Shown here: positions 1-64,000 of the stretch, piece by piece
How positions within the stretch are numbered: position 1 is the first letter of the stretch
Layout of the letters: every line of letters begins with the position of its first letter
Assembly (NCBI RefSeq): GCF_014196765.1
Contig: NZ_JACIEE010000008.1
Span: forward strand, 248,001-312,000
Length of the DNA stretch: 64,000 nt
Source of the DNA: Mycoplana azooxidifex
Lineage (GTDB): Bacteria > Pseudomonadota > Alphaproteobacteria > Rhizobiales > Rhizobiaceae
Direction: 5' to 3'
Made by a program: the position numbers and the translations under genes
Notes under the pieces: model-generated
Database searches by the model: none
Told to the model about the DNA's origin: nothing
The model's input: only the letters and a program-made list of their open reading frames with translations

Positions 1-641
1 TGCGTACCCTGATCCTCACCCTGATGGCCTCTGCCATGTCGTTCGCAGCCTTCCAGTCCGCTCATGCGGCCGACGCCGTCGATCAGATCCCCCAGGCCCC
101 GGCGGCCGAATACGCCGAGCCGGTCGCAAGCGGCAGCTGGGCCGGCGGCTATGCCGGTGGTACCGTGACCTGGCAGCACGGGAATTTCGAAAAGCAGAGC
201 GGCAACGGCGCCAACGGCTTCGGCGGCGGCGTCTACGGCGGCTACAACATGCAGAGCGGCCAGCTGGTCTACGGTGGTGAAGCCGACGTCAACTACTCGG
301 GCATCGATTCGGAGAACTCCACCCGCGAGGCCAAGCAGGGCGTCAACGGTTCGCTGCGTGCCCGCGTGGGTGTCGACCTGAACCCGGTCCTGCTCTACGG
401 CACCGGCGGTGTCGCCGCATCGCGCGCCAAGATGGAGGACTCGACCTCGTCCGACAAGAAGACGATGCTCGGCTGGACAGCCGGTGTCGGTGCCGAAACC
501 TTCGTCACCAACAACATCACCGCCCGCGTCGAATACCGCTACACCGACTACGGCAGCAAGGACTTCAGCCTGGACAGCGGCAAGGTCTCCGCCGGCCAGG
601 ACGAACAGAGCGTCCGCGTCGGTATGGGCGTGAAGTTCTGA
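1..641 (+). CDS. Outer-membrane beta-barrel protein (Omp25/31-like), 5' end cut
   Basis: The gene is cut at the left edge by about one base: the frame opens with the TG of a probable ATG, then Arg-Thr-Leu-Ile-Leu-Thr-Leu and a classic signal peptide ending at an Ala-His-Ala-Ala site about 25 residues in. The mature part (about 185 residues) is rich in Gly, Tyr and alternating hydrophobic residues, with GGYAGG, YGGYN and RVEYRYTDYGS segments and a C-terminal Phe. This is the pattern of the eight-stranded OmpA-like/Omp25 porin family common in Rhizobiales. Expected location is the outer membrane; a specific ligand cannot be named. A strong hairpin terminator follows 24 bases after the stop. An internal ATG at 24 is possible as a start but would truncate the signal peptide. 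Confidence 0.85.
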   Translation, partial: RTLILTLMASAMSFAAFQSAHAADAVDQIPQAPAAEYAEPVASGSWAGGYAGGTVTWQHGNFEKQSGNGANGFGGGVYGGYNMQSGQLVYGGEADVNYSGIDSENSTREAKQGVNGSLRARVGVDLNPVLLYGTGGVAASRAKMEDSTSSDKKTMLGWTAGVGAETFVTNNITARVEYRYTDYGSKDFSLDSGKVSAGQDEQSVRVGMGVKF

Positions 642-664
642 TCCTCCCGATCAGCTGAGTGAAG

Positions 665-696
665 AAAAGGCCGGGCGCGCAAGTGCCCGGCCTTTT
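665..696 (+). terminator. Rho-independent terminator after the porin gene
   Basis: A 12-base stem, AAAAGGCCGGGC pairing with GCCCGGCCTTTT around an 8-base loop, lies just after the porin stop codon. The A-run on the left and T-run on the right make it usable from both strands, which suits the convergent GIY-YIG gene. Confidence 0.85.
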
Positions 697-740
697 GCGT
701 GGTGCGTGCAGGTACTCCAAATGTTGAAGAGGTCATCGTT

Positions 741-791
741 CACCGCGCGGACGCGCGGTGGCTGGATGCCGGATCAAGTCCGGCATGACGG
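741..791 (+). repeat. Two-hairpin palindromic element, copy 1
   Basis: The element has two perfect hairpins in a row. Hairpin 1 is CACCGCGCG-GA-CGCGCGGTG (9-base stem, GA loop). After the linker GCTGGA comes hairpin 2, TGCCGGA-TCAAG-TCCGGCA, followed by TGACGG. The same design recurs in opposite orientation at 1210-1260 (48 of 51 bases identical) and twice near 48.1 kb. It is comparable to rhizobial intergenic palindromic elements, though the exact family name cannot be assigned from reading alone. Confidence 0.85.
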
Positions 792-858
792 ATTCGGGGA
801 GGGCGCCCACGCCAGAATGGCATGCACGCGCATCGAAGCGACTAACGCCGCAGGTACC

Positions 859-1149
859 TCATATGCCGTGTAGATAGTGGGCAATATCTGCCCAGTCCGC
901 ATTGAATGCCTCGATCAACTCCAGCTTCCACTTTCGCGGCCAGTTCTTGATCATCTTTTCCTTAGCAATGGCATCGGTCACGAGATCGTATTCCTCGAAC
1001 CACACCAATGTCTTCACGTTATATCGGCTGGTAAATCCGGGTGTCAGGTTGTTCTGGTGCTCAAACAGTCGTCGGGAAAGGTTGCTGGTCACGCCGGTGT
1101 AGAGCGTCCCATTGCGTCCTGACGCGAGAATGTAGACATAGCCTTTCAT
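859..1149 (-). CDS. GIY-YIG nuclease family protein (small, stand-alone)
   Basis: This 96-residue protein is a single GIY-YIG domain of the UPF0213/YhbQ type. It opens with MKGYVYILAS, where YVY takes the GIY position. LYTGVT follows in the YIG position, then the Arg-rich helix SNLSRRLFEH, and KEKMIKNWPRKWK near the end with the catalytic-type Glu. Such proteins are single-domain DNA endonucleases of poorly known role. The ATG at 1149 is preferred; an upstream TTG at 1170 is the alternative. Base composition is near 50% GC, well below the neighbours. The gene lies between two inverted copies of a two-hairpin repeat (741-791 and 1210-1260), which suggests a mobile or repeat-linked cassette. 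Confidence 0.85.
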   Translation of the reverse strand: MKGYVYILASGRNGTLYTGVTSNLSRRLFEHQNNLTPGFTSRYNVKTLVWFEEYDLVTDAIAKEKMIKNWPRKWKLELIEAFNADWADIAHYLHGI

Positions 1150-1209
1150 TCTGTAATTGTGACGTCGCAATCTGGAATTGCAAGAAGCGATAGCCGATTC
1201 CCCAATCAG

Positions 1210-1260
1210 CCATCATGCCGGACTTGATCCGGCATCCAGTCACCGCGCGTCGGCGCGGTG
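1210..1260 (-). repeat. Two-hairpin palindromic element, copy 2 (inverted)
   Basis: Read on the minus strand, this has the same order as copy 1: a GC hairpin with a GA core, the linker ACTGGA, then TGCCGGA-TCAAG-TCCGGCA and TGATGG. It differs from copy 1 at only three of 51 positions. One difference falls in hairpin 1, one in the linker and one in the tail. The two copies face each other across the GIY-YIG gene, hairpin 2 innermost on both sides. Confidence 0.85.
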
Positions 1261-1285
1261 AAAGAAAGCCATTTGGCCGTGTTCC

Positions 1286-1876
1286 TCAGTCCTTGAACTT
1301 CGCATAGTCCGGGAACACTGCCTCGAAGCGCGAAAGATAGCGCTTCAGCTTCGGCCGGCCCTTCTGCCATTTTCCGGCAAAGCGCAGCTCGATGTAGCGC
1401 AGCATGGCGGCGAGGGCGAAGTGGCCGCCGTGGGGCTTCTTGCCGAGGCGGGGCAGCGTCTTTTCCAGGTGGTCGAGGGTGCGCTCGACCTTCGACCACT
1501 GCCGGTCGATCCAGGCCTGGTGGACCTTCTCTTCCGGCCGGAAGCGGCGCTCGTAGACGATGGCGAGCAGGCAGTCGCAGACGCCGTCGGCGGTCGCCTC
1601 CAGCACGTCCGCCTCGGTGCGCTTGGCGGGGCTGCGCGGATAGAGCTTGCGGCCGGTCTCGCGGTCGATGAAATGCATGATGGCGCGGCTGTCATAGACC
1701 GCGAGCCCCGCGTCGGTCAGGAGCGTCGGGATCTTGCCGAGTGGATTGGCGCCGATCAGCTCGGCCGGATCGGCATTGGTGTCGGTGGCGACATGTTCGG
1801 CGTCGAGCCCCGCATAGTGGGCGGCCATGCGCACCTTGGTGGAATAGGGCGACGACGAGGAATAGAAAATCTTCAC
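1286..1876 (-). CDS. Glutathione S-transferase family protein
   Basis: The 196-residue product has the two-domain layout of cytosolic GSTs. The N-terminal thioredoxin-like domain (about residues 1-78) begins MKIFYSSSSPYSTKVRMAAH, has the cis-Pro region GKIPTLL, and has AVYDSRAI where many GSTs have an ES/DS glutathione-binding turn. The rest is the all-helical domain. It should conjugate or reduce small electrophiles with glutathione in the cytoplasm; the substrate is unknown. It is followed by the minus-strand GIY-YIG gene and lies 34 bases downstream of the RNase T2 gene, so the three secreted/detox genes may be read together. Confidence 0.85.
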   Translation of the reverse strand: MKIFYSSSSPYSTKVRMAAHYAGLDAEHVATDTNADPAELIGANPLGKIPTLLTDAGLAVYDSRAIMHFIDRETGRKLYPRSPAKRTEADVLEATADGVCDCLLAIVYERRFRPEEKVHQAWIDRQWSKVERTLDHLEKTLPRLGKKPHGGHFALAAMLRYIELRFAGKWQKGRPKLKRYLSRFEAVFPDYAKFKD

Positions 1877-1910
1877 GCATGTTCTCCTGTCTGGTGCAGC
1901 CGGGTCCGGT

Positions 1911-2702
1911 TCATCGGATCGGCGGCTGGGTGATGGTCTTGGTCCGGCAGGCGGCGCGGTCCACCTCGGGGCAATCGCGAAAGCCGAGGCCGGGCGTCAT
2001 GCAGATGCGGATCTCGTCGAGCCGGCCGTCGTCGCAGGTGACCGCGATGCCGCGCTCGCTTAAGCCCGGATTGGCCGCAACCAGCGCCGCCTCGGTCTCG
2101 GCCGCGCCGATACGTCCGCCGCCGGCATCCTCGATCTCGTCCGGCAGCTCGATACGCTCGAACGCCGCGCGCGTCACGGCGAGATAGTCGCCCTGCGATA
2201 GCCCGGAGCAACTGCCGTGCTTGCGCCACTGGTGGCCGATCAGGCCCATGGAAGGAATGATGTCGAGATAGCTTCTTCCGAGCGACGACGGCACCCGGTC
2301 GGGTTCGCGCGCGCGGCAGAATTCCGGATGGCCGCGCTCGTTCTGCGGCCAGAGGCCGTGCACGATGAAGCCGGCGTTGCGCCCCGTGCGGCACTGCTCG
2401 CTCCGGCCGGAGGCGTCGTTGTCCATGCACCAGGTCGGCGACCAGGAGAGCGAAAGGACGTAGAAATCGAAGCCGTGCCCGATCGGCACGGAGGTTGGTC
2501 TGGCCGCAGGCGAAGCGGTTCGCTGTCCGCCGGCCGTCGGTGCCGGGGCGGTTGGCGCTTCACCCTGCTGAACGGTCTTGCCGTCGCCCGCCCCCGTCTG
2601 CTCCTCGCCGCAGCCGGAAACCGCAAGCGGCAGCGATGCGGCAAGCAGGAGCGCGGCAAGGCGGGCGGCGCGGCGCCGGGCAGGGGAGGTTCGGGCGGTC
2701 AC
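1911..2702 (-). CDS. RNase T2 family lipoprotein
   Basis: The product is about 263 residues, starting at a GTG directly after the stop of the upstream gene. It has an Arg-rich N-terminus, a hydrophobic segment and the lipobox AVSGC with the lipidated Cys near residue 31. A Pro/Ala-rich linker follows, then the RNase T2 domain. The two family motifs are present: HGLWP (His115) and HQWRKHGSCSG (His162). T2 enzymes cut RNA through a 2',3'-cyclic phosphate, here presumably in the periplasm on a membrane anchor. The catalytic Glu normally next to the first His of the second motif (HEWxKHG) is Gln158 here, so activity could be altered. Fusion of this frame with upstream sequence is an artefact of an open frame. 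Confidence 0.85.
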   Translation of the reverse strand: MTARTSPARRRAARLAALLLAASLPLAVSGCGEEQTGAGDGKTVQQGEAPTAPAPTAGGQRTASPAARPTSVPIGHGFDFYVLSLSWSPTWCMDNDASGRSEQCRTGRNAGFIVHGLWPQNERGHPEFCRAREPDRVPSSLGRSYLDIIPSMGLIGHQWRKHGSCSGLSQGDYLAVTRAAFERIELPDEIEDAGGGRIGAAETEAALVAANPGLSERGIAVTCDDGRLDEIRICMTPGLGFRDCPEVDRAACRTKTITQPPIR

Positions 2703-2704
2703 GT

Positions 2705-3175
2705 CTAGCGAAGCGAAGCGCAGGCAGCCCCGTAGACATACCAGGGATCGAGGTCCGGAATGCAGAACTCGATGCTGCGGCCGACGCCGGCGAAGCCGAA
2801 GGGTGTCTCGATGAGGTAGACGAGCGGGCGGCGGCTGCCGTCGGTGAGCGTCGCATAGGCGAGGCAGTACTCGCGCTGGACGGAGGACATGTATTCGTTG
2901 AAAGGCTCGTAGCGGCTGAGCCGCATCCGGCCGATCTCGTAGATCGACAGGTCGCGGCGGATGTAGTTGGCGGCCTTGTATTCGAAGCGGTTGGTGATGA
3001 AACGGAGCACGCCCGGATCGGCGCAGGCACCGGCGGGCACGCCTTCGACATGGGCCGGGCCGGCCGCGGCACCGCGCTCGTAGTCGGCGGCCGGCGCCGG
3101 CGCGGCAAACAGCGCGGCGGCGAGAAGGCAGAAAGCCGTGCTTGCGGCCCTCCTTGTGACTCTGGCGACGGTCAT
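2705..3175 (-). CDS. Secreted hypothetical protein upstream of RNase T2
   Basis: The 156-residue protein starts at an ATG at 3175 preceded by a strong GGAGGGG ribosome-binding site. It has a signal peptide (hydrophobic core AFCLLAAALFAAP, cleavage near APAA). The mature part of about 125 residues carries four Cys, which may form disulfides, and is rich in aromatic residues (FITNRFEYKAANYIRRD, REYCLAY, PDLDPWYVYGAACAS). I do not recognise the family. Its stop is separated from the GTG of the RNase T2 gene by only a couple of bases, so the two are translationally coupled and probably act in the same envelope compartment. Confidence 0.75.
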   Translation of the reverse strand: MTVARVTRRAASTAFCLLAAALFAAPAPAADYERGAAAGPAHVEGVPAGACADPGVLRFITNRFEYKAANYIRRDLSIYEIGRMRLSRYEPFNEYMSSVQREYCLAYATLTDGSRRPLVYLIETPFGFAGVGRSIEFCIPDLDPWYVYGAACASLR

Positions 3176-3296
3176 GATCCCCTCCGGCGGCGTGGTCCGG
3201 TCCGACAGGCGACCGGGCGCATCCAATCCGGTCGCGAATCCGCAAGGTTGCGGGTCGCGCCGTACAGTCGAGATTGCGTCCCGCAGGGGCCTGCGG

Positions 3297-4160
3297 TCAA
3301 GAGGCGAGTTGTGTCTCGCCGGAGATCCAGAAGCAGCGCGACGAGGCGAAGCGGTCCTGCCGCAGTTTCTCTTTCAGGAACGGCAGCAGCCGGCCGAGTT
3401 CCGCCTTCAGCGTGAAGGGCGGATTGACGACGATCAGGCCGGAGCCGGTCAGCCCCGTCGTCTCCCGGTCGCTCTTCACGGCAAGCTCTGCACACAGCAT
3501 CTTGGGAATGCCGAGATCCTTCAGCGCCTTGTGGAAATCGGCGATCGGCGTGCCCTTCTTCAGCGGGTACCAGAGGCAGTAGACGCCGCCGGGGAAGCGC
3601 CGCCAGGCCCGTGCCAGGCCATCGGCGAGCCGCTCGTACTCGCCCTCCTCCTCGAAGGGCGGGTCGACCAGCACGATCCCGCGCTTCTCCTTCGGCGGCA
3701 GGTGGGCGCCGAGCGAAAGCCAGCCGTCGAGATGGGTGATGCGGCTCTGGAAATCGCCGTCGAACAGCCGGTGCAGGCTCTCGTAGTCGTCCGGATGCAG
3801 TTCCATCGCCGACAGGCGATCCTGCGGCCGGAACAGCATGCGTGCAAGCTTCGGCGAGCCGGGATAGAGCCGAACGCCGCCGTCCGGATTGAGCGCCTTC
3901 ACAGTGTCGAGATAGGGCGCGAGCAGCTCGGCCATGTCCGCCGGCAACTCGCCCTCGAGCAGCCGGCCAATCCCGTCCAGCCACTCGCCGGTCTTCTGCG
4001 CCTCCTCACTGGAGAGGTCGTAGAGACCGGTCCCTGCATGAGTGTCGAGCACGCGGAACGCCTTGTCCTTGCCCTGCATGTAGGTGACGAGCCGCGCCAG
4101 CACGGCATGCTTGAGCACGTCGGCGAAATTGCCCGCATGATAGATGTGGCGGTAATTCAT
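3297..4160 (-). CDS. rlmJ: 23S rRNA (adenine(2030)-N6)-methyltransferase RlmJ
   Basis: The 287-residue protein matches the RlmJ family in length and motifs. It opens MNYRHIYHAGNFADVLKH, which is diagnostic for the family. It has the SAM-binding loop DTHAGTG at residues 39-45 and the N6-adenine catalytic motif DPPF near residue 166. RlmJ methylates A2030 of 23S rRNA. The ATG at 4160 gives the standard N-terminus; the open frame upstream is not coding. It is divergent from the molybdopterin oxidoreductase gene with about 100 bases between them. Confidence 0.95.
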   Translation of the reverse strand: MNYRHIYHAGNFADVLKHAVLARLVTYMQGKDKAFRVLDTHAGTGLYDLSSEEAQKTGEWLDGIGRLLEGELPADMAELLAPYLDTVKALNPDGGVRLYPGSPKLARMLFRPQDRLSAMELHPDDYESLHRLFDGDFQSRITHLDGWLSLGAHLPPKEKRGIVLVDPPFEEEGEYERLADGLARAWRRFPGGVYCLWYPLKKGTPIADFHKALKDLGIPKMLCAELAVKSDRETTGLTGSGLIVVNPPFTLKAELGRLLPFLKEKLRQDRFASSRCFWISGETQLAS

Positions 4161-4263
4161 ATCTCGGGTCCTGACCCTGCGTTTGCGTGATGGGCCGATG
4201 AATTGTTGCGATGGGAGAAATTTTTGCCTTCTTGGCGCTTCGCCTCTGCAATATACAAATGCC

Positions 4264-6384
4264 ATGAACGTTGCGACCCCCCTTCTCGGCAAATCCCGGA
4301 CCGGCCACTCCGTCTGTCCGCACGACTGTCCCTCCGCCTGCGCGCTCGACATCGAGATCGGCGCCGACGGGCGCATCGGCAAGGTGCGCGGCAGCGCCGA
4401 CAACAGCTACACGGCCGGCGTCATCTGCGCCAAGGTCGCCCGCTATGCCGACCGGCTCTATCACCCCGACCGGCTGATGAAGCCGCTCCGCCGCAAGGGT
4501 GGCAAGGGCGAGGGGGGCTGGCAGGAGGTCTCCTGGGAGGACGCGCTCGACGAGATCGCGAACGCCTTCGTCAAGGCCGAGCAGACCCATGGCACCGAAG
4601 CCGTCTGGCCCTATTACTATGCCGGCACGATGGGCCAGGTGCAGCGCGACAGCATCGATCGCCTGCGCCATGCCAAGCGCTATTCCGGCTTCTTCGACAG
4701 TATCTGCACCAACACCGCCTGGACCGGCTACGTGATGGGCACCGGCAGTCTCAGCGGCCCCGATCCGCGTGAGATGGCGAAAGCCGACTGCGTCGTCATC
4801 TGGGGCACCAATGCGGTTGCCACCCAGGTCAACGTGATGGCCCATGCGGTCAAGGCGCGCAAGGAGCGCGGCGCCAAGCTCGTCGTCATCGACATCTACG
4901 ACAACCCGACGATGAAGCAGGCCGACATGGCGCTGAAGCTGCGCCCCGGCACGGATGCGGCCCTTGCCTGCGCCGTCATGCACGTAGCCTTCCGCGACGG
5001 CCATGCTGACCGCGCCTATATGGCCGAGTTCGCCGACGATCCGGCCGGCCTCGAGGCGCATCTTGTCACCCGCGGGCCGGAATGGGCCGCAGCCATCACC
5101 GGGCTTTCGGTCGAGGAGATCGAGGCCTTCGCCCGCCTTGTCGGCGAGACGAAACGAACCTTCTTCCGCCTGGGCTACGGCTTCACCCGCAGCCGCAACG
5201 GTTCGGTCTCCATGCACGCCGCCTGCTCGGTCGCGACCGTGCTCGGCTCCTGGCAGTACGAGGGCGGCGGCGCCTTTCATAACAACGGCGGCATCTTCCG
5301 GCTCGACAAGCGCGAGCTGATGGGCCTCGACATGGTCGATCCCGACATCCGCGAGCTCGACCAGTCGCAGATCGGCCGCGTGCTGACCGGCGATCCCGTC
5401 GCGTTGCGCCATCGCGGGCCGGTGACGGCCATGCTGATCCAGAACACCAACCCGGTCAGCATCGCCCCCGAGCAGCGGCTGGTGAAGCAGGGTTTTATGC
5501 GCGACGACCTGTTCGTTGCCGTGCACGAGCAGTTCATGACCGATACGGCCAAGCTCGCCGACATCGTCCTGCCCGCCACCATGTTCGTCGAGCACGACGA
5601 CCTCTATCGCGCCGGCGGCCACCAGCACATCCTGCTCGGCCCCAAGCTCGTCGAGCCGCCTGCGACCGTGCGCACCAATCTCTTCGTCATCGACGAACTC
5701 GCCCGGCGTCTCGGCGTCTCCAACCTGCCGGGCTTCGGCCTGTCGGAACGCGAGCACATCACCCGCATGTTGCCGCACTACGGGATCGACTACGACGGGT
5801 TGGCCGAGGCCAAATGGATCGATTGCCAGCCGGATTTCGAGACCGCCCACTATCGCAACGGTTTCGGCCACCCGGACGGAAAATTCCGCTTCCGCCCCGG
5901 CTGGACGACGACGCCCGCGCCGAACCGGCCGCCGGTCTCCGTCGGGCCGCTCGGCCCGCACCAGTCGCTGCCGGACTTCCCCGACTATGTCGAGGTGATC
6001 GAGGCGGTGGATGCCGACCACCCCTTCCGCCTGGCCACCCCGCCGGCGCGCACCTACCTGAATTCGAGCTTCACCGAGATGAAGTGGTCGCGGGAGCGCG
6101 AGGGCCGGCCGGAGGTGATGATCCATCCGGATGACGCAGCGACCCGCGGAATCGCCGGCGGCGACATCGTCCGGCTCGGCAACACGCGCGGCGAGATCCG
6201 CCTGCATGCGAAGGTGACCGGGGAGGCCAAGGCGGGCGTGCTGATCGCCGAGGGAATCTGGCCGAACGACGCCCATCTCGACGGCGAGGGCATCAATGTC
6301 CTCACAGGCGCCGATCCGGTCGCCCCCTATGGAGGTGCTGCCGTGCACGACAACCGCGTCTGGCTCAGGAAAGAGATTGCATGA
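4264..6384 (+). CDS. Molybdopterin-dependent oxidoreductase (DMSO reductase superfamily)
   Basis: The 706-residue protein begins at ATG 4264. Near the N-terminus it has a [4Fe-4S] cluster motif with Cys18, Cys22, Cys26 and Cys55 (CPHDCPSAC...C). Molybdopterin-guanine-dinucleotide-binding segments follow (VVIWGTNAVATQVN, ALKLRPGTDAALA, LIQNTNPVSIAP, DIVLPATMFVEHDD), with a C-terminal MoCo-binding domain (about residues 590-706, with ARTYLNSSF and EVMIHPDDAATRGI). There is no Tat leader, so it should be cytoplasmic. The architecture is that of single-subunit assimilatory or formate-dehydrogenase-like members; the substrate cannot be told from sequence. Its stop overlaps the next start by four bases (ATGA), so it is co-translated with the Nudix gene. 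Confidence 0.85.
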   Translation: MNVATPLLGKSRTGHSVCPHDCPSACALDIEIGADGRIGKVRGSADNSYTAGVICAKVARYADRLYHPDRLMKPLRRKGGKGEGGWQEVSWEDALDEIANAFVKAEQTHGTEAVWPYYYAGTMGQVQRDSIDRLRHAKRYSGFFDSICTNTAWTGYVMGTGSLSGPDPREMAKADCVVIWGTNAVATQVNVMAHAVKARKERGAKLVVIDIYDNPTMKQADMALKLRPGTDAALACAVMHVAFRDGHADRAYMAEFADDPAGLEAHLVTRGPEWAAAITGLSVEEIEAFARLVGETKRTFFRLGYGFTRSRNGSVSMHAACSVATVLGSWQYEGGGAFHNNGGIFRLDKRELMGLDMVDPDIRELDQSQIGRVLTGDPVALRHRGPVTAMLIQNTNPVSIAPEQRLVKQGFMRDDLFVAVHEQFMTDTAKLADIVLPATMFVEHDDLYRAGGHQHILLGPKLVEPPATVRTNLFVIDELARRLGVSNLPGFGLSEREHITRMLPHYGIDYDGLAEAKWIDCQPDFETAHYRNGFGHPDGKFRFRPGWTTTPAPNRPPVSVGPLGPHQSLPDFPDYVEVIEAVDADHPFRLATPPARTYLNSSFTEMKWSREREGRPEVMIHPDDAATRGIAGGDIVRLGNTRGEIRLHAKVTGEAKAGVLIAEGIWPNDAHLDGEGINVLTGADPVAPYGGAAVHDNRVWLRKEIA

Positions 6385-6965
6385 CGAAGTTCCGTGACGC
6401 GAAGATCGAGGTCGTCTCCGACGAGACGCTCTCCGACAACTGGTACCACCTGCGCAAGGTCACCTTCGACTATACCGGCTCCGACGGGCACACCGCCCGC
6501 CTGGAGCGGGAGGTCTACGACCGCGGCAACGGCGCGACGATCCTGTTGCACGATCCGAAGCGCGACACGATCATCCTCGTGCGCCAGTTCCGCATGCCGG
6601 CCTTCCAGAACGGCCATTCCGGCTGGCTGCTGGAGACGCCGGCAGGCCTGCTCGACGGCGACCATCCGGCCGACGCTATCCGCCGCGAGGTGACGGAGGA
6701 GACGGGCTACCGCATCGGCGAGGTGAAGTCGCTGTTCCGCGCCTTCATGAGCCCCGGCGCCGTCACCGAACTCGTCCATTTCTTCGCAGCCGAGATCGAC
6801 GCCTCCGTCCGCGAGGGCAACGGCGGCGGCGCCGACCACGAGCACGAGGACATCGAGGTCGTCGAACTCGCCCTCGACGAGGCCGCCCGCATGATCGAGA
6901 CCGGCGAGATCTGCGACGGCAAGACGATCATGCTGGTGCAATGGGCGCTGGCGCGGCGGCGGTAG
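6381..6965 (+). CDS. Nudix hydrolase, NudK/ADP-sugar pyrophosphatase type
   Basis: The 194-residue protein has the Nudix core GLLDGDHPADAIRREVTE followed by ETGY in its middle. The arrangement (ETPAG before the box, FMSPGAVTELVHFF after) is that of the NudK GDP-mannose/ADP-ribose pyrophosphatases. Where E. coli NudK has a Glu just before the Pro of the box, this protein has His; the REVTEE metal-binding Glu residues are intact. It would cleave a nucleotide sugar or ADP-ribose in the cytoplasm. It overlaps the molybdopterin oxidoreductase gene by four bases, a stable coupling whose metabolic logic is unclear. Confidence 0.88.
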   Translation: MTKFRDAKIEVVSDETLSDNWYHLRKVTFDYTGSDGHTARLEREVYDRGNGATILLHDPKRDTIILVRQFRMPAFQNGHSGWLLETPAGLLDGDHPADAIRREVTEETGYRIGEVKSLFRAFMSPGAVTELVHFFAAEIDASVREGNGGGADHEHEDIEVVELALDEAARMIETGEICDGKTIMLVQWALARRR

Positions 6966-7159
6966 CCAGGGGCGCGGCGGCGCAGGTTGAAGCTTCCGAA
7001 TTGTGCGGTCGACACGCCGGTGCGGTAGGAGCGCAACCATGTCCGCTTCGCGCCGCCATTTCGGACATTGTGTCGCCTTCATCCTTTCCTCAACGTGGAC
7101 ATGATTTTTGTTGTGGCGCATTGTCACCTATGTGCAGCAAGCCGCCACATAGATTTTCG

Positions 7160-8476
7160 CTACTCACCAGCGACCAAGTGCTCCACGTCAAACCCTAACA
7201 AGCGGATGCCTCGAATGGAGCGATTATTGAACGGAGGACGTTTGGTGTCTCCCCAGCCGAGCAACTCCATTACACACGCTTCACCGAAGCCTTTGAGCTT
7301 ATAGCTGCCGTATACGCAGTCATAGGCACGCTCAATCGCATCGCCGGAGCCTGCCAGCAGGTAGCGAACGGTTCGCACAACGGCCTCGAGCGTATTTTTC
7401 TTTTGGAAGTCGATGCGCAGTCGTTCAAGGCCGGACAGGTTATCCCCGATATCCTTGGAAACAAAGGGCAAGCGTTCGAGAAAGGCGTGGCAGCCCGTGA
7501 GGTGTCGGAACAGTTCGTCAAAACTCAGCCGGTCCAACTCGTTCGGATCACAGAGGTAAGTCCGTATGTTCGCGATATTCTCGATCTCTGCCGAAGCGTG
7601 ATACATATCGCCTTTTACGGTATCGTCTGTGGACTGCCAGATCTGCACATATTCGGCAATCCGCGCGGCCCGGTCCTTCGAGTCGCTGAGCAACGATGTC
7701 TCACGCCAACCATCACCGCTGCCTTGTGTCAGACGCAGCCACCCGAGGAACCTTGCCATCTCGATCTGGGGATCCTGCCCGGCATATTCTGGCCGCCCAA
7801 AGCCGTGCTGTTGGGCGACTTCGAGGACCTCATGGTGCGCAGGCACCAGAATTTCATCATATTTTCTGCGAAACCCTTGGATGAAGGCACGCTCTTTCGA
7901 TTTCTTTTCGCTGCCAACGACGATGCTCTTGGGGGCGGCAGGCTTTACAAATTTGTGGATGAACTTCTCGAAGGCGTCCTCATCCTGCGGCTTCTCTTTG
8001 GATTTGAACGCCTTTCCATATTCGCGGAGCACTTCTTCGTTCAAAACGTCTGCGTCGTTCCACAACTCGTCAAATAGGCCGGGCAGCGCGTAGAAGGCCT
8101 CATCGCGTTCCTGCTTCAATAGGACAGAAAGTTCCCGATTTGCTTTCAGGCCGCTATCGGTGAGGTTGGCGGAGCCGACGAGCGCGCTATCGTCGATGAT
8201 ATAGAGCTTCGTGTGAAACTTGGCGTCGGTGAAATAGCGGGTTTTGACCCGGGGATTCTCAAGGGCCTGCCGTAGCGCTTCCGGCGTTGTAATCGGCGAA
8301 AACCGGACGATCAGCCGGACATCACATCCTTTGTCGGTCAGAGCCTTTATGGGGTCATTTGTCGTGAAGAACGGCGCAGCTAGCAGCCCCAACCTGGGGT
8401 ATGGCCCTGCGTTCATAAAGAAATTGATGGTGAAACCTGTTGCGCCAGTGTTCGCGTATAATTCTGAAAGCGCCAT
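7160..8476 (-). CDS. Phospholipase D-like domain protein, atypical composition
   Basis: The 438-residue protein has one PLD/HKD motif: His88-x-Lys90 with Asp95 and GSAN at 101-104 (FHTKLYIIDDSALVGSANLT). This is the form found in PLD-like nucleases and some restriction or defence proteins, which dimerise to build an active site. Residues 130-438 are a long helical region with no domain I recognise. Codon use and GC (roughly 52% by eye) are clearly lower than the flanking core genes. It stands alone between the Nudix gene and purN, with gene-poor stretches on both sides. A solitary defence or DNA-repair nuclease gained by transfer is a reasonable guess, not shown. Confidence 0.75.
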   Translation of the reverse strand: MALSELYANTGATGFTINFFMNAGPYPRLGLLAAPFFTTNDPIKALTDKGCDVRLIVRFSPITTPEALRQALENPRVKTRYFTDAKFHTKLYIIDDSALVGSANLTDSGLKANRELSVLLKQERDEAFYALPGLFDELWNDADVLNEEVLREYGKAFKSKEKPQDEDAFEKFIHKFVKPAAPKSIVVGSEKKSKERAFIQGFRRKYDEILVPAHHEVLEVAQQHGFGRPEYAGQDPQIEMARFLGWLRLTQGSGDGWRETSLLSDSKDRAARIAEYVQIWQSTDDTVKGDMYHASAEIENIANIRTYLCDPNELDRLSFDELFRHLTGCHAFLERLPFVSKDIGDNLSGLERLRIDFQKKNTLEAVVRTVRYLLAGSGDAIERAYDCVYGSYKLKGFGEACVMELLGWGDTKRPPFNNRSIRGIRLLGFDVEHLVAGE

Positions 8477-8800
8477 TGCAGAATCAATCTCCGTATATGT
8501 GAAATGTCGTCGCTAAACTACTTAACTACCGTAGGCGGTGGAACGGCTTTCTATAGCGCGGCGAGACGTTGACCGATTGGCATTTTTCGGATGCTCTTGG
8601 GCTTTGCCGCGCCGAACGCCAAGGTCAGCAAAGGGCTGCCTCTCGCCGTGCCCACAGCAAGGCACAACGCTGATCAACGTCCACTTCAGCGGAACAGCAA
8701 ACCCAAACCCGCCAGTCCGTCCCCGGCCCCATTTCCGCCGTTGGTAGTCTCTGCGGCGCAAGACTGTAAATTCTCTCACGCTGCGTATGTGGCCGGTGCC
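8477..8800 (+). other. Gene-free stretch between PLD-like gene and purN
   Basis: No convincing gene, tRNA or terminator was found in these 324 bases. The sequence has low-GC patches and short open frames only. The 13-mer TCCACTTCAGCGG at 8690-8702 resembles half of a palindrome found at 46976-47000. It reads as a remnant or boundary region of the insertion that carries the PLD-like gene. Confidence 0.4.
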
Positions 8801-9514
8801 TCAAATGCCCGGCGAAATCAGCGAGCCCACGGTCTTACCCACCGCAGCGCCAACCACCACAGCCCGGCCGTCCTCCATCCGCACCTTGCCCTCCGCAAAC
8901 AGCCGCAGCGCCAGCGGATAGGCCCGGTGCTCCACCGTCAGTACCCGCGCAGCGAGGTCCGCCGGGGTGTCGCCGGCCAGCACCGGCACGGCCGCCTGGA
9001 CGATCTGCGGGCCCTCGTCCATGCCCTCGGTGACGAAGTGGACTGTGCAGCCGGCGATCTTCATGCCGGCTTCGATGGCGCGGCGATGGGTGTCGAGGCC
9101 GGGGAACAGCGGCAACAGCGAGGGGTGGATGTTGAGGATCTTGCCCTCGTAGCGCGAAATGAACCGTCCCGAAAGCAGCCGCATGTAGCCGGCGAGGCAG
9201 ACGATGTCCGGCTGCTGCCGTTCGAGCTCGTCGAGGATCGCCTCTTCGTGCGCGTCTTTCGAGGTGTAGTTCTTGCGCGGAAAGACGAAGGTGGGGATGC
9301 CGAAGGCTTCAGCCTTGGTGAGCCCACCCGCCTCCGGCTTGTCGGAGAAGACGGCGACGATCTCGGCCGGGAAGTCCGGATCGGCGCAGGCCTCCGCGAG
9401 CCTGACCATGTTGGAGCCGCTGCCGGAGATGAAGGCCACGACGCGCTTGCGCAGCCTGCGTTCGCCGGCGGGTGCGGCACCCGATGCGGCCGGACTGACA
9501 GCGCCTGCGTTCAT
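8801..9514 (-). CDS. purN: Phosphoribosylglycinamide formyltransferase PurN
   Basis: The 237-residue enzyme transfers a formyl group from 10-formyl-THF to GAR in purine synthesis. The family motifs are present: [12 protein letters not shown] near residue 27, the active-site Asn-His stretch [15 protein letters not shown], and the catalytic-loop Asp in the region [16 protein letters not shown]. The N-terminus is about 20 residues longer than in E. coli. Its ATG overlaps the purM stop by four bases (ATGA), so purM-purN are translationally coupled. Confidence 0.96.
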
Positions 9515-10584
9515 AGGGCGAGCGTGCCCTTGTAGCTGGTGCCGGACGCGCCGTCTTCACGCGCGACCATGCGGCCGAGCGTGAAGACGCTCTCGCCCTC
9601 GGCCGAAAGCACGGCGCTCACCCGTTCAACGTCGGAGGCCTGCACGACGGCGATCATGCCGACGCCGCAGTTGAAGGTGCGCAGCATCTCGTTGGCCGCC
9701 ACGCCGCCAGTCCTGGCGAGCCAGGAGAACACCGCCGGCGGCTTGACCGCGTCGAGGTCGATCTCGGCTGCGAGGTGCTTCGGCAGCACGCGCGGAATGT
9801 TTTCGGGAAAGCCGCCGCCGGTGATGTGGGCCAGCGCCTTGATCGCACCGGTCTCGCGGATCGCCTTCAGCAGCGGCTTCACGTAGATCTTCGTCGGCGT
9901 CATCAGCGCCTCGGCCAGCGTCTCGCCTTTGGCAAATGGGGCAGGGGCGTCCCAGGCAAGGCCGGAGAGCGCCACGATCTTGCGCACCAGCGAATAGCCG
10001 TTGGAGTGCACGCCGGAAGAGGAAAGCCCGAGGATCACGTCGCCCTCGGCGATGTCGCCGGCCGGCAGCAGTTTTCCGCGTTCGGCTGCACCCACGGCAA
10101 AGCCCGCAAGGTCGTAGTCGCCGCCGGCATACATGCCGGGCATCTCGGCCGTCTCGCCGCCGATCAGCGCGCAGCCGGCCTGGCGGCAGCCCTCGGCAAT
10201 GCCGCCGACGATCGCAGCGCCCTGGTCGGGATCGAGCTTGCCGGTGGCGAAGTAGTCCAAGAAGAACAGCGGTTCGGCGCCCTGCACGACGAGGTCGTTG
10301 ACGCACATGGCGACGAGGTCGATGCCGACGGTGTCGTGCCTGTCGGCGTCGATCGCGATCTTCAGCTTGGTGCCGACGCCGTCATTGGCGGCGACGAGGA
10401 CCGGATCGGTGAAGCCTGCCGCCTTGAGGTCGAACAGGCCGCCGAAGCCGCCGATTTCGCCGTCGGCGCCGGGGCGGCGGGTGGAGCGGACGGCCGGCTT
10501 GATCTTCTCGACCAGCAGGTTGCCCGCGTCGATGTCGACGCCCGCATCGCTGTAGGTCAGGCCGTTTTTGTCAGACTGGCTCAT
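9511..10584 (-). CDS. purM: Phosphoribosylformylglycinamidine cyclo-ligase PurM
   Basis: The 357-residue protein has the standard PurM (AIR synthetase) length. It converts FGAM to AIR with ATP. Visible motifs are [14 protein letters not shown] at the start, the Gly-rich [39 protein letters not shown] and the C-terminal [13 protein letters not shown]. The ATG at 10584 has a GGAG ribosome-binding site; the longer open frame upstream is not used. It is divergent from the AI-2E family gene. Confidence 0.97.
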
Positions 10585-10808
10585 CGTCCGCTCTCCGCTT
10601 TCTGGCAATTGCGCCCGATTGGCACGTCGGGGCGACAAGTGCAAGCGCAATGCCCGGGCCGACGGCCTTTTTCACGGTTTTGCGGCATGCTGCCGGCCGT
10701 TCGCGAAACCGGCCCGCAGCCGTTCCCGGCCGCCGCAAGCTTGACCATGCTCTGCGCAACGGCCTATCTCAGTACGACAAAAGATCTCATGCAAGGGAAG
10801 ACGGCACG

Positions 10809-12032
10809 GTGAAGGCTTACGAAAGCGCGCGGCAGAAGAGCAAGGTCGTACCCGTCGAGGCAGCGCCTGCGGAGACTGTCCGTTCCGGCGCGGGCCACAT
10901 CAGCGGCGCCGGGCTGAAGCGGCAGGTGATCTTCTGGCTGCTGGCGCTGGCCGCCGTCGTTGTCTTCCTGATGGTGTTCAGCTCGATCCTGCTGCCCTTC
11001 GTGGCCGGCATGGCGCTCGCCTATTTCCTCGATCCCGTCGCCGACCGGCTGGAGCGCTTCGGTCTCAGCCGCACCATGGCCACGGTCGTCATCCTGATCG
11101 CCTTCGTCATCATCTTCGCCCTGTCGCTGATGATCATCATCCCGCTTCTGGCGACGCAGGCCTCGGACTTTCTCTCCAAGCTGCCGCAATACATCACGCA
11201 GCTGCAGTCGCTGGTGACGAGCTTCAACCCCGAGATCCTGCCGCCCTGGATCAACAGCCAGATGGGCACGATCAAGGAAGGGTTCGGCAGCGTGCTCGCC
11301 GAAGGCGCCGGCCTGCTCGGTACGGTGTTCAAGCAGATCTGGAACTCCGGCCTGGCGCTGGTCGACATCGCCTCGCTGCTGGTCGTCACGCCCGTCGTCG
11401 CCTTCTACCTGCTGCTCGACTGGGATCGCATGATCGCCAAGGTCGACAGCTGGATACCCCGCGAGCACGTCGCAACCGTGCGCGAGCTCGCGACCGAGAT
11501 GAACACGGCGATCGCCGGCTTCGTGCGCGGCCAGGGCTCGATCTGCATCATCCTCGGCCTGTATTATGGCGTCGGGCTGACTGGGGTGGGACTGAACTTC
11601 GGCCTGCTGATCGGTCTCTTCGCCGGCCTCATCAGCTTCATCCCCTATGTCGGGTCCATGGTCGGCCTGGTGCTGTCCGTCGGCGTCGCCATCGTCCAGT
11701 TCTGGCCCGATTACCTGTGGATCGGCGCGGTTCTGGCGATCTTCTTCTCCGGCCAGTTCATCGAGGGCAACATCCTGCAGCCGAAGCTGGTCGGCTCGCA
11801 GGTGGGGCTGCATCCGGTCTGGCTGATGTTCGCGCTGTTTGCCTTCGGTGCACTGTTCGGCTTCGTCGGCCTGCTTGTCGCCGTCCCCGCCTCGGCCGCG
11901 ATCGGCGTGCTTGTCCGCTTCGGCCTGCGGCGGTACCTTGACAGCGACCTCTATCACGGTCAGGGCAGTCCGCCCGTCGTCCGCAAGCCCGCCATCCGCA
12001 AGAAGGAAGCGGCAACCGGGCGCAAGCCGTAA
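10809..12032 (+). CDS. AI-2E family transporter (PerM-like permease)
   Basis: A GTG at 10809 behind GGGAAG gives a 407-residue protein. After about 35 polar residues come the first membrane spans (VIFWLLALAAVVVFLMVFSS and the next helix). A periplasmic or amphipathic middle region follows, then the typical C-terminal set of helices with GLYYGVGLTGVGLNFGLLIG, SFIPYVGSMVG and FIEGNILQPKLVGSQVGLHP. These match the AI-2E/UPF0118 family of about eight spans. Family members export small molecules or act as Na+/H+ antiporters; the substrate is not predictable. In rhizobia this gene commonly precedes hdaA, as here, with 11 bases between them. Confidence 0.9.
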   Translation: MKAYESARQKSKVVPVEAAPAETVRSGAGHISGAGLKRQVIFWLLALAAVVVFLMVFSSILLPFVAGMALAYFLDPVADRLERFGLSRTMATVVILIAFVIIFALSLMIIIPLLATQASDFLSKLPQYITQLQSLVTSFNPEILPPWINSQMGTIKEGFGSVLAEGAGLLGTVFKQIWNSGLALVDIASLLVVTPVVAFYLLLDWDRMIAKVDSWIPREHVATVRELATEMNTAIAGFVRGQGSICIILGLYYGVGLTGVGLNFGLLIGLFAGLISFIPYVGSMVGLVLSVGVAIVQFWPDYLWIGAVLAIFFSGQFIEGNILQPKLVGSQVGLHPVWLMFALFAFGALFGFVGLLVAVPASAAIGVLVRFGLRRYLDSDLYHGQGSPPVVRKPAIRKKEAATGRKP

Positions 12033-12043
12033 CGAGTAGCCGC

Positions 12044-12745
12044 ATGAAACCGCCGAAGCCCGCAGAACAGCTGCCGCTGGAGTTCCAGCACGTCCCCTCG
12101 TCCGGGCGGGACGACCTCCTGGTATCGGATCCGCTGAGCGCGGCGATATCGGTGGTCGATTCCTGGCCGAACTGGCCCTCTCCGGTGGTGATCCTCGCAG
12201 GCCCCATCGGCTCGGGCAAGACGCACCTTGCCGCCATCTGGCGGGAACGCTCGGGGGCTTCGGAAATCCACGCGCTCGAAGGCAGGGGGGCGGAGGCGGC
12301 GGCCGAGGCCGGTCCGGTGCTGTTCGAGGACGTCGACCGTGTCGGCTTCGACGACCGCACGCTCTTCCACGTCATCAACTACGTCCGCCAGAACGGCCAC
12401 ACGCTGCTGATGACCTCGCGGCTGTGGCCGATGTCCTGGCCGGTGACGCTGCCCGACCTGCGCTCGCGGCTGAAGGCGGCGACCGTCGTCGAGATCGGCG
12501 AACCCGACGACGAACTGCTGTCGCAGGTGATCGTCAAGCTCTTCGCCGACCGCCAGCTCTTCGTCGACGACCGCCTCGTCGCCTACATGGTTGCCCGGAT
12601 GGAACGCTCGCTCGATGCCGCCCAGAAGGCGGTCGACCGGCTCGACCGGCTGGCGCTTTCGCGCGGCAGCCGCATCACCCGCACGCTCGCCCAGGAGGTC
12701 CTCGGAGAGATGACCGGGGCCGCCACGTCTGACCCCGGGGATTGA
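12044..12745 (+). CDS. hdaA: DnaA-related regulator of replication initiation HdaA
   Basis: The 233-residue protein is a DnaA-like AAA+ protein lacking the DNA-binding domain. At residues 9-14 it has QLPLEF, a textbook beta-clamp-binding motif as in Caulobacter and E. coli Hda. Walker A (GPIGSGKT) is at about residues 53-60; the Walker B region is VLFEDVDR. Hda/HdaA with the sliding clamp stimulates ATP hydrolysis by DnaA after initiation. The position between the AI-2E permease and ppk is typical for the family Rhizobiaceae. Confidence 0.9.
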   Translation: MKPPKPAEQLPLEFQHVPSSGRDDLLVSDPLSAAISVVDSWPNWPSPVVILAGPIGSGKTHLAAIWRERSGASEIHALEGRGAEAAAEAGPVLFEDVDRVGFDDRTLFHVINYVRQNGHTLLMTSRLWPMSWPVTLPDLRSRLKAATVVEIGEPDDELLSQVIVKLFADRQLFVDDRLVAYMVARMERSLDAAQKAVDRLDRLALSRGSRITRTLAQEVLGEMTGAATSDPGD

Positions 12746-12811
12746 CTGTCATAGAAGCGTCGTCAAACTGCTTTACGAGCCACAAACAAAAACAACAGGG
12801 CGGTGGTCGAA

Positions 12812-15013
12812 ATGGATGCAGTTATCTCGGAAGCACAAGAGCTGGAGCAGAAGGCGGACGACCTTTCTGTCGCCGTCGCGGAGCTGATGAAAAGCCCCGA
12901 GCGCTTCGTGAACCGCGAGTTCTCCTGGCTCCAGTTCAATCGGCGCGTCCTGGAGGAAACGCTGAACACGGCCCACCCGCTGCTCGAGCGCGTCCGCTTC
13001 CTGTCGATCTCGGCTGCGAATCTCGACGAGTTCTTCATGGTGCGCGTCGCCGGGCTGGAGGGCCAGGTCCGCCAGGGCATCGCCGTCCGCAGCCCGGACG
13101 GCAAGACGTCCGCCGAGCAGCTGGACAGTATCCTCAAGGAAATCGACAATCTGCAGATGGAACAGCAGGCCTCGCTCGCCGTGCTGCAGCAGTACCTCGC
13201 CAAGGAAGATATCGTCATCGTGCGGCCCTCGGCGCTGAAGGGCGACGATCGCCGCTGGCTCGCCCAGGAGTTCGAGCAGTCGATCTTCCCGGTCCTGACG
13301 CCGCTGTCGATCGATCCGGCCCATCCGTTCCCGTTCATCCCCAATCTGGGCTTCTCGATGGGGCTGCAGCTCATAAGCAAGAGCGAGCGCGAGCCGATGA
13401 CGGCGCTGCTGCGCCTGCCGCCTGCGCTGGATCGCTTCATCCGCCTGCCCGATGACGGCGCGACGATCCGCTACATCACGCTGGAAGACGCGGTGAGCCT
13501 CCACATCGACCGGCTGTTTCCGGGCTACGAGGTGCAGGGCTCGGGCACGTTCCGCATCATCCGCGACAGTGATATCGAGGTCGAGGAAGAGGCCGAGGAT
13601 CTCGTGCGCTTCTTCGAGACGGCGCTGAAGCGCCGCCGCCGCGGGTCGGTGATCCGCATCGAGACCGATTCGGAGATGCCGGCGTCACTGCGCCAGTTCG
13701 TCGTCAACGAACTCGGCGTCCCGGAGAACCGCGTGGCGGTGCTGCCGGGCCTGCTGGCGCTCAACACGCTGTCGGAAATCACCAAGGCCCCGCGCAACGA
13801 CCTTCGGTTCGAGCCCTACAATGCCCGATTTCCCGAGCGCGTCCGCGAGCACGCCGGCGACTGCTTCGCCGCCATCCGCGAAAAGGACATGGTGGTCCAT
13901 CACCCCTACGAGTCCTTCGACGTGGTGGTCCAGTTCCTGCTCCAGGCTGCGCGCGATCCTGAGGTCGTGGCGATAAAGCAGACCCTCTACCGCACCTCCA
14001 ACGACAGCCCGATCGTGCGCGCCCTGATCGACGCGGCGGAAGCCGGAAAGTCGGTAACGGCCCTGGTGGAGCTCAAGGCCCGCTTCGACGAAGAAGCCAA
14101 CATCCGCTGGGCGCGCGATCTGGAGCGCGCCGGCGTCCAGGTCGTCTTTGGCTTCATCGAGCTCAAGACGCACGCCAAGATGTCGCTCGTCGTCCGCCGC
14201 GAAGAGGGGAGGCTGCGCAGCTACTGCCACCTCGGCACCGGCAACTACCACCCGGTCACGGCGAAGATCTACACGGACCTGTCCTTCTTCACCTGCAGCC
14301 CGTCGATCGCCCACAACATGGCCAACATCTTCAACTTCATCACCGGCTACGGCGAGCCCGAGCGTGACATGGAGATCGCCGTCTCCCCGCATACGTTGCG
14401 CCCGCGCATCCTCCAGCACATCGAGGAGGAGATCGCGCATGCGGAAGGCGGCATGCCCGCATCGATCTGGATGAAGATGAACTCGTTGGTGGACCCCGAC
14501 ATCATCGATGCGCTCTACCGCGCCAGCCAGGCGGGCGTGGAGGTCGATCTCGTCGTGCGCGGCATCTGCTGCCTGCGTCCCCAGGTTCCGGGCCTGTCGG
14601 ACAACATCCGCGTCAAGTCCATCGTCGGCCGCTTCCTGGAACATTCCCGCATCTTCTGCTTCGGCAATGGTCACGGGCTTCCCTCCGACAAGGCGCTCGT
14701 CTATATAGGCTCCGCGGATTTGATGCCGCGCAACCTGGACCGGCGTGTCGAGACGCTCGTTCCGCTGACCAATCATACTGTGCACGAACAGGTTCTATCG
14801 CAGATCATGCTGGGCAATCTGATCGACAATCAGCAGAGCTACGAGATTCTCTCCGACGGCACCTCGCGGCGAATGCAGGTGCAGCAGGGGGCCGAACCGT
14901 TCAATGCGCAGCAATATTTCATGACGAACCCCAGCCTTTCGGGGCGGGGGGAAGCTCTCAAGTCGAGCGCGCCCAAGGCGATCGCCGGCTGGAAGAGCCA
15001 GCGCAAACGGTAA
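12812..15013 (+). CDS. ppk1: Polyphosphate kinase 1
   Basis: The enzyme (733 residues from the ATG at 12812; a GTG at 12803 is possible) reversibly makes polyphosphate from ATP. The N-terminal domain opens with [19 protein letters not shown]. The two PLD-like catalytic domains carry LKTHAKM (His454) and [13 protein letters not shown] (His611), matching the two essential His of E. coli PPK. HHPYESF and [17 protein letters not shown] are also present. It is followed after 12 bases by ppx, giving the usual synthesis/degradation pair. Confidence 0.97.
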
Positions 15014-15025
15014 AATTGGATTTGC

Positions 15026-16546
15026 ATGGTTGAATCTGAAGCGCAGGGGCGTCTGCCTGGGATCGCCCCGGTGTCTGTCGTCGATATCGGGTCCAACTCC
15101 ATCCGGCTCGTCATCTACGAGGGGATGAGCCGCGCGCCGGCCATTCTCTTCAACGAAAAGGTGATGTGCGGCCTCGGCAAGGGGCTCGCGAAGACCGGCC
15201 GCATGGATGACGCCAGCGTCGAGCGGGCGCTGGCTGCGCTGCATCGCTTCAAGGCGCTGTCGCACCAGGCGCGGGCGACGAGGATGTATGCGCTTGCGAC
15301 CGCCGCCGCCCGCGAGGCGGAAAACGGCCCGGCCTTCATCGAGCGCGCCGAGGAGATCCTCGAGCACAAGGTGCGCGTGCTTTCCGGCGACGAGGAAGCC
15401 TATTTCTCCGCGCTCGGCATCATCAGCGGCTTTCACGATCCCGACGGCATCGTCGGCGACCTCGGCGGCGGCTCGCTGGAGGTGGTCGACGTCTCGGGAG
15501 ACACGATCGGCACCGGAATGACCCTGCCGCTCGGCGGCATCCGCCTGTCGGAAAGCTCGGGCGGCTCGGTCGCGCAGGCGCGCGTCATCGCCCGCAGGCA
15601 CCTGAAGACGGCGGGCCTGCTCAAGCGCGGTCAGGGGCGCACTTTCTATGCCGTCGGCGGCACCTGGCGCTCGCTCGCCAAGCTGCATATGGAGCTGAAC
15701 AACTATCCCCTGCACATGATGCAGGGCTACGAGATCTCCTACGACCAGGCGATGGACTTCCTCACCTATGTCGTCACCACCAAGGACACGAAGGATCCGG
15801 CCTACGCCACCATTTCCAAGAACCGCCGCAACCTGCTGCCCTATGGCGCCGTCGCCATGCAGGAGACGATCGCGCTGATGCGCCCGTCGAAAGTATCGTT
15901 TTCCTCGCAGGGCGTGCGCGAGGGCTATCTCTATTCGCTGCTGCCCGAACGGGAGAAGCAGCGCGATCCGCTCTTGGCTGCCGCCGAGGAACTGGCGATA
16001 TTGCGCGCCCGCTCGCCCGAGCACGCGCGCGAACTCGCGGACTGGACCGGCCGGGTCATGCCGCAATTCGGCATCGAGGAAACCGCGCAGGAGGCGCGCT
16101 ATCGCCAGGCCGCCTGCCTGCTCGCCGACATCAGCTGGCGCGCCCATCCCGACTACCGCGGCCTGCAGGCGCTCAACATCATCTCGCACGGCACCTTCAC
16201 CGGCATCACCCATTCCGGCCGCGCCTATATCGCGCTGGCCAACTACTACCGCTTCGAGGGTCTCTACGACGACGGCGCCACGAGCCCGCTGGCGGCGATC
16301 GCCACACCGCGCATGCTGATGCTGGCCAAGCTGCTCGGCGGCCTTCTGCGCATCGTCTATCTGTTCTCCGCCTCCATGCCCGGCGTCGTCCCGAGATTGC
16401 AAGTCCGCCCGTCGACCGCCCAGGACACCGACCTCGACTTCGTCGTCCCGGCCGAATACGCGGATTTTTCCGGCGAGCGCATCGAGGGCCGCCTGCAGCA
16501 ACTGGCCAAGCTCACCGGGCTGAAGCTGGCGTTCCGGTTCGAGTGA
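15026..16546 (+). CDS. ppx: Exopolyphosphatase / Ppx-GppA phosphatase
   Basis: The 506-residue protein belongs to the ASKHA-fold Ppx/GppA family. It shows VVDIGSNSIRLVIYE (phosphate 1 loop, about residues 13-27), GDLGGGSLEVVDV (phosphate 2 loop), the catalytic Glu region ALATAAAREAENGPAF, and a C-terminal HD-like helical domain. It releases phosphate from polyphosphate ends or acts on pppGpp. It is in an operon with ppk1. Confidence 0.95.
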   Translation: MVESEAQGRLPGIAPVSVVDIGSNSIRLVIYEGMSRAPAILFNEKVMCGLGKGLAKTGRMDDASVERALAALHRFKALSHQARATRMYALATAAAREAENGPAFIERAEEILEHKVRVLSGDEEAYFSALGIISGFHDPDGIVGDLGGGSLEVVDVSGDTIGTGMTLPLGGIRLSESSGGSVAQARVIARRHLKTAGLLKRGQGRTFYAVGGTWRSLAKLHMELNNYPLHMMQGYEISYDQAMDFLTYVVTTKDTKDPAYATISKNRRNLLPYGAVAMQETIALMRPSKVSFSSQGVREGYLYSLLPEREKQRDPLLAAAEELAILRARSPEHARELADWTGRVMPQFGIEETAQEARYRQAACLLADISWRAHPDYRGLQALNIISHGTFTGITHSGRAYIALANYYRFEGLYDDGATSPLAAIATPRMLMLAKLLGGLLRIVYLFSASMPGVVPRLQVRPSTAQDTDLDFVVPAEYADFSGERIEGRLQQLAKLTGLKLAFRFE

Positions 16547-16582
16547 AGGTGCGGACCTGTTCCTGCTGAGCCTTGACGTGCT

Positions 16583-16894
16583 TCAGAGTCCGGCCACCTT
16601 GCGCAGATCGTCGTTCATCCGGCTCTGCCAGCCTTTTCCGGTGGCTTTGTAGTGGTCGACAATATCAGGGTCGAGCCGGATCGTGACAGGCGTCTTCGTC
16701 TGCTCTGCTTTGGGGCGGCCGCGGATCGCCCGCTCCATCTTCTCCGCGATTTCGGGGAAGACATCCTTGAAGGGCCGCGCCCGCTTCATCTCCTCCTCCG
16801 TCAGTGGCGGATTGTCGGAGACGGCATCCCAGTCCTCTCTCGCGTAGCCTCGTCCAGGCTGGAATTCCTTTTGGGTCTGGTCTTTGCTGGCCAT
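16583..16894 (-). CDS. brnA: BrnA family antitoxin
   Basis: The 103-residue protein has an acidic, flexible N-terminal half and a C-terminal ribbon-helix-helix-like region (TKTPVTIRLDPDIVDHYKAT followed by GWQSRMNDDLRKV). This is the BrnA (formerly COG3514) signature. It should bind BrnT and repress the operon. Its start codon shares one base with the stop of brnT, so the toxin gene comes first, which is the usual order for this type II system. Confidence 0.92.
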   Translation of the reverse strand: MASKDQTQKEFQPGRGYAREDWDAVSDNPPLTEEEMKRARPFKDVFPEIAEKMERAIRGRPKAEQTKTPVTIRLDPDIVDHYKATGKGWQSRMNDDLRKVAGL

Positions 16895-17139
16895 CAGAGC
16901 AGGCTCCTTTCGTCCTTGCGGGCAGGGCGCATCGAAATGACGGAAAGCGCCTCAGTGCCGAGAGTCAGGAAGATCACGACAACGGTGCCGTCCCGTAGAC
17001 GGCCGATCGCCTTGGAGCGCCCGTCTTTTGCCGGGATCACGACCGAGGCAAGGAAGAACTCGAAGGACAGTTCGGCGAAGTCGAGGCCGTGCTTTTCGAA
17101 GTTGGCAATGCGCTTCGGTTCGTCCCATACGATCTTCAT
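16894..17139 (-). CDS. brnT: BrnT family ribonuclease toxin
   Basis: The 81-residue protein opens with the family signature MKIVWDEPKRIANFEKHGLD and ends with SVISMRPARKDE, holding the conserved Arg residues. BrnT is a RelE-fold mRNA ribonuclease that stops translation. It is the first gene of the pair, and the region upstream has two direct repeats that may be the BrnA operator. Confidence 0.92.
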   Translation of the reverse strand: MKIVWDEPKRIANFEKHGLDFAELSFEFFLASVVIPAKDGRSKAIGRLRDGTVVVIFLTLGTEALSVISMRPARKDERSLL

Positions 17140-17142
17140 AAA

Positions 17143-17191
17143 TGTATGTACGATAATTCATGCCATCGAGCAATGAATATTTGTATGTACG
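17143..17191 (-). promoter_or_regulatory. Candidate brnTA operator (direct repeats)
   Basis: The 10-mer TGTATGTACG occurs at 17143-17152 and 17182-17191, 39 bases apart, in the AT-rich region directly upstream of brnT. Repeats at this place suit autoregulation by the ribbon-helix-helix antitoxin. The repeats are seen; binding by BrnA is inference. Confidence 0.45.
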
Positions 17192-17299
17192 GGATTTGTT
17201 TCGTACTTGAAGCATGTCGCGCAAAACCACGGCACACATTTGCGCTTCCCGGCATGAGGAAGAGGCCCCGGCGACAGGCGCAGGGGCCTGCTGTCACCG

Positions 17300-18658
17300 T
17301 CACTCCGCCTTCAGCAACTCGCCCGCTTCGATCAGCACGAACTCGTTGTCGTCAGCCTTGTCGAGCGCACGGCCGGCGGAGAAGGGCAGGTTGTTGTCGT
17401 TGCCGACGACGATGTGGGTCTCGTCCACCCGGTCGACGTTCTCGATCGTGACGAACGGCATGTCGTAGAAGCCGTCGCCGCCGCCCTGGCGCTTCTTGTT
17501 GTCGGGGTCGGCGATCTTGAGGAGGTCGATGTAGCCGATCTTGCGCACGGCCTTGCCGACGTTCTCCTCGGTCATGGCGATCTTGTAGATCCGCTTCACC
17601 TTGGAGGCGACGGCGAAGCAGTCGGGCTTCGGGTCCTTCGGATCGGCGCAGGCCTTGTCGGCCGTACCGACACCGTTGTCGCGCTCGATCACCAGCGCCG
17701 TCGTCTCGTCCAGCATGTTGAAGTCGCCGATCGCCTCGCCGCCTTCGGCCAGCGGATACAGCCAGCTGCGGCCGGTCCAGGCCTTGGAGGCGACGTCGAG
17801 CTCGATGATGCGCAGCGCCGGGCGGCCGTCTGCCTGCTCGACGCTCTCGTTGTCCACCCAGAGCGGGCCTTCAAGCAGGCCGTAGAGCTTCGAACCGTCC
17901 TTCGACAGCGCGAGGCCCTCATAGCCGCCGGAACGCTTGACGTTGAAGGCCGGCATCTTCTTGGACGGATCGGCCTGGACCGTGAGCGTCGGATTGTCAG
18001 GCGAGGTCACCGGCTTGCCGTCGACTTCCGTGGCGATCACGTCGGTCAGCTTGCCGTCGAGGTCGAACTTGAGGATGTAGGGGCCGAATTCCTCGCCGAT
18101 CCAGAAGCCGTCCGCGACCGGCTGGATCGATTCCACGTCGAAGTCTGCGCCCGTCAGGTAGCGCGTTGCCGCACCTTCCATGACGATCGGGAAGGGCGCC
18201 TTCTTGTCCGGGTCGGAGAGGAAGACGGTCTTGACCGGCTCCAGCGTGCCCTTGTCCCAGTCGAGGCGGATGTTGTGGATCATCAGCATGGCGTCGGTGG
18301 AGTTGATCTTGCTGCCGAAGCCGTTGTCCGACAGCGACCAGAAGGTGCCGTCGTCCATGGTCTTGATGCCGGAGAAGCCCTGCATCGGCTGGCCGTCGAA
18401 GGGCAGTGCAAGACCCGTCTCGCGCACGCCGTCCTTGCCCATGACGGTGCCGAGCGCGTCTGCGCGCTTGCGGTCGGCGGTGGAGAACTTGCCGGACGTC
18501 TTCAGGTAGTCGGCGGCGTCCACCGGGGCGGCAATGATCGTGTTGGCCGGCAGGATCGCGTGGGCTTTCAGCGTGGCCGGAAATTCCTTCTCGTCGGCAA
18601 GGGCGGCGCCCGCCATCAGAAGCGAAAGGGCAGCGGTGGTCAGCAAGGTTCTGGTCAT
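17300..18658 (-). CDS. Esterase-like activity of phytase family protein (secreted)
   Basis: The 452-residue protein has a signal peptide (MTRTLLTTAALSLLMAGAALA, cut before DEKEFP). The mature part has the phytase-like beta-propeller features of this family: GFSGIKTMDDGTFWSLSDNG, FDVESIQPVADGFWIGEEFG, GYEGLALSKDGSKLYGLLEG and VVGNDNNLPFSAGR. Homologues are periplasmic or extracellular and are annotated as phytase-like esterases; the true substrate is unknown. The ATG at 18658 has a GGGGGAT ribosome-binding site. It is monocistronic, ending about 160 bases from the brnT start. Confidence 0.88.
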   Translation of the reverse strand: MTRTLLTTAALSLLMAGAALADEKEFPATLKAHAILPANTIIAAPVDAADYLKTSGKFSTADRKRADALGTVMGKDGVRETGLALPFDGQPMQGFSGIKTMDDGTFWSLSDNGFGSKINSTDAMLMIHNIRLDWDKGTLEPVKTVFLSDPDKKAPFPIVMEGAATRYLTGADFDVESIQPVADGFWIGEEFGPYILKFDLDGKLTDVIATEVDGKPVTSPDNPTLTVQADPSKKMPAFNVKRSGGYEGLALSKDGSKLYGLLEGPLWVDNESVEQADGRPALRIIELDVASKAWTGRSWLYPLAEGGEAIGDFNMLDETTALVIERDNGVGTADKACADPKDPKPDCFAVASKVKRIYKIAMTEENVGKAVRKIGYIDLLKIADPDNKKRQGGGDGFYDMPFVTIENVDRVDETHIVVGNDNNLPFSAGRALDKADDNEFVLIEAGELLKAE

Positions 18659-18808
18659 CGAAATGATCCCCCATGGGTTGGCATTGCGAGCAACCCGATA
18701 GGAGGGCCGCGTGAACGCGGCTTGACAGTTGGTTGAAGCTTTCATGACCGTCCCCAAAACCGGGCAGTGACAGGCTGGCCGCACCGGGCCTTGACCGGCC
18801 GGCGCTTC

Positions 18809-19309
18809 TCACTCGGCCGCGGAAGCCGCCCAGCGATACTGCGCGTCGGTCTGCACGGCACCCGGCCGAACCGCGCGGATGCGCTTCAGCGCCGCCTCGG
18901 GGGCCTCGCTGCGCTCGACCAGGAGCCGCAGCGCCACCATGCCGGCGCGGCCGTGGCCACCATGGCAATGGACGAGCACCGCGCCGCGGTCGTCGAGGAT
19001 CTCGTGCAACTGCGCCGAGAGGCCAGGCCATTCCACGAGCCCGCCGCCGGTCGGGCCGCCGAAGTCGCGGATCGGGAAGTGGAACCAGCCGATGCCGCGG
19101 GCCGCGAGTCTCAGCCCGAGGTCCTCGCAGCCCCGCGCCACCATCTCGCTGCGGTCGGTCATCGAGACGACTGTGTGTGCGCCCCAGTCCGAGATCGCCT
19201 GCAGGTCGCCGTCATAGGAATCGTTGCGGCCCGGGATGCGGCTGATGCCGATCCGCCCGCCGCCCGCAAGCGCTATGGTCGCGATCCTGAAGGGTTCCAG
19301 CGTGTCCAT
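18809..19309 (-). CDS. Dual-specificity/protein-tyrosine phosphatase family protein
   Basis: The 166-residue protein has the CX5R phosphatase loop HCHGGHGRAG with Cys115 and Arg121. An upstream Asp82 (FPIRDFGGP) suits the general acid. The domain covers nearly the whole protein, in the manner of small cyclin-dependent-kinase-inhibitor-3-like or atypical DSPs. The substrate may be a phosphoprotein or a small phospho-compound. No partner kinase is adjacent. Confidence 0.85.
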   Translation of the reverse strand: MDTLEPFRIATIALAGGGRIGISRIPGRNDSYDGDLQAISDWGAHTVVSMTDRSEMVARGCEDLGLRLAARGIGWFHFPIRDFGGPTGGGLVEWPGLSAQLHEILDDRGAVLVHCHGGHGRAGMVALRLLVERSEAPEAALKRIRAVRPGAVQTDAQYRWAASAAE

Positions 19310-19451
19310 GGCGGCATTTTATGCCTGGAGCCGGATAAATTCATCCCCCTTCGCCTACGCCGATCGGGCGGGGATGGGCGCTACCGGGACTGTGCCATTC
19401 CAGGTCCGCGATTGCGGTCCGCCCCCTGGCGGAAGCATGGGTGGGGGGGAA

Positions 19452-20087
19452 ATGGAATGTAGTGGGCATCCAGCCTCTGAAGCCGGTCGTCCGGTGGGTC
19501 TGCTTAACGCGAACTGGATCAAGGTCGCGCTGCTCGCCGACAAATACCAGCAGGTGGTTCTGAATGGCGGCGAGGGCGTCACCGATTCCACGGGCAAGGA
19601 TTCCGACAGCATCGTCTTTGCCGCCTTCACCAAGGCCCTCACCATCGACCTGAACGGCCAGCACGCGGTGAAGACGGGAAGCGGCGACTTCCACATCCGC
19701 AACTTCGAAAACGCCATGGGCGGGTCAGGCAAGGACACGATCATCGCGAGTGGCGACGTCAACGTCCTGTCCGGTGACGAGGGCGCTGATACGTTCGTGT
19801 TCGAAACGAGAACCGCTGCCAATGGTGACAGGATCCTGGACTTCAGCCAGACCGAAAAGGACCGGATCGACCTCTCCGCCATCGACGCCAACACGAAGGC
19901 GGGCGGCGGTCAGGCCTTTGCCTTCATCGGCAAGGCGGCTTTCCACGACAAGGCGGGCGAGTTGCGCTACGAGGTGAAGTCGGGCGACACCCGCATCCAG
20001 GGTGACATCAACGGCGACGGCGCTGCCGATTTCACCATCACCATCGACGCGAGCCTCACACTCAAGTCGGGCGATTTCCTTCTCTGA
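19452..20087 (+). CDS. Small RTX / M10 serralysin C-terminal-type calcium-binding protein
   Basis: The 211-residue reading uses the ATG at 19452, which has a GGGGGGGA run in front; GTG 19494 is an alternative. Two degenerate RTX nonapeptides (GGSGKDTII, SGDEGADTFVF) are followed by the conserved M10-C block DRILDFSQTEKDRIDLSAID, then GDINGDGAADFTITI and a short C-terminus ending DFLL. That ending is typical of type I secretion substrates. Full-length relatives usually carry a protease or long repeat region first, so this is either a minimal secreted Ca-binding protein or the surviving 3' end of a larger gene. No type I secretion genes are nearby. Confidence 0.6.
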   Translation: MECSGHPASEAGRPVGLLNANWIKVALLADKYQQVVLNGGEGVTDSTGKDSDSIVFAAFTKALTIDLNGQHAVKTGSGDFHIRNFENAMGGSGKDTIIASGDVNVLSGDEGADTFVFETRTAANGDRILDFSQTEKDRIDLSAIDANTKAGGGQAFAFIGKAAFHDKAGELRYEVKSGDTRIQGDINGDGAADFTITIDASLTLKSGDFLL

Positions 20088-20165
20088 CGAAGAGGAGGGG
20101 CCGGACCTCCGGCCCCACTAGAGCACGTCCCCCGTCCCCGGGAGGTGGGGTTCTATTCGACAGCG

Positions 20166-20291
20166 TCACTTCTTCTTGATCGTGCTCTCGCTGCTCTTCA
20201 CCTGCGAGCCGAGGGTTGGTGCCGTTTTATCGGCCTTGTCCTTCTTCGGCTTGCGAGCCTCCTTGTTGCTGCGTACCTGACCCTTAGCCAT
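20166..20291 (-). CDS. Small basic conserved protein (41 aa)
   Basis: The ATG at 20291 follows AGGAG by eight bases. The product, MAKGQVRSNKEARKPKKDKA and on to SSESTIKKK, is very rich in Lys. Short proteins with this MAKGQ-RSNKEARKPKK start are widespread in alphaproteobacteria and have no known function; the charge suggests nucleic-acid or ribosome contact. It lies directly after rnd on the same strand. Confidence 0.75.
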   Translation of the reverse strand: MAKGQVRSNKEARKPKKDKADKTAPTLGSQVKSSESTIKKK

Positions 20292-20357
20292 CACCTGAAC
20301 TCCTCTGGTTGATGAACAAGCATTACCCCCATTCATCCCGCTATCCAAGGGTAGCGC

Positions 20358-21509
20358 TTAGAGTTCGACGGCCTCGATCTTCTTGTTGACGAAGCGCAGG
20401 CCCACCTTGCCACCGATCAGGTCGAGGGCGACGGCGCCGAACAGTTCCCGCCGCCAGCCGTGCAGGGCGGGAACGTCGGCTTCCTCGCCGTCGATGGCGA
20501 TCTTTTCCAGGTCGTCGCTGTTGGCGATGATCTTGGCGGCGACGCCCTGCTTCTCCGAGACGAGCTTCAACAGGACCTTGAGCATCTCGCTTGCGGCGGC
20601 AGCGCCCTCGGGCACGTGTGGCTGGCGGGGCAGGCGGGGAAGGTCCGTCTTCGGCGTGTCCAACGCCTCCCGGATCGCCTCCAGCAGGGCCGTGCCCGAC
20701 TGCGAGCGTTCCCAGCCCTTGGGGATCGTGCGAAGCCGTCCGAGCGCCTCGGCATCGGCCGGCTGCTGCTGGGCGATCTCGTAGATCGTGTCGTCCTTGA
20801 GGATGCGCGAGCGCGGCACGTTGCGCGCGCGCGCCTCGCGTTCGCGCCAGGCCGCGACCTTTTGCAGGACAAGCAGTTCCACCGGTTTCTTCACCCGCAT
20901 CTTCAACCGCTTCCAGGCGTCGTCCGGGTGGATGTCGTAGGTGCCGGGCGCCTCCAGCACGGCCATCTCTTCGGCGACCCAGAGGTTGCGCCCTTCCTGT
21001 TCCAGCTTGGCGTTCAGGAACTGGTAGACGTCGCGCAGGTGGGTGACGTCGGCAAGCGCATACTCGAGTTGCTTGTCCGTCAGCGGCCGTCGGCTCCAGT
21101 CGGTGAAGCGCGACGACTTGTCGATCTGCACGCCCTTGGTCTTCTGCACGAGCTGGTCGTAGGAGACGCTGTCGCCGAAGCCGCAGACCATGGCGGCGAC
21201 CTGCGTGTCGAAGATCGGGTGCGGGATCAGCTTGCCGAGATTGTAGATGATCTCGAGGTCCTGCCGGGCGGCATGGAACACCTTGACCACGCTCGTATCG
21301 GCCATCAGTGCGAAGAACGGCGAAAGGTCGATGCCCTTGGCCATCGGATCGACGATCACAGCCGTCTCCGGGCCTGCCAGCTGGACCAGGCAGAGCACCG
21401 GCCAGAAGGTGGTCTCGCGCAGGAATTCCGTATCGATGGTCAGGTAGTCGGACTTTGCGAGCAGCGCACAGGCTTCGGCCAGGGCTGCGGTTGTTTCGAT
21501 GATTTGCAT
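20358..21509 (-). CDS. rnd: Ribonuclease D
   Basis: The 383-residue protein has the DEDDy exonuclease domain: Exo I DTEFLRE (near residue 26), Exo II FHAARQDLEII, and Exo III YALADVTHL with the catalytic Tyr. Two HRDC-like regions follow in the C-terminal half (PVELLVLQKVAAWRERE and a later helical part). It trims 3' ends of tRNA precursors. ATG 21509 gives the family length; the open frame extends further upstream without a better start. Confidence 0.95.
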   Translation of the reverse strand: MQIIETTAALAEACALLAKSDYLTIDTEFLRETTFWPVLCLVQLAGPETAVIVDPMAKGIDLSPFFALMADTSVVKVFHAARQDLEIIYNLGKLIPHPIFDTQVAAMVCGFGDSVSYDQLVQKTKGVQIDKSSRFTDWSRRPLTDKQLEYALADVTHLRDVYQFLNAKLEQEGRNLWVAEEMAVLEAPGTYDIHPDDAWKRLKMRVKKPVELLVLQKVAAWREREARARNVPRSRILKDDTIYEIAQQQPADAEALGRLRTIPKGWERSQSGTALLEAIREALDTPKTDLPRLPRQPHVPEGAAAASEMLKVLLKLVSEKQGVAAKIIANSDDLEKIAIDGEEADVPALHGWRRELFGAVALDLIGGKVGLRFVNKKIEAVEL

Positions 21510-21596
21510 CAATGTGCTCAAGCGACGGCTGGTTTCAAAGATCAGATGATTTACCTGCTCCACCATTTTGCCACAATCAAAAACTGCGGATGGCGC

Positions 21597-22994
21597 TCAG
21601 GTTACCGTAACGTAACTGCTCATGCCGGTCTTCTGGTGCTCGATGATGTGGCAATGCAGCATCCAGGCGCCGGGATTGTCGGCGACGAGCGCAAGGTCGG
21701 CCGTCTCGTCAGGCTGCAGCAGGATCGTGTCGGTGGCATGGCCGATCAGCCGCGGCTGGTTGGAGGCGACGATGTGGAAACTCATCCCGTGCAGGTGGAC
21801 CGGGTGGGTATGCGGCGTGCGGTTGGCGACCCGGAAGATGTAGCTCCTGCCGCGTTTCAGTTCGGCGAGCGGAGCGACGCCGTCGGCCGTGTCGCCCGGC
21901 CAGGCGACCCGGTTGATCGCCCAGAACGTGTAGCCGAGCGAGCCGCAGATGCTCTCCTTCGCCCCGTGCTCGGCGGTGGCGGTGAAGTCCATCGGGATGA
22001 TCTCGGCAGCCTTCAGGTCGGCCACCGGTATCGGGTTTGCCGGCAGCGGCCCGACGTCCTCCAGCGACCGCCCGGCGCTCGCGCCGACTGCGCGGAAACT
22101 GGCGACGGTCCAGGGCGTGCTGCCCTTGACGTTGGTGAGCGTGGCGATCTCGCCCTCGGTGTCGGGCATGCGCAGCACGAAGTCCAGCCGCTGGCCGGGG
22201 CCGACGTCCTGCAGGTCGAGCGGGATGGGCGCCTGCAGCGGATTGCCGTCCAGGGCGATGACCTTGCCCGCTCCGCCTTCGAGAGCGAGCCGGTAGACGC
22301 GGGTCACGTCCGTGGCGGCGATGCGGACGCGGACCAATCCGCCCGCCGGCGCGTCATAGGCGGGTGCGGCGCGCCAGTTGGTGGTGCGCACCGTGCCGAA
22401 GGTGCCGCTGCGGGCGGCGTCGCGCGGCTTGAATGGGGCGATGAACTGCCCGTCGCCGCCGAGCCGGAAGTCGCGCAGGTTGAGCACGATCTCCGCGTCG
22501 AACACCGGATCGGCCGGGTCCTCGACGACGATGACGCCGGTCAGGCCGCGGCCCATCTGCGTCAGCGTGTTGCAGTGGGGGTGATACCAGAAGGTGCCTG
22601 CGTCGGGCGGGGTGAAGCGGTAGTCGAACGTGTCGCCGGGATAGACATAGGGCTGCGTCATCTCCGGGACGCCGTCCATGGCGTTGGCGATCCGCAAGCC
22701 GTGCCAGTGCACGGTCGTCGGCTCCTTCAGCCGGTTCACCAGCCTTGCCGAAAATTCCTCGCCCTTGCGCATCCGCAGCACCGGCGGCGCGCCTTCGCCC
22801 GCCGTGCCGAGGCGATAGGACATCATCCCCCCGGTCGCGGTCTCCCCGGTCAGCAGCGCGTTGCCCTCATAGGCTATGAGTTCTTTCGGCGCACCGGCGA
22901 GCGCCCGGCCCACCGAGGGCAAGGCCAGTTCTGCCCCGTAAGCACTGGCGGCAATCGCGGAACTCTTCAGAAGCGTACGGCGGCTGATCGGCAT
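21597..22994 (-). CDS. Multicopper oxidase (Tat-exported)
   Basis: The 465-residue protein starts MPISRRTLLKSSAIAAS, a twin-arginine leader. Copper-binding motifs are complete: HWHG (96-99), WYHPHC (His138, His140), HPVHLHGMSFH near 405 and HCHIIEHQKTGM near the C-terminus. The last motif holds the type 1 copper Cys, His and Met. It is a periplasmic laccase/CopA/CueO-like or bilirubin-oxidase-like enzyme; there is no Met-rich loop of the CueO type visible. It lies 88 bases downstream of an MFS gene on the same strand. Confidence 0.92.
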   Translation of the reverse strand: MPISRRTLLKSSAIAASAYGAELALPSVGRALAGAPKELIAYEGNALLTGETATGGMMSYRLGTAGEGAPPVLRMRKGEEFSARLVNRLKEPTTVHWHGLRIANAMDGVPEMTQPYVYPGDTFDYRFTPPDAGTFWYHPHCNTLTQMGRGLTGVIVVEDPADPVFDAEIVLNLRDFRLGGDGQFIAPFKPRDAARSGTFGTVRTTNWRAAPAYDAPAGGLVRVRIAATDVTRVYRLALEGGAGKVIALDGNPLQAPIPLDLQDVGPGQRLDFVLRMPDTEGEIATLTNVKGSTPWTVASFRAVGASAGRSLEDVGPLPANPIPVADLKAAEIIPMDFTATAEHGAKESICGSLGYTFWAINRVAWPGDTADGVAPLAELKRGRSYIFRVANRTPHTHPVHLHGMSFHIVASNQPRLIGHATDTILLQPDETADLALVADNPGAWMLHCHIIEHQKTGMSSYVTVT

Positions 22995-23082
22995 GGGCGG
23001 GTCCCGGTCTGAAACGACGCCCCTGCATAATCCTGATCGTCGCACTCATCAATACGGCGGATCGGAACCTGATGTCGCAGGC

Positions 23083-24333
23083 TCATCGCCCCCCGTCGGG
23101 TCCCTTGCCGTTGCGCTCCGCGCCGGCGAGCTTGTTGAAGAAGGCCGAGGTGCGCAGCAGGTTGCGGAAGCGTCCGTGCCGCTGCTCCGCAGGCACGCCC
23201 GGCCGTGCGCCCATGCGCAGCACCGTGTAGGCCATGAACATCACCATGATGACGGCCGTGTAGATGAACATCGCGTCCGGTCCGAAGATGTCGAGCAGCA
23301 CCGAGGCGAACAGCGGGCCGATGATCGCGCCGATCGACCAGAAGAACAGCATGCCGGCGGAGACCAGCGCATGTTCGCCTTCGCCCGCATGGTCGTTGGC
23401 ATGCGCCGAGCAGAGCGAGTAGAGCGGCATGGCAAAGGCACCGAAGACGAAGATGCCGGCGAGGTTCATCCACTCGTCGCCGCCGGCGAAGATCGCCAGG
23501 AACAGGGCGGCGAGCGTGGCCCCGAGGGTCGCGACCAGGATGATCACGCGCCGGTCGAACCTGTCCGAATAGAGCCCGAGCGGATATTGCAGCACCACGC
23601 CGCCGATGATGCCGGCGCTCATGAAGCTTGCGATCTCCGTCACCGACAGTCCGATCTGCTCGCCGTAGATCGGCCCGAGCGAGCGGAAGGCGGCATTGGT
23701 CAGGCCGACGACAATGCAGCCGATCGTCGCCAGCGGCGAGATGTTCCAGAGCTTCTTCACGTCGAAGCGGATCGCCTCGGGCGCGACCGGTGCGGACCGG
23801 TCGGCGAGCGAAATCGGGACGAGCGACAAGGACAGCGCCATCGAGACGATGGCAAACAGCTGGAAGCCGCCGATGCCGACGCCCGGGATCAGATACTGCG
23901 CCGCCGTCACCGAGCCGAGGTCGACGAGGCGGTAGAGGGAGAGCGTGCGCGCCCGGTTGGCATTGGTGACGCTGGCGTTCAGCCAGCTCTCGACGGTTGC
24001 AAACAGGCAGGCGAAGCAGAGCCCCGCGAGCAGGCGCATGAAGAACCAGAAGGTCGGGTCGATCACGAGCAGCATCGCGATCGCCGAGGCCGATGCGATC
24101 GCCGCCATTGCCGAAAACGTGCGGATATGCCCGATCGCTCTCAGCACCCGGGTCACGTAGATGCAGCCGACCGCAAAGCCGATGTTGTAGCCGGCGCCGA
24201 CGAGGCCGATCAGCGAGGTCGAAAACCCCTCGTGCGAGGCGCGCAGCGAGATGAAGGTCCCCTGCAGCCCGTTGCCGCCGATCAGGATTCCGGCAGTGAT
24301 CAGCAGGGGGACGAGGGGGCGGATATGGCTCAT
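23083..24333 (-). CDS. MFS transporter (YcaD-like)
   Basis: The 416-residue protein begins MSHIRPLVPLLITAGILIGG and has twelve predicted spans. The loop after span 2 is TRVLRAIGHIRTF and an internal loop reads GLYSDRFDRRVIIL (MFS A-like motif). The pattern NGLQGTFISLRASHEGFSTS fits the YcaD/UPF0226 group of uncharacterised MFS proteins. The substrate is unknown. It is upstream of the multicopper oxidase gene and could be co-transcribed with it. Confidence 0.85.
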   Translation of the reverse strand: MSHIRPLVPLLITAGILIGGNGLQGTFISLRASHEGFSTSLIGLVGAGYNIGFAVGCIYVTRVLRAIGHIRTFSAMAAIASASAIAMLLVIDPTFWFFMRLLAGLCFACLFATVESWLNASVTNANRARTLSLYRLVDLGSVTAAQYLIPGVGIGGFQLFAIVSMALSLSLVPISLADRSAPVAPEAIRFDVKKLWNISPLATIGCIVVGLTNAAFRSLGPIYGEQIGLSVTEIASFMSAGIIGGVVLQYPLGLYSDRFDRRVIILVATLGATLAALFLAIFAGGDEWMNLAGIFVFGAFAMPLYSLCSAHANDHAGEGEHALVSAGMLFFWSIGAIIGPLFASVLLDIFGPDAMFIYTAVIMVMFMAYTVLRMGARPGVPAEQRHGRFRNLLRTSAFFNKLAGAERNGKGPDGGR

Positions 24334-24610
24334 TCTGCTGCCGGGGAGGGGAATCGGGGGCGCCGCGCAATGGATAGTGATGTCTACAGGCGAAACTGAC
24401 CCGGCGACAGGGCAATTCGGGACAGCGGAGAAATATTTGAGGCCGGCCAGGCTCGGCAACGAACCTGATATTGGCATGGACCAAGAGCGACGGGTCCTTG
24501 CCTTCGGGAGATTTAGGCACGAGTATCGGCTGCAACGATCCCGGTCGATGGCAGGGGGTCGCCGGGGCCCCGGACGGATACGGCCAACGGGGCAGGATGA
24601 AAGGCAAGCG

Positions 24611-24955
24611 ATGATCCTGTCGAGGCACTGGACACTGGCGGTCGCAGCCGCAGCGGAAGCGGCGACCGGGCTGGCATTTCTGGCCGCACCGTCGACTGTC
24701 GGGCGGTTCCTGTTCGGTGCGGAGATCGGCGGTGCGGGCGTTCCGGCGGCGCGGGTGGCCGGTATCGCCCTGATTGCGCTGGCGATCGCCAGCTGGCGCG
24801 GTTCGCCGCTGCAGGCCATGCTCTTCTACAATGCCGCCGCCACGCTCTACCTGGCCTGGCTCGGCCTTGCCGGCACCTTCGTCGGCGTCTTCCTGTGGCC
24901 CGCCGTCGTCTTTCATGCCGTTCTCACTGTCCTGCTTGCAGCAGGTCGGAGATGA
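24611..24955 (+). CDS. Small integral membrane protein (114 aa)
   Basis: The protein is almost entirely hydrophobic with about four membrane helices: residues 5-25, 40-60 (AARVAGIALIALAIASW), 68-85 and 88-110. A GG-AK-type ribosome-binding site (AAGG) precedes ATG 24611. It resembles DUF4345-like four-helix membrane proteins in layout, but I cannot confirm the family. It is divergent from the MFS gene and stands alone. Confidence 0.65.
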   Translation: MILSRHWTLAVAAAAEAATGLAFLAAPSTVGRFLFGAEIGGAGVPAARVAGIALIALAIASWRGSPLQAMLFYNAAATLYLAWLGLAGTFVGVFLWPAVVFHAVLTVLLAAGRR

Positions 24956-25483
24956 AGCGCTGACCGTCGGGACGACGGATGGAATTTCGGCAATCGATTC
25001 AAAGGCTGGCGCCGCCGGCCATGCCCGCAAGCCACCGCCGGGTCATACTGATGGCCGTTCCGTCACGGATACACCGCGAGGCGTCGCGGCGAGGCGGAGC
25101 CGACGCCTTGTGCGAGGGAGGGACGCGTTTCCTCGCATGGAGGGGTCCGCAGAAAGGCCTTCCTCTGGAGACGGCGGGATAATCCCGAGTTGCGCTCCGG
25201 ACGTGTCCGGGTGGCACACAGGTCAGTTGCCGGCGCAAACCGCCTGCGGCTGGAGCAGATTGGCGGAGTTGCGGACAAAAACCGTCGAACGGGGCGCTGA
25301 AAGGTGCCACACAACTATACTCAGATGAGGCAGCTTCCAGCGCCCCGTCCGAACCATGCGCATGACACATGACCCAGGGCACACAACGCGGGCGGAGCTT
25401 CCGTCGCGCGCACGCCCATTGCTGTCCGATGGCCACGAGGTGATCGCGGAGAAGCTCCCGGGAAAGACGGATAAGCTGCCGGC
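24956..25483. other. Gene-free stretch before a 31-codon ORF
   Basis: These 528 bases contain only shadow frames with no protein-like composition on either strand. No tRNA, terminator or long repeat was found. Composition is slightly lower in GC than flanking genes. Confidence 0.45.
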
Positions 25484-25579
25484 CTATCGGCCGTTCAGGT
25501 CGGTGACGACCCAGCGGTAGAAATAATAGATCGCGACCGAGGTGACGAGCAGGGGCCACATAGGGACGAGTTCAGGCAT
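25484..25579 (-). CDS. Putative single-span miniprotein (31 aa)
   Basis: An ATG at 25579 opens a 31-codon frame: MPELVPMWPLLVTSVAIYYF, then YRWVVTDLNGR and a stop. One 16-residue hydrophobic segment flanked by an Arg on the inner side makes a credible membrane miniprotein. The ribosome-binding site is weak (AGAG at about -9). It is too short to score by length. It lies alone in a 1 kb interval that otherwise has no gene. Confidence 0.4.
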   Translation of the reverse strand: MPELVPMWPLLVTSVAIYYFYRWVVTDLNGR

Positions 25580-25980
25580 GAGATCGCTCTGGGACTGGCG
25601 GGCGTTTCCGCGCCGCCGTTCGGATCGCGGCGCGGCGCAGACAGGGTTAATGAAGTCTTCATGCTCGCTCTCCGGCCGGCGGGCAAGTCCTCAAGAAGTT
25701 GTTCACATACTGTTTTGCAGGTCCTGTGTCCTTTTTCACCACGCCTGCCGGAGAGGACCCGCCGCACGCGCTGCTCAAATGGAGCCTCGGCCAAGCGTCC
25801 GGGTTAAGCCCTCCCCCTTGTGGGGAGGGTGGGGTGGGGTCTTCATTCCTATGCGATTGCCCCGGGCGTTCCCGCCGCAAGCCTTGACAAATCGGACCGG
25901 TCATGCGCTTTTCCGCCCGATTTTGAAGACGCGCGGCCCCGCTTTCCCGATCTGGCCGCGCCGCATTCCAGGATAGAACA
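25580..25980. other. aspS upstream region with one palindromic repeat
   Basis: No gene was seen in these 401 bases. A short palindrome lies at 25809-25829. No T-box or other leader structure was recognised before aspS, and the aspS ribosome-binding site is weak. Confidence 0.45.
25809..25829 (+). repeat. CCCTCCCC/GGGGAGGG palindrome
   Basis: CCCTCCCC-CTTGT-GGGGAGGG is a perfect 8-base inverted repeat followed by a GGGTGGGG run. This form is common between genes in Rhizobiales and is probably a dispersed intergenic repeat. It has no T-tract and is not a good terminator. Confidence 0.5.
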
Positions 25981-27771
25981 ATGCACCGTTACCGCAGCCA
26001 TACCTGCGCCGCCCTCCGCAAGTCCGACGTCGGCCAGACGGTCCGTCTTTCCGGCTGGGTCCACCGCGTCCGCGACCATGGCGGCGTGCTCTTCATCGAC
26101 CTGCGCGACCACTACGGCATCACCCAGGTCGTCGCCGATCCGGACAGCCCCGCCTTCAAGGTCGCCGAGACCGTTCGCGGCGAGTGGGTCATCCGCATCG
26201 ACGGGCTCGTCAAGGCGCGCACGGACGAGACGGTCAACAAGAACATGCCCACCGGCGAGATCGAGCTCTATGCCCACGAGATCGAAGTGCTCTCGGCCGC
26301 CAGGGAACTGCCGCTGCCGGTGTTCGGCGAGCCGGACTATCCCGAAGACGTGCGCCTGAAGTACCGCTTCCTCGACCTGCGCCGCGAGACGCTGCACAAG
26401 AACATCGTCAAGCGTACGCAGATCATCGCTTCCATGCGCCGCGAGATGAACAATGTCGGCTTCACGGAATATTCGACGCCGATCCTGACGGCGTCCTCGC
26501 CGGAAGGCGCGCGCGACTTCCTGGTGCCGAGCCGTATCCACGAGGGCACGTTCTACGCCCTGCCGCAGGCGCCGCAACAGTACAAGCAGCTTTTGATGGT
26601 CGCCGGTTTCGACCGCTACTTCCAGATCGCCCCCTGCTTCCGCGACGAGGATCCGCGCGCCGACCGCCTGCCGGGCGAGTTCTACCAGCTCGACCTGGAG
26701 ATGAGCTTCGTCGAGCAGGAAGACGTCTGGAACACGATGGAACCGGTGATCCGCGGCATCTTCGAGGAGTTTTCGAACGGCAAGCCGGTCACCCAGACCT
26801 TCCGCCGCATCGCCTATGACGACGCCATCCGCGCCTACGGCTCCGACAAGCCGGACCTGCGCAACCCGATCGAGATGCAGACCGTCACCGATCACTTCGC
26901 CGGTTCCGGCTTCAAGGTGTTCGCCAACATGATCGCCTCGAACCCGAAGGTCGAGGTCTGGGCGATCCCGGCCAGGACCGGCGGCAGCCGCGCCTTCTGC
27001 GACCGCATGAATGCCTGGGCGCAGTCGACCGGCCAGCCGGGGCTCGGCTACATCTTCTGGAAGGAAGAGGACGGCAACATCGCAGGCTCTGGGCCGCTCG
27101 CCAAGAACATCGGCGAAGAGCGGACCGAAGCCCTGCGCACCCAGCTGGGTCTCGAAGCGGGCGACGCCTGCTTCTTCGTTGCCGGCGACCCGGCCAAGTT
27201 CTACAAGTTCGCAGGCGAGGCCCGCACGCGGGCCGGCGAGGAACTGAACCTCGTCGACCGCGACCGCTTCGAGCTCTGCTGGATCGTCGATTTCCCGTTC
27301 TTCGAGTATAACGAGGACGAGAAGAAGATCGACTTCGCCCACAATCCGTTCTCCATGCCGCAGGGCGGCCTCGAGGCACTCGAGAACCAGGATCCGCTGA
27401 CGATCAAGGCCTACCAGTACGACATGGTCTGCAACGGCTTCGAGATCGCCTCGGGCTCGATCCGTAACCAGTCGCCGGAACTGATGGTCAAGGCGTTCGA
27501 GAAGGTGGGCCTCAGCCAGGCGGACGTGGAAGAGCGCTTCGGCGGCCTCTACCGCGCCTTCCAGTACGGCGCGCCGCCGCATGGCGGGATGGCGGCCGGC
27601 ATCGACCGCGTGGTCATGCTGCTGGTCGGCGCCAAGAACCTGCGCGAGATCTCGCTGTTCCCGATGAACCAGCAGGCGCAGGACCTGCTGATGGGCGCGC
27701 CGTCCCCGGCAACCCCGGCACAGCTACGCGAACTGGCGTTGCGCGTGACCCCGACGCCGAAGAAGGACTAA
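25981..27771 (+). CDS. aspS: Aspartyl-tRNA synthetase
   Basis: The 596-residue class II synthetase has the OB-fold anticodon domain first ([20 protein letters not shown], about residues 22-41). Motif 2 region [10 protein letters not shown] follows, then the bacterial GAD insertion domain, and motif 3 [13 protein letters not shown] near residue 545. It charges tRNA-Asp, and, where AsnRS is absent and GatCAB present, tRNA-Asn as well; that cannot be judged in this window. Downstream by five bases is a FUSC-like gene. Confidence 0.97.
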
Positions 27772-27776
27772 GGGCC

Positions 27777-28253
27777 TTGCTGCAGACGCTGCTCGAACGC
27801 GGCCGCGCAGCTTTCTCCCGTGCCCTGGCGGCGGCTCTGTCCGCCGCCCTGGCCTACTGGCTGGCGCATCTGCTGTTCGGCCAGCCGCAGCCGCTCTTCG
27901 CCGCGATCAGCGCGCTGATCTGCCTGGCGCCCGGCATCCCCGACCACCTGCGCCAGGGCGCCAACCTGCTTGTCGGCGTGACGGTCGGCATCCTCGTCGG
28001 CGAACTGGCGTTCCTGATCCCCTACGAATGGGGCGAAGTCAGGCTCGCCAGCGCCACGTTCCTGGCGATGATCCTCGCCTCGCTGTTCGGCCTCGCGCCG
28101 GTCGTCCCCATCCAGGCCGGCGTCTCCGCCATGCTCGTCCTCCTGATGGGCCCGCAATCCGCAGGGCTCGCCCGTTTCCTCGACGTCATCCTGGGCGTGG
28201 TGATCGGCGTCACGGTGGCCGTCGTGTTCTTTAGGGCCAAGCGGGAGGACTGA
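27777..28253 (+). CDS. FUSC/aromatic acid exporter-like membrane protein
   Basis: The 158-residue protein starts at a TTG five bases after the aspS stop, behind TAAGGG. It has about four to five membrane segments and the motif QPLFAAISALICLAPGIPDH, then GANLLVGVTVGILVGEL and ILGVVIGVTVAVVFF. This is the N-terminal membrane module of FUSC/YgaE-type aromatic acid exporters without the long soluble domain. The substrate is unknown. It is probably co-transcribed with aspS. Confidence 0.75.
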   Translation: MLQTLLERGRAAFSRALAAALSAALAYWLAHLLFGQPQPLFAAISALICLAPGIPDHLRQGANLLVGVTVGILVGELAFLIPYEWGEVRLASATFLAMILASLFGLAPVVPIQAGVSAMLVLLMGPQSAGLARFLDVILGVVIGVTVAVVFFRAKRED

Positions 28254-28266
28254 ACGAGCTTGCTCG

Positions 28267-28280
28267 TGTGAATTGTCACA
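28267..28280 (+). promoter_or_regulatory. Inverted repeat TGTGA-N4-TCACA (Crp/Fnr-like)
   Basis: TGTGA-ATTG-TCACA lies 71 bases before the chemoreceptor start, in an AT-rich upstream region. The half-sites are those of CRP, but the spacer is 4, as in FNR sites, not 6. It may be an operator for a Crp/Fnr-family regulator; this is inference. Confidence 0.35.
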
Positions 28281-28311
28281 AAACGTTCATAAGCGATTGA
28301 GTTTACGTTAA

Positions 28312-30498
<2,187 letters not shown>

Positions 30499-30536
30499 GG
30501 GGCGTGTCGCCCCGGATAGCGGACGGAGCCTGCACA

Positions 30537-30564
30537 GAAAAACCCGGCGGGATCGCCGCCGGGT
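30537..30564 (-). terminator. Terminator for the minus-strand gene at 30596
   Basis: ACCCGGCGG pairs with CCGCCGGGT around a short GATCG loop. Read on the minus strand, the stem is followed by TTTTTC. It sits between the convergent chemoreceptor gene and the secreted-protein gene and works best for the latter. Confidence 0.75.
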
Positions 30565-30595
30565 CGTTCAATTTCGGGTTCTTGAGCCGCCCGAT

Positions 30596-31783
30596 TTACT
30601 CGTTCGCCTTCACCGTCACGCCCAGCACCTGCGGGATCGTGTTCGGTGCGCCCATGGCGGCGCCCATGATCATCGGGAAGGGGACCGGGGCTGCCGGTGC
30701 GGCGATAATCGTCAGGCTCCTGGGGTCGTCGAGATAGGTGTTGACCGCCTGCGCGATCTGGTTCTGCAATTCGGGCATGTTGAGCTGCGCGATCATCAGC
30801 GGCGCCAGACCCTTCAGCGACTGCGCCATCTGCTCGCCGCTGACGCCCTGTTCGGCGCCGACGACGTCCAGCACCTTCTTGGTCAGCGAGGCGTCGGCAA
30901 AGCTGATCTTGGCGTTGTTGAAGGTCAGCTGCTGCATTAGCCCCATCATCGACATGCCGAGCGCGTTGTTGGCTTCATCCTTGTTGGGATTGGCCTGGCT
31001 CGCCTCGACCGCCTCGCGCATCGCGTTGATGAAATCCAGCGTGTAGCCGGAAATGGCGAAGGAGAGGTCGAGCCTGCCGATATCGGCGAAGTCTAGCGCG
31101 TACTCGTCGACCGACATCAGGCCGGTGTCGAGCGCCCAGCCGCCCTTCATGCTGGCCTTGCCGCTGATCGTGGTCAGGCCCAGCTTCTGGATGGTCTCGC
31201 GGCTCTTCGGGTCCTCGACCTGGCTGAGGTCCGCCTTGATGCCGGAGACGGTGCCGTCATAATCGAGCCCGGCATTGTCGGCGCGGCGCACGACATTGCC
31301 CTCCATGCCCGACAGGGAGAAGACCTCGGTGCCCTTGCTTGCGACCGTGACTGGGCCGGAGCTGGCGCGCTCGTAGAAGAGCATGGTGTCGAGCGACTTG
31401 CCATCGGCATTCGCCGGGATGACCAGCCCGCCGAGCTGCATGTCGCTCGCCGTGATGGTCATGTCGCCCTCGGTGCGGTTGACGTCGGCAAAGCGGACCG
31501 TCTCGACCGTGTAGCCGCCGTCGCCGTCCTCTGCCACGCCCTCGAGCCTGACGTCGCCGATCTCCGTCGGCTCGCCGCCGGTCGGCGTCACCTTCGTGCC
31601 CTGCAGGGTGAGGTTGTCGCCGTCGGTGACGATGCTGCCGAAGGAGACGGTCAGCCCGCTTGCGCCGTTCGCCGCGTTCAGCTTGGCGACGAGGTCGGCG
31701 CCGTCGAGCGCGAAGGCGGGGCTTGCGAGGGCTGCAAGCGCAACGCCTGTCAGCATCGTGCGGAGAGTGCGGTAATGAAACAT
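30596..31783 (-). CDS. Secreted hypothetical protein (395 aa)
   Basis: It starts at ATG 31783 with an AGAGGAA ribosome-binding site. A signal peptide (MFHYRTLRTMLTGVALAALA, cut after ASPAFA) is followed by a long beta-rich region with many repeated 'T-L-Q-G / D-V-R-L-E-G' style strands. Near the C-terminus is a helical part with QLTFNNAKISFADASLTKKV and a NTYLDDPRSLTI stretch. The layout of repeated beta strands and a helical C-terminal part resembles DUF945/AsmA-like envelope proteins seen in rhizobia. I cannot name the family. It is expected in the periplasm and ends at a good terminator. Confidence 0.75.
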   Translation of the reverse strand: MFHYRTLRTMLTGVALAALASPAFALDGADLVAKLNAANGASGLTVSFGSIVTDGDNLTLQGTKVTPTGGEPTEIGDVRLEGVAEDGDGGYTVETVRFADVNRTEGDMTITASDMQLGGLVIPANADGKSLDTMLFYERASSGPVTVASKGTEVFSLSGMEGNVVRRADNAGLDYDGTVSGIKADLSQVEDPKSRETIQKLGLTTISGKASMKGGWALDTGLMSVDEYALDFADIGRLDLSFAISGYTLDFINAMREAVEASQANPNKDEANNALGMSMMGLMQQLTFNNAKISFADASLTKKVLDVVGAEQGVSGEQMAQSLKGLAPLMIAQLNMPELQNQIAQAVNTYLDDPRSLTIIAAPAAPVPFPMIMGAAMGAPNTIPQVLGVTVKANE

Positions 31784-31996
31784 CGGAATTCCTCTTGTCT
31801 GGCAATATGATGACGGGTGCCGTCTCCCGCACTTAAACGTGTGGCGTGCGGACAATATTCGCGCGCGGTTAAGCATCTGTGCAGGGCCAATCTAGAGGGC
31901 GAAGGGCCCGGAAATGTGACCAGGACCGGGCGGCTATCCACAGCGCAATCGCCCGGATTTCTTGCTGCGAATCGGCTTGTTCGCTAGTCAAGTCCC

Positions 31997-34276
31997 ATGG
32001 GACAAGAGATTTTGCCGCCCGGTGGCGGAGACGACGACAATATCCTTCCGGTCGACCTCAAGGCGGCGCTCGAAGAGCGCTATCTCGCCTATGCGCTGTC
32101 GACCATCATGCACCGGGCCTTGCCCGACGTTCGCGACGGCCTCAAGCCGGTCCACCGCCGCATCGTCCACGCCATGCGCGCGCTTAGGCTCGATCCGGGA
32201 CAGGCCTACAAGAAATGCGCTCGTATCGTCGGCGACGTGATGGGTAAGTTCCACCCGCACGGCGATGCCTCGATCTACGACGCGCTGGTGCGCCTGTCGC
32301 AGGATTTCGCCATCCGCTATCCGCTCGTGGACGGGCAGGGCAACTTCGGCAACATCGACGGCGATAACGCGGCTGCGATGCGTTACACCGAAGCGCGCAT
32401 GACCGACGTCGCCACGCTGATCCTGGAAGGGATCGACGAGGATGCGGTCGATTTTCGCCCGACCTACAACGAGGAGGACGACGAGCCGGTCGTGCTGCCG
32501 GGCTCCTTCCCCAACCTGCTCGCCAACGGCGCGTCCGGCATCGCGGTCGGCATGGCCACCTCGATCCCGCCGCACAACGCGCACGAGCTCTGCGACGCGG
32601 CCCTCTACCTGATCAAGAACCCGGACGCGACGGTCGATGAACTGATGTTCGACCCGGCCAACCCGCAGAAGGGCGGCATCGAGGGCCCGGATTTCCCGAC
32701 CGGCGGCGTGATCGTCGAGAGCCGCGCCAGCATGCTGGAATCCTATCGCACCGGCCGCGGCGGATTCCGCGTGCGGGCGAAGTGGGAGATCGAGGATCTC
32801 GGCCGCGGCGGCTACCAGATCGTCGTCACCGAAATTCCCTACCAGGTGCAGAAGTCGCGGCTGATCGAGAAGATCGCCGAGTTGTTGCTGGCGCGGAAAG
32901 TTCCGCTGCTGGAGGATATCCGCGACGAATCCGCAGAGGACGTGCGCATCGTGCTCGTGCCGAAGAGCCGCAGCGTCGACGCTGCGCTCTTGATGGAATC
33001 GCTGTTCAGGCTGTCGGAGCTGGAAAGCCGCATTCCGCTCAATATGAACGTGCTTTCCATGGGGCGTGTACCGCGCGTGATGGCGGTGAACGAGGTGCTG
33101 TCGGAATGGCTGGCGCATCGCCGCGAGGTGCTGCTGCGCCGTTCGCGCCACCGGCTCGCCGCGATCGAGCGCCGGCTGGAGATCCTCGGCGGCTACCTCG
33201 TCGCCTATCTCAACATCGATGAGGTCATCCGCATCATCCGCGAGGAGGACGAGCCGAAGCCCGCCCTGATGGTGCGCTTCACGCTCACGGACCTGCAGGC
33301 TGAATCGATCCTCAACATGCGGCTGCGCTCGCTGCGCAAGCTCGAGGAATTCGAGATCCGCACCGAGTTCGACGGTTTGACCAAGGAGAAAGCGGAGATC
33401 CAGTCGCTGCTGGAGTCGGAAGCCAAGCAGTGGCAGACCGTCGCCTGGCAGATCGGCGAGGTGAAGAAGAAATTCGCCAAGGCGACCGAGATCGGCCGTC
33501 GCCGCAGCCAGTTCTCGGACGCGCCCGAGACCGACATCGAGGCCATCCAGCAGGCGATGATCGAGAAGGAGCCGGTGACCGTCGTCATCTCCGAGAAGGG
33601 CTGGATCCGCGCGCTCAAGGGCCACATGGCCGATACGTCCGGCCTGCAGTTCAAGGAGGGCGATGCGCTCAACGTCGCCTTCCCGGCGCAGACGACGGAC
33701 AAGATCCTGATCGTCACCACCGGCGGCAAGGCCTACACGCTCGGCGCCGACAAGCTGCCGGGCGGGCGCGGGCACGGCGAGCCGCTGCGCATCATGGTCG
33801 ACATGGAAAACGACCAGGACGTGCTGACGGCCTTCGTGCACGACTCGGCCCGCAAAGTGATCCTCGCCTCGCAGGCCGGCAACGGCTTCGTCATCGCCGA
33901 GACGGAGATGGTCGCCAATACCCGCAAGGGCAAGCAGGTCATGAACGTCGGCATGCCGGACGAGGCCAAACTCGTGGTGCCGGTGCGCGGCGATCACGTC
34001 GCCGTCGTCGGCGAGAACCGCAAGATGCTGATCTTCCCGCTCGTGCAACTGCCGGAAATGTCGCGCGGCAAGGGCGTGCGCTTGCAGCGCTACAAGGACG
34101 GCGGCGTATCCGACCTTCGCTGCTTCGCTATGGGCGACGGCCTTTCCTGGGACGATAGCGCTGGCCGCACCTTCGTCCGCACCAAAGAAGAGCTCACGGA
34201 ATGGATCGGCGACCGCGCCGGCGCTGGCCGCACCGTGCCGAAGGGTTTTCCGCGCAGCGGCAAGTTCAGCGGCTAG
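31997..34276 (+). CDS. parC: DNA topoisomerase IV subunit A
   Basis: The 759-residue protein has the breakage-reunion domain, with catalytic Tyr130 in AMRYTEARM, and a C-terminal set of GyrA-like beta-pinwheel repeats ([31 protein letters not shown]). It lacks the GyrA-box length of gyrase and fits alphaproteobacterial ParC. In the quinolone-resistance region it reads [10 protein letters not shown], with Ala at the position of E. coli GyrA Ser83. It decatenates daughter chromosomes. No parE is in the window. Confidence 0.95.
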
Positions 34277-34278
34277 GC

Positions 34279-34677
34279 TCAGGCGGTTGGCGGCAAAGGG
34301 ACGGTGAAGTCGCGCAGGAAACGGGTCGCCCCGTCCTCGTCGATTTCGCCGGCGGCCACACCGAGCACGAACTCAATCACCATGCCCTGGTCCGCCTGGA
34401 TCAGGTGCCCGTTGATATAGAGGAACATGAAAGCCGCCAGAAATCCGGTTCGCTTGTTGCCATCCGAGAAGGGGTGGTTACGGACGATGCCGTAGAGGTA
34501 GGCGGCAGCAAGCACGAACAGGTCGTCCTCGCCATAAGCCGCCTTATGCTGCGGCCGTGCAAGCGCCGCCTCCAGCGCATTTTCGTCTTTCAATCCCGGC
34601 AGGCCGCCATGTTCTCGCAACTGGTCACCATGGACGAGCTCGATGGCCTCACGGGTGAGCCACTTCAACTGGTTCAT
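34279..34677 (-). CDS. doc: Doc-type Fic/DOC toxin
   Basis: The 132-residue protein has the Fic motif HPFSDGNKRTGF. Lys in place of the second Gly marks the Doc branch, which phosphorylates EF-Tu rather than AMPylating. The N-terminal LTREAIELVHGDQLREHGG is also typical of Doc. It overlaps the upstream antitoxin gene by four bases, so the pair is translationally coupled. The 3' end is almost adjacent to the parC stop on the other strand. Confidence 0.92.
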   Translation of the reverse strand: MNQLKWLTREAIELVHGDQLREHGGLPGLKDENALEAALARPQHKAAYGEDDLFVLAAAYLYGIVRNHPFSDGNKRTGFLAAFMFLYINGHLIQADQGMVIEFVLGVAAGEIDEDGATRFLRDFTVPLPPTA

Positions 34678-34895
34678 TTGGCGAGTTCGCGCAGGGCGAC
34701 ACGGTATTTCTCCATGCCGATGCTCGCAGCGCGGAGTTGTTCGGCGAGTTCCGCATTTTGCGGCACGAGCGTCAGCTGGCCGTTTTCTTCCGTCACGGCA
34801 AATTCGTCCCCCGCCTTCAATCCAAGCCGCTCCAGCACCTCTTTCGGGATGATGATGCCTTCGGAATTGCCGATCTTGCGGATGGTGACGTTCAT
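34674..34895 (-). CDS. AbrB/MazE-type antitoxin paired with Doc
   Basis: The 73-residue protein begins MNVTIRKIGNSEGIIIPKEV and LERLGLKAGDEF, a SpoVT-AbrB swapped-hairpin DNA-binding fold. The C-terminal tail (about residues 45-73) should neutralise the toxin. The ribosome-binding site is GAGGAC. Doc is best known with a Phd antitoxin; an AbrB-type partner is a distinct, also recurring combination. A 10-base palindrome lies just upstream. Confidence 0.88.
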   Translation of the reverse strand: MNVTIRKIGNSEGIIIPKEVLERLGLKAGDEFAVTEENGQLTLVPQNAELAEQLRAASIGMEKYRVALRELAK

Positions 34896-34919
34896 GGCCG
34901 TGTCCTCATGTTGCAACGG

Positions 34920-34929
34920 TGTTATAACA
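34920..34929 (-). promoter_or_regulatory. Palindrome TGTTATAACA upstream of the AbrB-doc pair
   Basis: A perfect 10-base palindrome lies about 25 bases before the antitoxin start and contains a TATAAC -10-like hexamer. It is a good candidate for the autoregulatory operator of the AbrB-type antitoxin; binding is inferred. Confidence 0.5.
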
Positions 34930-34958
34930 TGGCCGGCGACCCGCCGCAATTCAAGCGG

Positions 34959-35879
34959 TCAAGCCTGTGTCGCCGCGATCTCCGGTCTGACGTTGCGCAG
35001 CCGCGCCGCCCTTGCCTTGCTGCGCATCTGCCATAGCGAATGCACGAACAGTGCCGCAACCAGGATGGAGCCGCCGACGAGCGTCTGGCTGGAGGGGCGC
35101 TCGGTGAAGATGATCCACACCCAGATCGGCGCGAGGATGGTCTCCAGCAGGTAGAACATGCCGACCTCGGGGGCGGAGAGATAGCGCGGGCCGGTGGCGA
35201 GGCACCAGAAGGCCAGCGGGATCATCACCAGCCCGTTGAAGAGGATGAAGCCGGGCTGTTCGACCTGGAACGTCCCGCCCGGCAGCATGATCAAGGCGAC
35301 GGCGGCGGGGATGATCGCGGCGACGAGCGGCACGAACCCCATGTCGGCCCCGCTCTTGCGGCTGATGGTGATCGCGCTGGCGAGAACGAACGCGTTCAGC
35401 GCCGCCATCGCGTCGCCGAAGAGATTGCCGCTGGTCAACCCGTCCTGCACGATCAGCGCGACGCCGCACACCATGGCGGCCATGGCGAGCAGCGTTGCAT
35501 TGGCCGGGCGCTCGCCAAGAAAGATCCATGACAGCAGTGCCGCGAACATCGAGGTGAAGGCGAGGATGAAGACCACGTTTGCCGTCGTCGTGTTGAAGAC
35601 GGCGAGCATGAAGGTCAGCGACCCGATGCCGTAGAGCGCGCCGGCGAGGAAACCCGCGCGACCGGGAATGAGCGTGATCGGACGTCCCAGCAGAAGGCGC
35701 ACGACCGACCACACGACGAAGGCGACGGCGCAGGTCGCAAGGCTGCGCACCGCCAGCACCGACCAGACCTCGCCGTGCGAGGAGCGGATCAGGGGAATGT
35801 CGAAGGAGAGCGCCAGGCCGCCGATGGCGGTGATCAGCAGGCCCTTGCGGTGCAGGGCGGGGTCTTGGACGTATGACAA
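34959..35879 (-). CDS. EamA/DMT family transporter
   Basis: The 306-residue protein has ten membrane spans in two EamA repeats, for example GLLITAIGGLALSFDIPLIR at the start and the internal IFLGERPANATLLAMAAMVC at the end of repeat 1. Repeat 2 ends with TERPSSQTLVGGSILVAAL. DMT members export or import metabolites; no substrate can be assigned. It lies downstream of bpt on the same strand with 15 bases between. Confidence 0.88.
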   Translation of the reverse strand: MSYVQDPALHRKGLLITAIGGLALSFDIPLIRSSHGEVWSVLAVRSLATCAVAFVVWSVVRLLLGRPITLIPGRAGFLAGALYGIGSLTFMLAVFNTTTANVVFILAFTSMFAALLSWIFLGERPANATLLAMAAMVCGVALIVQDGLTSGNLFGDAMAALNAFVLASAITISRKSGADMGFVPLVAAIIPAAVALIMLPGGTFQVEQPGFILFNGLVMIPLAFWCLATGPRYLSAPEVGMFYLLETILAPIWVWIIFTERPSSQTLVGGSILVAALFVHSLWQMRSKARAARLRNVRPEIAATQA

Positions 35880-35894
35880 GCGAAAATCCGATTC

Positions 35895-36656
35895 TCAGTC
35901 AGAGGATTCGCCATCATAGCGTTCCCAGCCGCGTGCCATCAGGTGCTCCTGCGGCAAAAACTTTGTTTTATAGTCCATCTTCCGCGATCCCTTGACCCAA
36001 TAGCCGAGATAGACATGGGGCAGGCCCAGCGCCTTCGCGCGCCGGACATGGTCCAGGATCATGAAGGTTCCGAGCGAGCGTTGGTCCTCGGCGGGATCGA
36101 AGAAGGAATAGACCATCGACAGGCCGTCACCCATCCGGTCCGTCAGGGCGACGGAGACCAGTTCGCCGCGCGGCCGCTCCTCTATGCCCGATCCCTCCGC
36201 GCGCTTGCGGTACTCGACGATCTTCGTGTGGACATGGGTATCCTCCACCATCATCGCATAGTCGAGCACCGACATGTCCGACATGCCGCCCTTCTGGTGG
36301 CGGCGGTCGAGGTAGCCGCGGAAAAGGGAATACTGCTCGCTCGACGGCTCGGCGGGATATTCGTAGCCGACCAGGTCGGCATTGGCGGCGATCACGCGCC
36401 GCATCGAGCGCGTCGGCCGGAATTCGTTGACGATGATGCGCACCGAGATGCACGCCCGGCAGGTCTCGCAGGCGGGGCGGTAGGCGATGTTCTGGGAACG
36501 GCGGAACCCGCCCTGGGTGAGAAGGTCGTTGAGTTCGGGCGCGCGCTCGCCGACCAGATGGGTGAAGACCTTCCGCTCCATTTCGTGCGGCAGGTATGGG
36601 CAAGCAGCCGGAGCCGTCAGATAGAACTGGGGGGCGGGGTTCGTCTGGGTATTCAT
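35895..36656 (-). CDS. bpt: Aspartate/glutamate leucyl/arginyltransferase (Bpt/Ate)
   Basis: The 253-residue enzyme attaches leucine (Bpt) or arginine (Ate) from charged tRNA to N-terminal Asp/Glu, feeding the N-end rule pathway (ClpS/ClpAP). The family marks are [34 protein letters not shown] (redox-sensitive Cys cluster), and [20 protein letters not shown] near the C-terminus. Alphaproteobacterial copies are often annotated as arginyltransferase. ATG 36656 fits the family start. Confidence 0.93.
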
Positions 36657-36761
36657 GGTTTCGGCGCGCGACTCCAACCGGGCCTGACTATCAATATTAG
36701 CATGGCGCAGTTGAGGAAAAGGTCAACCGGCCCCGGCCGGGCGAAACATTACAAATGAAGG

Positions 36762-36838
36762 GCATCCGGAGCCTCCTTTCGAAGAATGCCGACAGCGCAA
36801 AGGCTGAGGGCACAACGACGGCAGGCACTCCGGATGCA
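36762..36838. other. Possible structured RNA or long-range hairpin
   Basis: GCATCCGGAG (36762-36771) pairs with CTCCGGATGC (36829-36838) around about 57 bases that hold CCTCCTTTC, an anti-Shine-Dalgarno-like stretch. It lies in the 189-base gap between bpt and the RDD gene (both minus strand). It could be a small RNA or a transcript end of the RDD gene. Nothing identifies the family. Confidence 0.3.
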
Positions 36839-36845
36839 GACGGTG

Positions 36846-37307
36846 CTACAGGCTGGAACGCCTTACGACGACGGTGCCGAGCAGGAGATCGTGCAAGAGG
36901 CGGCTGCGGTCGGTGAAGAGGCCGATCAACAGGATGAACGGAGTCAGCAGCGCATTGCCGATCCAGAACAGCACGAGGTAGACGATGGAGGTGAGGAAAT
37001 CCATCGGCCGCCCGTCGGTCCGCATGACGGCGAGATCCATCACGTTCATGCCGACGCTCGCCTGGTTCGGCCCGCCGACCGTCAGGCCGAAGTAGAGCAT
37101 GGCGACGATGACGAACAGCGCCGGATAGAGCATCCAGCCAAGCCCCAGCGTGATGATGCCGAGAAAGAAGACGGCCACGGCCGCCGGCACCCAGAGCAGG
37201 GCGACGATCGCATAGTCGATCAGAAAGGCGAAGATCCGTCGCGACAGCACGCCCCGGTAGGCGCGCCAGTCCGTGCTCGGCAGACGGGCCTCGTCAATAT
37301 TGCTCAT
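36846..37307 (-). CDS. RDD family membrane protein
   Basis: The 153-residue protein has the RDD signature LSRRIFAFLIDYAIV (Arg plus Asp in the first span) and three to four membrane helices (VPAAVAVFFLGIITLGLGWM, ALFVIVAMLYFGL, IVYLVLFWIGNALL). TDRSRLLHDLLLGTVVV near the C-terminus is also typical. Some RDD proteins are Na+/H+ antiporters; the function of this one is unknown. TAGGAG precedes ATG 37307. Confidence 0.88.
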   Translation of the reverse strand: MSNIDEARLPSTDWRAYRGVLSRRIFAFLIDYAIVALLWVPAAVAVFFLGIITLGLGWMLYPALFVIVAMLYFGLTVGGPNQASVGMNVMDLAVMRTDGRPMDFLTSIVYLVLFWIGNALLTPFILLIGLFTDRSRLLHDLLLGTVVVRRSSL

Positions 37308-37414
37308 CGAATGGCTCCTACGTTCAATCATGTTCCTGATATGGGAATTGCCGGTGCGAATGCAACAAACGCACGCGGTATCCCCCGGAAAGCCGATGCG
37401 ACCGGTTCGGGCGG

Positions 37415-38422
37415 TCAGCCCTTCTTCGCCAGCGCCCTTGCCACCTCGACGGCGAAATAGCTGAGGATGCCGTCGCAGCCGGCGCGCTTGAAGGCAAGCA
37501 GCGTCTCCATCATCACCCGGTCGCCGTCGATCCAGCCGTTCATGGCCGCGGCCTTGATCTGCGCATATTCGCCCGACACCTGGTAGGCGAACACCGGCAG
37601 GCCGAACGCCTCCTTCATCCGCCAGCAGATGTCGAGATAGGGCAGGCCCGGCTTGACCATCAGCATGTCCGCGCCCTCCTCGACGTCGAGGGCTGCGTCG
37701 CGGATCGCCTCGGTGCCGTTGGCGGGGTCGATGTAATAGGTCTTCTTGTCGCCCTTGAGCAGACCGCCGGTGCCGATCGCCTCGCGGTAGGGGCCATAGA
37801 AGGCGGAGGAGAACTTCGTTGCGTAGGACATGATGCCGACGTTCTGGTGGCCCGCGTCGTCGAGCGCCTGGCGGATCGCGCCGATCCGCCCGTCCATCAT
37901 CTCGGACGGCGAGATGATGTCGGAGCCCGCGTCCGCCTGGACGACGGCGGCCCTCGCCACCTGTTCCACGGTCTCGTCGTTGACGATCTCGCTGCCGCGC
38001 AGGATCCCGTCGTGGCCGTGGCTGGTGAAGGGATCGAGCGCCACGTCGGTGATCACGCCGATCTGCGGCACGTGCTGCTTCAGCGCCCGCGTCGCCTGGT
38101 TGATGAGATTGTCGGCGGCAAGGCTGTTCGATCCCGTCTCGTCGCGCAGGCTCATCTCGATGTTGGGGAAGGTGGCGAGCGCAGGCACGCCGAGGTCGGC
38201 CGCTTCCTTCGCCGCCTCGACCAGGCGGTCCACGCTCATCCGGTTGACGCCCGGCATGGAGGGGATCGGCTCGACGACGTTTGTGCCCGGAACGACGAAG
38301 ATCGGCCAGATCAGGTCGTCGACCGTCAGCCGGCTTTCCTGAACGAGGCGCCTCGTCCAGTCCGCCTTGCGATTGCGGCGCATGCGCCGGTGGCCGGTGA
38401 TCTGGTCGACGATATGGGTCAT
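37415..38422 (-). CDS. hemB: Porphobilinogen synthase (delta-aminolevulinic acid dehydratase)
   Basis: The 335-residue protein joins two ALA molecules to give porphobilinogen in haem synthesis. Visible are RMRRNRKADWTRRLVQE at the start, the active-site Lys in SYATKFSSAFYGP, and the second Lys in MLMVKPGLPYLDIC. The Cys-rich Zn site of mammalian enzymes is not present, as expected for the alphaproteobacterial Mg-type. Frame upstream of ATG 38422 is not coding. In rhizobia it commonly precedes the RDD gene as here. Confidence 0.96.
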   Translation of the reverse strand: MTHIVDQITGHRRMRRNRKADWTRRLVQESRLTVDDLIWPIFVVPGTNVVEPIPSMPGVNRMSVDRLVEAAKEAADLGVPALATFPNIEMSLRDETGSNSLAADNLINQATRALKQHVPQIGVITDVALDPFTSHGHDGILRGSEIVNDETVEQVARAAVVQADAGSDIISPSEMMDGRIGAIRQALDDAGHQNVGIMSYATKFSSAFYGPYREAIGTGGLLKGDKKTYYIDPANGTEAIRDAALDVEEGADMLMVKPGLPYLDICWRMKEAFGLPVFAYQVSGEYAQIKAAAMNGWIDGDRVMMETLLAFKRAGCDGILSYFAVEVARALAKKG

Positions 38423-38566
38423 GGGTCCTGTCCTTGCGATGGTCTGTCTTCTCATAGCATGCCGATCGCTCCATACCAGAATGCGGCGCCCAGGCGAATG
38501 CGTCACGAAGCCCTTGCGGCGGACATTGACGCTTTATGGGCGATGGCAGGCTGCTATTGTCCGCCC

Positions 38567-39004
38567 ATGGCTTCTGATTCTCCAAACGTGCCGCGATGGA
38601 CGCTGACGGACACGCTGTACATGCTGTTCCTGCGGATGATGGCCATCATCTGCCTGTGGTTCGCGCTGCAGTACTGGGCGATGCTGACCGGCTTCTCGCT
38701 GGAGGGGAGGGGGCGCTTCGACCTCCTGCCGCCGGCCTGGAAGGCGGCGTCGACGGCGCTGGCCGTCATGTTCCCCGTCGCCGCCGTAGGCCTGTGGCTG
38801 CTGGCGCCCTGGGGCGCGGTCATCTGGGTGCTCGCGGCGGCGACCGAGATCGCCATGCACGAGTTCTATCCCTCCATCTTCGGCATCAAGCCGCTGCTCG
38901 TCATCGCCCACCTGGCAGTCGCCGCCGTGTACGTCCTTTTCCAGCTCGCCCTGTTCCTGCAGAGGCGCAAGCAGGCAAGGCAGGTAAGGACTGATTTACC
39001 CTGA
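38567..39004 (+). CDS. DUF6163 family membrane protein
   Basis: The 145-residue protein has four membrane helices (LYMLFLRMMAIICLWFALQY, a span at ASTALAVMFPVAAVGLWLL, GAVIWVLAAATEIAMHEFY, and PLLVIAHLAVAAVYVLFQLA). It is the DUF6163 gene that sits directly upstream of ldtR in Rhizobiaceae. Function unknown; its fixed place next to ldtR suggests a role in the cell envelope. No clear ribosome-binding site precedes ATG 38567. Confidence 0.75.
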   Translation: MASDSPNVPRWTLTDTLYMLFLRMMAIICLWFALQYWAMLTGFSLEGRGRFDLLPPAWKAASTALAVMFPVAAVGLWLLAPWGAVIWVLAAATEIAMHEFYPSIFGIKPLLVIAHLAVAAVYVLFQLALFLQRRKQARQVRTDLP

Positions 39005-39020
39005 GACACGGTCGCGCTCT

Positions 39021-39039
39021 GGTAAGGCGCTGTTAAGGC
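39021..39039 (+). promoter_or_regulatory. Repeated TAAGGC motif before ldtR
   Basis: GGTAAGGC and GTTAAGGC are two near-identical 8-mers 11 bases apart, 88 bases before ldtR. A related string, TTGTTAACCCTG, occurs upstream of the L,D-transpeptidase gene at 41816-41827. They could be the LdtR operators. Only the repeats are seen. Confidence 0.3.
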
Positions 39040-39126
39040 TGCGGTTTAAGTAGAATTTTAGATGCATTCGATAGGGTCTCACTCAAGGCGGGAAAAGACA
39101 CCGCCACCAAAACAGTGAGGCAGAAA

Positions 39127-39636
39127 ATGAACACGAAGCTTAAGCCGCAGGCACCCGCCATCGATCAGCAGGAAGTTGCAATCCGCAATCTCTACCTGGA
39201 ATCCCTCCATCTCGTCGAGCGTTTGCACCGTCGCCTGCTCGACGTCATCAAGGACGAATTCGACCGTGGTGGCCGTTCCGACGTCAACGCCGTCCAGGCG
39301 CTGCTCCTCTTCAATATCGGCAATTCCGAGCTGACCGCCGGCGAGCTCCGCTCGCGCGGCTACTATCTCGGCTCGAACGTCTCCTACAACGTCAAGAAGC
39401 TGGTCGACCTCGGCTTCATCAACCACCAGCGCTCCCGCGTCGACCGCCGCTCTGTCCGCATCAGCCTGACCGAGACCGGCCAGGAAGTGGCAGAGACGGT
39501 CGCCAGACTCTACGAGCGTCACATCGGCTCGATCCAGAAGGTCGGCGGCATCGGCGAGAACGAGTTCACCGAAATGAACCGCCTGCTCCAGCGCCTCGAC
39601 CGCTTCTGGAACGACTCGATCCTGTACCGCCTGTGA
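39127..39636 (+). CDS. ldtR: MarR-type transcriptional regulator LdtR
   Basis: The 169-residue winged-helix protein reads DVNAVQALLLFNIGNSELTA, then GELRSRGYYLGSNVSYNVKK (recognition helix region), and HQRSRVDRRSVRISLTETG (wing). This is the LdtR protein described in Liberibacter asiaticus and Sinorhizobium, which controls an L,D-transpeptidase gene and osmotic tolerance. GAGG precedes ATG 39127. A GTG at 39115 is the alternative. In the known species ldtR and its ldtP target are neighbours; here two opposite-strand genes lie between them. Confidence 0.9.
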   Translation: MNTKLKPQAPAIDQQEVAIRNLYLESLHLVERLHRRLLDVIKDEFDRGGRSDVNAVQALLLFNIGNSELTAGELRSRGYYLGSNVSYNVKKLVDLGFINHQRSRVDRRSVRISLTETGQEVAETVARLYERHIGSIQKVGGIGENEFTEMNRLLQRLDRFWNDSILYRL

Positions 39637-39705
39637 TGGGGGCAGGATCAGCACTGCGGCGGCAGGACATGCGCGCCGCAAGTGCCGGATCTCATTGCAA
39701 CGACG

Positions 39706-40497
39706 TCAGCGCACGCCGGCAGCGCCGGCGAGGCGGCTGAAGACCGCTTCCAGAACCAGGGCGCCGTAGTCTGCGTTCATGTGGTGCATGTCGTCCTCGG
39801 GATGCTCGCGCTTACCGTCGAGACGGAGCGATCCCCTGCTGTAGCGCATATCGGTCATCGCGCCGTCCACGAGCACGTCAGCGGGCGGAAAGACGACCTT
39901 GTCCCTTCCCATCACCTGCTCGATCGCATCCCGGTACAGCGAGGCGACGGCTGGTCCGTGCGCGCCGGCGACGAGGTCCATGACCGGATCTTCCTGAGGC
40001 TTCAGCCTTATCTCCGATGACGGCAGAGGCGTCGTCACATAAAGCACGCGCGCAGCGCCTTGCCTTGCCATCTTGGTGATGTATCTGTTGGCCAAGCTCT
40101 TGCGGATCTTCGACGAGAGAATTTCGGCAAACAGCCGGTCGGAAACAAGATCGAACTGTGTCTGGTCGTCGCGGGCCGTCTCGTCCACAAGGGTATAGGG
40201 ACGCCAGCGGCCGGTCACGCTCAGGGCGCCGATCAGGTTAAGTCCGCAGCCGACCACCACGACAACATCGTAGCGGTCGAGCTCAATCGACTCGGCGCCC
40301 AGCGTCTTCTCGAAATACTTCCGTGAATGGTCCGACGTCGGGACGACCGTGCCATGCTCGATCGCAAGATTCCGGATCTGGACTCCGGGCACCCCCAGGA
40401 ACGACACCTCGTGACGATGGCTGTGCCTGATCTGTTTCCAGCCGAGCTTCAGCGCGCCGATATGGGAGTTTCCGATCATGCAGATTTTCATCGCCAT
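39706..40497 (-). CDS. SGNH-fold hydrolase-like protein
   Basis: The 263-residue protein opens MAMKICMIGNSHIGALKLGW, where GNSH (residues 9-12) is the block I nucleophile motif of SGNH esterases. A C-terminal HMNADYGALV matches the block V DxxH-like catalytic part in a divergent form. A block III-like GCGLNL lies near residue 88. There is no signal peptide. Similar proteins act in acylation or deacylation of polysaccharides. It overlaps the upstream GSCFA gene by one base (TGATG). Confidence 0.75.
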   Translation of the reverse strand: MAMKICMIGNSHIGALKLGWKQIRHSHRHEVSFLGVPGVQIRNLAIEHGTVVPTSDHSRKYFEKTLGAESIELDRYDVVVVVGCGLNLIGALSVTGRWRPYTLVDETARDDQTQFDLVSDRLFAEILSSKIRKSLANRYITKMARQGAARVLYVTTPLPSSEIRLKPQEDPVMDLVAGAHGPAVASLYRDAIEQVMGRDKVVFPPADVLVDGAMTDMRYSRGSLRLDGKREHPEDDMHHMNADYGALVLEAVFSRLAGAAGVR

Positions 40498-41588
40498 CAC
40501 GCAAACGCCTCCAGCAGCGCCTCTTCGCAGACCACGTCTCCCCGCGTCTCCTCCTGCCGGGGCTTGCCCTTCTGCGCCTTGCCCTTCTGGCCGTTTGCGC
40601 GCTTGCTCTTGCCGGCCACCTCGACCTCCTGCGATTTCAGAAACGTGCGCATGACGTGATTGACGCCGTGCCGGTTCACCGAGCGCATGTTCGGCTCGTA
40701 GAAGAAACCGCGCGTGGAAGGCGAAACGATGATTTCGTAGGACGGGAAATAGTCGACGTCCTCGAACTTGCCGTAGAGCGAGCCGCAAACCGCGCGCAGG
40801 ACGGATTTCGAATAGGTGGTGGCGACGAGCACGTTCTGTCCCGATGCCGTGGCAGTCAGCGGCACCGGGGAGACGGTGAACAGGAAGCGCATGCCGGGGT
40901 TGATCGCCTTGAGCAGACGCCTCGCTTCGATCATGTCCTGCAGGACTTCCTCGGCATCGAAGTTCTTGAACGCATGTTTCCCGGCGTCGAACGTTCCGGC
41001 GATAACGCCCGGGCAGGTTGGATATACGGTGCCGGAGGCAATATCCTGCCACGTTTCCGTCAGCCCGAGGGTGAAGATGAAGATGTCCGTCGTCTCCAGC
41101 ATGGCCTTGACCTTGCCCAGGTGCTGGCGGCGGTGCGCCATTGCCTCTGCCAGGCTTTCGAGGCCCTTCGGCTCCACCGAGGGACGGTGTGCATCATAGT
41201 AGCGTCCGTCGCGCATCCAGAAATCGGCCTCGCGGACAGTTCCGGAAACGCAGTCATGCAGGAGTTGCAGGAGTTGGCGGGCAGTGTAGATGTTGCCATA
41301 CCGGGCGGAGTAGATGCCGTAGCCGAAGGTTTCGGCCATCTGCGGGGCCAGTCCGTCAGGTGCCGGCTCCTGGTCGAGAACGGAAAATCCACTCGACCTC
41401 AGGGCCCTGCCGACATGCTGGGCGAAGCAACTGCCGGCGACCGCGATCCGGTCCGTAAGGCCGATTCGGAACTTGGGAGAATACAGTTCCTCCATATCCA
41501 GCGGGTGCATTTCCGCCACCGCGCTACGCCAGTAGCGAGAGGGTGGAAGATTGCTGTAGGGGGTGGGCGCGCGGCGGTCTGAAGTCAT
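40497..41588 (-). CDS. GSCFA domain protein
   Basis: The 363-residue protein has the family signature AGSCFAQHVG with GSCFA at residues 52-56. FTLGLTETWQD, FLFTVSPVPLTATAS and VDYFPSYEII are typical of this SGNH-clan domain. The last 55 residues are a Lys/Gly/Gln-rich tail (AGKSKRANGQKGKAQKGKPR) not part of the domain. It is coupled with an SGNH gene. Both are transcribed towards ldtR and away from the L,D-transpeptidase gene. A role in acyl modification of an envelope or exported polysaccharide is possible. Confidence 0.88.
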   Translation of the reverse strand: MTSDRRAPTPYSNLPPSRYWRSAVAEMHPLDMEELYSPKFRIGLTDRIAVAGSCFAQHVGRALRSSGFSVLDQEPAPDGLAPQMAETFGYGIYSARYGNIYTARQLLQLLHDCVSGTVREADFWMRDGRYYDAHRPSVEPKGLESLAEAMAHRRQHLGKVKAMLETTDIFIFTLGLTETWQDIASGTVYPTCPGVIAGTFDAGKHAFKNFDAEEVLQDMIEARRLLKAINPGMRFLFTVSPVPLTATASGQNVLVATTYSKSVLRAVCGSLYGKFEDVDYFPSYEIIVSPSTRGFFYEPNMRSVNRHGVNHVMRTFLKSQEVEVAGKSKRANGQKGKAQKGKPRQEETRGDVVCEEALLEAFA

Positions 41589-41918
41589 CGAACTGCTCTT
41601 GTGAATGGGCTAGTGACGGTATTTTGCCCGGACACTATTTCAGCTGTCCTGCAAGAGCAATCGAGCATTCGGAAACACCCGTGAAGGGGCTCCGGTAACA
41701 ACGACATCACGTCCGCGTGACGCCCGCATGCCGCTGCCAGACACGCTTTGGCCATATTACTGTGAGAGCGAGAGGATGGCCGCAGCCATGCGTGTTCGGC
41801 ATGGCCGGTCTCCGTTTGTTAACCCTGTTCGTATTAGGTTCCGTGGGATATGAGCCTCGTGGCGCAAGATTCGTACGGGCGATGGTCGCTTGCGGCCTGG
41901 CAGAGAATGGTAGGATAG
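41589..41918. other. Divergent promoter region between GSCFA gene and L,D-transpeptidase
   Basis: These 330 bases hold no gene and separate two divergent starts. TTGTTAACCCTG at 41816-41827 resembles the repeat before ldtR. No other structured element was seen. AGGAT lies before the L,D-transpeptidase ATG. Confidence 0.5.
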
Positions 41919-43244
41919 ATGTCTCGCAAGATCGGAATTGATGTGTTTTCGCGCCGCGCCTTCCTGCGTTCCGCAGCCTCCGTCGGGGCTGCCGCCGTTG
42001 CCGGATCGGCCGTCGCCCAGACAGCGATCGACGACATCCTCAACGCAACGGGACGGGGCAACTGGGACGACCAGTTCGACGCCAAGGCGTCGCGCACCGC
42101 GACCGCCGTCGTCTCCAACAATCCGATCTTCGGTCCCGGTTCGGCCGGCCATATCCAGCAGGCGATCTTCGACTACCAGAACATCGTCTCCAGCGGCGGC
42201 TGGCCGATGGTCAACGCCCCGCAGAAGCTCGAGCTCGGCGTCAGCGATCCCTCCGTCCAGCAACTGCGCCAGCGCCTGATCATCTCGGGCGACCTGCCGC
42301 GCTCCGCTGGCATCTCGAACGCCTACGATTCCTATGTCGACGGCGCGGTCAAGCGCTTCCAGGCCCGCCACGGCCTGCCCTCGGACGGCGTGCTCGGCGA
42401 ATTTACGCTGAAGGCGATGAACGTCTCCGCCGACGTCCGCCTCGGCCAGCTCAATACCAACCTCGTCCGTATCCAGGCCATGTCCGGCGACCTTGGCCAT
42501 CGCTTCGTGATGGTGAACATCCCGGCCGCCTACATCGAGGCGGTCGAGAACAATCGCGTGGCGCTCCGCCATGCCGCCATCGTCGGCAAGATCGACCGTC
42601 CGACGCATGCCATCAATTCCAAGATCTACGACGTTACCCTGAACCCGTACTGGACCGCTCCGCGCTCGATCGTCGAGAAAGACATCGTGCCCCTGATGCG
42701 CAAGGATCCGACCTACCTGACGCGCAACGCGATCCGCCTGCTCGACGGCAAGGGCAACGAGGTGGCACCGGAGACGATCGACTGGTTTGCCGACAAGGCG
42801 CCGAACCTGATGTTCCGGCAGGACCCCGGCAAGATCAACGCCATGGCCTCGTCGAAGATCAACTTCCACAATCCGAACAACGAATACATGCACGACACGC
42901 CGTCGCAGGGCCTGTTCAACAAGCTGATGCGATTCGAATCCTCCGGCTGCGTGCGCGTGCAGAACGTCCGCGACCTCATCACCTGGCTTCTGCGCGATAC
43001 GCCGGGCTGGTCGCGCCAGGAGATCGAGCGCGTCATCTCCACGCGCCAGAACACGCCGATCAAGCTCGCCCAGGAAGTACCGGTCTATATCGTCTACGTC
43101 ACGGCCTGGTCGGCGACCGACCGCGTCGTACAGTTCCGCGACGACATCTACGAACTGGACGGGGCGGCCGAACTGGCCCTGCAGACCAATATCGGCGTCG
43201 AGCAGGCTGCCGGATCGATCGAACAGGACTTCCTGCCGCAGTAA
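41919..43244 (+). CDS. ldtP: L,D-transpeptidase (YcbB type, Tat leader), presumed LdtR target
   Basis: The 441-residue protein has a twin-arginine-type leader (FSRRAFLRSAASVGAAAVAG, cut after AVAQ). Next are a helical region, a peptidoglycan-binding domain (AVKRFQARHGLPSDGVLGEF) and an L,D-transpeptidase YkuD domain of the YcbB/LdtD form. The catalytic Cys344 is in SSGCVRV and the partner His in EYMHDTPSQGLF. It forms 3-3 cross-links in peptidoglycan, which are abundant in Rhizobiales. ldtP is the name used in Liberibacter for the LdtR-controlled gene; assigning it here rests on synteny. Confidence 0.9.
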   Translation: MSRKIGIDVFSRRAFLRSAASVGAAAVAGSAVAQTAIDDILNATGRGNWDDQFDAKASRTATAVVSNNPIFGPGSAGHIQQAIFDYQNIVSSGGWPMVNAPQKLELGVSDPSVQQLRQRLIISGDLPRSAGISNAYDSYVDGAVKRFQARHGLPSDGVLGEFTLKAMNVSADVRLGQLNTNLVRIQAMSGDLGHRFVMVNIPAAYIEAVENNRVALRHAAIVGKIDRPTHAINSKIYDVTLNPYWTAPRSIVEKDIVPLMRKDPTYLTRNAIRLLDGKGNEVAPETIDWFADKAPNLMFRQDPGKINAMASSKINFHNPNNEYMHDTPSQGLFNKLMRFESSGCVRVQNVRDLITWLLRDTPGWSRQEIERVISTRQNTPIKLAQEVPVYIVYVTAWSATDRVVQFRDDIYELDGAAELALQTNIGVEQAAGSIEQDFLPQ

Positions 43245-43267
43245 GTCCGAAGTGCCAGGATTTTGCG

Positions 43268-43300
43268 GGGCCGTGCAATCGGAAGGTTGCGCGGCCCTTT
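43268..43300 (+). terminator. Probable terminator after the L,D-transpeptidase gene
   Basis: GGGCCGTGCAA pairs, with one mismatch, with TTGCGCGGCCC around an 8-base loop, followed by TTT. It lies 24 bases after the stop codon. Confidence 0.55.
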
Positions 43301-43433
43301 CCGTTCTGCCCGGCAGCGGGCGTCGTATTTATTCCAAAGCCGGGCTGGAAATGCCGCAATCGGCACAGCGGATATTGCCCTTGCCATGCGAGGACGATAA
43401 ACACCGTGCCACCGTCTTACAGGAGCCTCGAGG

Positions 43434-44732
<1,299 letters not shown>

Positions 44733-44740
44733 GGACAGTC

Positions 44741-45220
44741 ATGCGCTGCCCCTACTGCGCCTCGGAAGATAGCCAGGTGAAGGATTCCCGTCCTGCAGAG
44801 GACGGGGCCGCCATCCGTCGCCGCCGCATCTGCCCGGATTGCGGCGGCCGCTTCACCACCTTCGAACGCGTGCAACTGCGTGAACTGATGGTGCTGAAGA
44901 AGACGGGCCGCAGGGCTCCCTTCGAGCGCGAGAAGCTGATGAAGTCGTTCGAGATCGCGCTGCGCAAGCGGCCGGTCGATCGCGACCGGATCGAGCGCGC
45001 GGTCTCGGGCATCGTGCGCCGGCTGGAGAGCTCCGGGGAGACCGAGATTTCCTCCGAGCAGATCGGCCTGCAGGTTCTGGAGGCGCTGAAGGCGCTGGAT
45101 GACGTGGCCTTCGTCCGCTACGCCTCCGTCTACCGCGATTTTTCGCATGTGGACGATTTTGAAAAGACGCTCAGCGAGGTCGCCGCGAAGATCGCGCGCG
45201 ACCCTGGCGACGAGGGCTGA
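44741..45220 (+). CDS. nrdR: Transcriptional repressor NrdR
   Basis: The 159-residue protein has a zinc ribbon with Cys3, Cys6, Cys31 and Cys34 ([32 protein letters not shown]) and an ATP-cone domain (about residues 45-135). NrdR represses ribonucleotide reductase genes when dATP binds. It is three bases from ribD. Confidence 0.97.
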
Positions 45221-45222
45221 GC

Positions 45223-46329
45223 ATGGCGGATGCGGCGGAAGACCAGCGCTTCATGGCCGCCGCGATCCGGCTGAGCCTGCGCAACCTCGGCCGCACCGCC
45301 AACAATCCTTCCGTCGGCTGCATTCTGGTGAAGGACGGGCGCGTGCTTTCCACCGGCGTCACCGACATCGGCGGCCGGCCGCATGCCGAGCGTATCGCGC
45401 TGGCGCAGGCGGGCGAGGCGGCGCGCGGCGCGACCGCCTACGTCACCCTCGAGCCCTGTTCCCACCATGGCAAGACGCCGCCCTGCGCCGATGCGCTGAT
45501 CGAGGCGGGTGTCGCGCGGGTGGTGGTGGCCGTGCGCGATCCGGACGAACGCGTCTCGGGCAGGGGATTTGCGATGCTCGAGGCGGCGGGGATCGCGGTC
45601 GAGACCGGCGTGCTGGCCGCAGACGGGCACCGGGCACTGGCCGCCTATCTCATGCGGCAAGTGAAGAAACGTCCCTATGTCACTCTCAAACTGGCGGTTT
45701 CGCCGGATGGCATGATCGGCCGGCTTGGCGCTGGCCAGTTTGTCGTCACCGGCCCCGTGGCGCGCGGGCAGGTGCAGGTCCTGCGCGCTGCGAGCGATGC
45801 GATCCTGATCGGCGTCGGCACGGCCGAGGCGGACGATCCGGAACTGACCTGCCGCCTGCCGGGGCTCGGTGACCGCTCGCCGATCCGCATCGTCCTCGAT
45901 CGCGACCTGAGGCTGCCTCCGTACGGAAAGCTGGCGCTCACCGCGCACAGCGTGCCGGTGATCGCAATCGCAGCCGAGCCGCCGCGTTTCGACGACACCG
46001 AGGACCAGGCGTTTCTCGCCCGGCGCGCCGTGCTGGACGAGGCGGGCGTCGAGGTCGTGCAGTGCGATCCGCACAAGCTGCCGGTGCTTCTGGCGGCATT
46101 GGCATCGCGCGGCATCTCCTCGCTTCTGGTCGAGGGGGGCGCGTCCGTCGCGTCGAGCTTCTTGGCGGCGGGGCTCGTCGATCGCATCCATCTCTACGCG
46201 GGAGCCGTACCCATTGGCGAAGGGGGGATCCGATCCCCACTTGTGCCCGGAACGGCGCCTGCAGGCTTCTCGCTCGTGCGCACCCTGCGGTTCGGCCCTG
46301 ATTTGTTCGAAGAATACGAAAGAGATTAG
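45223..46329 (+). CDS. ribD: Bifunctional pyrimidine deaminase/reductase RibD
   Basis: The 368-residue enzyme carries out steps two and three of riboflavin synthesis. The deaminase domain has the zinc motif PHAER and TLEPCSHHGKTPPCADAL (about residues 50-85). The reductase domain follows with KLAVSPDGMIG, VGTAEADDPELTCRLPG and VEGGASVASSFLAAGLVDR. It is packed in the operon with ribE. Confidence 0.96.
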   Translation: MADAAEDQRFMAAAIRLSLRNLGRTANNPSVGCILVKDGRVLSTGVTDIGGRPHAERIALAQAGEAARGATAYVTLEPCSHHGKTPPCADALIEAGVARVVVAVRDPDERVSGRGFAMLEAAGIAVETGVLAADGHRALAAYLMRQVKKRPYVTLKLAVSPDGMIGRLGAGQFVVTGPVARGQVQVLRAASDAILIGVGTAEADDPELTCRLPGLGDRSPIRIVLDRDLRLPPYGKLALTAHSVPVIAIAAEPPRFDDTEDQAFLARRAVLDEAGVEVVQCDPHKLPVLLAALASRGISSLLVEGGASVASSFLAAGLVDRIHLYAGAVPIGEGGIRSPLVPGTAPAGFSLVRTLRFGPDLFEEYERD

Positions 46330-46331
46330 CG

Positions 46332-46952
46332 ATGTTCACTGGAATCGTAACGGATGTCGGCACGGTGGAGCGGGTCGAGCCCATGAACGAGGGCGTGCGG
46401 CTGCGGGTGCGCACGGCCTATGACCCGGCGACGATCGACATGGGCGCCTCGATCTCCCATTCCGGCACCTGCCTGACGGTGACCGCGCTGCCGGCGGCAG
46501 GCTCCAACGAACGCTGGTTCGAGGTCGAAGCCTGGGAAGAGGCGCTGCGGCTGACGACGATCGCCGCCTGGAAGGCGGGCACGTGCGTCAATCTCGAGCG
46601 CTCGCTGAAGATCGGAGACGAGCTCGGCGGCCATCTCGTCTCCGGCCATGTCGACGGCAAGGCGGAAATCCTGTCCGTCGAGGCCGAGGGCGACGCCACC
46701 CGCTATACGCTGCGCGCACCCGCCGGCCTCGAGCGCTTCGTCGCGCCGAAGGGTTCGGTCGCGCTCGACGGCACCTCGCTCACGGTCAACGGAGTCGAGG
46801 GCGACGTGTTCGACGTCCTGTTGATCCGGCACACGCTCGAGGTGACGACATGGGGCGAGCGCAAGGCTGGCGATTTCGTCAATTTCGAGGTCGACACCAT
46901 GGCGCGCTATGCCGCCCGCCTTGCCGAATTCCCGGCCTCAAGGACGATCTAG
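46332..46952 (+). CDS. ribE: Riboflavin synthase alpha subunit
   Basis: The 206-residue protein has two similar beta-barrel halves starting MFTGIVTDVGTVERVEP and LGGHLVSGHVDGKAEI. It joins two lumazine molecules into riboflavin. It is two bases after ribD. In related genomes ribH and nusB follow; here a Hint gene and a cupin gene intervene. Confidence 0.96.
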   Translation: MFTGIVTDVGTVERVEPMNEGVRLRVRTAYDPATIDMGASISHSGTCLTVTALPAAGSNERWFEVEAWEEALRLTTIAAWKAGTCVNLERSLKIGDELGGHLVSGHVDGKAEILSVEAEGDATRYTLRAPAGLERFVAPKGSVALDGTSLTVNGVEGDVFDVLLIRHTLEVTTWGERKAGDFVNFEVDTMARYAARLAEFPASRTI

Positions 46953-46975
46953 ATCATTCGTTCGAGGTCTAGCTC

Positions 46976-47000
46976 CGCTGGTGGATATCCACTTTAGCGG
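46976..47000. repeat. Perfect palindrome with outer arms after ribE
   Basis: GTGGATATCCAC (46981-46992) is a perfect 12-base palindrome, enclosed by CCGCT and AGCGG arms that also pair. The right half TCCACTTTAGCGG matches 12 of 13 bases of 8690-8702 near the PLD-like gene. Role unknown. Confidence 0.45.
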
Positions 47001-47160
47001 TACTCCCTCCTCCTGAAGACCGATCGCTATCCCCTCCGTGGTACCCGGCGCAACCGTTTTCGGGGCCGGGGAGCGGGTGGACGCATGTTCCTTAACATCC
47101 CTGATTGCGGCAGGATGTGTTGTGTACGGTAGCGGATCGTGAGAGGCAGGGGAGAGTGCT

Positions 47161-47970
47161 ATGTCTATGAATGGTAAGGGACGTTCCGAGTTCAATCGGG
47201 CCCGACGCAATTTCCTCGGCGCGGCAGTGGCCGCAGGCGCGAAGGCAGCCGCCATCGGCGTCATGGCGACGAGTATGTTTCCCGGCAGCGCCCTGGCCCA
47301 CCGCGGGCGCAAGGGCAAGCCGGGCTGGGGTCCGCGCTGTTTCCTGCGCGGCACGGCGATTGCGACCCCGAAGGGTGAAGTTCTGGTCGAGAACCTTCGC
47401 GTCGGCGACCGCGTCACGACGGTGACCGGCAAGAGCATGGCCGTTCGCTGGATCGGCCGGCAGACCTTCAAGCGGACGGGGGCCGCATGGACGCGTAACG
47501 TGATGCCGGTCCGCATTGCCCGCGGTGCGCTCGCCGATGGCGTTCCGGCGCGGGACCTGTATCTGTCGCCTTACCATCACCTGCATGTGGACGGCGTGCT
47601 GATCCAGGCCAAGGATCTGGCCAACGGCCGTTCGATCGCTCCGGCAATGCCGAAGGGGCATGATACGGCCGACTATTTCCACATCCTGCTGGACAGCCAC
47701 GAAATCGTGCTGGCCGAGGGTGCGCCGGCCGAGACCTTCCGCATCGAGGCGGCCAACTACGAGATCTTTGCCAACTTCGCCGAAGTGACCAAGGTCATGC
47801 CGGATGCGGCCACGCTCACCATGGCGTCCTTCGCCCCCGTCATGCACCAGCGCGGCCGCGATCACCTCAAGGCCCTGCTGCGGACGGTCGTGATGCCGTT
47901 CGCCAAGGCGGAAGACCCGATCGGCGATGCCCATGAGCGGCTTGCCGAACGCGCCAAGACGCTCGCCTGA
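47161..47970 (+). CDS. Tat-exported Hint-domain protein
   Basis: The 269-residue protein has a twin-arginine leader (RARRNFLGAAVAAGAKAAAI, cut after SALA), a short basic stretch, and a Hint (hedgehog/intein) domain beginning exactly at Cys60: CFLRGTAIATPKGEVLVENL, then RVGDRV. YLSPYHHLHVDGVLIQAKDL and SHEIVLAEGAPAETF are the later Hint blocks. About 60 unclassified residues follow. Such bacterial Hint proteins can self-cleave or splice; here the N-extein is only the leader and about 13 residues. It sits between ribE and ribH, so it is an insertion into the riboflavin cluster. Confidence 0.85.
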   Translation: MSMNGKGRSEFNRARRNFLGAAVAAGAKAAAIGVMATSMFPGSALAHRGRKGKPGWGPRCFLRGTAIATPKGEVLVENLRVGDRVTTVTGKSMAVRWIGRQTFKRTGAAWTRNVMPVRIARGALADGVPARDLYLSPYHHLHVDGVLIQAKDLANGRSIAPAMPKGHDTADYFHILLDSHEIVLAEGAPAETFRIEAANYEIFANFAEVTKVMPDAATLTMASFAPVMHQRGRDHLKALLRTVVMPFAKAEDPIGDAHERLAERAKTLA

Positions 47971-47978
47971 GCCGATAG

Positions 47979-47998
47979 GGGCTCCCCGGCGGGAGCCC
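47979..47998 (+). terminator. Hairpin after the Hint gene, no T-tract
   Basis: GGGCTCCC-CGGC-GGGAGCCC is a perfect 8-base stem nine bases after the stop. No U-run follows, so termination would be weak or Rho-assisted. Confidence 0.4.
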
Positions 47999-48089
47999 GT
48001 CCGCCCCGGAAGCAGCCGCGGACCGCGGCTCTGACTGGCCAAAGCCTTGTGCCGGACGTCGATTTTTAGAACATGCCACCAAAGGGGGC

Positions 48090-48139
48090 CGTCACGCCGG
48101 ACTTGATCCGGCGTCCAGCGCGCTCAAGTCCTTGAGCGC
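48090..48139 (-). repeat. Two-hairpin palindromic element, copy 3
   Basis: On the minus strand: hairpin 1 GCGCTCAAG-GA-CTTGAGCGC, then GCTGGA, then hairpin 2 CGCCGGA-TCAAG-TCCGGCG and TGACGG. Hairpin 1 has a different sequence from copies 1 and 2 but keeps the 9-base stem and GA loop, so the structure is conserved by compensating changes. Confidence 0.8.
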
Positions 48140-48153
48140 AAAGGGTTCCTTTG

Positions 48154-48200
48154 CACCGCGGACGCGGCGCTGCTAGACCCCGGATCAAGTCCGGGGTGAC
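48154..48200 (+). repeat. Two-hairpin palindromic element, copy 4
   Basis: Plus strand: CACCGCG-GA-CGCGGCG (one mismatch), a linker, then CCCCGGA-TCAAG-TCCGGGG and TGACG. It faces copy 3 head-to-head with hairpin 1 of each innermost and 14 bases between them. The TCAAG loop and GGA/TCC stem base are kept in all four copies. Confidence 0.75.
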
Positions 48201-48283
48201 GAAAGACAAGGGTTCGCTTCGAACCATCTGGCCTTCAAGGGTCGCAGGCGCGGCCTGTGACGGGGAGGCGAGCATCGCCCTCG

Positions 48284-48796
48284 TCAGGCCTCGTCCGCCC
48301 CCGGCTCGTCCTCCCAGTAGTCGACGGCGCTCTCCACCCGGCCGGTGTAGCGGAATTCGACGGGGCCACCTGTTTCCTTCCGGGTCTTGGCGAGGAACTT
48401 GCCCGAGTCCGGATACTCGCAGATCTCCGTCGCCGCCATGGTCGAGATCGACAGGTATTTCAGCGGCACCTCTCCGGTATTGATCAGGTGATGGGCCGTT
48501 TCCGCCCCGCCGGCCGGCGCGCCGAGCACGTCGCCCGGCCCGACCGGATACCGGACCTCGCCGAAGCGGTAGGTCCCGGTCCCTTCGAGGATGACGAAGA
48601 GTTCCTCCTCGACGTGGTGGCTGTGAAACGGACAGCCGGACTTGCCCGGCGGCACCTCGCTGTAGCCGATCCCGAGGTCCTTCAGCCCGAGCAGCCTGCC
48701 AAACGCGATGTCGCGCGATTCGTAGAGGCTGCCCTTCGTCCAGTGATCGAGCGTCTGCCTGCCCGGGTTGACGACGGGCTTGAGTGTCTCTTCCAT
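48284..48796 (-). CDS. Cupin domain protein
   Basis: The 170-residue protein has a cupin barrel with the metal-binding motif CPFHSHHVEEELFVILEGTG (His residues and Glu in the usual order). A second motif follows (GDVLGAPAGGAETAHHLINT). It is probably an isomerase or sensor of a small molecule; related proteins are annotated only as cupins. It is transcribed against the rib genes and lies between the repeat pair and ribH, so it belongs to the inserted segment. Confidence 0.88.
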   Translation of the reverse strand: MEETLKPVVNPGRQTLDHWTKGSLYESRDIAFGRLLGLKDLGIGYSEVPPGKSGCPFHSHHVEEELFVILEGTGTYRFGEVRYPVGPGDVLGAPAGGAETAHHLINTGEVPLKYLSISTMAATEICEYPDSGKFLAKTRKETGGPVEFRYTGRVESAVDYWEDEPGADEA

Positions 48797-49014
48797 GGTC
48801 CTTTTCCTCCGGTGGCGGGCGGCGATCGCTTCGCCGCAAAATCAACGATAGCGATCCGGACACGAGCCCGGATCGCGCAGGCGAAACAATGCGCGCGGTT
48901 TGCGGGATTCGCACGGAAATGTGCGAATTTCCTTGCCATCGCCCGCCCGTCGTGGTTTGACCGCGCCTCTGCCGCGACGATCCGCGTGCCTCTTTTCCAA
49001 CGTTCGGGTGACCC

Positions 49015-49476
49015 ATGGCAAATGCTGAAAACCCACATCTCCTCATCGTCGAGGCGCGCTTCTACGACGACATGGCGGACGCGCTGCTGGACGGCGCCAA
49101 GGCGGCGCTCGATGTGGCGGGGGCGACCTACGACGTCGTGACGGTTCCCGGCGCGCTCGAGATCCCGGGCGCTATCTCCATGGCGCTCGACGGCATGGAC
49201 TACGGCGGCACGGAGTATGACGGTTTCGTGGCCCTTGGCATGGTCATCCGCGGCGAAACCTATCATTTCGACATCGTCGCCAACGAATCCTCCCGCGCGA
49301 TCATGGACCTGACCGTCAGCGAAAGCCTGCCGATCGGCAACGGCATCCTGACGGTCGAAAACGACGAGCAGGCCTGGGCGCGTGCCCGCCGCTCCGAGGG
49401 CGACAAGGGCGGCTTTGCCGCGCGCGCGGCACTGAAGATGATCGAACTGAAGAAGAAACTGGGCGGCGTATCGTGA
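49015..49476 (+). CDS. ribH: 6,7-dimethyl-8-ribityllumazine synthase (type I)
   Basis: The 153-residue enzyme makes lumazine from RibA/RibD products. [31 protein letters not shown], and [20 protein letters not shown] are the substrate-binding loops. Type I copies are linked to nusB, as here; the GTG of nusB overlaps the ribH stop by four bases. No FMN riboswitch was seen upstream. Confidence 0.96.
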
Positions 49477-49967
49477 CCAAGGACAAATCGGACCAGCCGG
49501 CAAGCCAGCCGGTGAGACAGGCCAACCAGCGCGGGGCGGCCCGCCTTGCCGCCGTTCAGGCGCTCTACCAGATGGACATCAGCGGCGCCGGGGTCCTGGA
49601 GATCGTTGCCGAATTCGAGGCGCACCGTCTCGGCCAGGAGATCGACGGCGAAACCTACCTGAAGGCGGATCCCGCCTGGTTCCGCTCGATCGTCTCCGGC
49701 GTCGTGCGCGACCAGCGCAAACTCGATCCCCTGATCGGTGGCGCGCTGCAGGACGACTGGGCGTTGTCGCGGCTCGATGCGACGGTACGCGCGATCCTGC
49801 GCGCCGGCGTCTTCGAGATCATCGAGCGCAAGGACGTTCCGGTGGCGGTCATCGTCACCGAGTATGTCGAGATCGCCAAGGCCTTCTTCGAGGACGACGA
49901 ACCGAAGCTCGTCAACGCCGTGCTGGACCGGATCGCCAAGCAGGTCCGCACCGAACGGAAGGCGTAA
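49473..49967 (+). CDS. nusB: Transcription antitermination factor NusB
   Basis: The 164-residue RNA-binding protein acts in rRNA antitermination. [20 protein letters not shown] at the start and the helix pair ending [18 protein letters not shown] and [16 protein letters not shown] are typical. Start is a GTG overlapping the ribH stop (GTGA). An MFS gene follows after ten bases. Confidence 0.95.
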
Positions 49968-49977
49968 GGTCCTTGCG

Positions 49978-51222
49978 ATGACGGTTGCGGCGGAAGGGCT
50001 GGAGGGTGAACTTGCTGCCGCGCGCCGCAACGTGTTTCTCCTGTCGGCGGCCCAGGCGATCCTCGCCTCCGCGGGGCCGATCGTCTTCTCCGTGGGCGGC
50101 CTTGCCGGCTATCAGTTGCTGGGCGAGGACAAGTCGCTCGCAACTGCGCCGCTGACGGGCTTCAACATCGGCGTGGCACTTGGCGCCGTCCTCGTCGCCA
50201 TCCTCGCGCGCGCAATCGGCCGCACCTACGGCTTCATCGCCGGCGCGCTGCTCGGTGCCGCGGGCAGCCTGCTTTCCGCCATCGCGCTATTCCGGTCCGA
50301 TATCTGGCTGATGGCGGCGGGCTTCCTGATGATCGGGGTCTCGGCCGGCTTTGCCCAGAAGATCCGCTTTGCCGCCGCCGACGCCTCGCCTTCGTTCTAC
50401 AAGCCGCGGGCGATCTCCTGGATCCTCGCGGGCGGCGTCGTCTCCGCCATCCTCGGGCCCCAGCTCGTGATCTTCACCAAGGACCTTTTCGAGCCCGTGC
50501 TCTTTGCCGGCGCCTTTGTGGCGCTCGTCCCGCTGTGCCTGTCGGCGATCGTGCTGTTTGCCATGCTGCGCCTGCCGGAGACCGCGGTGTCGGGGGGAGG
50601 GCACACGGCACCCGTCCGCCCGCTGGCCGAGATCGTGCTCACCCAGCGCTTCCTGACGGGCATGGTCTGCGGCATCGCCACCTATGCGCTGATGACCTTC
50701 ATGATGACCGGCGCGCCACTCGCCATGGTGATCGGCTGCGGCTTCTCGCCGGAACTGGCCACCCTCGGCATCCAGTGGCACGTGCTCGCCATGTTCGCGC
50801 CGAGCTTCTTCACCGGCATGCTGATCCAGCGCTTCGGCACGGAGAAGGTGGTCGCAGCCGGCCTCCTGATCCTGATGGCCTGCGCGGCGATCGCCCACAT
50901 GGGGATCGCGCTCTGGAACTTCTGGGGGGCGCTGATCCTGCTCGGCATCGGCTGGAACTTCGGCTTCATCGGTTCGACTGCGCTCGTCGCCTCCAGCTAC
51001 CGGCCGCACGAGGCCGACAAGGTCCAGGGCTTCCACGACATCGTCCTCTTCGGCACCGTCGCGCTCGCGTCCTTCTCCTCCGGCAAGGTCTTCAACGCCT
51101 ATGGCTGGCAGACCATCAACCTCGTCTTCTGGCCGGTGACCGGCATCAGCCTGTTCCTCGTCTTGATGCTGCTCTACCGCACGCGGGCACGAGCCCGCCA
51201 ATCCGCGCCTTTGGCAGGATAA
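49978..51222 (+). CDS. MFS transporter
   Basis: The 414-residue protein has twelve membrane spans. Characteristic stretches are GLAGYQLLGEDKSLATAPLT at the start, LARAIGRTYGFIAG between spans 2 and 3, and ASSYRPHEADKVQGFHDIVL near the C-terminus. The substrate is unknown. It follows nusB by ten bases and is probably in the same transcript as ribH-nusB. Confidence 0.88.
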   Translation: MTVAAEGLEGELAAARRNVFLLSAAQAILASAGPIVFSVGGLAGYQLLGEDKSLATAPLTGFNIGVALGAVLVAILARAIGRTYGFIAGALLGAAGSLLSAIALFRSDIWLMAAGFLMIGVSAGFAQKIRFAAADASPSFYKPRAISWILAGGVVSAILGPQLVIFTKDLFEPVLFAGAFVALVPLCLSAIVLFAMLRLPETAVSGGGHTAPVRPLAEIVLTQRFLTGMVCGIATYALMTFMMTGAPLAMVIGCGFSPELATLGIQWHVLAMFAPSFFTGMLIQRFGTEKVVAAGLLILMACAAIAHMGIALWNFWGALILLGIGWNFGFIGSTALVASSYRPHEADKVQGFHDIVLFGTVALASFSSGKVFNAYGWQTINLVFWPVTGISLFLVLMLLYRTRARARQSAPLAG

Positions 51223-51389
51223 GCCTTGCCGATCATTGCGATCTGGCGGCTGCGTCTTGACGCGGGCGATTCGCACTTGCACTCTGCCCCTGTCGTCAAC
51301 CGCCCGTTTTGTGAGGAGGCAATCGGGTCGCTGGCGTTTTTTATGGCCGTAGCGCTGGGAACTGCGGCTTCACAGGAGGAAATAGCGAA

Positions 51390-53528
51390 ATGGCCACCAT
51401 ATTGTTGGGCGTTATCGCATGCGGGTTGCTCTCGGTGGTCTATGCCATCTGGGCAACGCGGTCGGTGCTTGCCGCCGATCAGGGGAACGCCCGCATGCAG
51501 GAAATTGCAGGCTATATCCGGGAGGGGGCTCAGGCCTATCTCACCCGCCAGTACAAGACCATTGCAATCGTCGGGATCGTCGTCTTCATCGCGGTCTGGC
51601 TTCTTCTTTCCGCAAGCGCCGCCATCGGCTTCCTGATCGGTGCGGTTCTCTCCGGTGCCGCCGGCTTCATGGGCATGCACGTCTCGGTTCGCGCCAACGT
51701 GCGCACGGCGCAGGCGTCCTCGGTCAGCCTGGCGTCCGGCCTCGAGATCGCCTTCAAGTCCGGCGCCATCACCGGCATGCTGGTCGCGGGCCTCGCCCTG
51801 CTCGGCGTCTCGATCTACTACTGGTATATGACCGCGGTCCTCGGCCATGATCCGGCCTCCCGCGAAGTCATCGATTCGCTCGTGGCGCTCGGCTTCGGTG
51901 CCTCGCTGATCTCCATCTTCGCCCGTCTCGGCGGCGGCATCTTCACCAAGGGTGCGGACGTCGGCGGCGACCTCGTCGGCAAGGTCGAGGCCGGCATCCC
52001 CGAGGACGACCCGCGCAACCCGGCCACGATCGCCGACAACGTCGGCGACAATGTCGGCGACTGCGCCGGCATGGCGGCCGACCTGTTCGAGACCTATGCC
52101 GTCTCGGTCGTGGCGACCATGGTGCTGGCGGCGATCTTCTTCGCCGGAACGCCGGTGCTGGCTGCGGCGATGGTCTATCCGCTGGCGATCTGCGCGGCCT
52201 GCGTGATCACCTCGATCATCGGCACCTTCTTCGTCAAGCTCGGAACCAAGAGCTCGATCATGGGGGCCCTCTACAAGGGCCTCATCGCCACCGGCCTGCT
52301 GTCGATCCTGGGGTTGGCGGCTGCGACCTCGCTGACGATCGGCTGGGGTTCGATCGGCATCGGCGGCGGCGTCGAGGTGACGGGAACGAGCCTGTTCTTC
52401 TGCGGCCTGCTCGGCCTCGTCGTCACCGCGCTGATCGTGGTCATCACCGAGTACTACACCGGCACCAACAAGCGGCCGGTCAATTCGATCGCGCAGGCTT
52501 CGGTGACCGGCCACGGCACCAACGTCATCCAGGGCCTGGCGGTCTCGCTGGAATCGACAGCACTTCCGGCGATCGTCATCGTCGGCGGCATCATCTCCAC
52601 CTACCAGCTTGCCGGCCTGTTCGGCACCGGCATCGCGGTCACCGCCATGCTGGGGCTTGCGGGTATGATCGTGGCGCTCGACGCGTTCGGTCCGGTGACC
52701 GACAACGCCGGCGGCATCGCCGAGATGTCCCACCTGCCGCCGGAGGTGCGCAAGTCCACGGATGCCTTGGACGCGGTCGGCAACACCACCAAGGCCGTGA
52801 CCAAGGGCTATGCGATCGGCTCGGCCGGCCTCGGCGCGCTGGTGCTGTTCGCCGCCTATTCGAACGACCTCGCCTACTTCGCCGCCAACCCGGAGCGCTA
52901 TCCGTACTTTGCCGGCATCGGCGAGATCTCCTTCGATCTGTCCAACCCCTACGTGGTGGCGGGGCTGATCTTCGGCGGGCTGATCCCCTACCTCTTCGGC
53001 GGCATCGCCATGACCGCCGTCGGCCGGGCCGCAGGCTCGATCGTCGAGGAGGTGCGCCGGCAGTTCAAGGAGAAGCCCGGCATCATGAAGGGCACCGACA
53101 AGCCGGACTACGGCCGCGCCGTCGACCTTCTCACCAAGGCCGCGATCCGCGAGATGATCGTGCCCTCGCTGCTGCCGGTGCTGGCGCCGCTCGTCGTCTA
53201 TTTCGGCGTGCTGCTGATCTCCGGCTCCAAGGCGTCTGCCTTTGCAGCACTCGGCGCCTCGCTGCTCGGCGTCATCGTCAACGGCCTGTTCGTGGCCATC
53301 TCGATGACCTCCGGCGGCGGCGCCTGGGACAACGCCAAGAAGAGCTTCGAGGACGGCTTCGTCGACAAGGACGGCCATCGCCACATGAAGGGATCGGAGG
53401 CCCACAAGGCGTCGGTCACCGGCGACACGGTCGGCGATCCCTACAAGGACACCGCCGGCCCGGCGGTGAACCCGGCGATCAAGATTACCAACATCGTCGC
53501 ACTGCTGCTTCTGGCCGTGTTGGCCTGA
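51390..53528 (+). CDS. hppA: K+-independent H+-translocating pyrophosphatase
   Basis: The 712-residue membrane protein has about sixteen spans. It hydrolyses pyrophosphate to pump protons. The substrate motif is [20 protein letters not shown], followed by [20 protein letters not shown]. Lys468 in [18 protein letters not shown] takes the position that marks the K+-independent, H+-pumping type; the K+-dependent form has Ala there. AGGAGGA precedes ATG 51390. It is followed by a good terminator. Confidence 0.97.
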
Positions 53529-53546
53529 GACGACGGAAATGAACGA

Positions 53547-53580
53547 AAAAGGCCGCGGGGCGCAAGCTCCGCGGCCTTTT
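53547..53580 (+). terminator. Terminator between hppA and bamE
   Basis: AAAAGGCCGCGG pairs with CCGCGGCCTTTT around a ten-base loop. A-run and T-run on the two sides make it bidirectional, suited to the convergent hppA and bamE genes. Confidence 0.85.
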
Positions 53581-53601
53581 GCATGGTGATGACAGGCGCC
53601 G

Positions 53602-54069
53602 TTATTGCGGCTGGCTGAGCGCGTTGCGGATCGCCGCGTTCGGGTCGGCGCCACCCTTCAGGAGCTGGCCGAGGAAGGTCTGCTCGACGCCGCCGGTCGG
53701 TGTGGTGCGCGAGATCATGTCGAACGGCACGCCGTCCTTCATCGTGTAGTTCGCGAGGCGATCCACGTTGCCGTCCTTGTTGAAATAGACGGTCAGGATG
53801 CTCTGTTCGATCAGCTTCGGCTTCATGAAGGCGACCGGGCGCGAGCGCTTCTGCGAGATGTAGTAGAACACCTCGGTGTCGAAGGTCGCCGTCGTGGACG
53901 GCGTTCCGAGCGACAGCAGCACTTGTTCGCGCGAGGAGCCGACCGGGGCGAGCGCCAGCGTCTGCTCGTCGACGACATAGCCCTGGTTCAGGATCTCGCC
54001 GGTCTGGCATCCTGCAAGCACGGTGGTGGAAAGGCCGATGGCAATGGCTGCGTTGCGTAGCAGTTTCAT
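53602..54069 (-). CDS. bamE: Outer membrane protein assembly factor BamE
   Basis: The 155-residue lipoprotein begins MKLLRNAAIAIGLSTTVLAG and has the lipobox LAGC. SSREQVLLSLGTPSTTATFD is the BamE/SmpA beta-alpha motif. VYFNKDGNVDRLANYTMKDG and a C-terminal helix follow. BamE is part of the BAM complex for outer-membrane proteins. It is divergent from the ubiquinol chaperone gene, as usual in rhizobia. Confidence 0.92.
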   Translation of the reverse strand: MKLLRNAAIAIGLSTTVLAGCQTGEILNQGYVVDEQTLALAPVGSSREQVLLSLGTPSTTATFDTEVFYYISQKRSRPVAFMKPKLIEQSILTVYFNKDGNVDRLANYTMKDGVPFDMISRTTPTGGVEQTFLGQLLKGGADPNAAIRNALSQPQ

Positions 54070-54228
54070 GTCAGTCCCAAAATAGCGTCTCTTCAACGAC
54101 AATCCCCTTGAGGCTATGATGGCTGGCAAGCCATTGCAATTCGTGGGTGCTTCGGTAAACCAGCTTCGGCTGTCATGCAACACGACACTGGCAGCGCTTG
54201 CTCCTTCAATCAGCCAAAACTGGGCGTT

Positions 54229-54777
54229 ATGATGATTTTCGGCCTGCTGAAGAAAAAAAACGCAAACCAGCGGATCGTCGAGCGCCAGTACGGCCATCTG
54301 ACCGCGGCCGCCCGGCAGCCCTATCTCTACGAGCGCCTCGATGTGCCCGACACGGTGATGGGGCGGCTGGAGATGCTGTCGGCCGTGATGATCGTCTACT
54401 TCCGCCGCACCCGTTCATCGGCCACGTCGGGCCAGGAAATCGCCCAGCAGATCGTCGACGCCTTCTTCCAGGACATCGACCATTCGATCCGCGAGCTCGG
54501 CATCAGCGACGTCGGCGTGCCGAAGCGGATGAAGAAGCTCGCCGCCCGCTTCTACGGCAGGCTGGAAGTCTATGCCGCCGCCCTCGACGCCGGCGACGCG
54601 GCAGCCCTTGCGCAGGCGCTGAAACGCAATATCTATCCGCAAGCGGATGAGGGCGTGCCCGACATGCAGGAACTGGCGCGCTATCTCTTTGCCGCCGAGA
54701 CCCACCTGACGGCGCTGGATGAAGCGATCGTTGAAACCGGGGAGGCGCAACTGCCTCCGGCGGGCCCGGCCGCCTGA
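54229..54777 (+). CDS. Ubiquinol-cytochrome c chaperone family protein (CBP3-like)
   Basis: The 182-residue protein (ATG 54229; ATG 54232 is equally good) starts MMIFGLLKKKNANQRIVERQ and has AARQPYLYERLDVPDTVMGR and a long helical part. This is the UPF0174/CBP3 family linked to assembly of the cytochrome bc1 complex. It is followed after 27 bases by the DUF177 gene. Confidence 0.9.
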   Translation: MMIFGLLKKKNANQRIVERQYGHLTAAARQPYLYERLDVPDTVMGRLEMLSAVMIVYFRRTRSSATSGQEIAQQIVDAFFQDIDHSIRELGISDVGVPKRMKKLAARFYGRLEVYAAALDAGDAAALAQALKRNIYPQADEGVPDMQELARYLFAAETHLTALDEAIVETGEAQLPPAGPAA

Positions 54778-54804
54778 GACGGCAGGGCAGCCAAGGACAG
54801 GACC

Positions 54805-55356
54805 ATGAAGAACATCGAAGACCAGTCGTTCTCCTACCCCGTGAAGGTGGGGCACATCTCGTCCAACCCGGTGACGGTGAAGATCGCCGCCGACCCCGCT
54901 GAATGCAGGGCGCTGGCCAGGCAGTGGGGCGTCGTCGAGGTCAAGGCGTTCTCGGCCGAGTTCGAGGTCCGGCGCTGGAAGAGGGACGGCGTCCGGCTGA
55001 AGGGCAGGGTCAAGACCGAGATCGTGCAGACCTGCGTCGTCACGCTCGAACCGGTCGCCTCCAGGATCGACGAGCCGGTGGACGCGATCTTCGTGCCGGA
55101 AGGCTCCAAGCTCGCCCGTGCGGCCCTGACCGAGACCGGCGAGATGCTGCTGGACCCGGACGGGCCCGACAGTCCCGAGACGTTCCAGGGCGACACGATC
55201 GATGCCGGCGCGGTCGCCGCCGAATATGCCGCCATGGCGATCGACCCCTATCCGCGCAAGGATGGCATCGCTTTTTCCGCCCATTTGGAAAGCACCGGGT
55301 CCGATGACGCAAAACCGTCGCCATTTGCCGCGTTGAAGGACTGGAAAAAGAGTTGA
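54805..55356 (+). CDS. DUF177 (YceD) family protein
   Basis: The 183-residue protein matches DUF177/YceD: KGRVKTEIVQTCVVTLEPVA with the conserved Cys, and IDEPVDAIFVP, then EYAAMAIDPYPRKDG near the end. YceD proteins are linked to 23S rRNA metabolism and, in most bacteria, lie beside rpmF; in rhizobia the neighbour is plsX, as here. The stop is one base before a possible plsX upstream frame. Confidence 0.9.
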   Translation: MKNIEDQSFSYPVKVGHISSNPVTVKIAADPAECRALARQWGVVEVKAFSAEFEVRRWKRDGVRLKGRVKTEIVQTCVVTLEPVASRIDEPVDAIFVPEGSKLARAALTETGEMLLDPDGPDSPETFQGDTIDAGAVAAEYAAMAIDPYPRKDGIAFSAHLESTGSDDAKPSPFAALKDWKKS

Positions 55357-55458
55357 ATGGGCCTTCGGGCCCTCGACAATTCAGTTGTCACCCGGACGAA
55401 AAGCAGTATTTTGACCGAAAATCCGCCCCCCGGGCTGGAGAACAAGGACTGGACACGC

Positions 55459-56517
55459 GTGGTCAGAATTTCCGTCGATGTCATGGGTGGCGATTACGGC
55501 CCGCAGGTCGTCATCCCTGGCATAGCCAAGGCGCTCGAACGTCACCCCGACATTCGGTTCTGCCTGTTCGGCATCGCTTCCCAATGCCAGCCGCTGCTCG
55601 AAAGCTATCCGAAGCTCAAGGAGGCCAGCACGTTCACCGATTGCGAAATCGCGATCGGCATGGACGAGAAGCCGAGCCAGGCGCTGCGCCGTGGCCGCAA
55701 CAAGTCGTCGATGTGGCTGGCGCTCGACGCGGTCGCCAAGGGGGATGCCGACGTCGCCGTGTCTGCCGGCAATACCGGTGCGCTGATGGCCATGGCGAAA
55801 TTCTGCCTGCGCATGATGTCCGACATCGAGCGGCCGGCGATCGCCGGCATCTGGCCGACGCTGAAGGGCGAGAGCATCGTGCTCGACATCGGCGCCACGA
55901 TCGGCGCCGACGCCAACCAGTTGTTCGATTTCGCCCTGATGGGCGGCGCCATGGCGCGCGCTCTGTTCGAGATCGAGCGCCCGACGCTGGGCCTGCTCAA
56001 TGTCGGCGTCGAGGAGATCAAGGGCCAGGAAGAGGTCAAGGCCGCGGGCCAGCTCATCCGCGAGGCCAATTTTGACACGATCGACTATTATGGATTCGTA
56101 GAAGGCGACGACATCGGCCGCGGCACGGTCGACGTCGTCGTCACCGAAGGCTTTGCCGGCAACATCGCGCTGAAGGCGGCCGAGGGCACGGCGCGGCAGA
56201 TCGCCGAATATCTGCGCGCGGCCATGTCGCGGACCTGGATGGCCAAGCTCGGCTACATCTTGGCCAAGAGCGCTTTCGACCGGGTGCGCGAGAAGATGGA
56301 CCCGCGCAAGGTCAACGGCGGCGTCTTCCTCGGCCTCAACGGCATCGTCATCAAGAGCCATGGCGGCACCGATGCCGAGGGTTTTGCGGCGGCGGTGGAC
56401 GTCGGCTACGACATGGCCCGCAACGGGCTGAAGGAAAAGATAGAAGAAGACCTCAAGAGGTATCATGCAGACAGACCCGTCCAAGGCGCGGCCGGCGGCA
56501 TGAGCGACGGGATATAG
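55459..56517 (+). CDS. plsX: Phosphate acyltransferase PlsX
   Basis: The 352-residue reading starts at the GTG at 55459, giving [20 protein letters not shown], the usual PlsX N-terminus; the open frame continues upstream to 55357. Other motifs are [21 protein letters not shown]-like segments and [19 protein letters not shown]. PlsX makes acyl-phosphate from acyl-ACP for phospholipid synthesis. It is coupled to fabH, whose ATG follows by eight bases. Confidence 0.95.
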
Positions 56518-56525
56518 GATAGCAG

Positions 56526-57497
56526 ATGATCCGTTCAGTGGTTCGCGGTTTCGGAACGTCGCTTCCGAAGCGGGTGCTCACCAATCGTGAGCTGGAGAGC
56601 ATGGTCGACACGTCCGACGAGTGGATCGTGCAGCGGACCGGCATCCGCCAGCGCTACATCGCCGGCGAAGGCGAGACCACGGCGTCGCTCGGCGAGGCGG
56701 CGGCGCGCGAGGCACTGGACAGGGCAGGGCTGACGCCCGCCGACATCGACGTGATCATCGTCGCCACCTCCACCCCGGACAACACCTTTCCGGCCACCGC
56801 CGTCAACATCCAGAACCGCCTCGGCATGCACCATGGCTTCGCCTTCGACGTCCAGGCGGTCTGTTCGGGTTTCGTCTACGGCGTGACGACGGCCGACGCC
56901 TATATCCGCGGCGGACTGGCGCGCCGGGTGCTGGTCATCGGCGCCGAGACCTTCTCGCGCATCCTCGACTGGACCGACCGCACGACCTGCGTGCTCTTCG
57001 GCGACGGTGCGGGCGCGATCGTGCTCGAGGCCCAGGAGGGCGAGGGGACGGTGGCCGACCGCGGCGTGCTGACGGCCCAGCTTCGCTCCGACGGCGCCCA
57101 TCTCGACAAGCTCTACGTGGATGGCGGGCCGTCCACCACCGGCACCGTCGGTCACCTGCGCATGGAGGGCCGCGAGGTCTTCAAGCATGCCGTCGGCATG
57201 ATCACCGACGTGATCGTAGCCGCCTTCGACGCCACCGGGCTGTCGATCGAAGACCTCGACTGGCTGGTCCCGCACCAGGCCAATCGCCGAATCATCGACG
57301 GTTCGGCCAAGAAGCTCGGCATTCCGCTCGAGAAGGTTGTCGTCACGGTCGACCTGCATGGAAACACGTCTGCCGCCTCCATCCCGCTGGCGCTGGCAAC
57401 CGCTGCCGCCGACGGCCGCATCAAGGAGGGCGACCTCGTGCTCCTGGAAGCGATGGGCGGCGGTTTCACCTGGGGCGCGGTTCTGCTTCGCTGGTAG
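56526..57497 (+). CDS. fabH: Beta-ketoacyl-ACP synthase III
   Basis: The 323-residue enzyme starts fatty acid elongation. Catalytic Cys113 lies in [12 protein letters not shown], His in [13 protein letters not shown] and Asn in [13 protein letters not shown]. It follows plsX in the same operon. A ribosome-binding AGGATAG stretch precedes the ATG. Confidence 0.97.
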
Positions 57498-57604
57498 GCG
57501 GAGGATGCCCGGCCCCCTACTTCAACGGTGCTTGACCGACAGGGGCAAGGGCAATACTCTTGCCCGATAACCGAGCGCTTTCAATAAGAAAACGGTGGGA
57601 GAAG

Positions 57605-57943
57605 ATGAGCGGCAAAACCGTGACACGCGCAGATTTGGCCGAATCCGTTTTTCGGAAGGTCGGTCTTTCCAGAACAGAATCGGCGGAACTCGTCGAAACC
57701 GTGATCGATGAAATCTGCAATGCCATCGTCCGTGGCGAAAGCGTGAAGCTGTCATCCTTCGCGACTTTCCAGGTCCGCGACAAGAACGAGCGCATCGGCC
57801 GCAACCCGAAGACGGGGGAGGAAGTGCCGATCTCGCCGCGTCGCGTCATGACGTTCAAGGCCTCCAACGTGCTCAAGCAGCGCGTTCTCAAGGCCCACAC
57901 CGCCCGCAAGACCAGGCAGAAGGTGCAGGCGCCGGCGTCCTGA
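57605..57943 (+). CDS. ihfA: Integration host factor subunit alpha
   Basis: The 112-residue HU/IHF-fold protein starts [20 protein letters not shown] and has [20 protein letters not shown], then [20 protein letters not shown], the DNA-bending arm with its Pro. IHF bends DNA with the beta subunit. GGGAGA precedes ATG 57605. The position between fabH and a MerR gene is standard in Rhizobiales. Confidence 0.96.
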
Positions 57944-58068
57944 TTGCGGATCGTCTTGGGACGGCCCCGATTCTCCGCTTGAAAAAAGTGTGACAACCCG
58001 CTGAAATGCAAAGACTCAGCCGGCCCGGCCGAACGTGAGTCGAAAACGCCTTTCGGTGAGGAGTATCG

Positions 58069-58599
58069 ATGGAGAAGAGCCCCGACGCCTTCCGCACCAT
58101 CAGCGAGGTCGCGGACGATCTCGACCTTCCGCAGCATGTCCTGCGCTTCTGGGAGACGCGGTTTTCGCAGATCAAGCCGATGAAGCGCGGCGGCGGGCGG
58201 CGCTACTACCGCCCCGACGACGTCGAGCTTCTGAAGGGCATCCGCCACCTGCTCTACGATCACGGCTACACGATCAAGGGCGTCCAGAAGCTCCTGAAGA
58301 ACAACGGCAACAAGTTCGTGGCGGCCATCGCCAGCGGCGACCTTGCCACCGTCGAGGCGCTGGCTGCCGCCAACCAGGACGAGCCGTCGGCGCCGAAGAC
58401 CGCAGACGACGACCAGATCGTTGGCCGCGCCAAGGCGCCGACCAGCCGGCGCTTCTTCTCCTTCGTCGGCGGCGGCAGCGAGGATGCGCCGGAAATCTCG
58501 ATCGGCAAGAGCAGCGTCGGCAAGGAGGATCGCGCCCTTCTCCAGGAAGCGCTCTATGACCTTCTGGAATGCAAGCGCCTGCTCGACCAGGTGAGATAG
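58069..58599 (+). CDS. MerR family transcriptional regulator
   Basis: The 176-residue protein has a MerR winged-helix domain at residues 9-75 ([60 protein letters not shown]). A variable C-terminal region with a helical end follows. No metal-binding Cys cluster is seen. In rhizobia this gene follows ihfA; the target is unknown. Confidence 0.92.
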
Positions 58600-58640
58600 G
58601 AGCCGCTCTCCCATCCGGCGGGCGGCACCTGGAAGCTCCT

Positions 58641-59204
58641 TCAGAGCTTGCGGCTCAGAAACGGCGAGCCGCCCAGCCCGAACCGCCAGGGAACGTCGAT
58701 CGCCTTGGTCAGTCCGATGCGGACGCCCGAGCCGACGATCGCAGGCGCCTTCGGGGGTTCGATCCGGAACGGCGGAAGGGTGACGGGCAGGCCGTCCAGC
58801 GCGTCCGTCACGCCGAGCGCCTGGCAGAGGCGTCCGGGACCGGCGCAGAGTAGCCGCACATTGTCCAGTCCGCGCCGCGCGCGCATCGCCTCGATCCCTG
58901 TCGTCGGCTCCAACGCACGGATCAGCACCGCGCTGCCGGGACGGCAGACCAGGTTCAGGCACCAGTGGATGCCGTAGGACCGATAGACATAGGCATGGGC
59001 GGGCGGGCCGAACATGGCCCGGTTGCGCGGGGTCTCTCCCCGGAAACTGTGGGAGGCGGGGTCGTCCGGCGCATAGGCTTCCGTCTCCACGATCACGCCG
59101 CCGACGCCGTCGATCGCAAGCTGCGCACCGATCAGTTCCGGCGCGACGGTCTGCGCGTCGCGATCGAAGAAGTCCTGCCAAACCGTCGCATCACCCTGAG
59201 CCAT
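58641..59204 (-). CDS. mpg: DNA-3-methyladenine glycosylase (Mpg/AAG)
   Basis: The 187-residue enzyme removes alkylated and deaminated purines from DNA. The motifs are VIVETEAYAPDDPASHSFRG with the catalytic Glu, GETPRNRAMFGPPAHAYVYR, and GIHWCLNLVCRPG. Length matches bacterial members. It lies downstream of a small gene on the same strand. Confidence 0.95.
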   Translation of the reverse strand: MAQGDATVWQDFFDRDAQTVAPELIGAQLAIDGVGGVIVETEAYAPDDPASHSFRGETPRNRAMFGPPAHAYVYRSYGIHWCLNLVCRPGSAVLIRALEPTTGIEAMRARRGLDNVRLLCAGPGRLCQALGVTDALDGLPVTLPPFRIEPPKAPAIVGSGVRIGLTKAIDVPWRFGLGGSPFLSRKL

Positions 59205-59261
59205 TCCCGCCTTGTGCCATCCCGCGGGCCGTGTCGCAACGGGATCGCGGACGCATCCGGC

Positions 59262-59477
59262 TCAGGCGTTGCCGGCCGGATGGCGGTCGTCCCGGGTCTC
59301 GCCCGCTTTCTCTTCGACATAGCCCCAGTTGCTGCTGGCGAATTCGCGTGCCGCGTCCTCTGCCGTCTGCAGGGTCGGAAGATCGTGCAGGACCTTGCTG
59401 CGCTTGCCGCACTGGAGCAGGGCGGTCTTGCTGGCCGGATCGTAATGCACGTTCAATGGGGGTTGGGATGGGATCAT
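59262..59477 (-). CDS. Small conserved hypothetical protein (71 aa)
   Basis: ATG 59477 follows AGGCAGG. The protein reads MIPSQPPLNVHYDPASKTAL, then LPTLQTAEDAAREFASSNWG and YVEEKAGETRDD. It is soluble and mildly acidic. I do not recognise a family. Upstream of mpg on the same strand, 57 bases apart. Confidence 0.65.
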   Translation of the reverse strand: MIPSQPPLNVHYDPASKTALLQCGKRSKVLHDLPTLQTAEDAAREFASSNWGYVEEKAGETRDDRHPAGNA

Positions 59478-59656
59478 GACAACCTGCCTTTCCGTGGCAC
59501 GAAATGGCGGGCGAAGGGGAAAGTTCCGTCCCCCATCGCGAAATCCTCCGGGTTCCGCCTCGCCGAGGTCCGCCGCGCGGAACTTTCGCCCCGGTGCCGC
59601 GTTGCAGGCACGGCGTCAGCACGCCGGCCGGGTGCAGGGGACATCGGCAATGTCGG

Positions 59657-59686
59657 ACTGGCCCATGTCACACTGGCCCATGTCAC
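59657..59686 (+). repeat. Tandem 15-mer, two copies
   Basis: ACTGGCCCATGTCAC is repeated exactly twice, head to tail, before glgX. Likely a local slippage; no function is apparent. Confidence 0.6.
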
Positions 59687-59745
59687 ACCGGCGATGACCC
59701 GAGGGCAGATATCAAATCGAAGCGAACCAATGGGGCGGCACCACG

Positions 59746-61836
<2,091 letters not shown>

Positions 61837-61851
61837 AACGGGAGGCCCCCA

Positions 61852-62871
61852 ATGCTCGACCGCACGCTGCAGAAGATCGGGCTGACCTATGTCAGCGACA
61901 GCGAGCCGGGCATCCGGCGCGAGCGTCGCGGTCGCGGGTTCTGCTATCGCCTGCCGTGCGGCACGCTGCTGGACGATCCGGACGTCAAGAGGCGGATAGC
62001 AGCGCTCGGGCTGCCGCCGGCCTACCGCGACGTCTGGATCTGCATGCTGGAAAACGGCCACCTGCAGGCGACGGGGCTGGATGCGCGCGGGCGCAAGCAA
62101 TACCGCTACCACGGCGAATGGAAGGCGCTGCGCAGCGCCGACAAGTTCCAGCAGCTCGTTCCCTTCGCCATGGCCCTGCCGAAACTGCGCCGCACCCTGC
62201 GCCGGCATCTCGAAGGGTCGGTCGGCAGTCCCGACACGATCCTGGCGGGTCTCGTCACGCTGCTGGACGAGGAGCACCTGCGCGTCGGAAATTCCGCCTA
62301 TGCCGCCGAGAACCGCACCTATGGCGCCACGACGCTGCTCAAGCGGCATGTGAGGGTCGCCGAGGACTGCATCGAGCTGCGATTCACGGGCAAAGGCGGC
62401 AAGCGCGTGCGGCGCGTGTTGCGAAACCCCCGCCTGCATCGGATGCTGGAAGCCGTGGCCGACCTGCCGGGGCGGCAGCTGTTCGTCTGGATGGGAGAGG
62501 ATGGCGCCGTCCGGCCGATCGATTCGGGAAGGCTGAATGCCTATCTGGCCGAGCACATGGATCTTGCGGTCTCGGCCAAGACGTTTCGCACCTGGGCGGG
62601 CAGCCTCGCGGCGTTTGCCGAGGCGCGCCGGATGCTGGCGGCGGGCGAGCGTCCGACGATCCGCCGGATGAGCGAGGCGGCCGCCGCGATCCTGCACAAC
62701 ACGCCGGCGATCTGCCGCACGAGCTACATCCATCCCGACGTGCTCGGTCTTGCCCAACGCACCGCGCCGCTCAAGGCGGGCAACGGGGCGGCCGCCGCGC
62801 CGAAAGGTCTGAGAGCGGAAGAAAGCCGGCTGCTCGCCTTTCTGGCACGGCGGCCGCGCCGCAAAGGCTGA
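61852..62871 (+). CDS. DNA topoisomerase IB (poxvirus-like)
   Basis: The 339-residue enzyme relaxes supercoils through a 3'-phosphotyrosine. The catalytic Tyr292 is in CRTSYIHPDVL. Other active residues appear in YRYHGEWKALRS-like and FTGKGGKRVRRVL stretches, and in KTFRTWAGSLAAF. Bacterial TopIB is scattered among Rhizobiales and lies here 15 bases after glgX. Confidence 0.93.
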   Translation: MLDRTLQKIGLTYVSDSEPGIRRERRGRGFCYRLPCGTLLDDPDVKRRIAALGLPPAYRDVWICMLENGHLQATGLDARGRKQYRYHGEWKALRSADKFQQLVPFAMALPKLRRTLRRHLEGSVGSPDTILAGLVTLLDEEHLRVGNSAYAAENRTYGATTLLKRHVRVAEDCIELRFTGKGGKRVRRVLRNPRLHRMLEAVADLPGRQLFVWMGEDGAVRPIDSGRLNAYLAEHMDLAVSAKTFRTWAGSLAAFAEARRMLAAGERPTIRRMSEAAAAILHNTPAICRTSYIHPDVLGLAQRTAPLKAGNGAAAAPKGLRAEESRLLAFLARRPRRKG

Positions 62872-63115
62872 ACTGCAGCCCGGCCCGCGGCGCGTCCGCC
62901 CGCAAGGTCGATCCGGTCGCCTTCATCCCATGAAATTCAGGACCGGCGATCCTGTTCCCACCCTTTCGGCCAGCCACATCGCGGTCAGGCCGCTCCGGGA
63001 CAACGGCGGGCAGGGCCCCTGCGCTGATGACGGCAACGAATCTGCCGTTCCCCGTACCCCTCTCCGGAAGCAGGCGAAGACGCCGGCGGTACCCGTGCCG
63101 CCGGCATCGTCGCGT

Positions 63116-63526
63116 TTACTGCTGCGGCGCCGCCGGGGTCTGCTGCGTTCCGTCCGGCGTCGTGCTCTGGCTGTCGCCGCCCGTGGACGACGGCGGCCTG
63201 GGGTCGCTCTCCGTGGGCGCCGAACTGGCTGGGTCGCTCTGCGACGGGGCGCTGGTTGCGGGCGCATCGGGCGAGGGTGCCGGCGCCGGCTCGGTCACGG
63301 CGGGCTGGTCGGCAGTTCCCCCGCCAGTCTCCTCGACGTCGCCGTCCTGGGTCTCACCCCAGTATTCTGTCGCGGCCCAGACGACCGCCACAAGCGCCAG
63401 CGCGCAGGCGAGCACGATGGCCACCGGCCGGCCCAGCGGGCCTGGTCGGGTCGCGCCCGGGCCGACCTTGACCGGCGCCTCCGTCCTGTCCGGCTTTGCC
63501 GCATTGCTGCTTCGAGGCGCATCCAT
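63116..63526 (-). CDS. Single-span protein with Pro/Ser-rich tail
   Basis: The 136-residue protein starts at ATG 63526 after AAGGAG. A basic N-terminal part is followed by one membrane helix (VAIVLACALALVAVVWAATE) and a 75-residue tail rich in Pro, Ser, Thr and Asp with TSAPSQSDPASSAPTESDP repeats. The tail should be periplasmic and unstructured. Family unknown. It is coupled to the small upstream gene. Confidence 0.7.
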   Translation of the reverse strand: MDAPRSSNAAKPDRTEAPVKVGPGATRPGPLGRPVAIVLACALALVAVVWAATEYWGETQDGDVEETGGGTADQPAVTEPAPAPSPDAPATSAPSQSDPASSAPTESDPRPPSSTGGDSQSTTPDGTQQTPAAPQQ

Positions 63527-63541
63527 GGCGATCTCCTTCCG

Positions 63542-63718
63542 TTATCGTTCCTGTCGTTTTGGGAAACCGCATCGCTCGCGGAATTGTTCCGGCTGCACCG
63601 GGTCGGGCAGGTCGCCGTCGCCTGAATTTTCCGGCCGGTACCGCAGCTTTTGAATAGATTTCTCATCGAAGGGGAACAAGCCGCGGCGATCGACGTTCCA
63701 CGTCCGCGCAGCCGACAT
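63542..63718 (-). CDS. Small hypothetical protein upstream of the Pro/Ser-rich gene
   Basis: The 58-residue reading starts at ATG 63718 behind GGAGCGG (an upstream frame to 63778 is less likely). Sequence MSAARTWNVDRRGLFPFDEK, then SIQKLRYRPENSGDGDLPDP. Its TAA lies directly before the ribosome-binding site of the next gene, which supports coupling. No family recognised; could be spurious. Confidence 0.4.
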   Translation of the reverse strand: MSAARTWNVDRRGLFPFDEKSIQKLRYRPENSGDGDLPDPVQPEQFRERCGFPKRQER

Positions 63719-63820
63719 GGTCAGCCGCTCCGGGGCAGCAGTCATGGCCAACCGTCGCGGTATCGTCATGCGAATCATCTATGGGACGCACAGAAGCATG
63801 CAGGGCCAGGAGACACCGAA

Positions 63821-64000
63821 ATGAACAGCCCTTATCCTCGCTGGACCGATCCGGTCCGTGTTCATCTGCAATCCGGATTGACGCGCGAGTTTTCCTGCAT
63901 CTACGACGCGCTGGATTTCCTCGAAAATGAATGGCCGATCCGTGATGGCGCGCTCTATGAGCGGGCGATCCGCCAGTGCCGCGAGGCGCTTGCGCGGTCC
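63821..64000 (+). CDS. DUF982 domain protein, 3' end outside window
   Basis: ATG 63821 has AGGAG eight bases upstream. The visible 60 codons read MNSPYPRWTDPVRVHLQSGL, then TREFSCIYDALDFLENEWPI, then RDGALYERAIRQCREALARS. This is the DUF982 layout (W-x-x-PV, Ala-Leu-x-x-Leu-x-x-x-WP, and A-x-x-x-C-x-x-AL). DUF982 proteins are small, of unknown function, and multiply in Rhizobiaceae plasmids and chromosomes. The gene runs off the right edge. Confidence 0.8.
   Translation, partial: MNSPYPRWTDPVRVHLQSGLTREFSCIYDALDFLENEWPIRDGALYERAIRQCREALARS

Follow-up and report, generated by a model that had tools for sequence, protein, structure and literature searches.

A partnership between a clade of small GIY-YIG nuclease genes and the CGTC-type REPs that flank them is established by our comparisons of sequence. 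These comparisons reveal the pairing in many lineages, an inverted orientation of the flanking repeats, co-occurrence of gene and repeat across genomes, REPs that are specific to individual paralogues, gene-less and decayed sites, and conserved nuclease motifs. We consider it rather probable, though well short of certain, that the 96-aa protein encoded here is the cognate nuclease of its flanking REPs, that REP-gene-REP forms a small, occasionally mobile unit, and that gene-less REP dimers are its non-autonomous kin. As part of this reading, the system is best interpreted, by analogy, as a functional counterpart of REP-RAYT in which an unrelated nuclease does the work. A RAYT-like role for the GIY-YIG enzyme, put forward in the preliminary description of this DNA, is supported by the sequence comparisons and stands as the best-supported reading, with catalysis and transposition as the parts that we infer.

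The locus lies near the start of the window, which is the whole stretch of 64,000 nucleotides analyzed here from the genome of Mycoplana azooxidifex (G000). Two 51-base units, at positions 741-791 and 1210-1260, are inverted relative to each other and identical at 48 of 51 bases in a reverse-complement comparison, in agreement with what had first been noticed. Each is composed of an inner hairpin and a second hairpin (stem 8 bp, loop 5 nt), as recognized from sequence and fold. On the left, the inner hairpin (741..760, plus strand; 8-bp stem, 4-nt loop) is followed by a CGTC-tagged REP (763..790, minus strand) with its tag, 8-bp stem, 5-nt loop and CCA tail, the tag pointing towards the gene. 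On the right, a REP with the tag CATC, one base off CGTC, also faces the gene (1211..1238, plus strand), and the inner hairpin at 1241..1260 (plus strand) mirrors that at 741-760. Folded as single-stranded DNA, the units form two hairpins each at -19.6 and -20.1 kcal/mol, with z-scores of -4.5 and -5.6 relative to shuffled sequences and none of 200 shuffles equally stable. Also as initially reported, a single small GIY-YIG gene (859..1149, minus strand, 96 aa) lies between the two copies and is low in GC, at 50.9% (859-1149) versus 65.2% for the window. The motif GGATCAAGTCC is present in the window in four exact copies, or five with up to one mismatch (expected 1.14). Sequence and fold also identify a gene-less, REPIN-like dimer of the gene-flanking REP family at 48090..48201, with tags outwards. 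The only other GIY-YIG match in the genome falls just upstream of the window (G000:C8:246455-246676), in a 698-aa open frame of UvrC-like length; its spacing of ~2.2 kb from the small gene is probably a coincidence.

By stem, loop, tag and tail, the gene-flanking hairpins are CGTC-type REPs, since these features fit the definition of Di Nocera et al. (2013; PMC3733652); for the same reason we rejected the idea that the repeat is a private element of this locus. According to the main text of that survey, CGTC REPs are a superfamily with the tag CGTC, often TGTC or CCTC, an 8-9 bp stem, a 4-5 nt loop and a CCA tail, are found mostly as head-to-head dimers, and in some cases are equated with the neisserial dRS3 and rickettsial RPE-4/6 repeats (PMC3733652). 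Both REPs at the window locus have the 8-bp stem, 5-nt loop and CCA tail, with the exact tag on the left unit and the one-base variant on the right. Dispersal in the window genome is likewise of the described kind. The 18-base hairpin core has 55 matches with up to three mismatches, versus 3 for the reversed pattern, and short gene-less dimers number 14 in the core-match table; their pitch is 90-94 bases and their tags point outwards, opposite to the gene-facing tags of the window locus. CGTC REPs seemed to lack a dedicated transposase in the 2013 survey, whose main text reports no RAYT or IS200 genes flanked by CGTC units and has no occurrence of the term "GIY" (PMC3733652).

The protein is little more than a catalytic domain. 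It passes the Pfam GIY-YIG model (PF01541) with 55.1 bits against a cut-off of 22.6, and the match covers residues 9-82 of the 103 residues in the listed open frame. That frame begins at a TTG at position 1170, which we rejected as the gene start; the ATG at 1149, giving 96 aa, is the likely start codon because relatives, including one annotated gene, begin at that Met. Across 178 sequences, in the 103-residue numbering, conservation is 99% for Y13 and Y24 and 100% for G26, R34 and E71, and it is 99-100% throughout the GIY and YIG motifs. We take R34, E71 and the GIY/YIG motif residues to be catalytic. Codon comparison places the gene under purifying selection, with dN/dS among near relatives of 0.02-0.20 for pairs with dS below 1.6. 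Of solved sequences, the UPF0213 proteins (PDB 1ywl and 1zg2), small GIY-YIG proteins of similar length, come closest, but the similarity to them is weak (E 6e-4 and 4e-3, respectively), as is a match to Slx1 (E 0.06). In phage and defence libraries, no PHROGs and no PADLOC match was found for the window protein, and in NCBIfam its sole match was a sub-threshold one to a group I intron endonuclease.

We assessed the pairing of gene and REPs in two sets of loci. The named set, consisting of the best 80 relatives of the window protein among named genomes, is rich in Rhizobiaceae and includes metagenome bins. For the class set, 289 alphaproteobacterial genomes were searched and the gene was found in 103 at E 1e-8 or better; 86 of these contributed one locus each, G000 and 16 genomes outside the listed matches being left out. 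A strict CGTC-type hairpin was found within 250 bp of the gene at 40 of 80 named loci, and on both sides at 30, versus 266 and 15, respectively, of 11,735 control positions. For the class loci the corresponding numbers were 39 and 21 of 86, versus 1.55% and 0.00% of 11,310 control positions. Hairpin density at the class loci fell from 3.80 per kb at 0-100 bp from the gene to 0.038 per kb at a distance of 2-7 kb. When only intergenic regions were considered, hairpins were present in 50 of 140 gene-adjacent regions versus 4 of 259 elsewhere at the 86 class loci, and in 62 of 135 versus 21 of 453 at the 80 named loci, which bears out the earlier expectation that flanking hairpins would be commoner here than at control sites.

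No strict hairpin was detected within 250 bp at 40 of 80 named and 47 of 86 class loci, in part because tag variants escape the detector; the CCTC-tag form of Sinorhizobium, for example, was missed but seen by eye. In a tag-independent test, the two 300-bp flanks had an exact match of 14 bp or longer in common at 61 of 86 class loci versus 8 of 309 controls, and 35 of the 47 class loci without a strict hairpin passed it. Eleven loci have record titles that we read as non-alphaproteobacterial (L084, L086, L093, L097, L101, L102, L103, L105, L107, L111 and L112), all of them metagenome bins and two titled just "bacterium", and a strict hairpin lies within 1 kb of the gene in all 11. GIY-YIG genes from outside the clade had a strict hairpin or common flank repeat in 0 of 20 cases, and some perfect hairpin in 4 of 20, but this control is weak because 16 of its 18 genomes had no REP match at all. 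The weight therefore rests on the within-locus controls.

The arrangement of the flanking REPs was analyzed with a slightly wider hairpin detector in 180 loci, comprising the 80 named loci and 100 from the class set including paralogues. At 68 of these, a hairpin was found within 300 bp to the left as well as to the right, versus 6 of 12,809 control positions. The nearest pair was inverted at 58 of the 68 two-sided loci and direct at 10 (p 2e-9), with tags outwards at 36 of the inverted loci and towards the gene at 22. Stems of the nearest left and right hairpins agreed at no fewer than 7 of 9 positions at 57 of 68 loci, and those of the best left-right pair at 66, while among 4,556 pairs taken from different loci such agreement was found for 807 (18%) of nearest and 26% of best pairs. 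The commonest layout, at 21 loci, had one REP to the left and one to the right of the gene, both with outward tags. In these loci the gene stands where the spacer of a REP dimer would be; at L105, REP-gene-REP with outward tags spans only 366 bases. A dimer-gene-dimer layout was second, at 14 loci, 13 of them among L033-L062 and titled Rhizobium, Hoeflea, Ciceribacter, Agrobacterium or Rhizobiales. Loci with such titles also account for 19 of the 22 with gene-facing tags, other Rhizobiaceae loci having tags outwards. The possibility that the two gene-flanking dimers are direct repeats of each other was discarded, with 8 direct and 6 inverted among the 14 loci. Array size varies: three REP dimers precede the gene in Sinorhizobium meliloti Ak57 (L143 1860-2440), and Sinorhizobium sp. 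M103 (L155) has one at the hflX-mazG site where Ak57 has three.

We then considered the co-occurrence of gene and REPs in whole genomes, using a REP hairpin covariance model (R1) built from hairpins beside these GIY-YIG genes. Since just 25 candidates per genome in the 289-genome set, or 150 in the relatives, were scored, REP counts are floors. REP matches were found in 121 of the 289 genomes: 85 had both gene and REPs, 18 the gene alone, 36 REPs alone and 150 neither. The odds ratio, in an analysis that ignores phylogeny and genome size, was 19.7 (p 2e-26), or 18 and 22 when at least 5 or at least 10 REP matches were demanded; leaving out the 10 genomes whose hairpins fed the model gave 17.4. 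Among 41 relatives, the median number of REP matches was 32 with the gene and 3 without it. With one genome per genus and a size of at least 3 Mb the difference was modest, with medians of 31 and 5 (17 versus 13 genomes, p 0.03). The association has exceptions on both sides. Of 92 strong gene carriers, 12 had no REP match, and REP matches were found in 36 of 186 gene-less genomes, 13 of which had 10 or more (G106, G118, G239, G265, G272, G284, G309 and six others). Such REP-rich genomes may have lost the nuclease, or another driver may act in them.

Genomes with several copies of the gene allow REPs to be compared between paralogues. One alphaproteobacterial genome, G145, has 11 nuclease matches (L174, L260-L268), the maximum among the matches listed. 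Ten of these loci were inspected: the copies differ in the stems that flank them, several having a type of their own, while a few have none. Two of the stem families recur elsewhere in G145, with 13 and 7 fuzzy matches in all and none for the reversed pattern. Mean stem distance between paralogues was 0.376 (29 within-genome pairs), versus 0.345 between genomes at protein distances of 0.4-0.7, a comparison made with the wide detector, so that part of the hairpins may be chance. Had REPs of the host merely landed beside the genes, paralogues would share them; that their stems differ counts against mere landing. Stem distance increased only weakly with protein distance (Mantel r 0.17, with 1 of 500 permutations as high) and was flat past a protein distance of 0.4. 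Stems are common to close relatives only, and we therefore do not take this relationship as evidence for a fine recognition code.

The occupancy of sites in related genomes is consistent with a gene that moves occasionally. The gene is not fixed at the window site, contrary to the refuting case named in the preliminary description: none of the five sister species viewed has an intact gene at the porin-GST junction, where G000 has one. Between the same inverted REPs as in G000, G004 and G005 contain remnants of the gene. The G005 remnant (L164, G005:C2) consists of a piece of the gene's 5' end in three tandem copies, which is a footprint of decay. G002 has a lone inner hairpin at this junction, G003 a gene-less dimer and G006 a dimer of another stem type; in G001, GST was found without the porin next to it. 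The gene is present at other places in five of the six sister genomes, and G002 has no match. At a second site in the genus the gene is present in G001, G003, G004 and G005. In G000 and G006 the corresponding flank contains neither a gene match nor a strict REP, and the G002 sequence stops at a contig edge. Movement is rare, as the gene at this second site is common to four species.

Comparison of empty and filled sites, which had been suggested at the outset, also yielded gene-less sites in Azospirillum, Sphingobium and Shinella. Azospirillum lipoferum 4B has dimer-gene-dimer between sufB and sufC, and in A. oryzae, A. ramasamyi and strain B510 the suf spacer is without the gene and, by eye, without a REP. 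In Sphingobium, the site is filled in TomMM7A and TomMM15, carries one fused palindrome in TomTYG64 and TomTYG74, and has none in TomTYG72. The fused palindromes resemble what a deletion from one stem arm to another would leave. In Shinella, WSC3-e and HZN7 are filled and H4-D48 is gene-less. In all three genera and in the sister species, the borders of gene-less versus filled sites are not exact, and no target site duplication was recognized by eye in sister spacers that are too diverged.

How might the enzyme act on its REPs? It would most likely recognize the REP as a hairpin or cruciform and nick at or near the CGTC tag, and repair or joining of the cut would then leave a copy of the REP, of a dimer or of the whole unit elsewhere. 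What we infer is that the enzyme cleaves, where it does so, that the cut is then repaired or joined, and that this enzyme rather than something else spreads the REPs; an enzyme that cuts its REPs and thereby spreads them would be the simplest account, and one that parallels REP-RAYT. Like RAYT (TnpA-REP, REPtrons) and REPINs, the system has a small DNA nuclease gene between short palindromes, here flanked by copies of a palindrome that is dispersed in the genome, with gene-less inverted dimers and a palindrome type that depends on lineage. It differs in that the nuclease is GIY-YIG rather than Y1 HUH, in a genome without a Y1_Tnp match, that the palindromes are CGTC-type rather than GTAG-tagged, and that up to 11 GIY-YIG matches per genome occur among the matches listed. 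With an unrelated enzyme and a different tag, it is not a member of REP-RAYT. MITEs offer another likeness, short gene-less dimers being found beside a gene-bearing version with like ends, but the ends here are hairpin units and no target duplication was recognized in the diverged spacers. The CGTC REPs of the 2013 survey agree in tag, stem, loop, CCA tail and head-to-head dimers, the difference being that they seemed, in that survey, to lack a dedicated transposase (PMC3733652) and have a GIY-YIG partner here.

The main rival to a cognate nuclease is a homing-type selfish gene, for which REPs that something else spreads would be landing sites or homology arms. This is unlikely, though a serious alternative. 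GIY-YIG is a known homing nuclease fold (PMC1564403), the gene occupies several sites in a single genus and reaches 11 matches per genome among those listed, and two Sphingobium gene-less sites carry a fused REP-like palindrome. The window gene shares with homing endonucleases of the I-TevI and I-BmoI type the catalytic domain and a variable location, but its product is a nearly bare catalytic domain, no intron or intein was seen at the locus, and matching palindromes stand at both ends. Landing on REPs also fits poorly with gene-less sites that have none, namely the suf spacer in three Azospirillum species (by eye) and the second genus site in G000 and G006 (strict detector), with the strong co-occurrence of gene and dispersed REPs, and with the different REPs carried by paralogues of one genome. 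A housekeeping role is improbable. A structure-specific nuclease, Slx1- or UvrC-like, that resolves REP cruciforms and is selected in REP-rich genomes would agree with the conserved motif residues, the dN/dS of 0.02-0.20, the gene/REP co-occurrence and the weak Slx1 match (E 0.06), but it leaves unexplained the matching inverted pair around the gene, the paralogue-specific REPs and the gene-less and decayed sites.

Gene and REPs could also be passive neighbours, the REPs settling between genes and a non-essential gene tolerating them without any functional tie. That REPs are intergenic and match in 36 of 186 gene-less genomes is in line with this view, which we nonetheless find very improbable given the intergenic-only control (50/140 versus 4/259) and the inverted orientation of the nearest hairpins (58/68) with matching stems; that other GIY-YIG genes are flanked in 0 of 20 cases points the same way, albeit as a weak control with 16 of 18 genomes lacking a REP match. 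No more credible is movement of the REPs by a RAYT or another Y1/IS200 transposase, as proposed for GTAG REPs (PMC3733652), with the GIY-YIG gene as cargo. A Y1 match was found in 7 of 41 relatives, and these tend to have somewhat more REPs (medians 27 versus 13, p 0.06). However, a Y1_Tnp search gave no match in G000, nor in five of the six sister species, with 26-40 REP matches each; among the 24 relatives with at least 10 REP matches, the GIY-YIG gene is present in 17 and a Y1 gene in 6; and in the 2013 survey CGTC units flanked neither RAYT nor IS200 genes (PMC3733652). An anti-phage or regulated defence nuclease that rides by chance in REP-flanked islands seems the most far-fetched. The Caulobacter GIY-YIG genes CCNA_00744 and CCNA_01405, whose clade may differ, are reported to be controlled by XRE regulators, with a phage factor acting as a repressor, and the authors suggest a role in infection (PMC10688885), but for the window protein there is no PADLOC match and the tie to REPs would go unexplained.

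A cognate GIY-YIG nuclease would fill a gap left in 2013, when CGTC REPs, widespread in alphaproteobacteria, were described as lacking a mobilizing enzyme (PMC3733652). The gene is a strong candidate engine for their spread on comparative grounds, and as it is small, specific and expressible, the question is directly testable. If this is true, partner nucleases that spread palindromes have evolved on at least two occasions, and from unrelated folds; GIY-YIG is then to be counted among the catalytic domains behind the dispersal of bacterial repeats, and many genes named just "GIY-YIG nuclease family protein" gain a role. Among the papers listed in our literature search, which covered few subscription papers and no preprints, none links GIY-YIG genes to REPs. 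More tentatively, and with some doubt on our part, CGTC REPs and the GIY-YIG clade may together form a new class of bacterial mobile elements, with units of ~370-520 bp (at L105 and in the window, respectively) in which a bare GIY-YIG domain, the sole protein, cuts and moves its own hairpin ends, found in alpha-, beta-, gamma- and deltaproteobacteria, Elusimicrobia and other phyla, and with dRS3 of Neisseria as a non-autonomous offspring.

Two further loci were observed. In a Neisseria gonorrhoeae record (L146), a relative of the gene lies among clustered CGTC-type repeats that are dRS3-like; the record is filed as a plasmid, and its length of 2.17 Mb suggests that it is a chromosome. At L197 (G243), the gene is flanked by a 59-base inverted repeat that is AT-rich and of a non-standard palindrome type, which suggests that further palindrome families exist.
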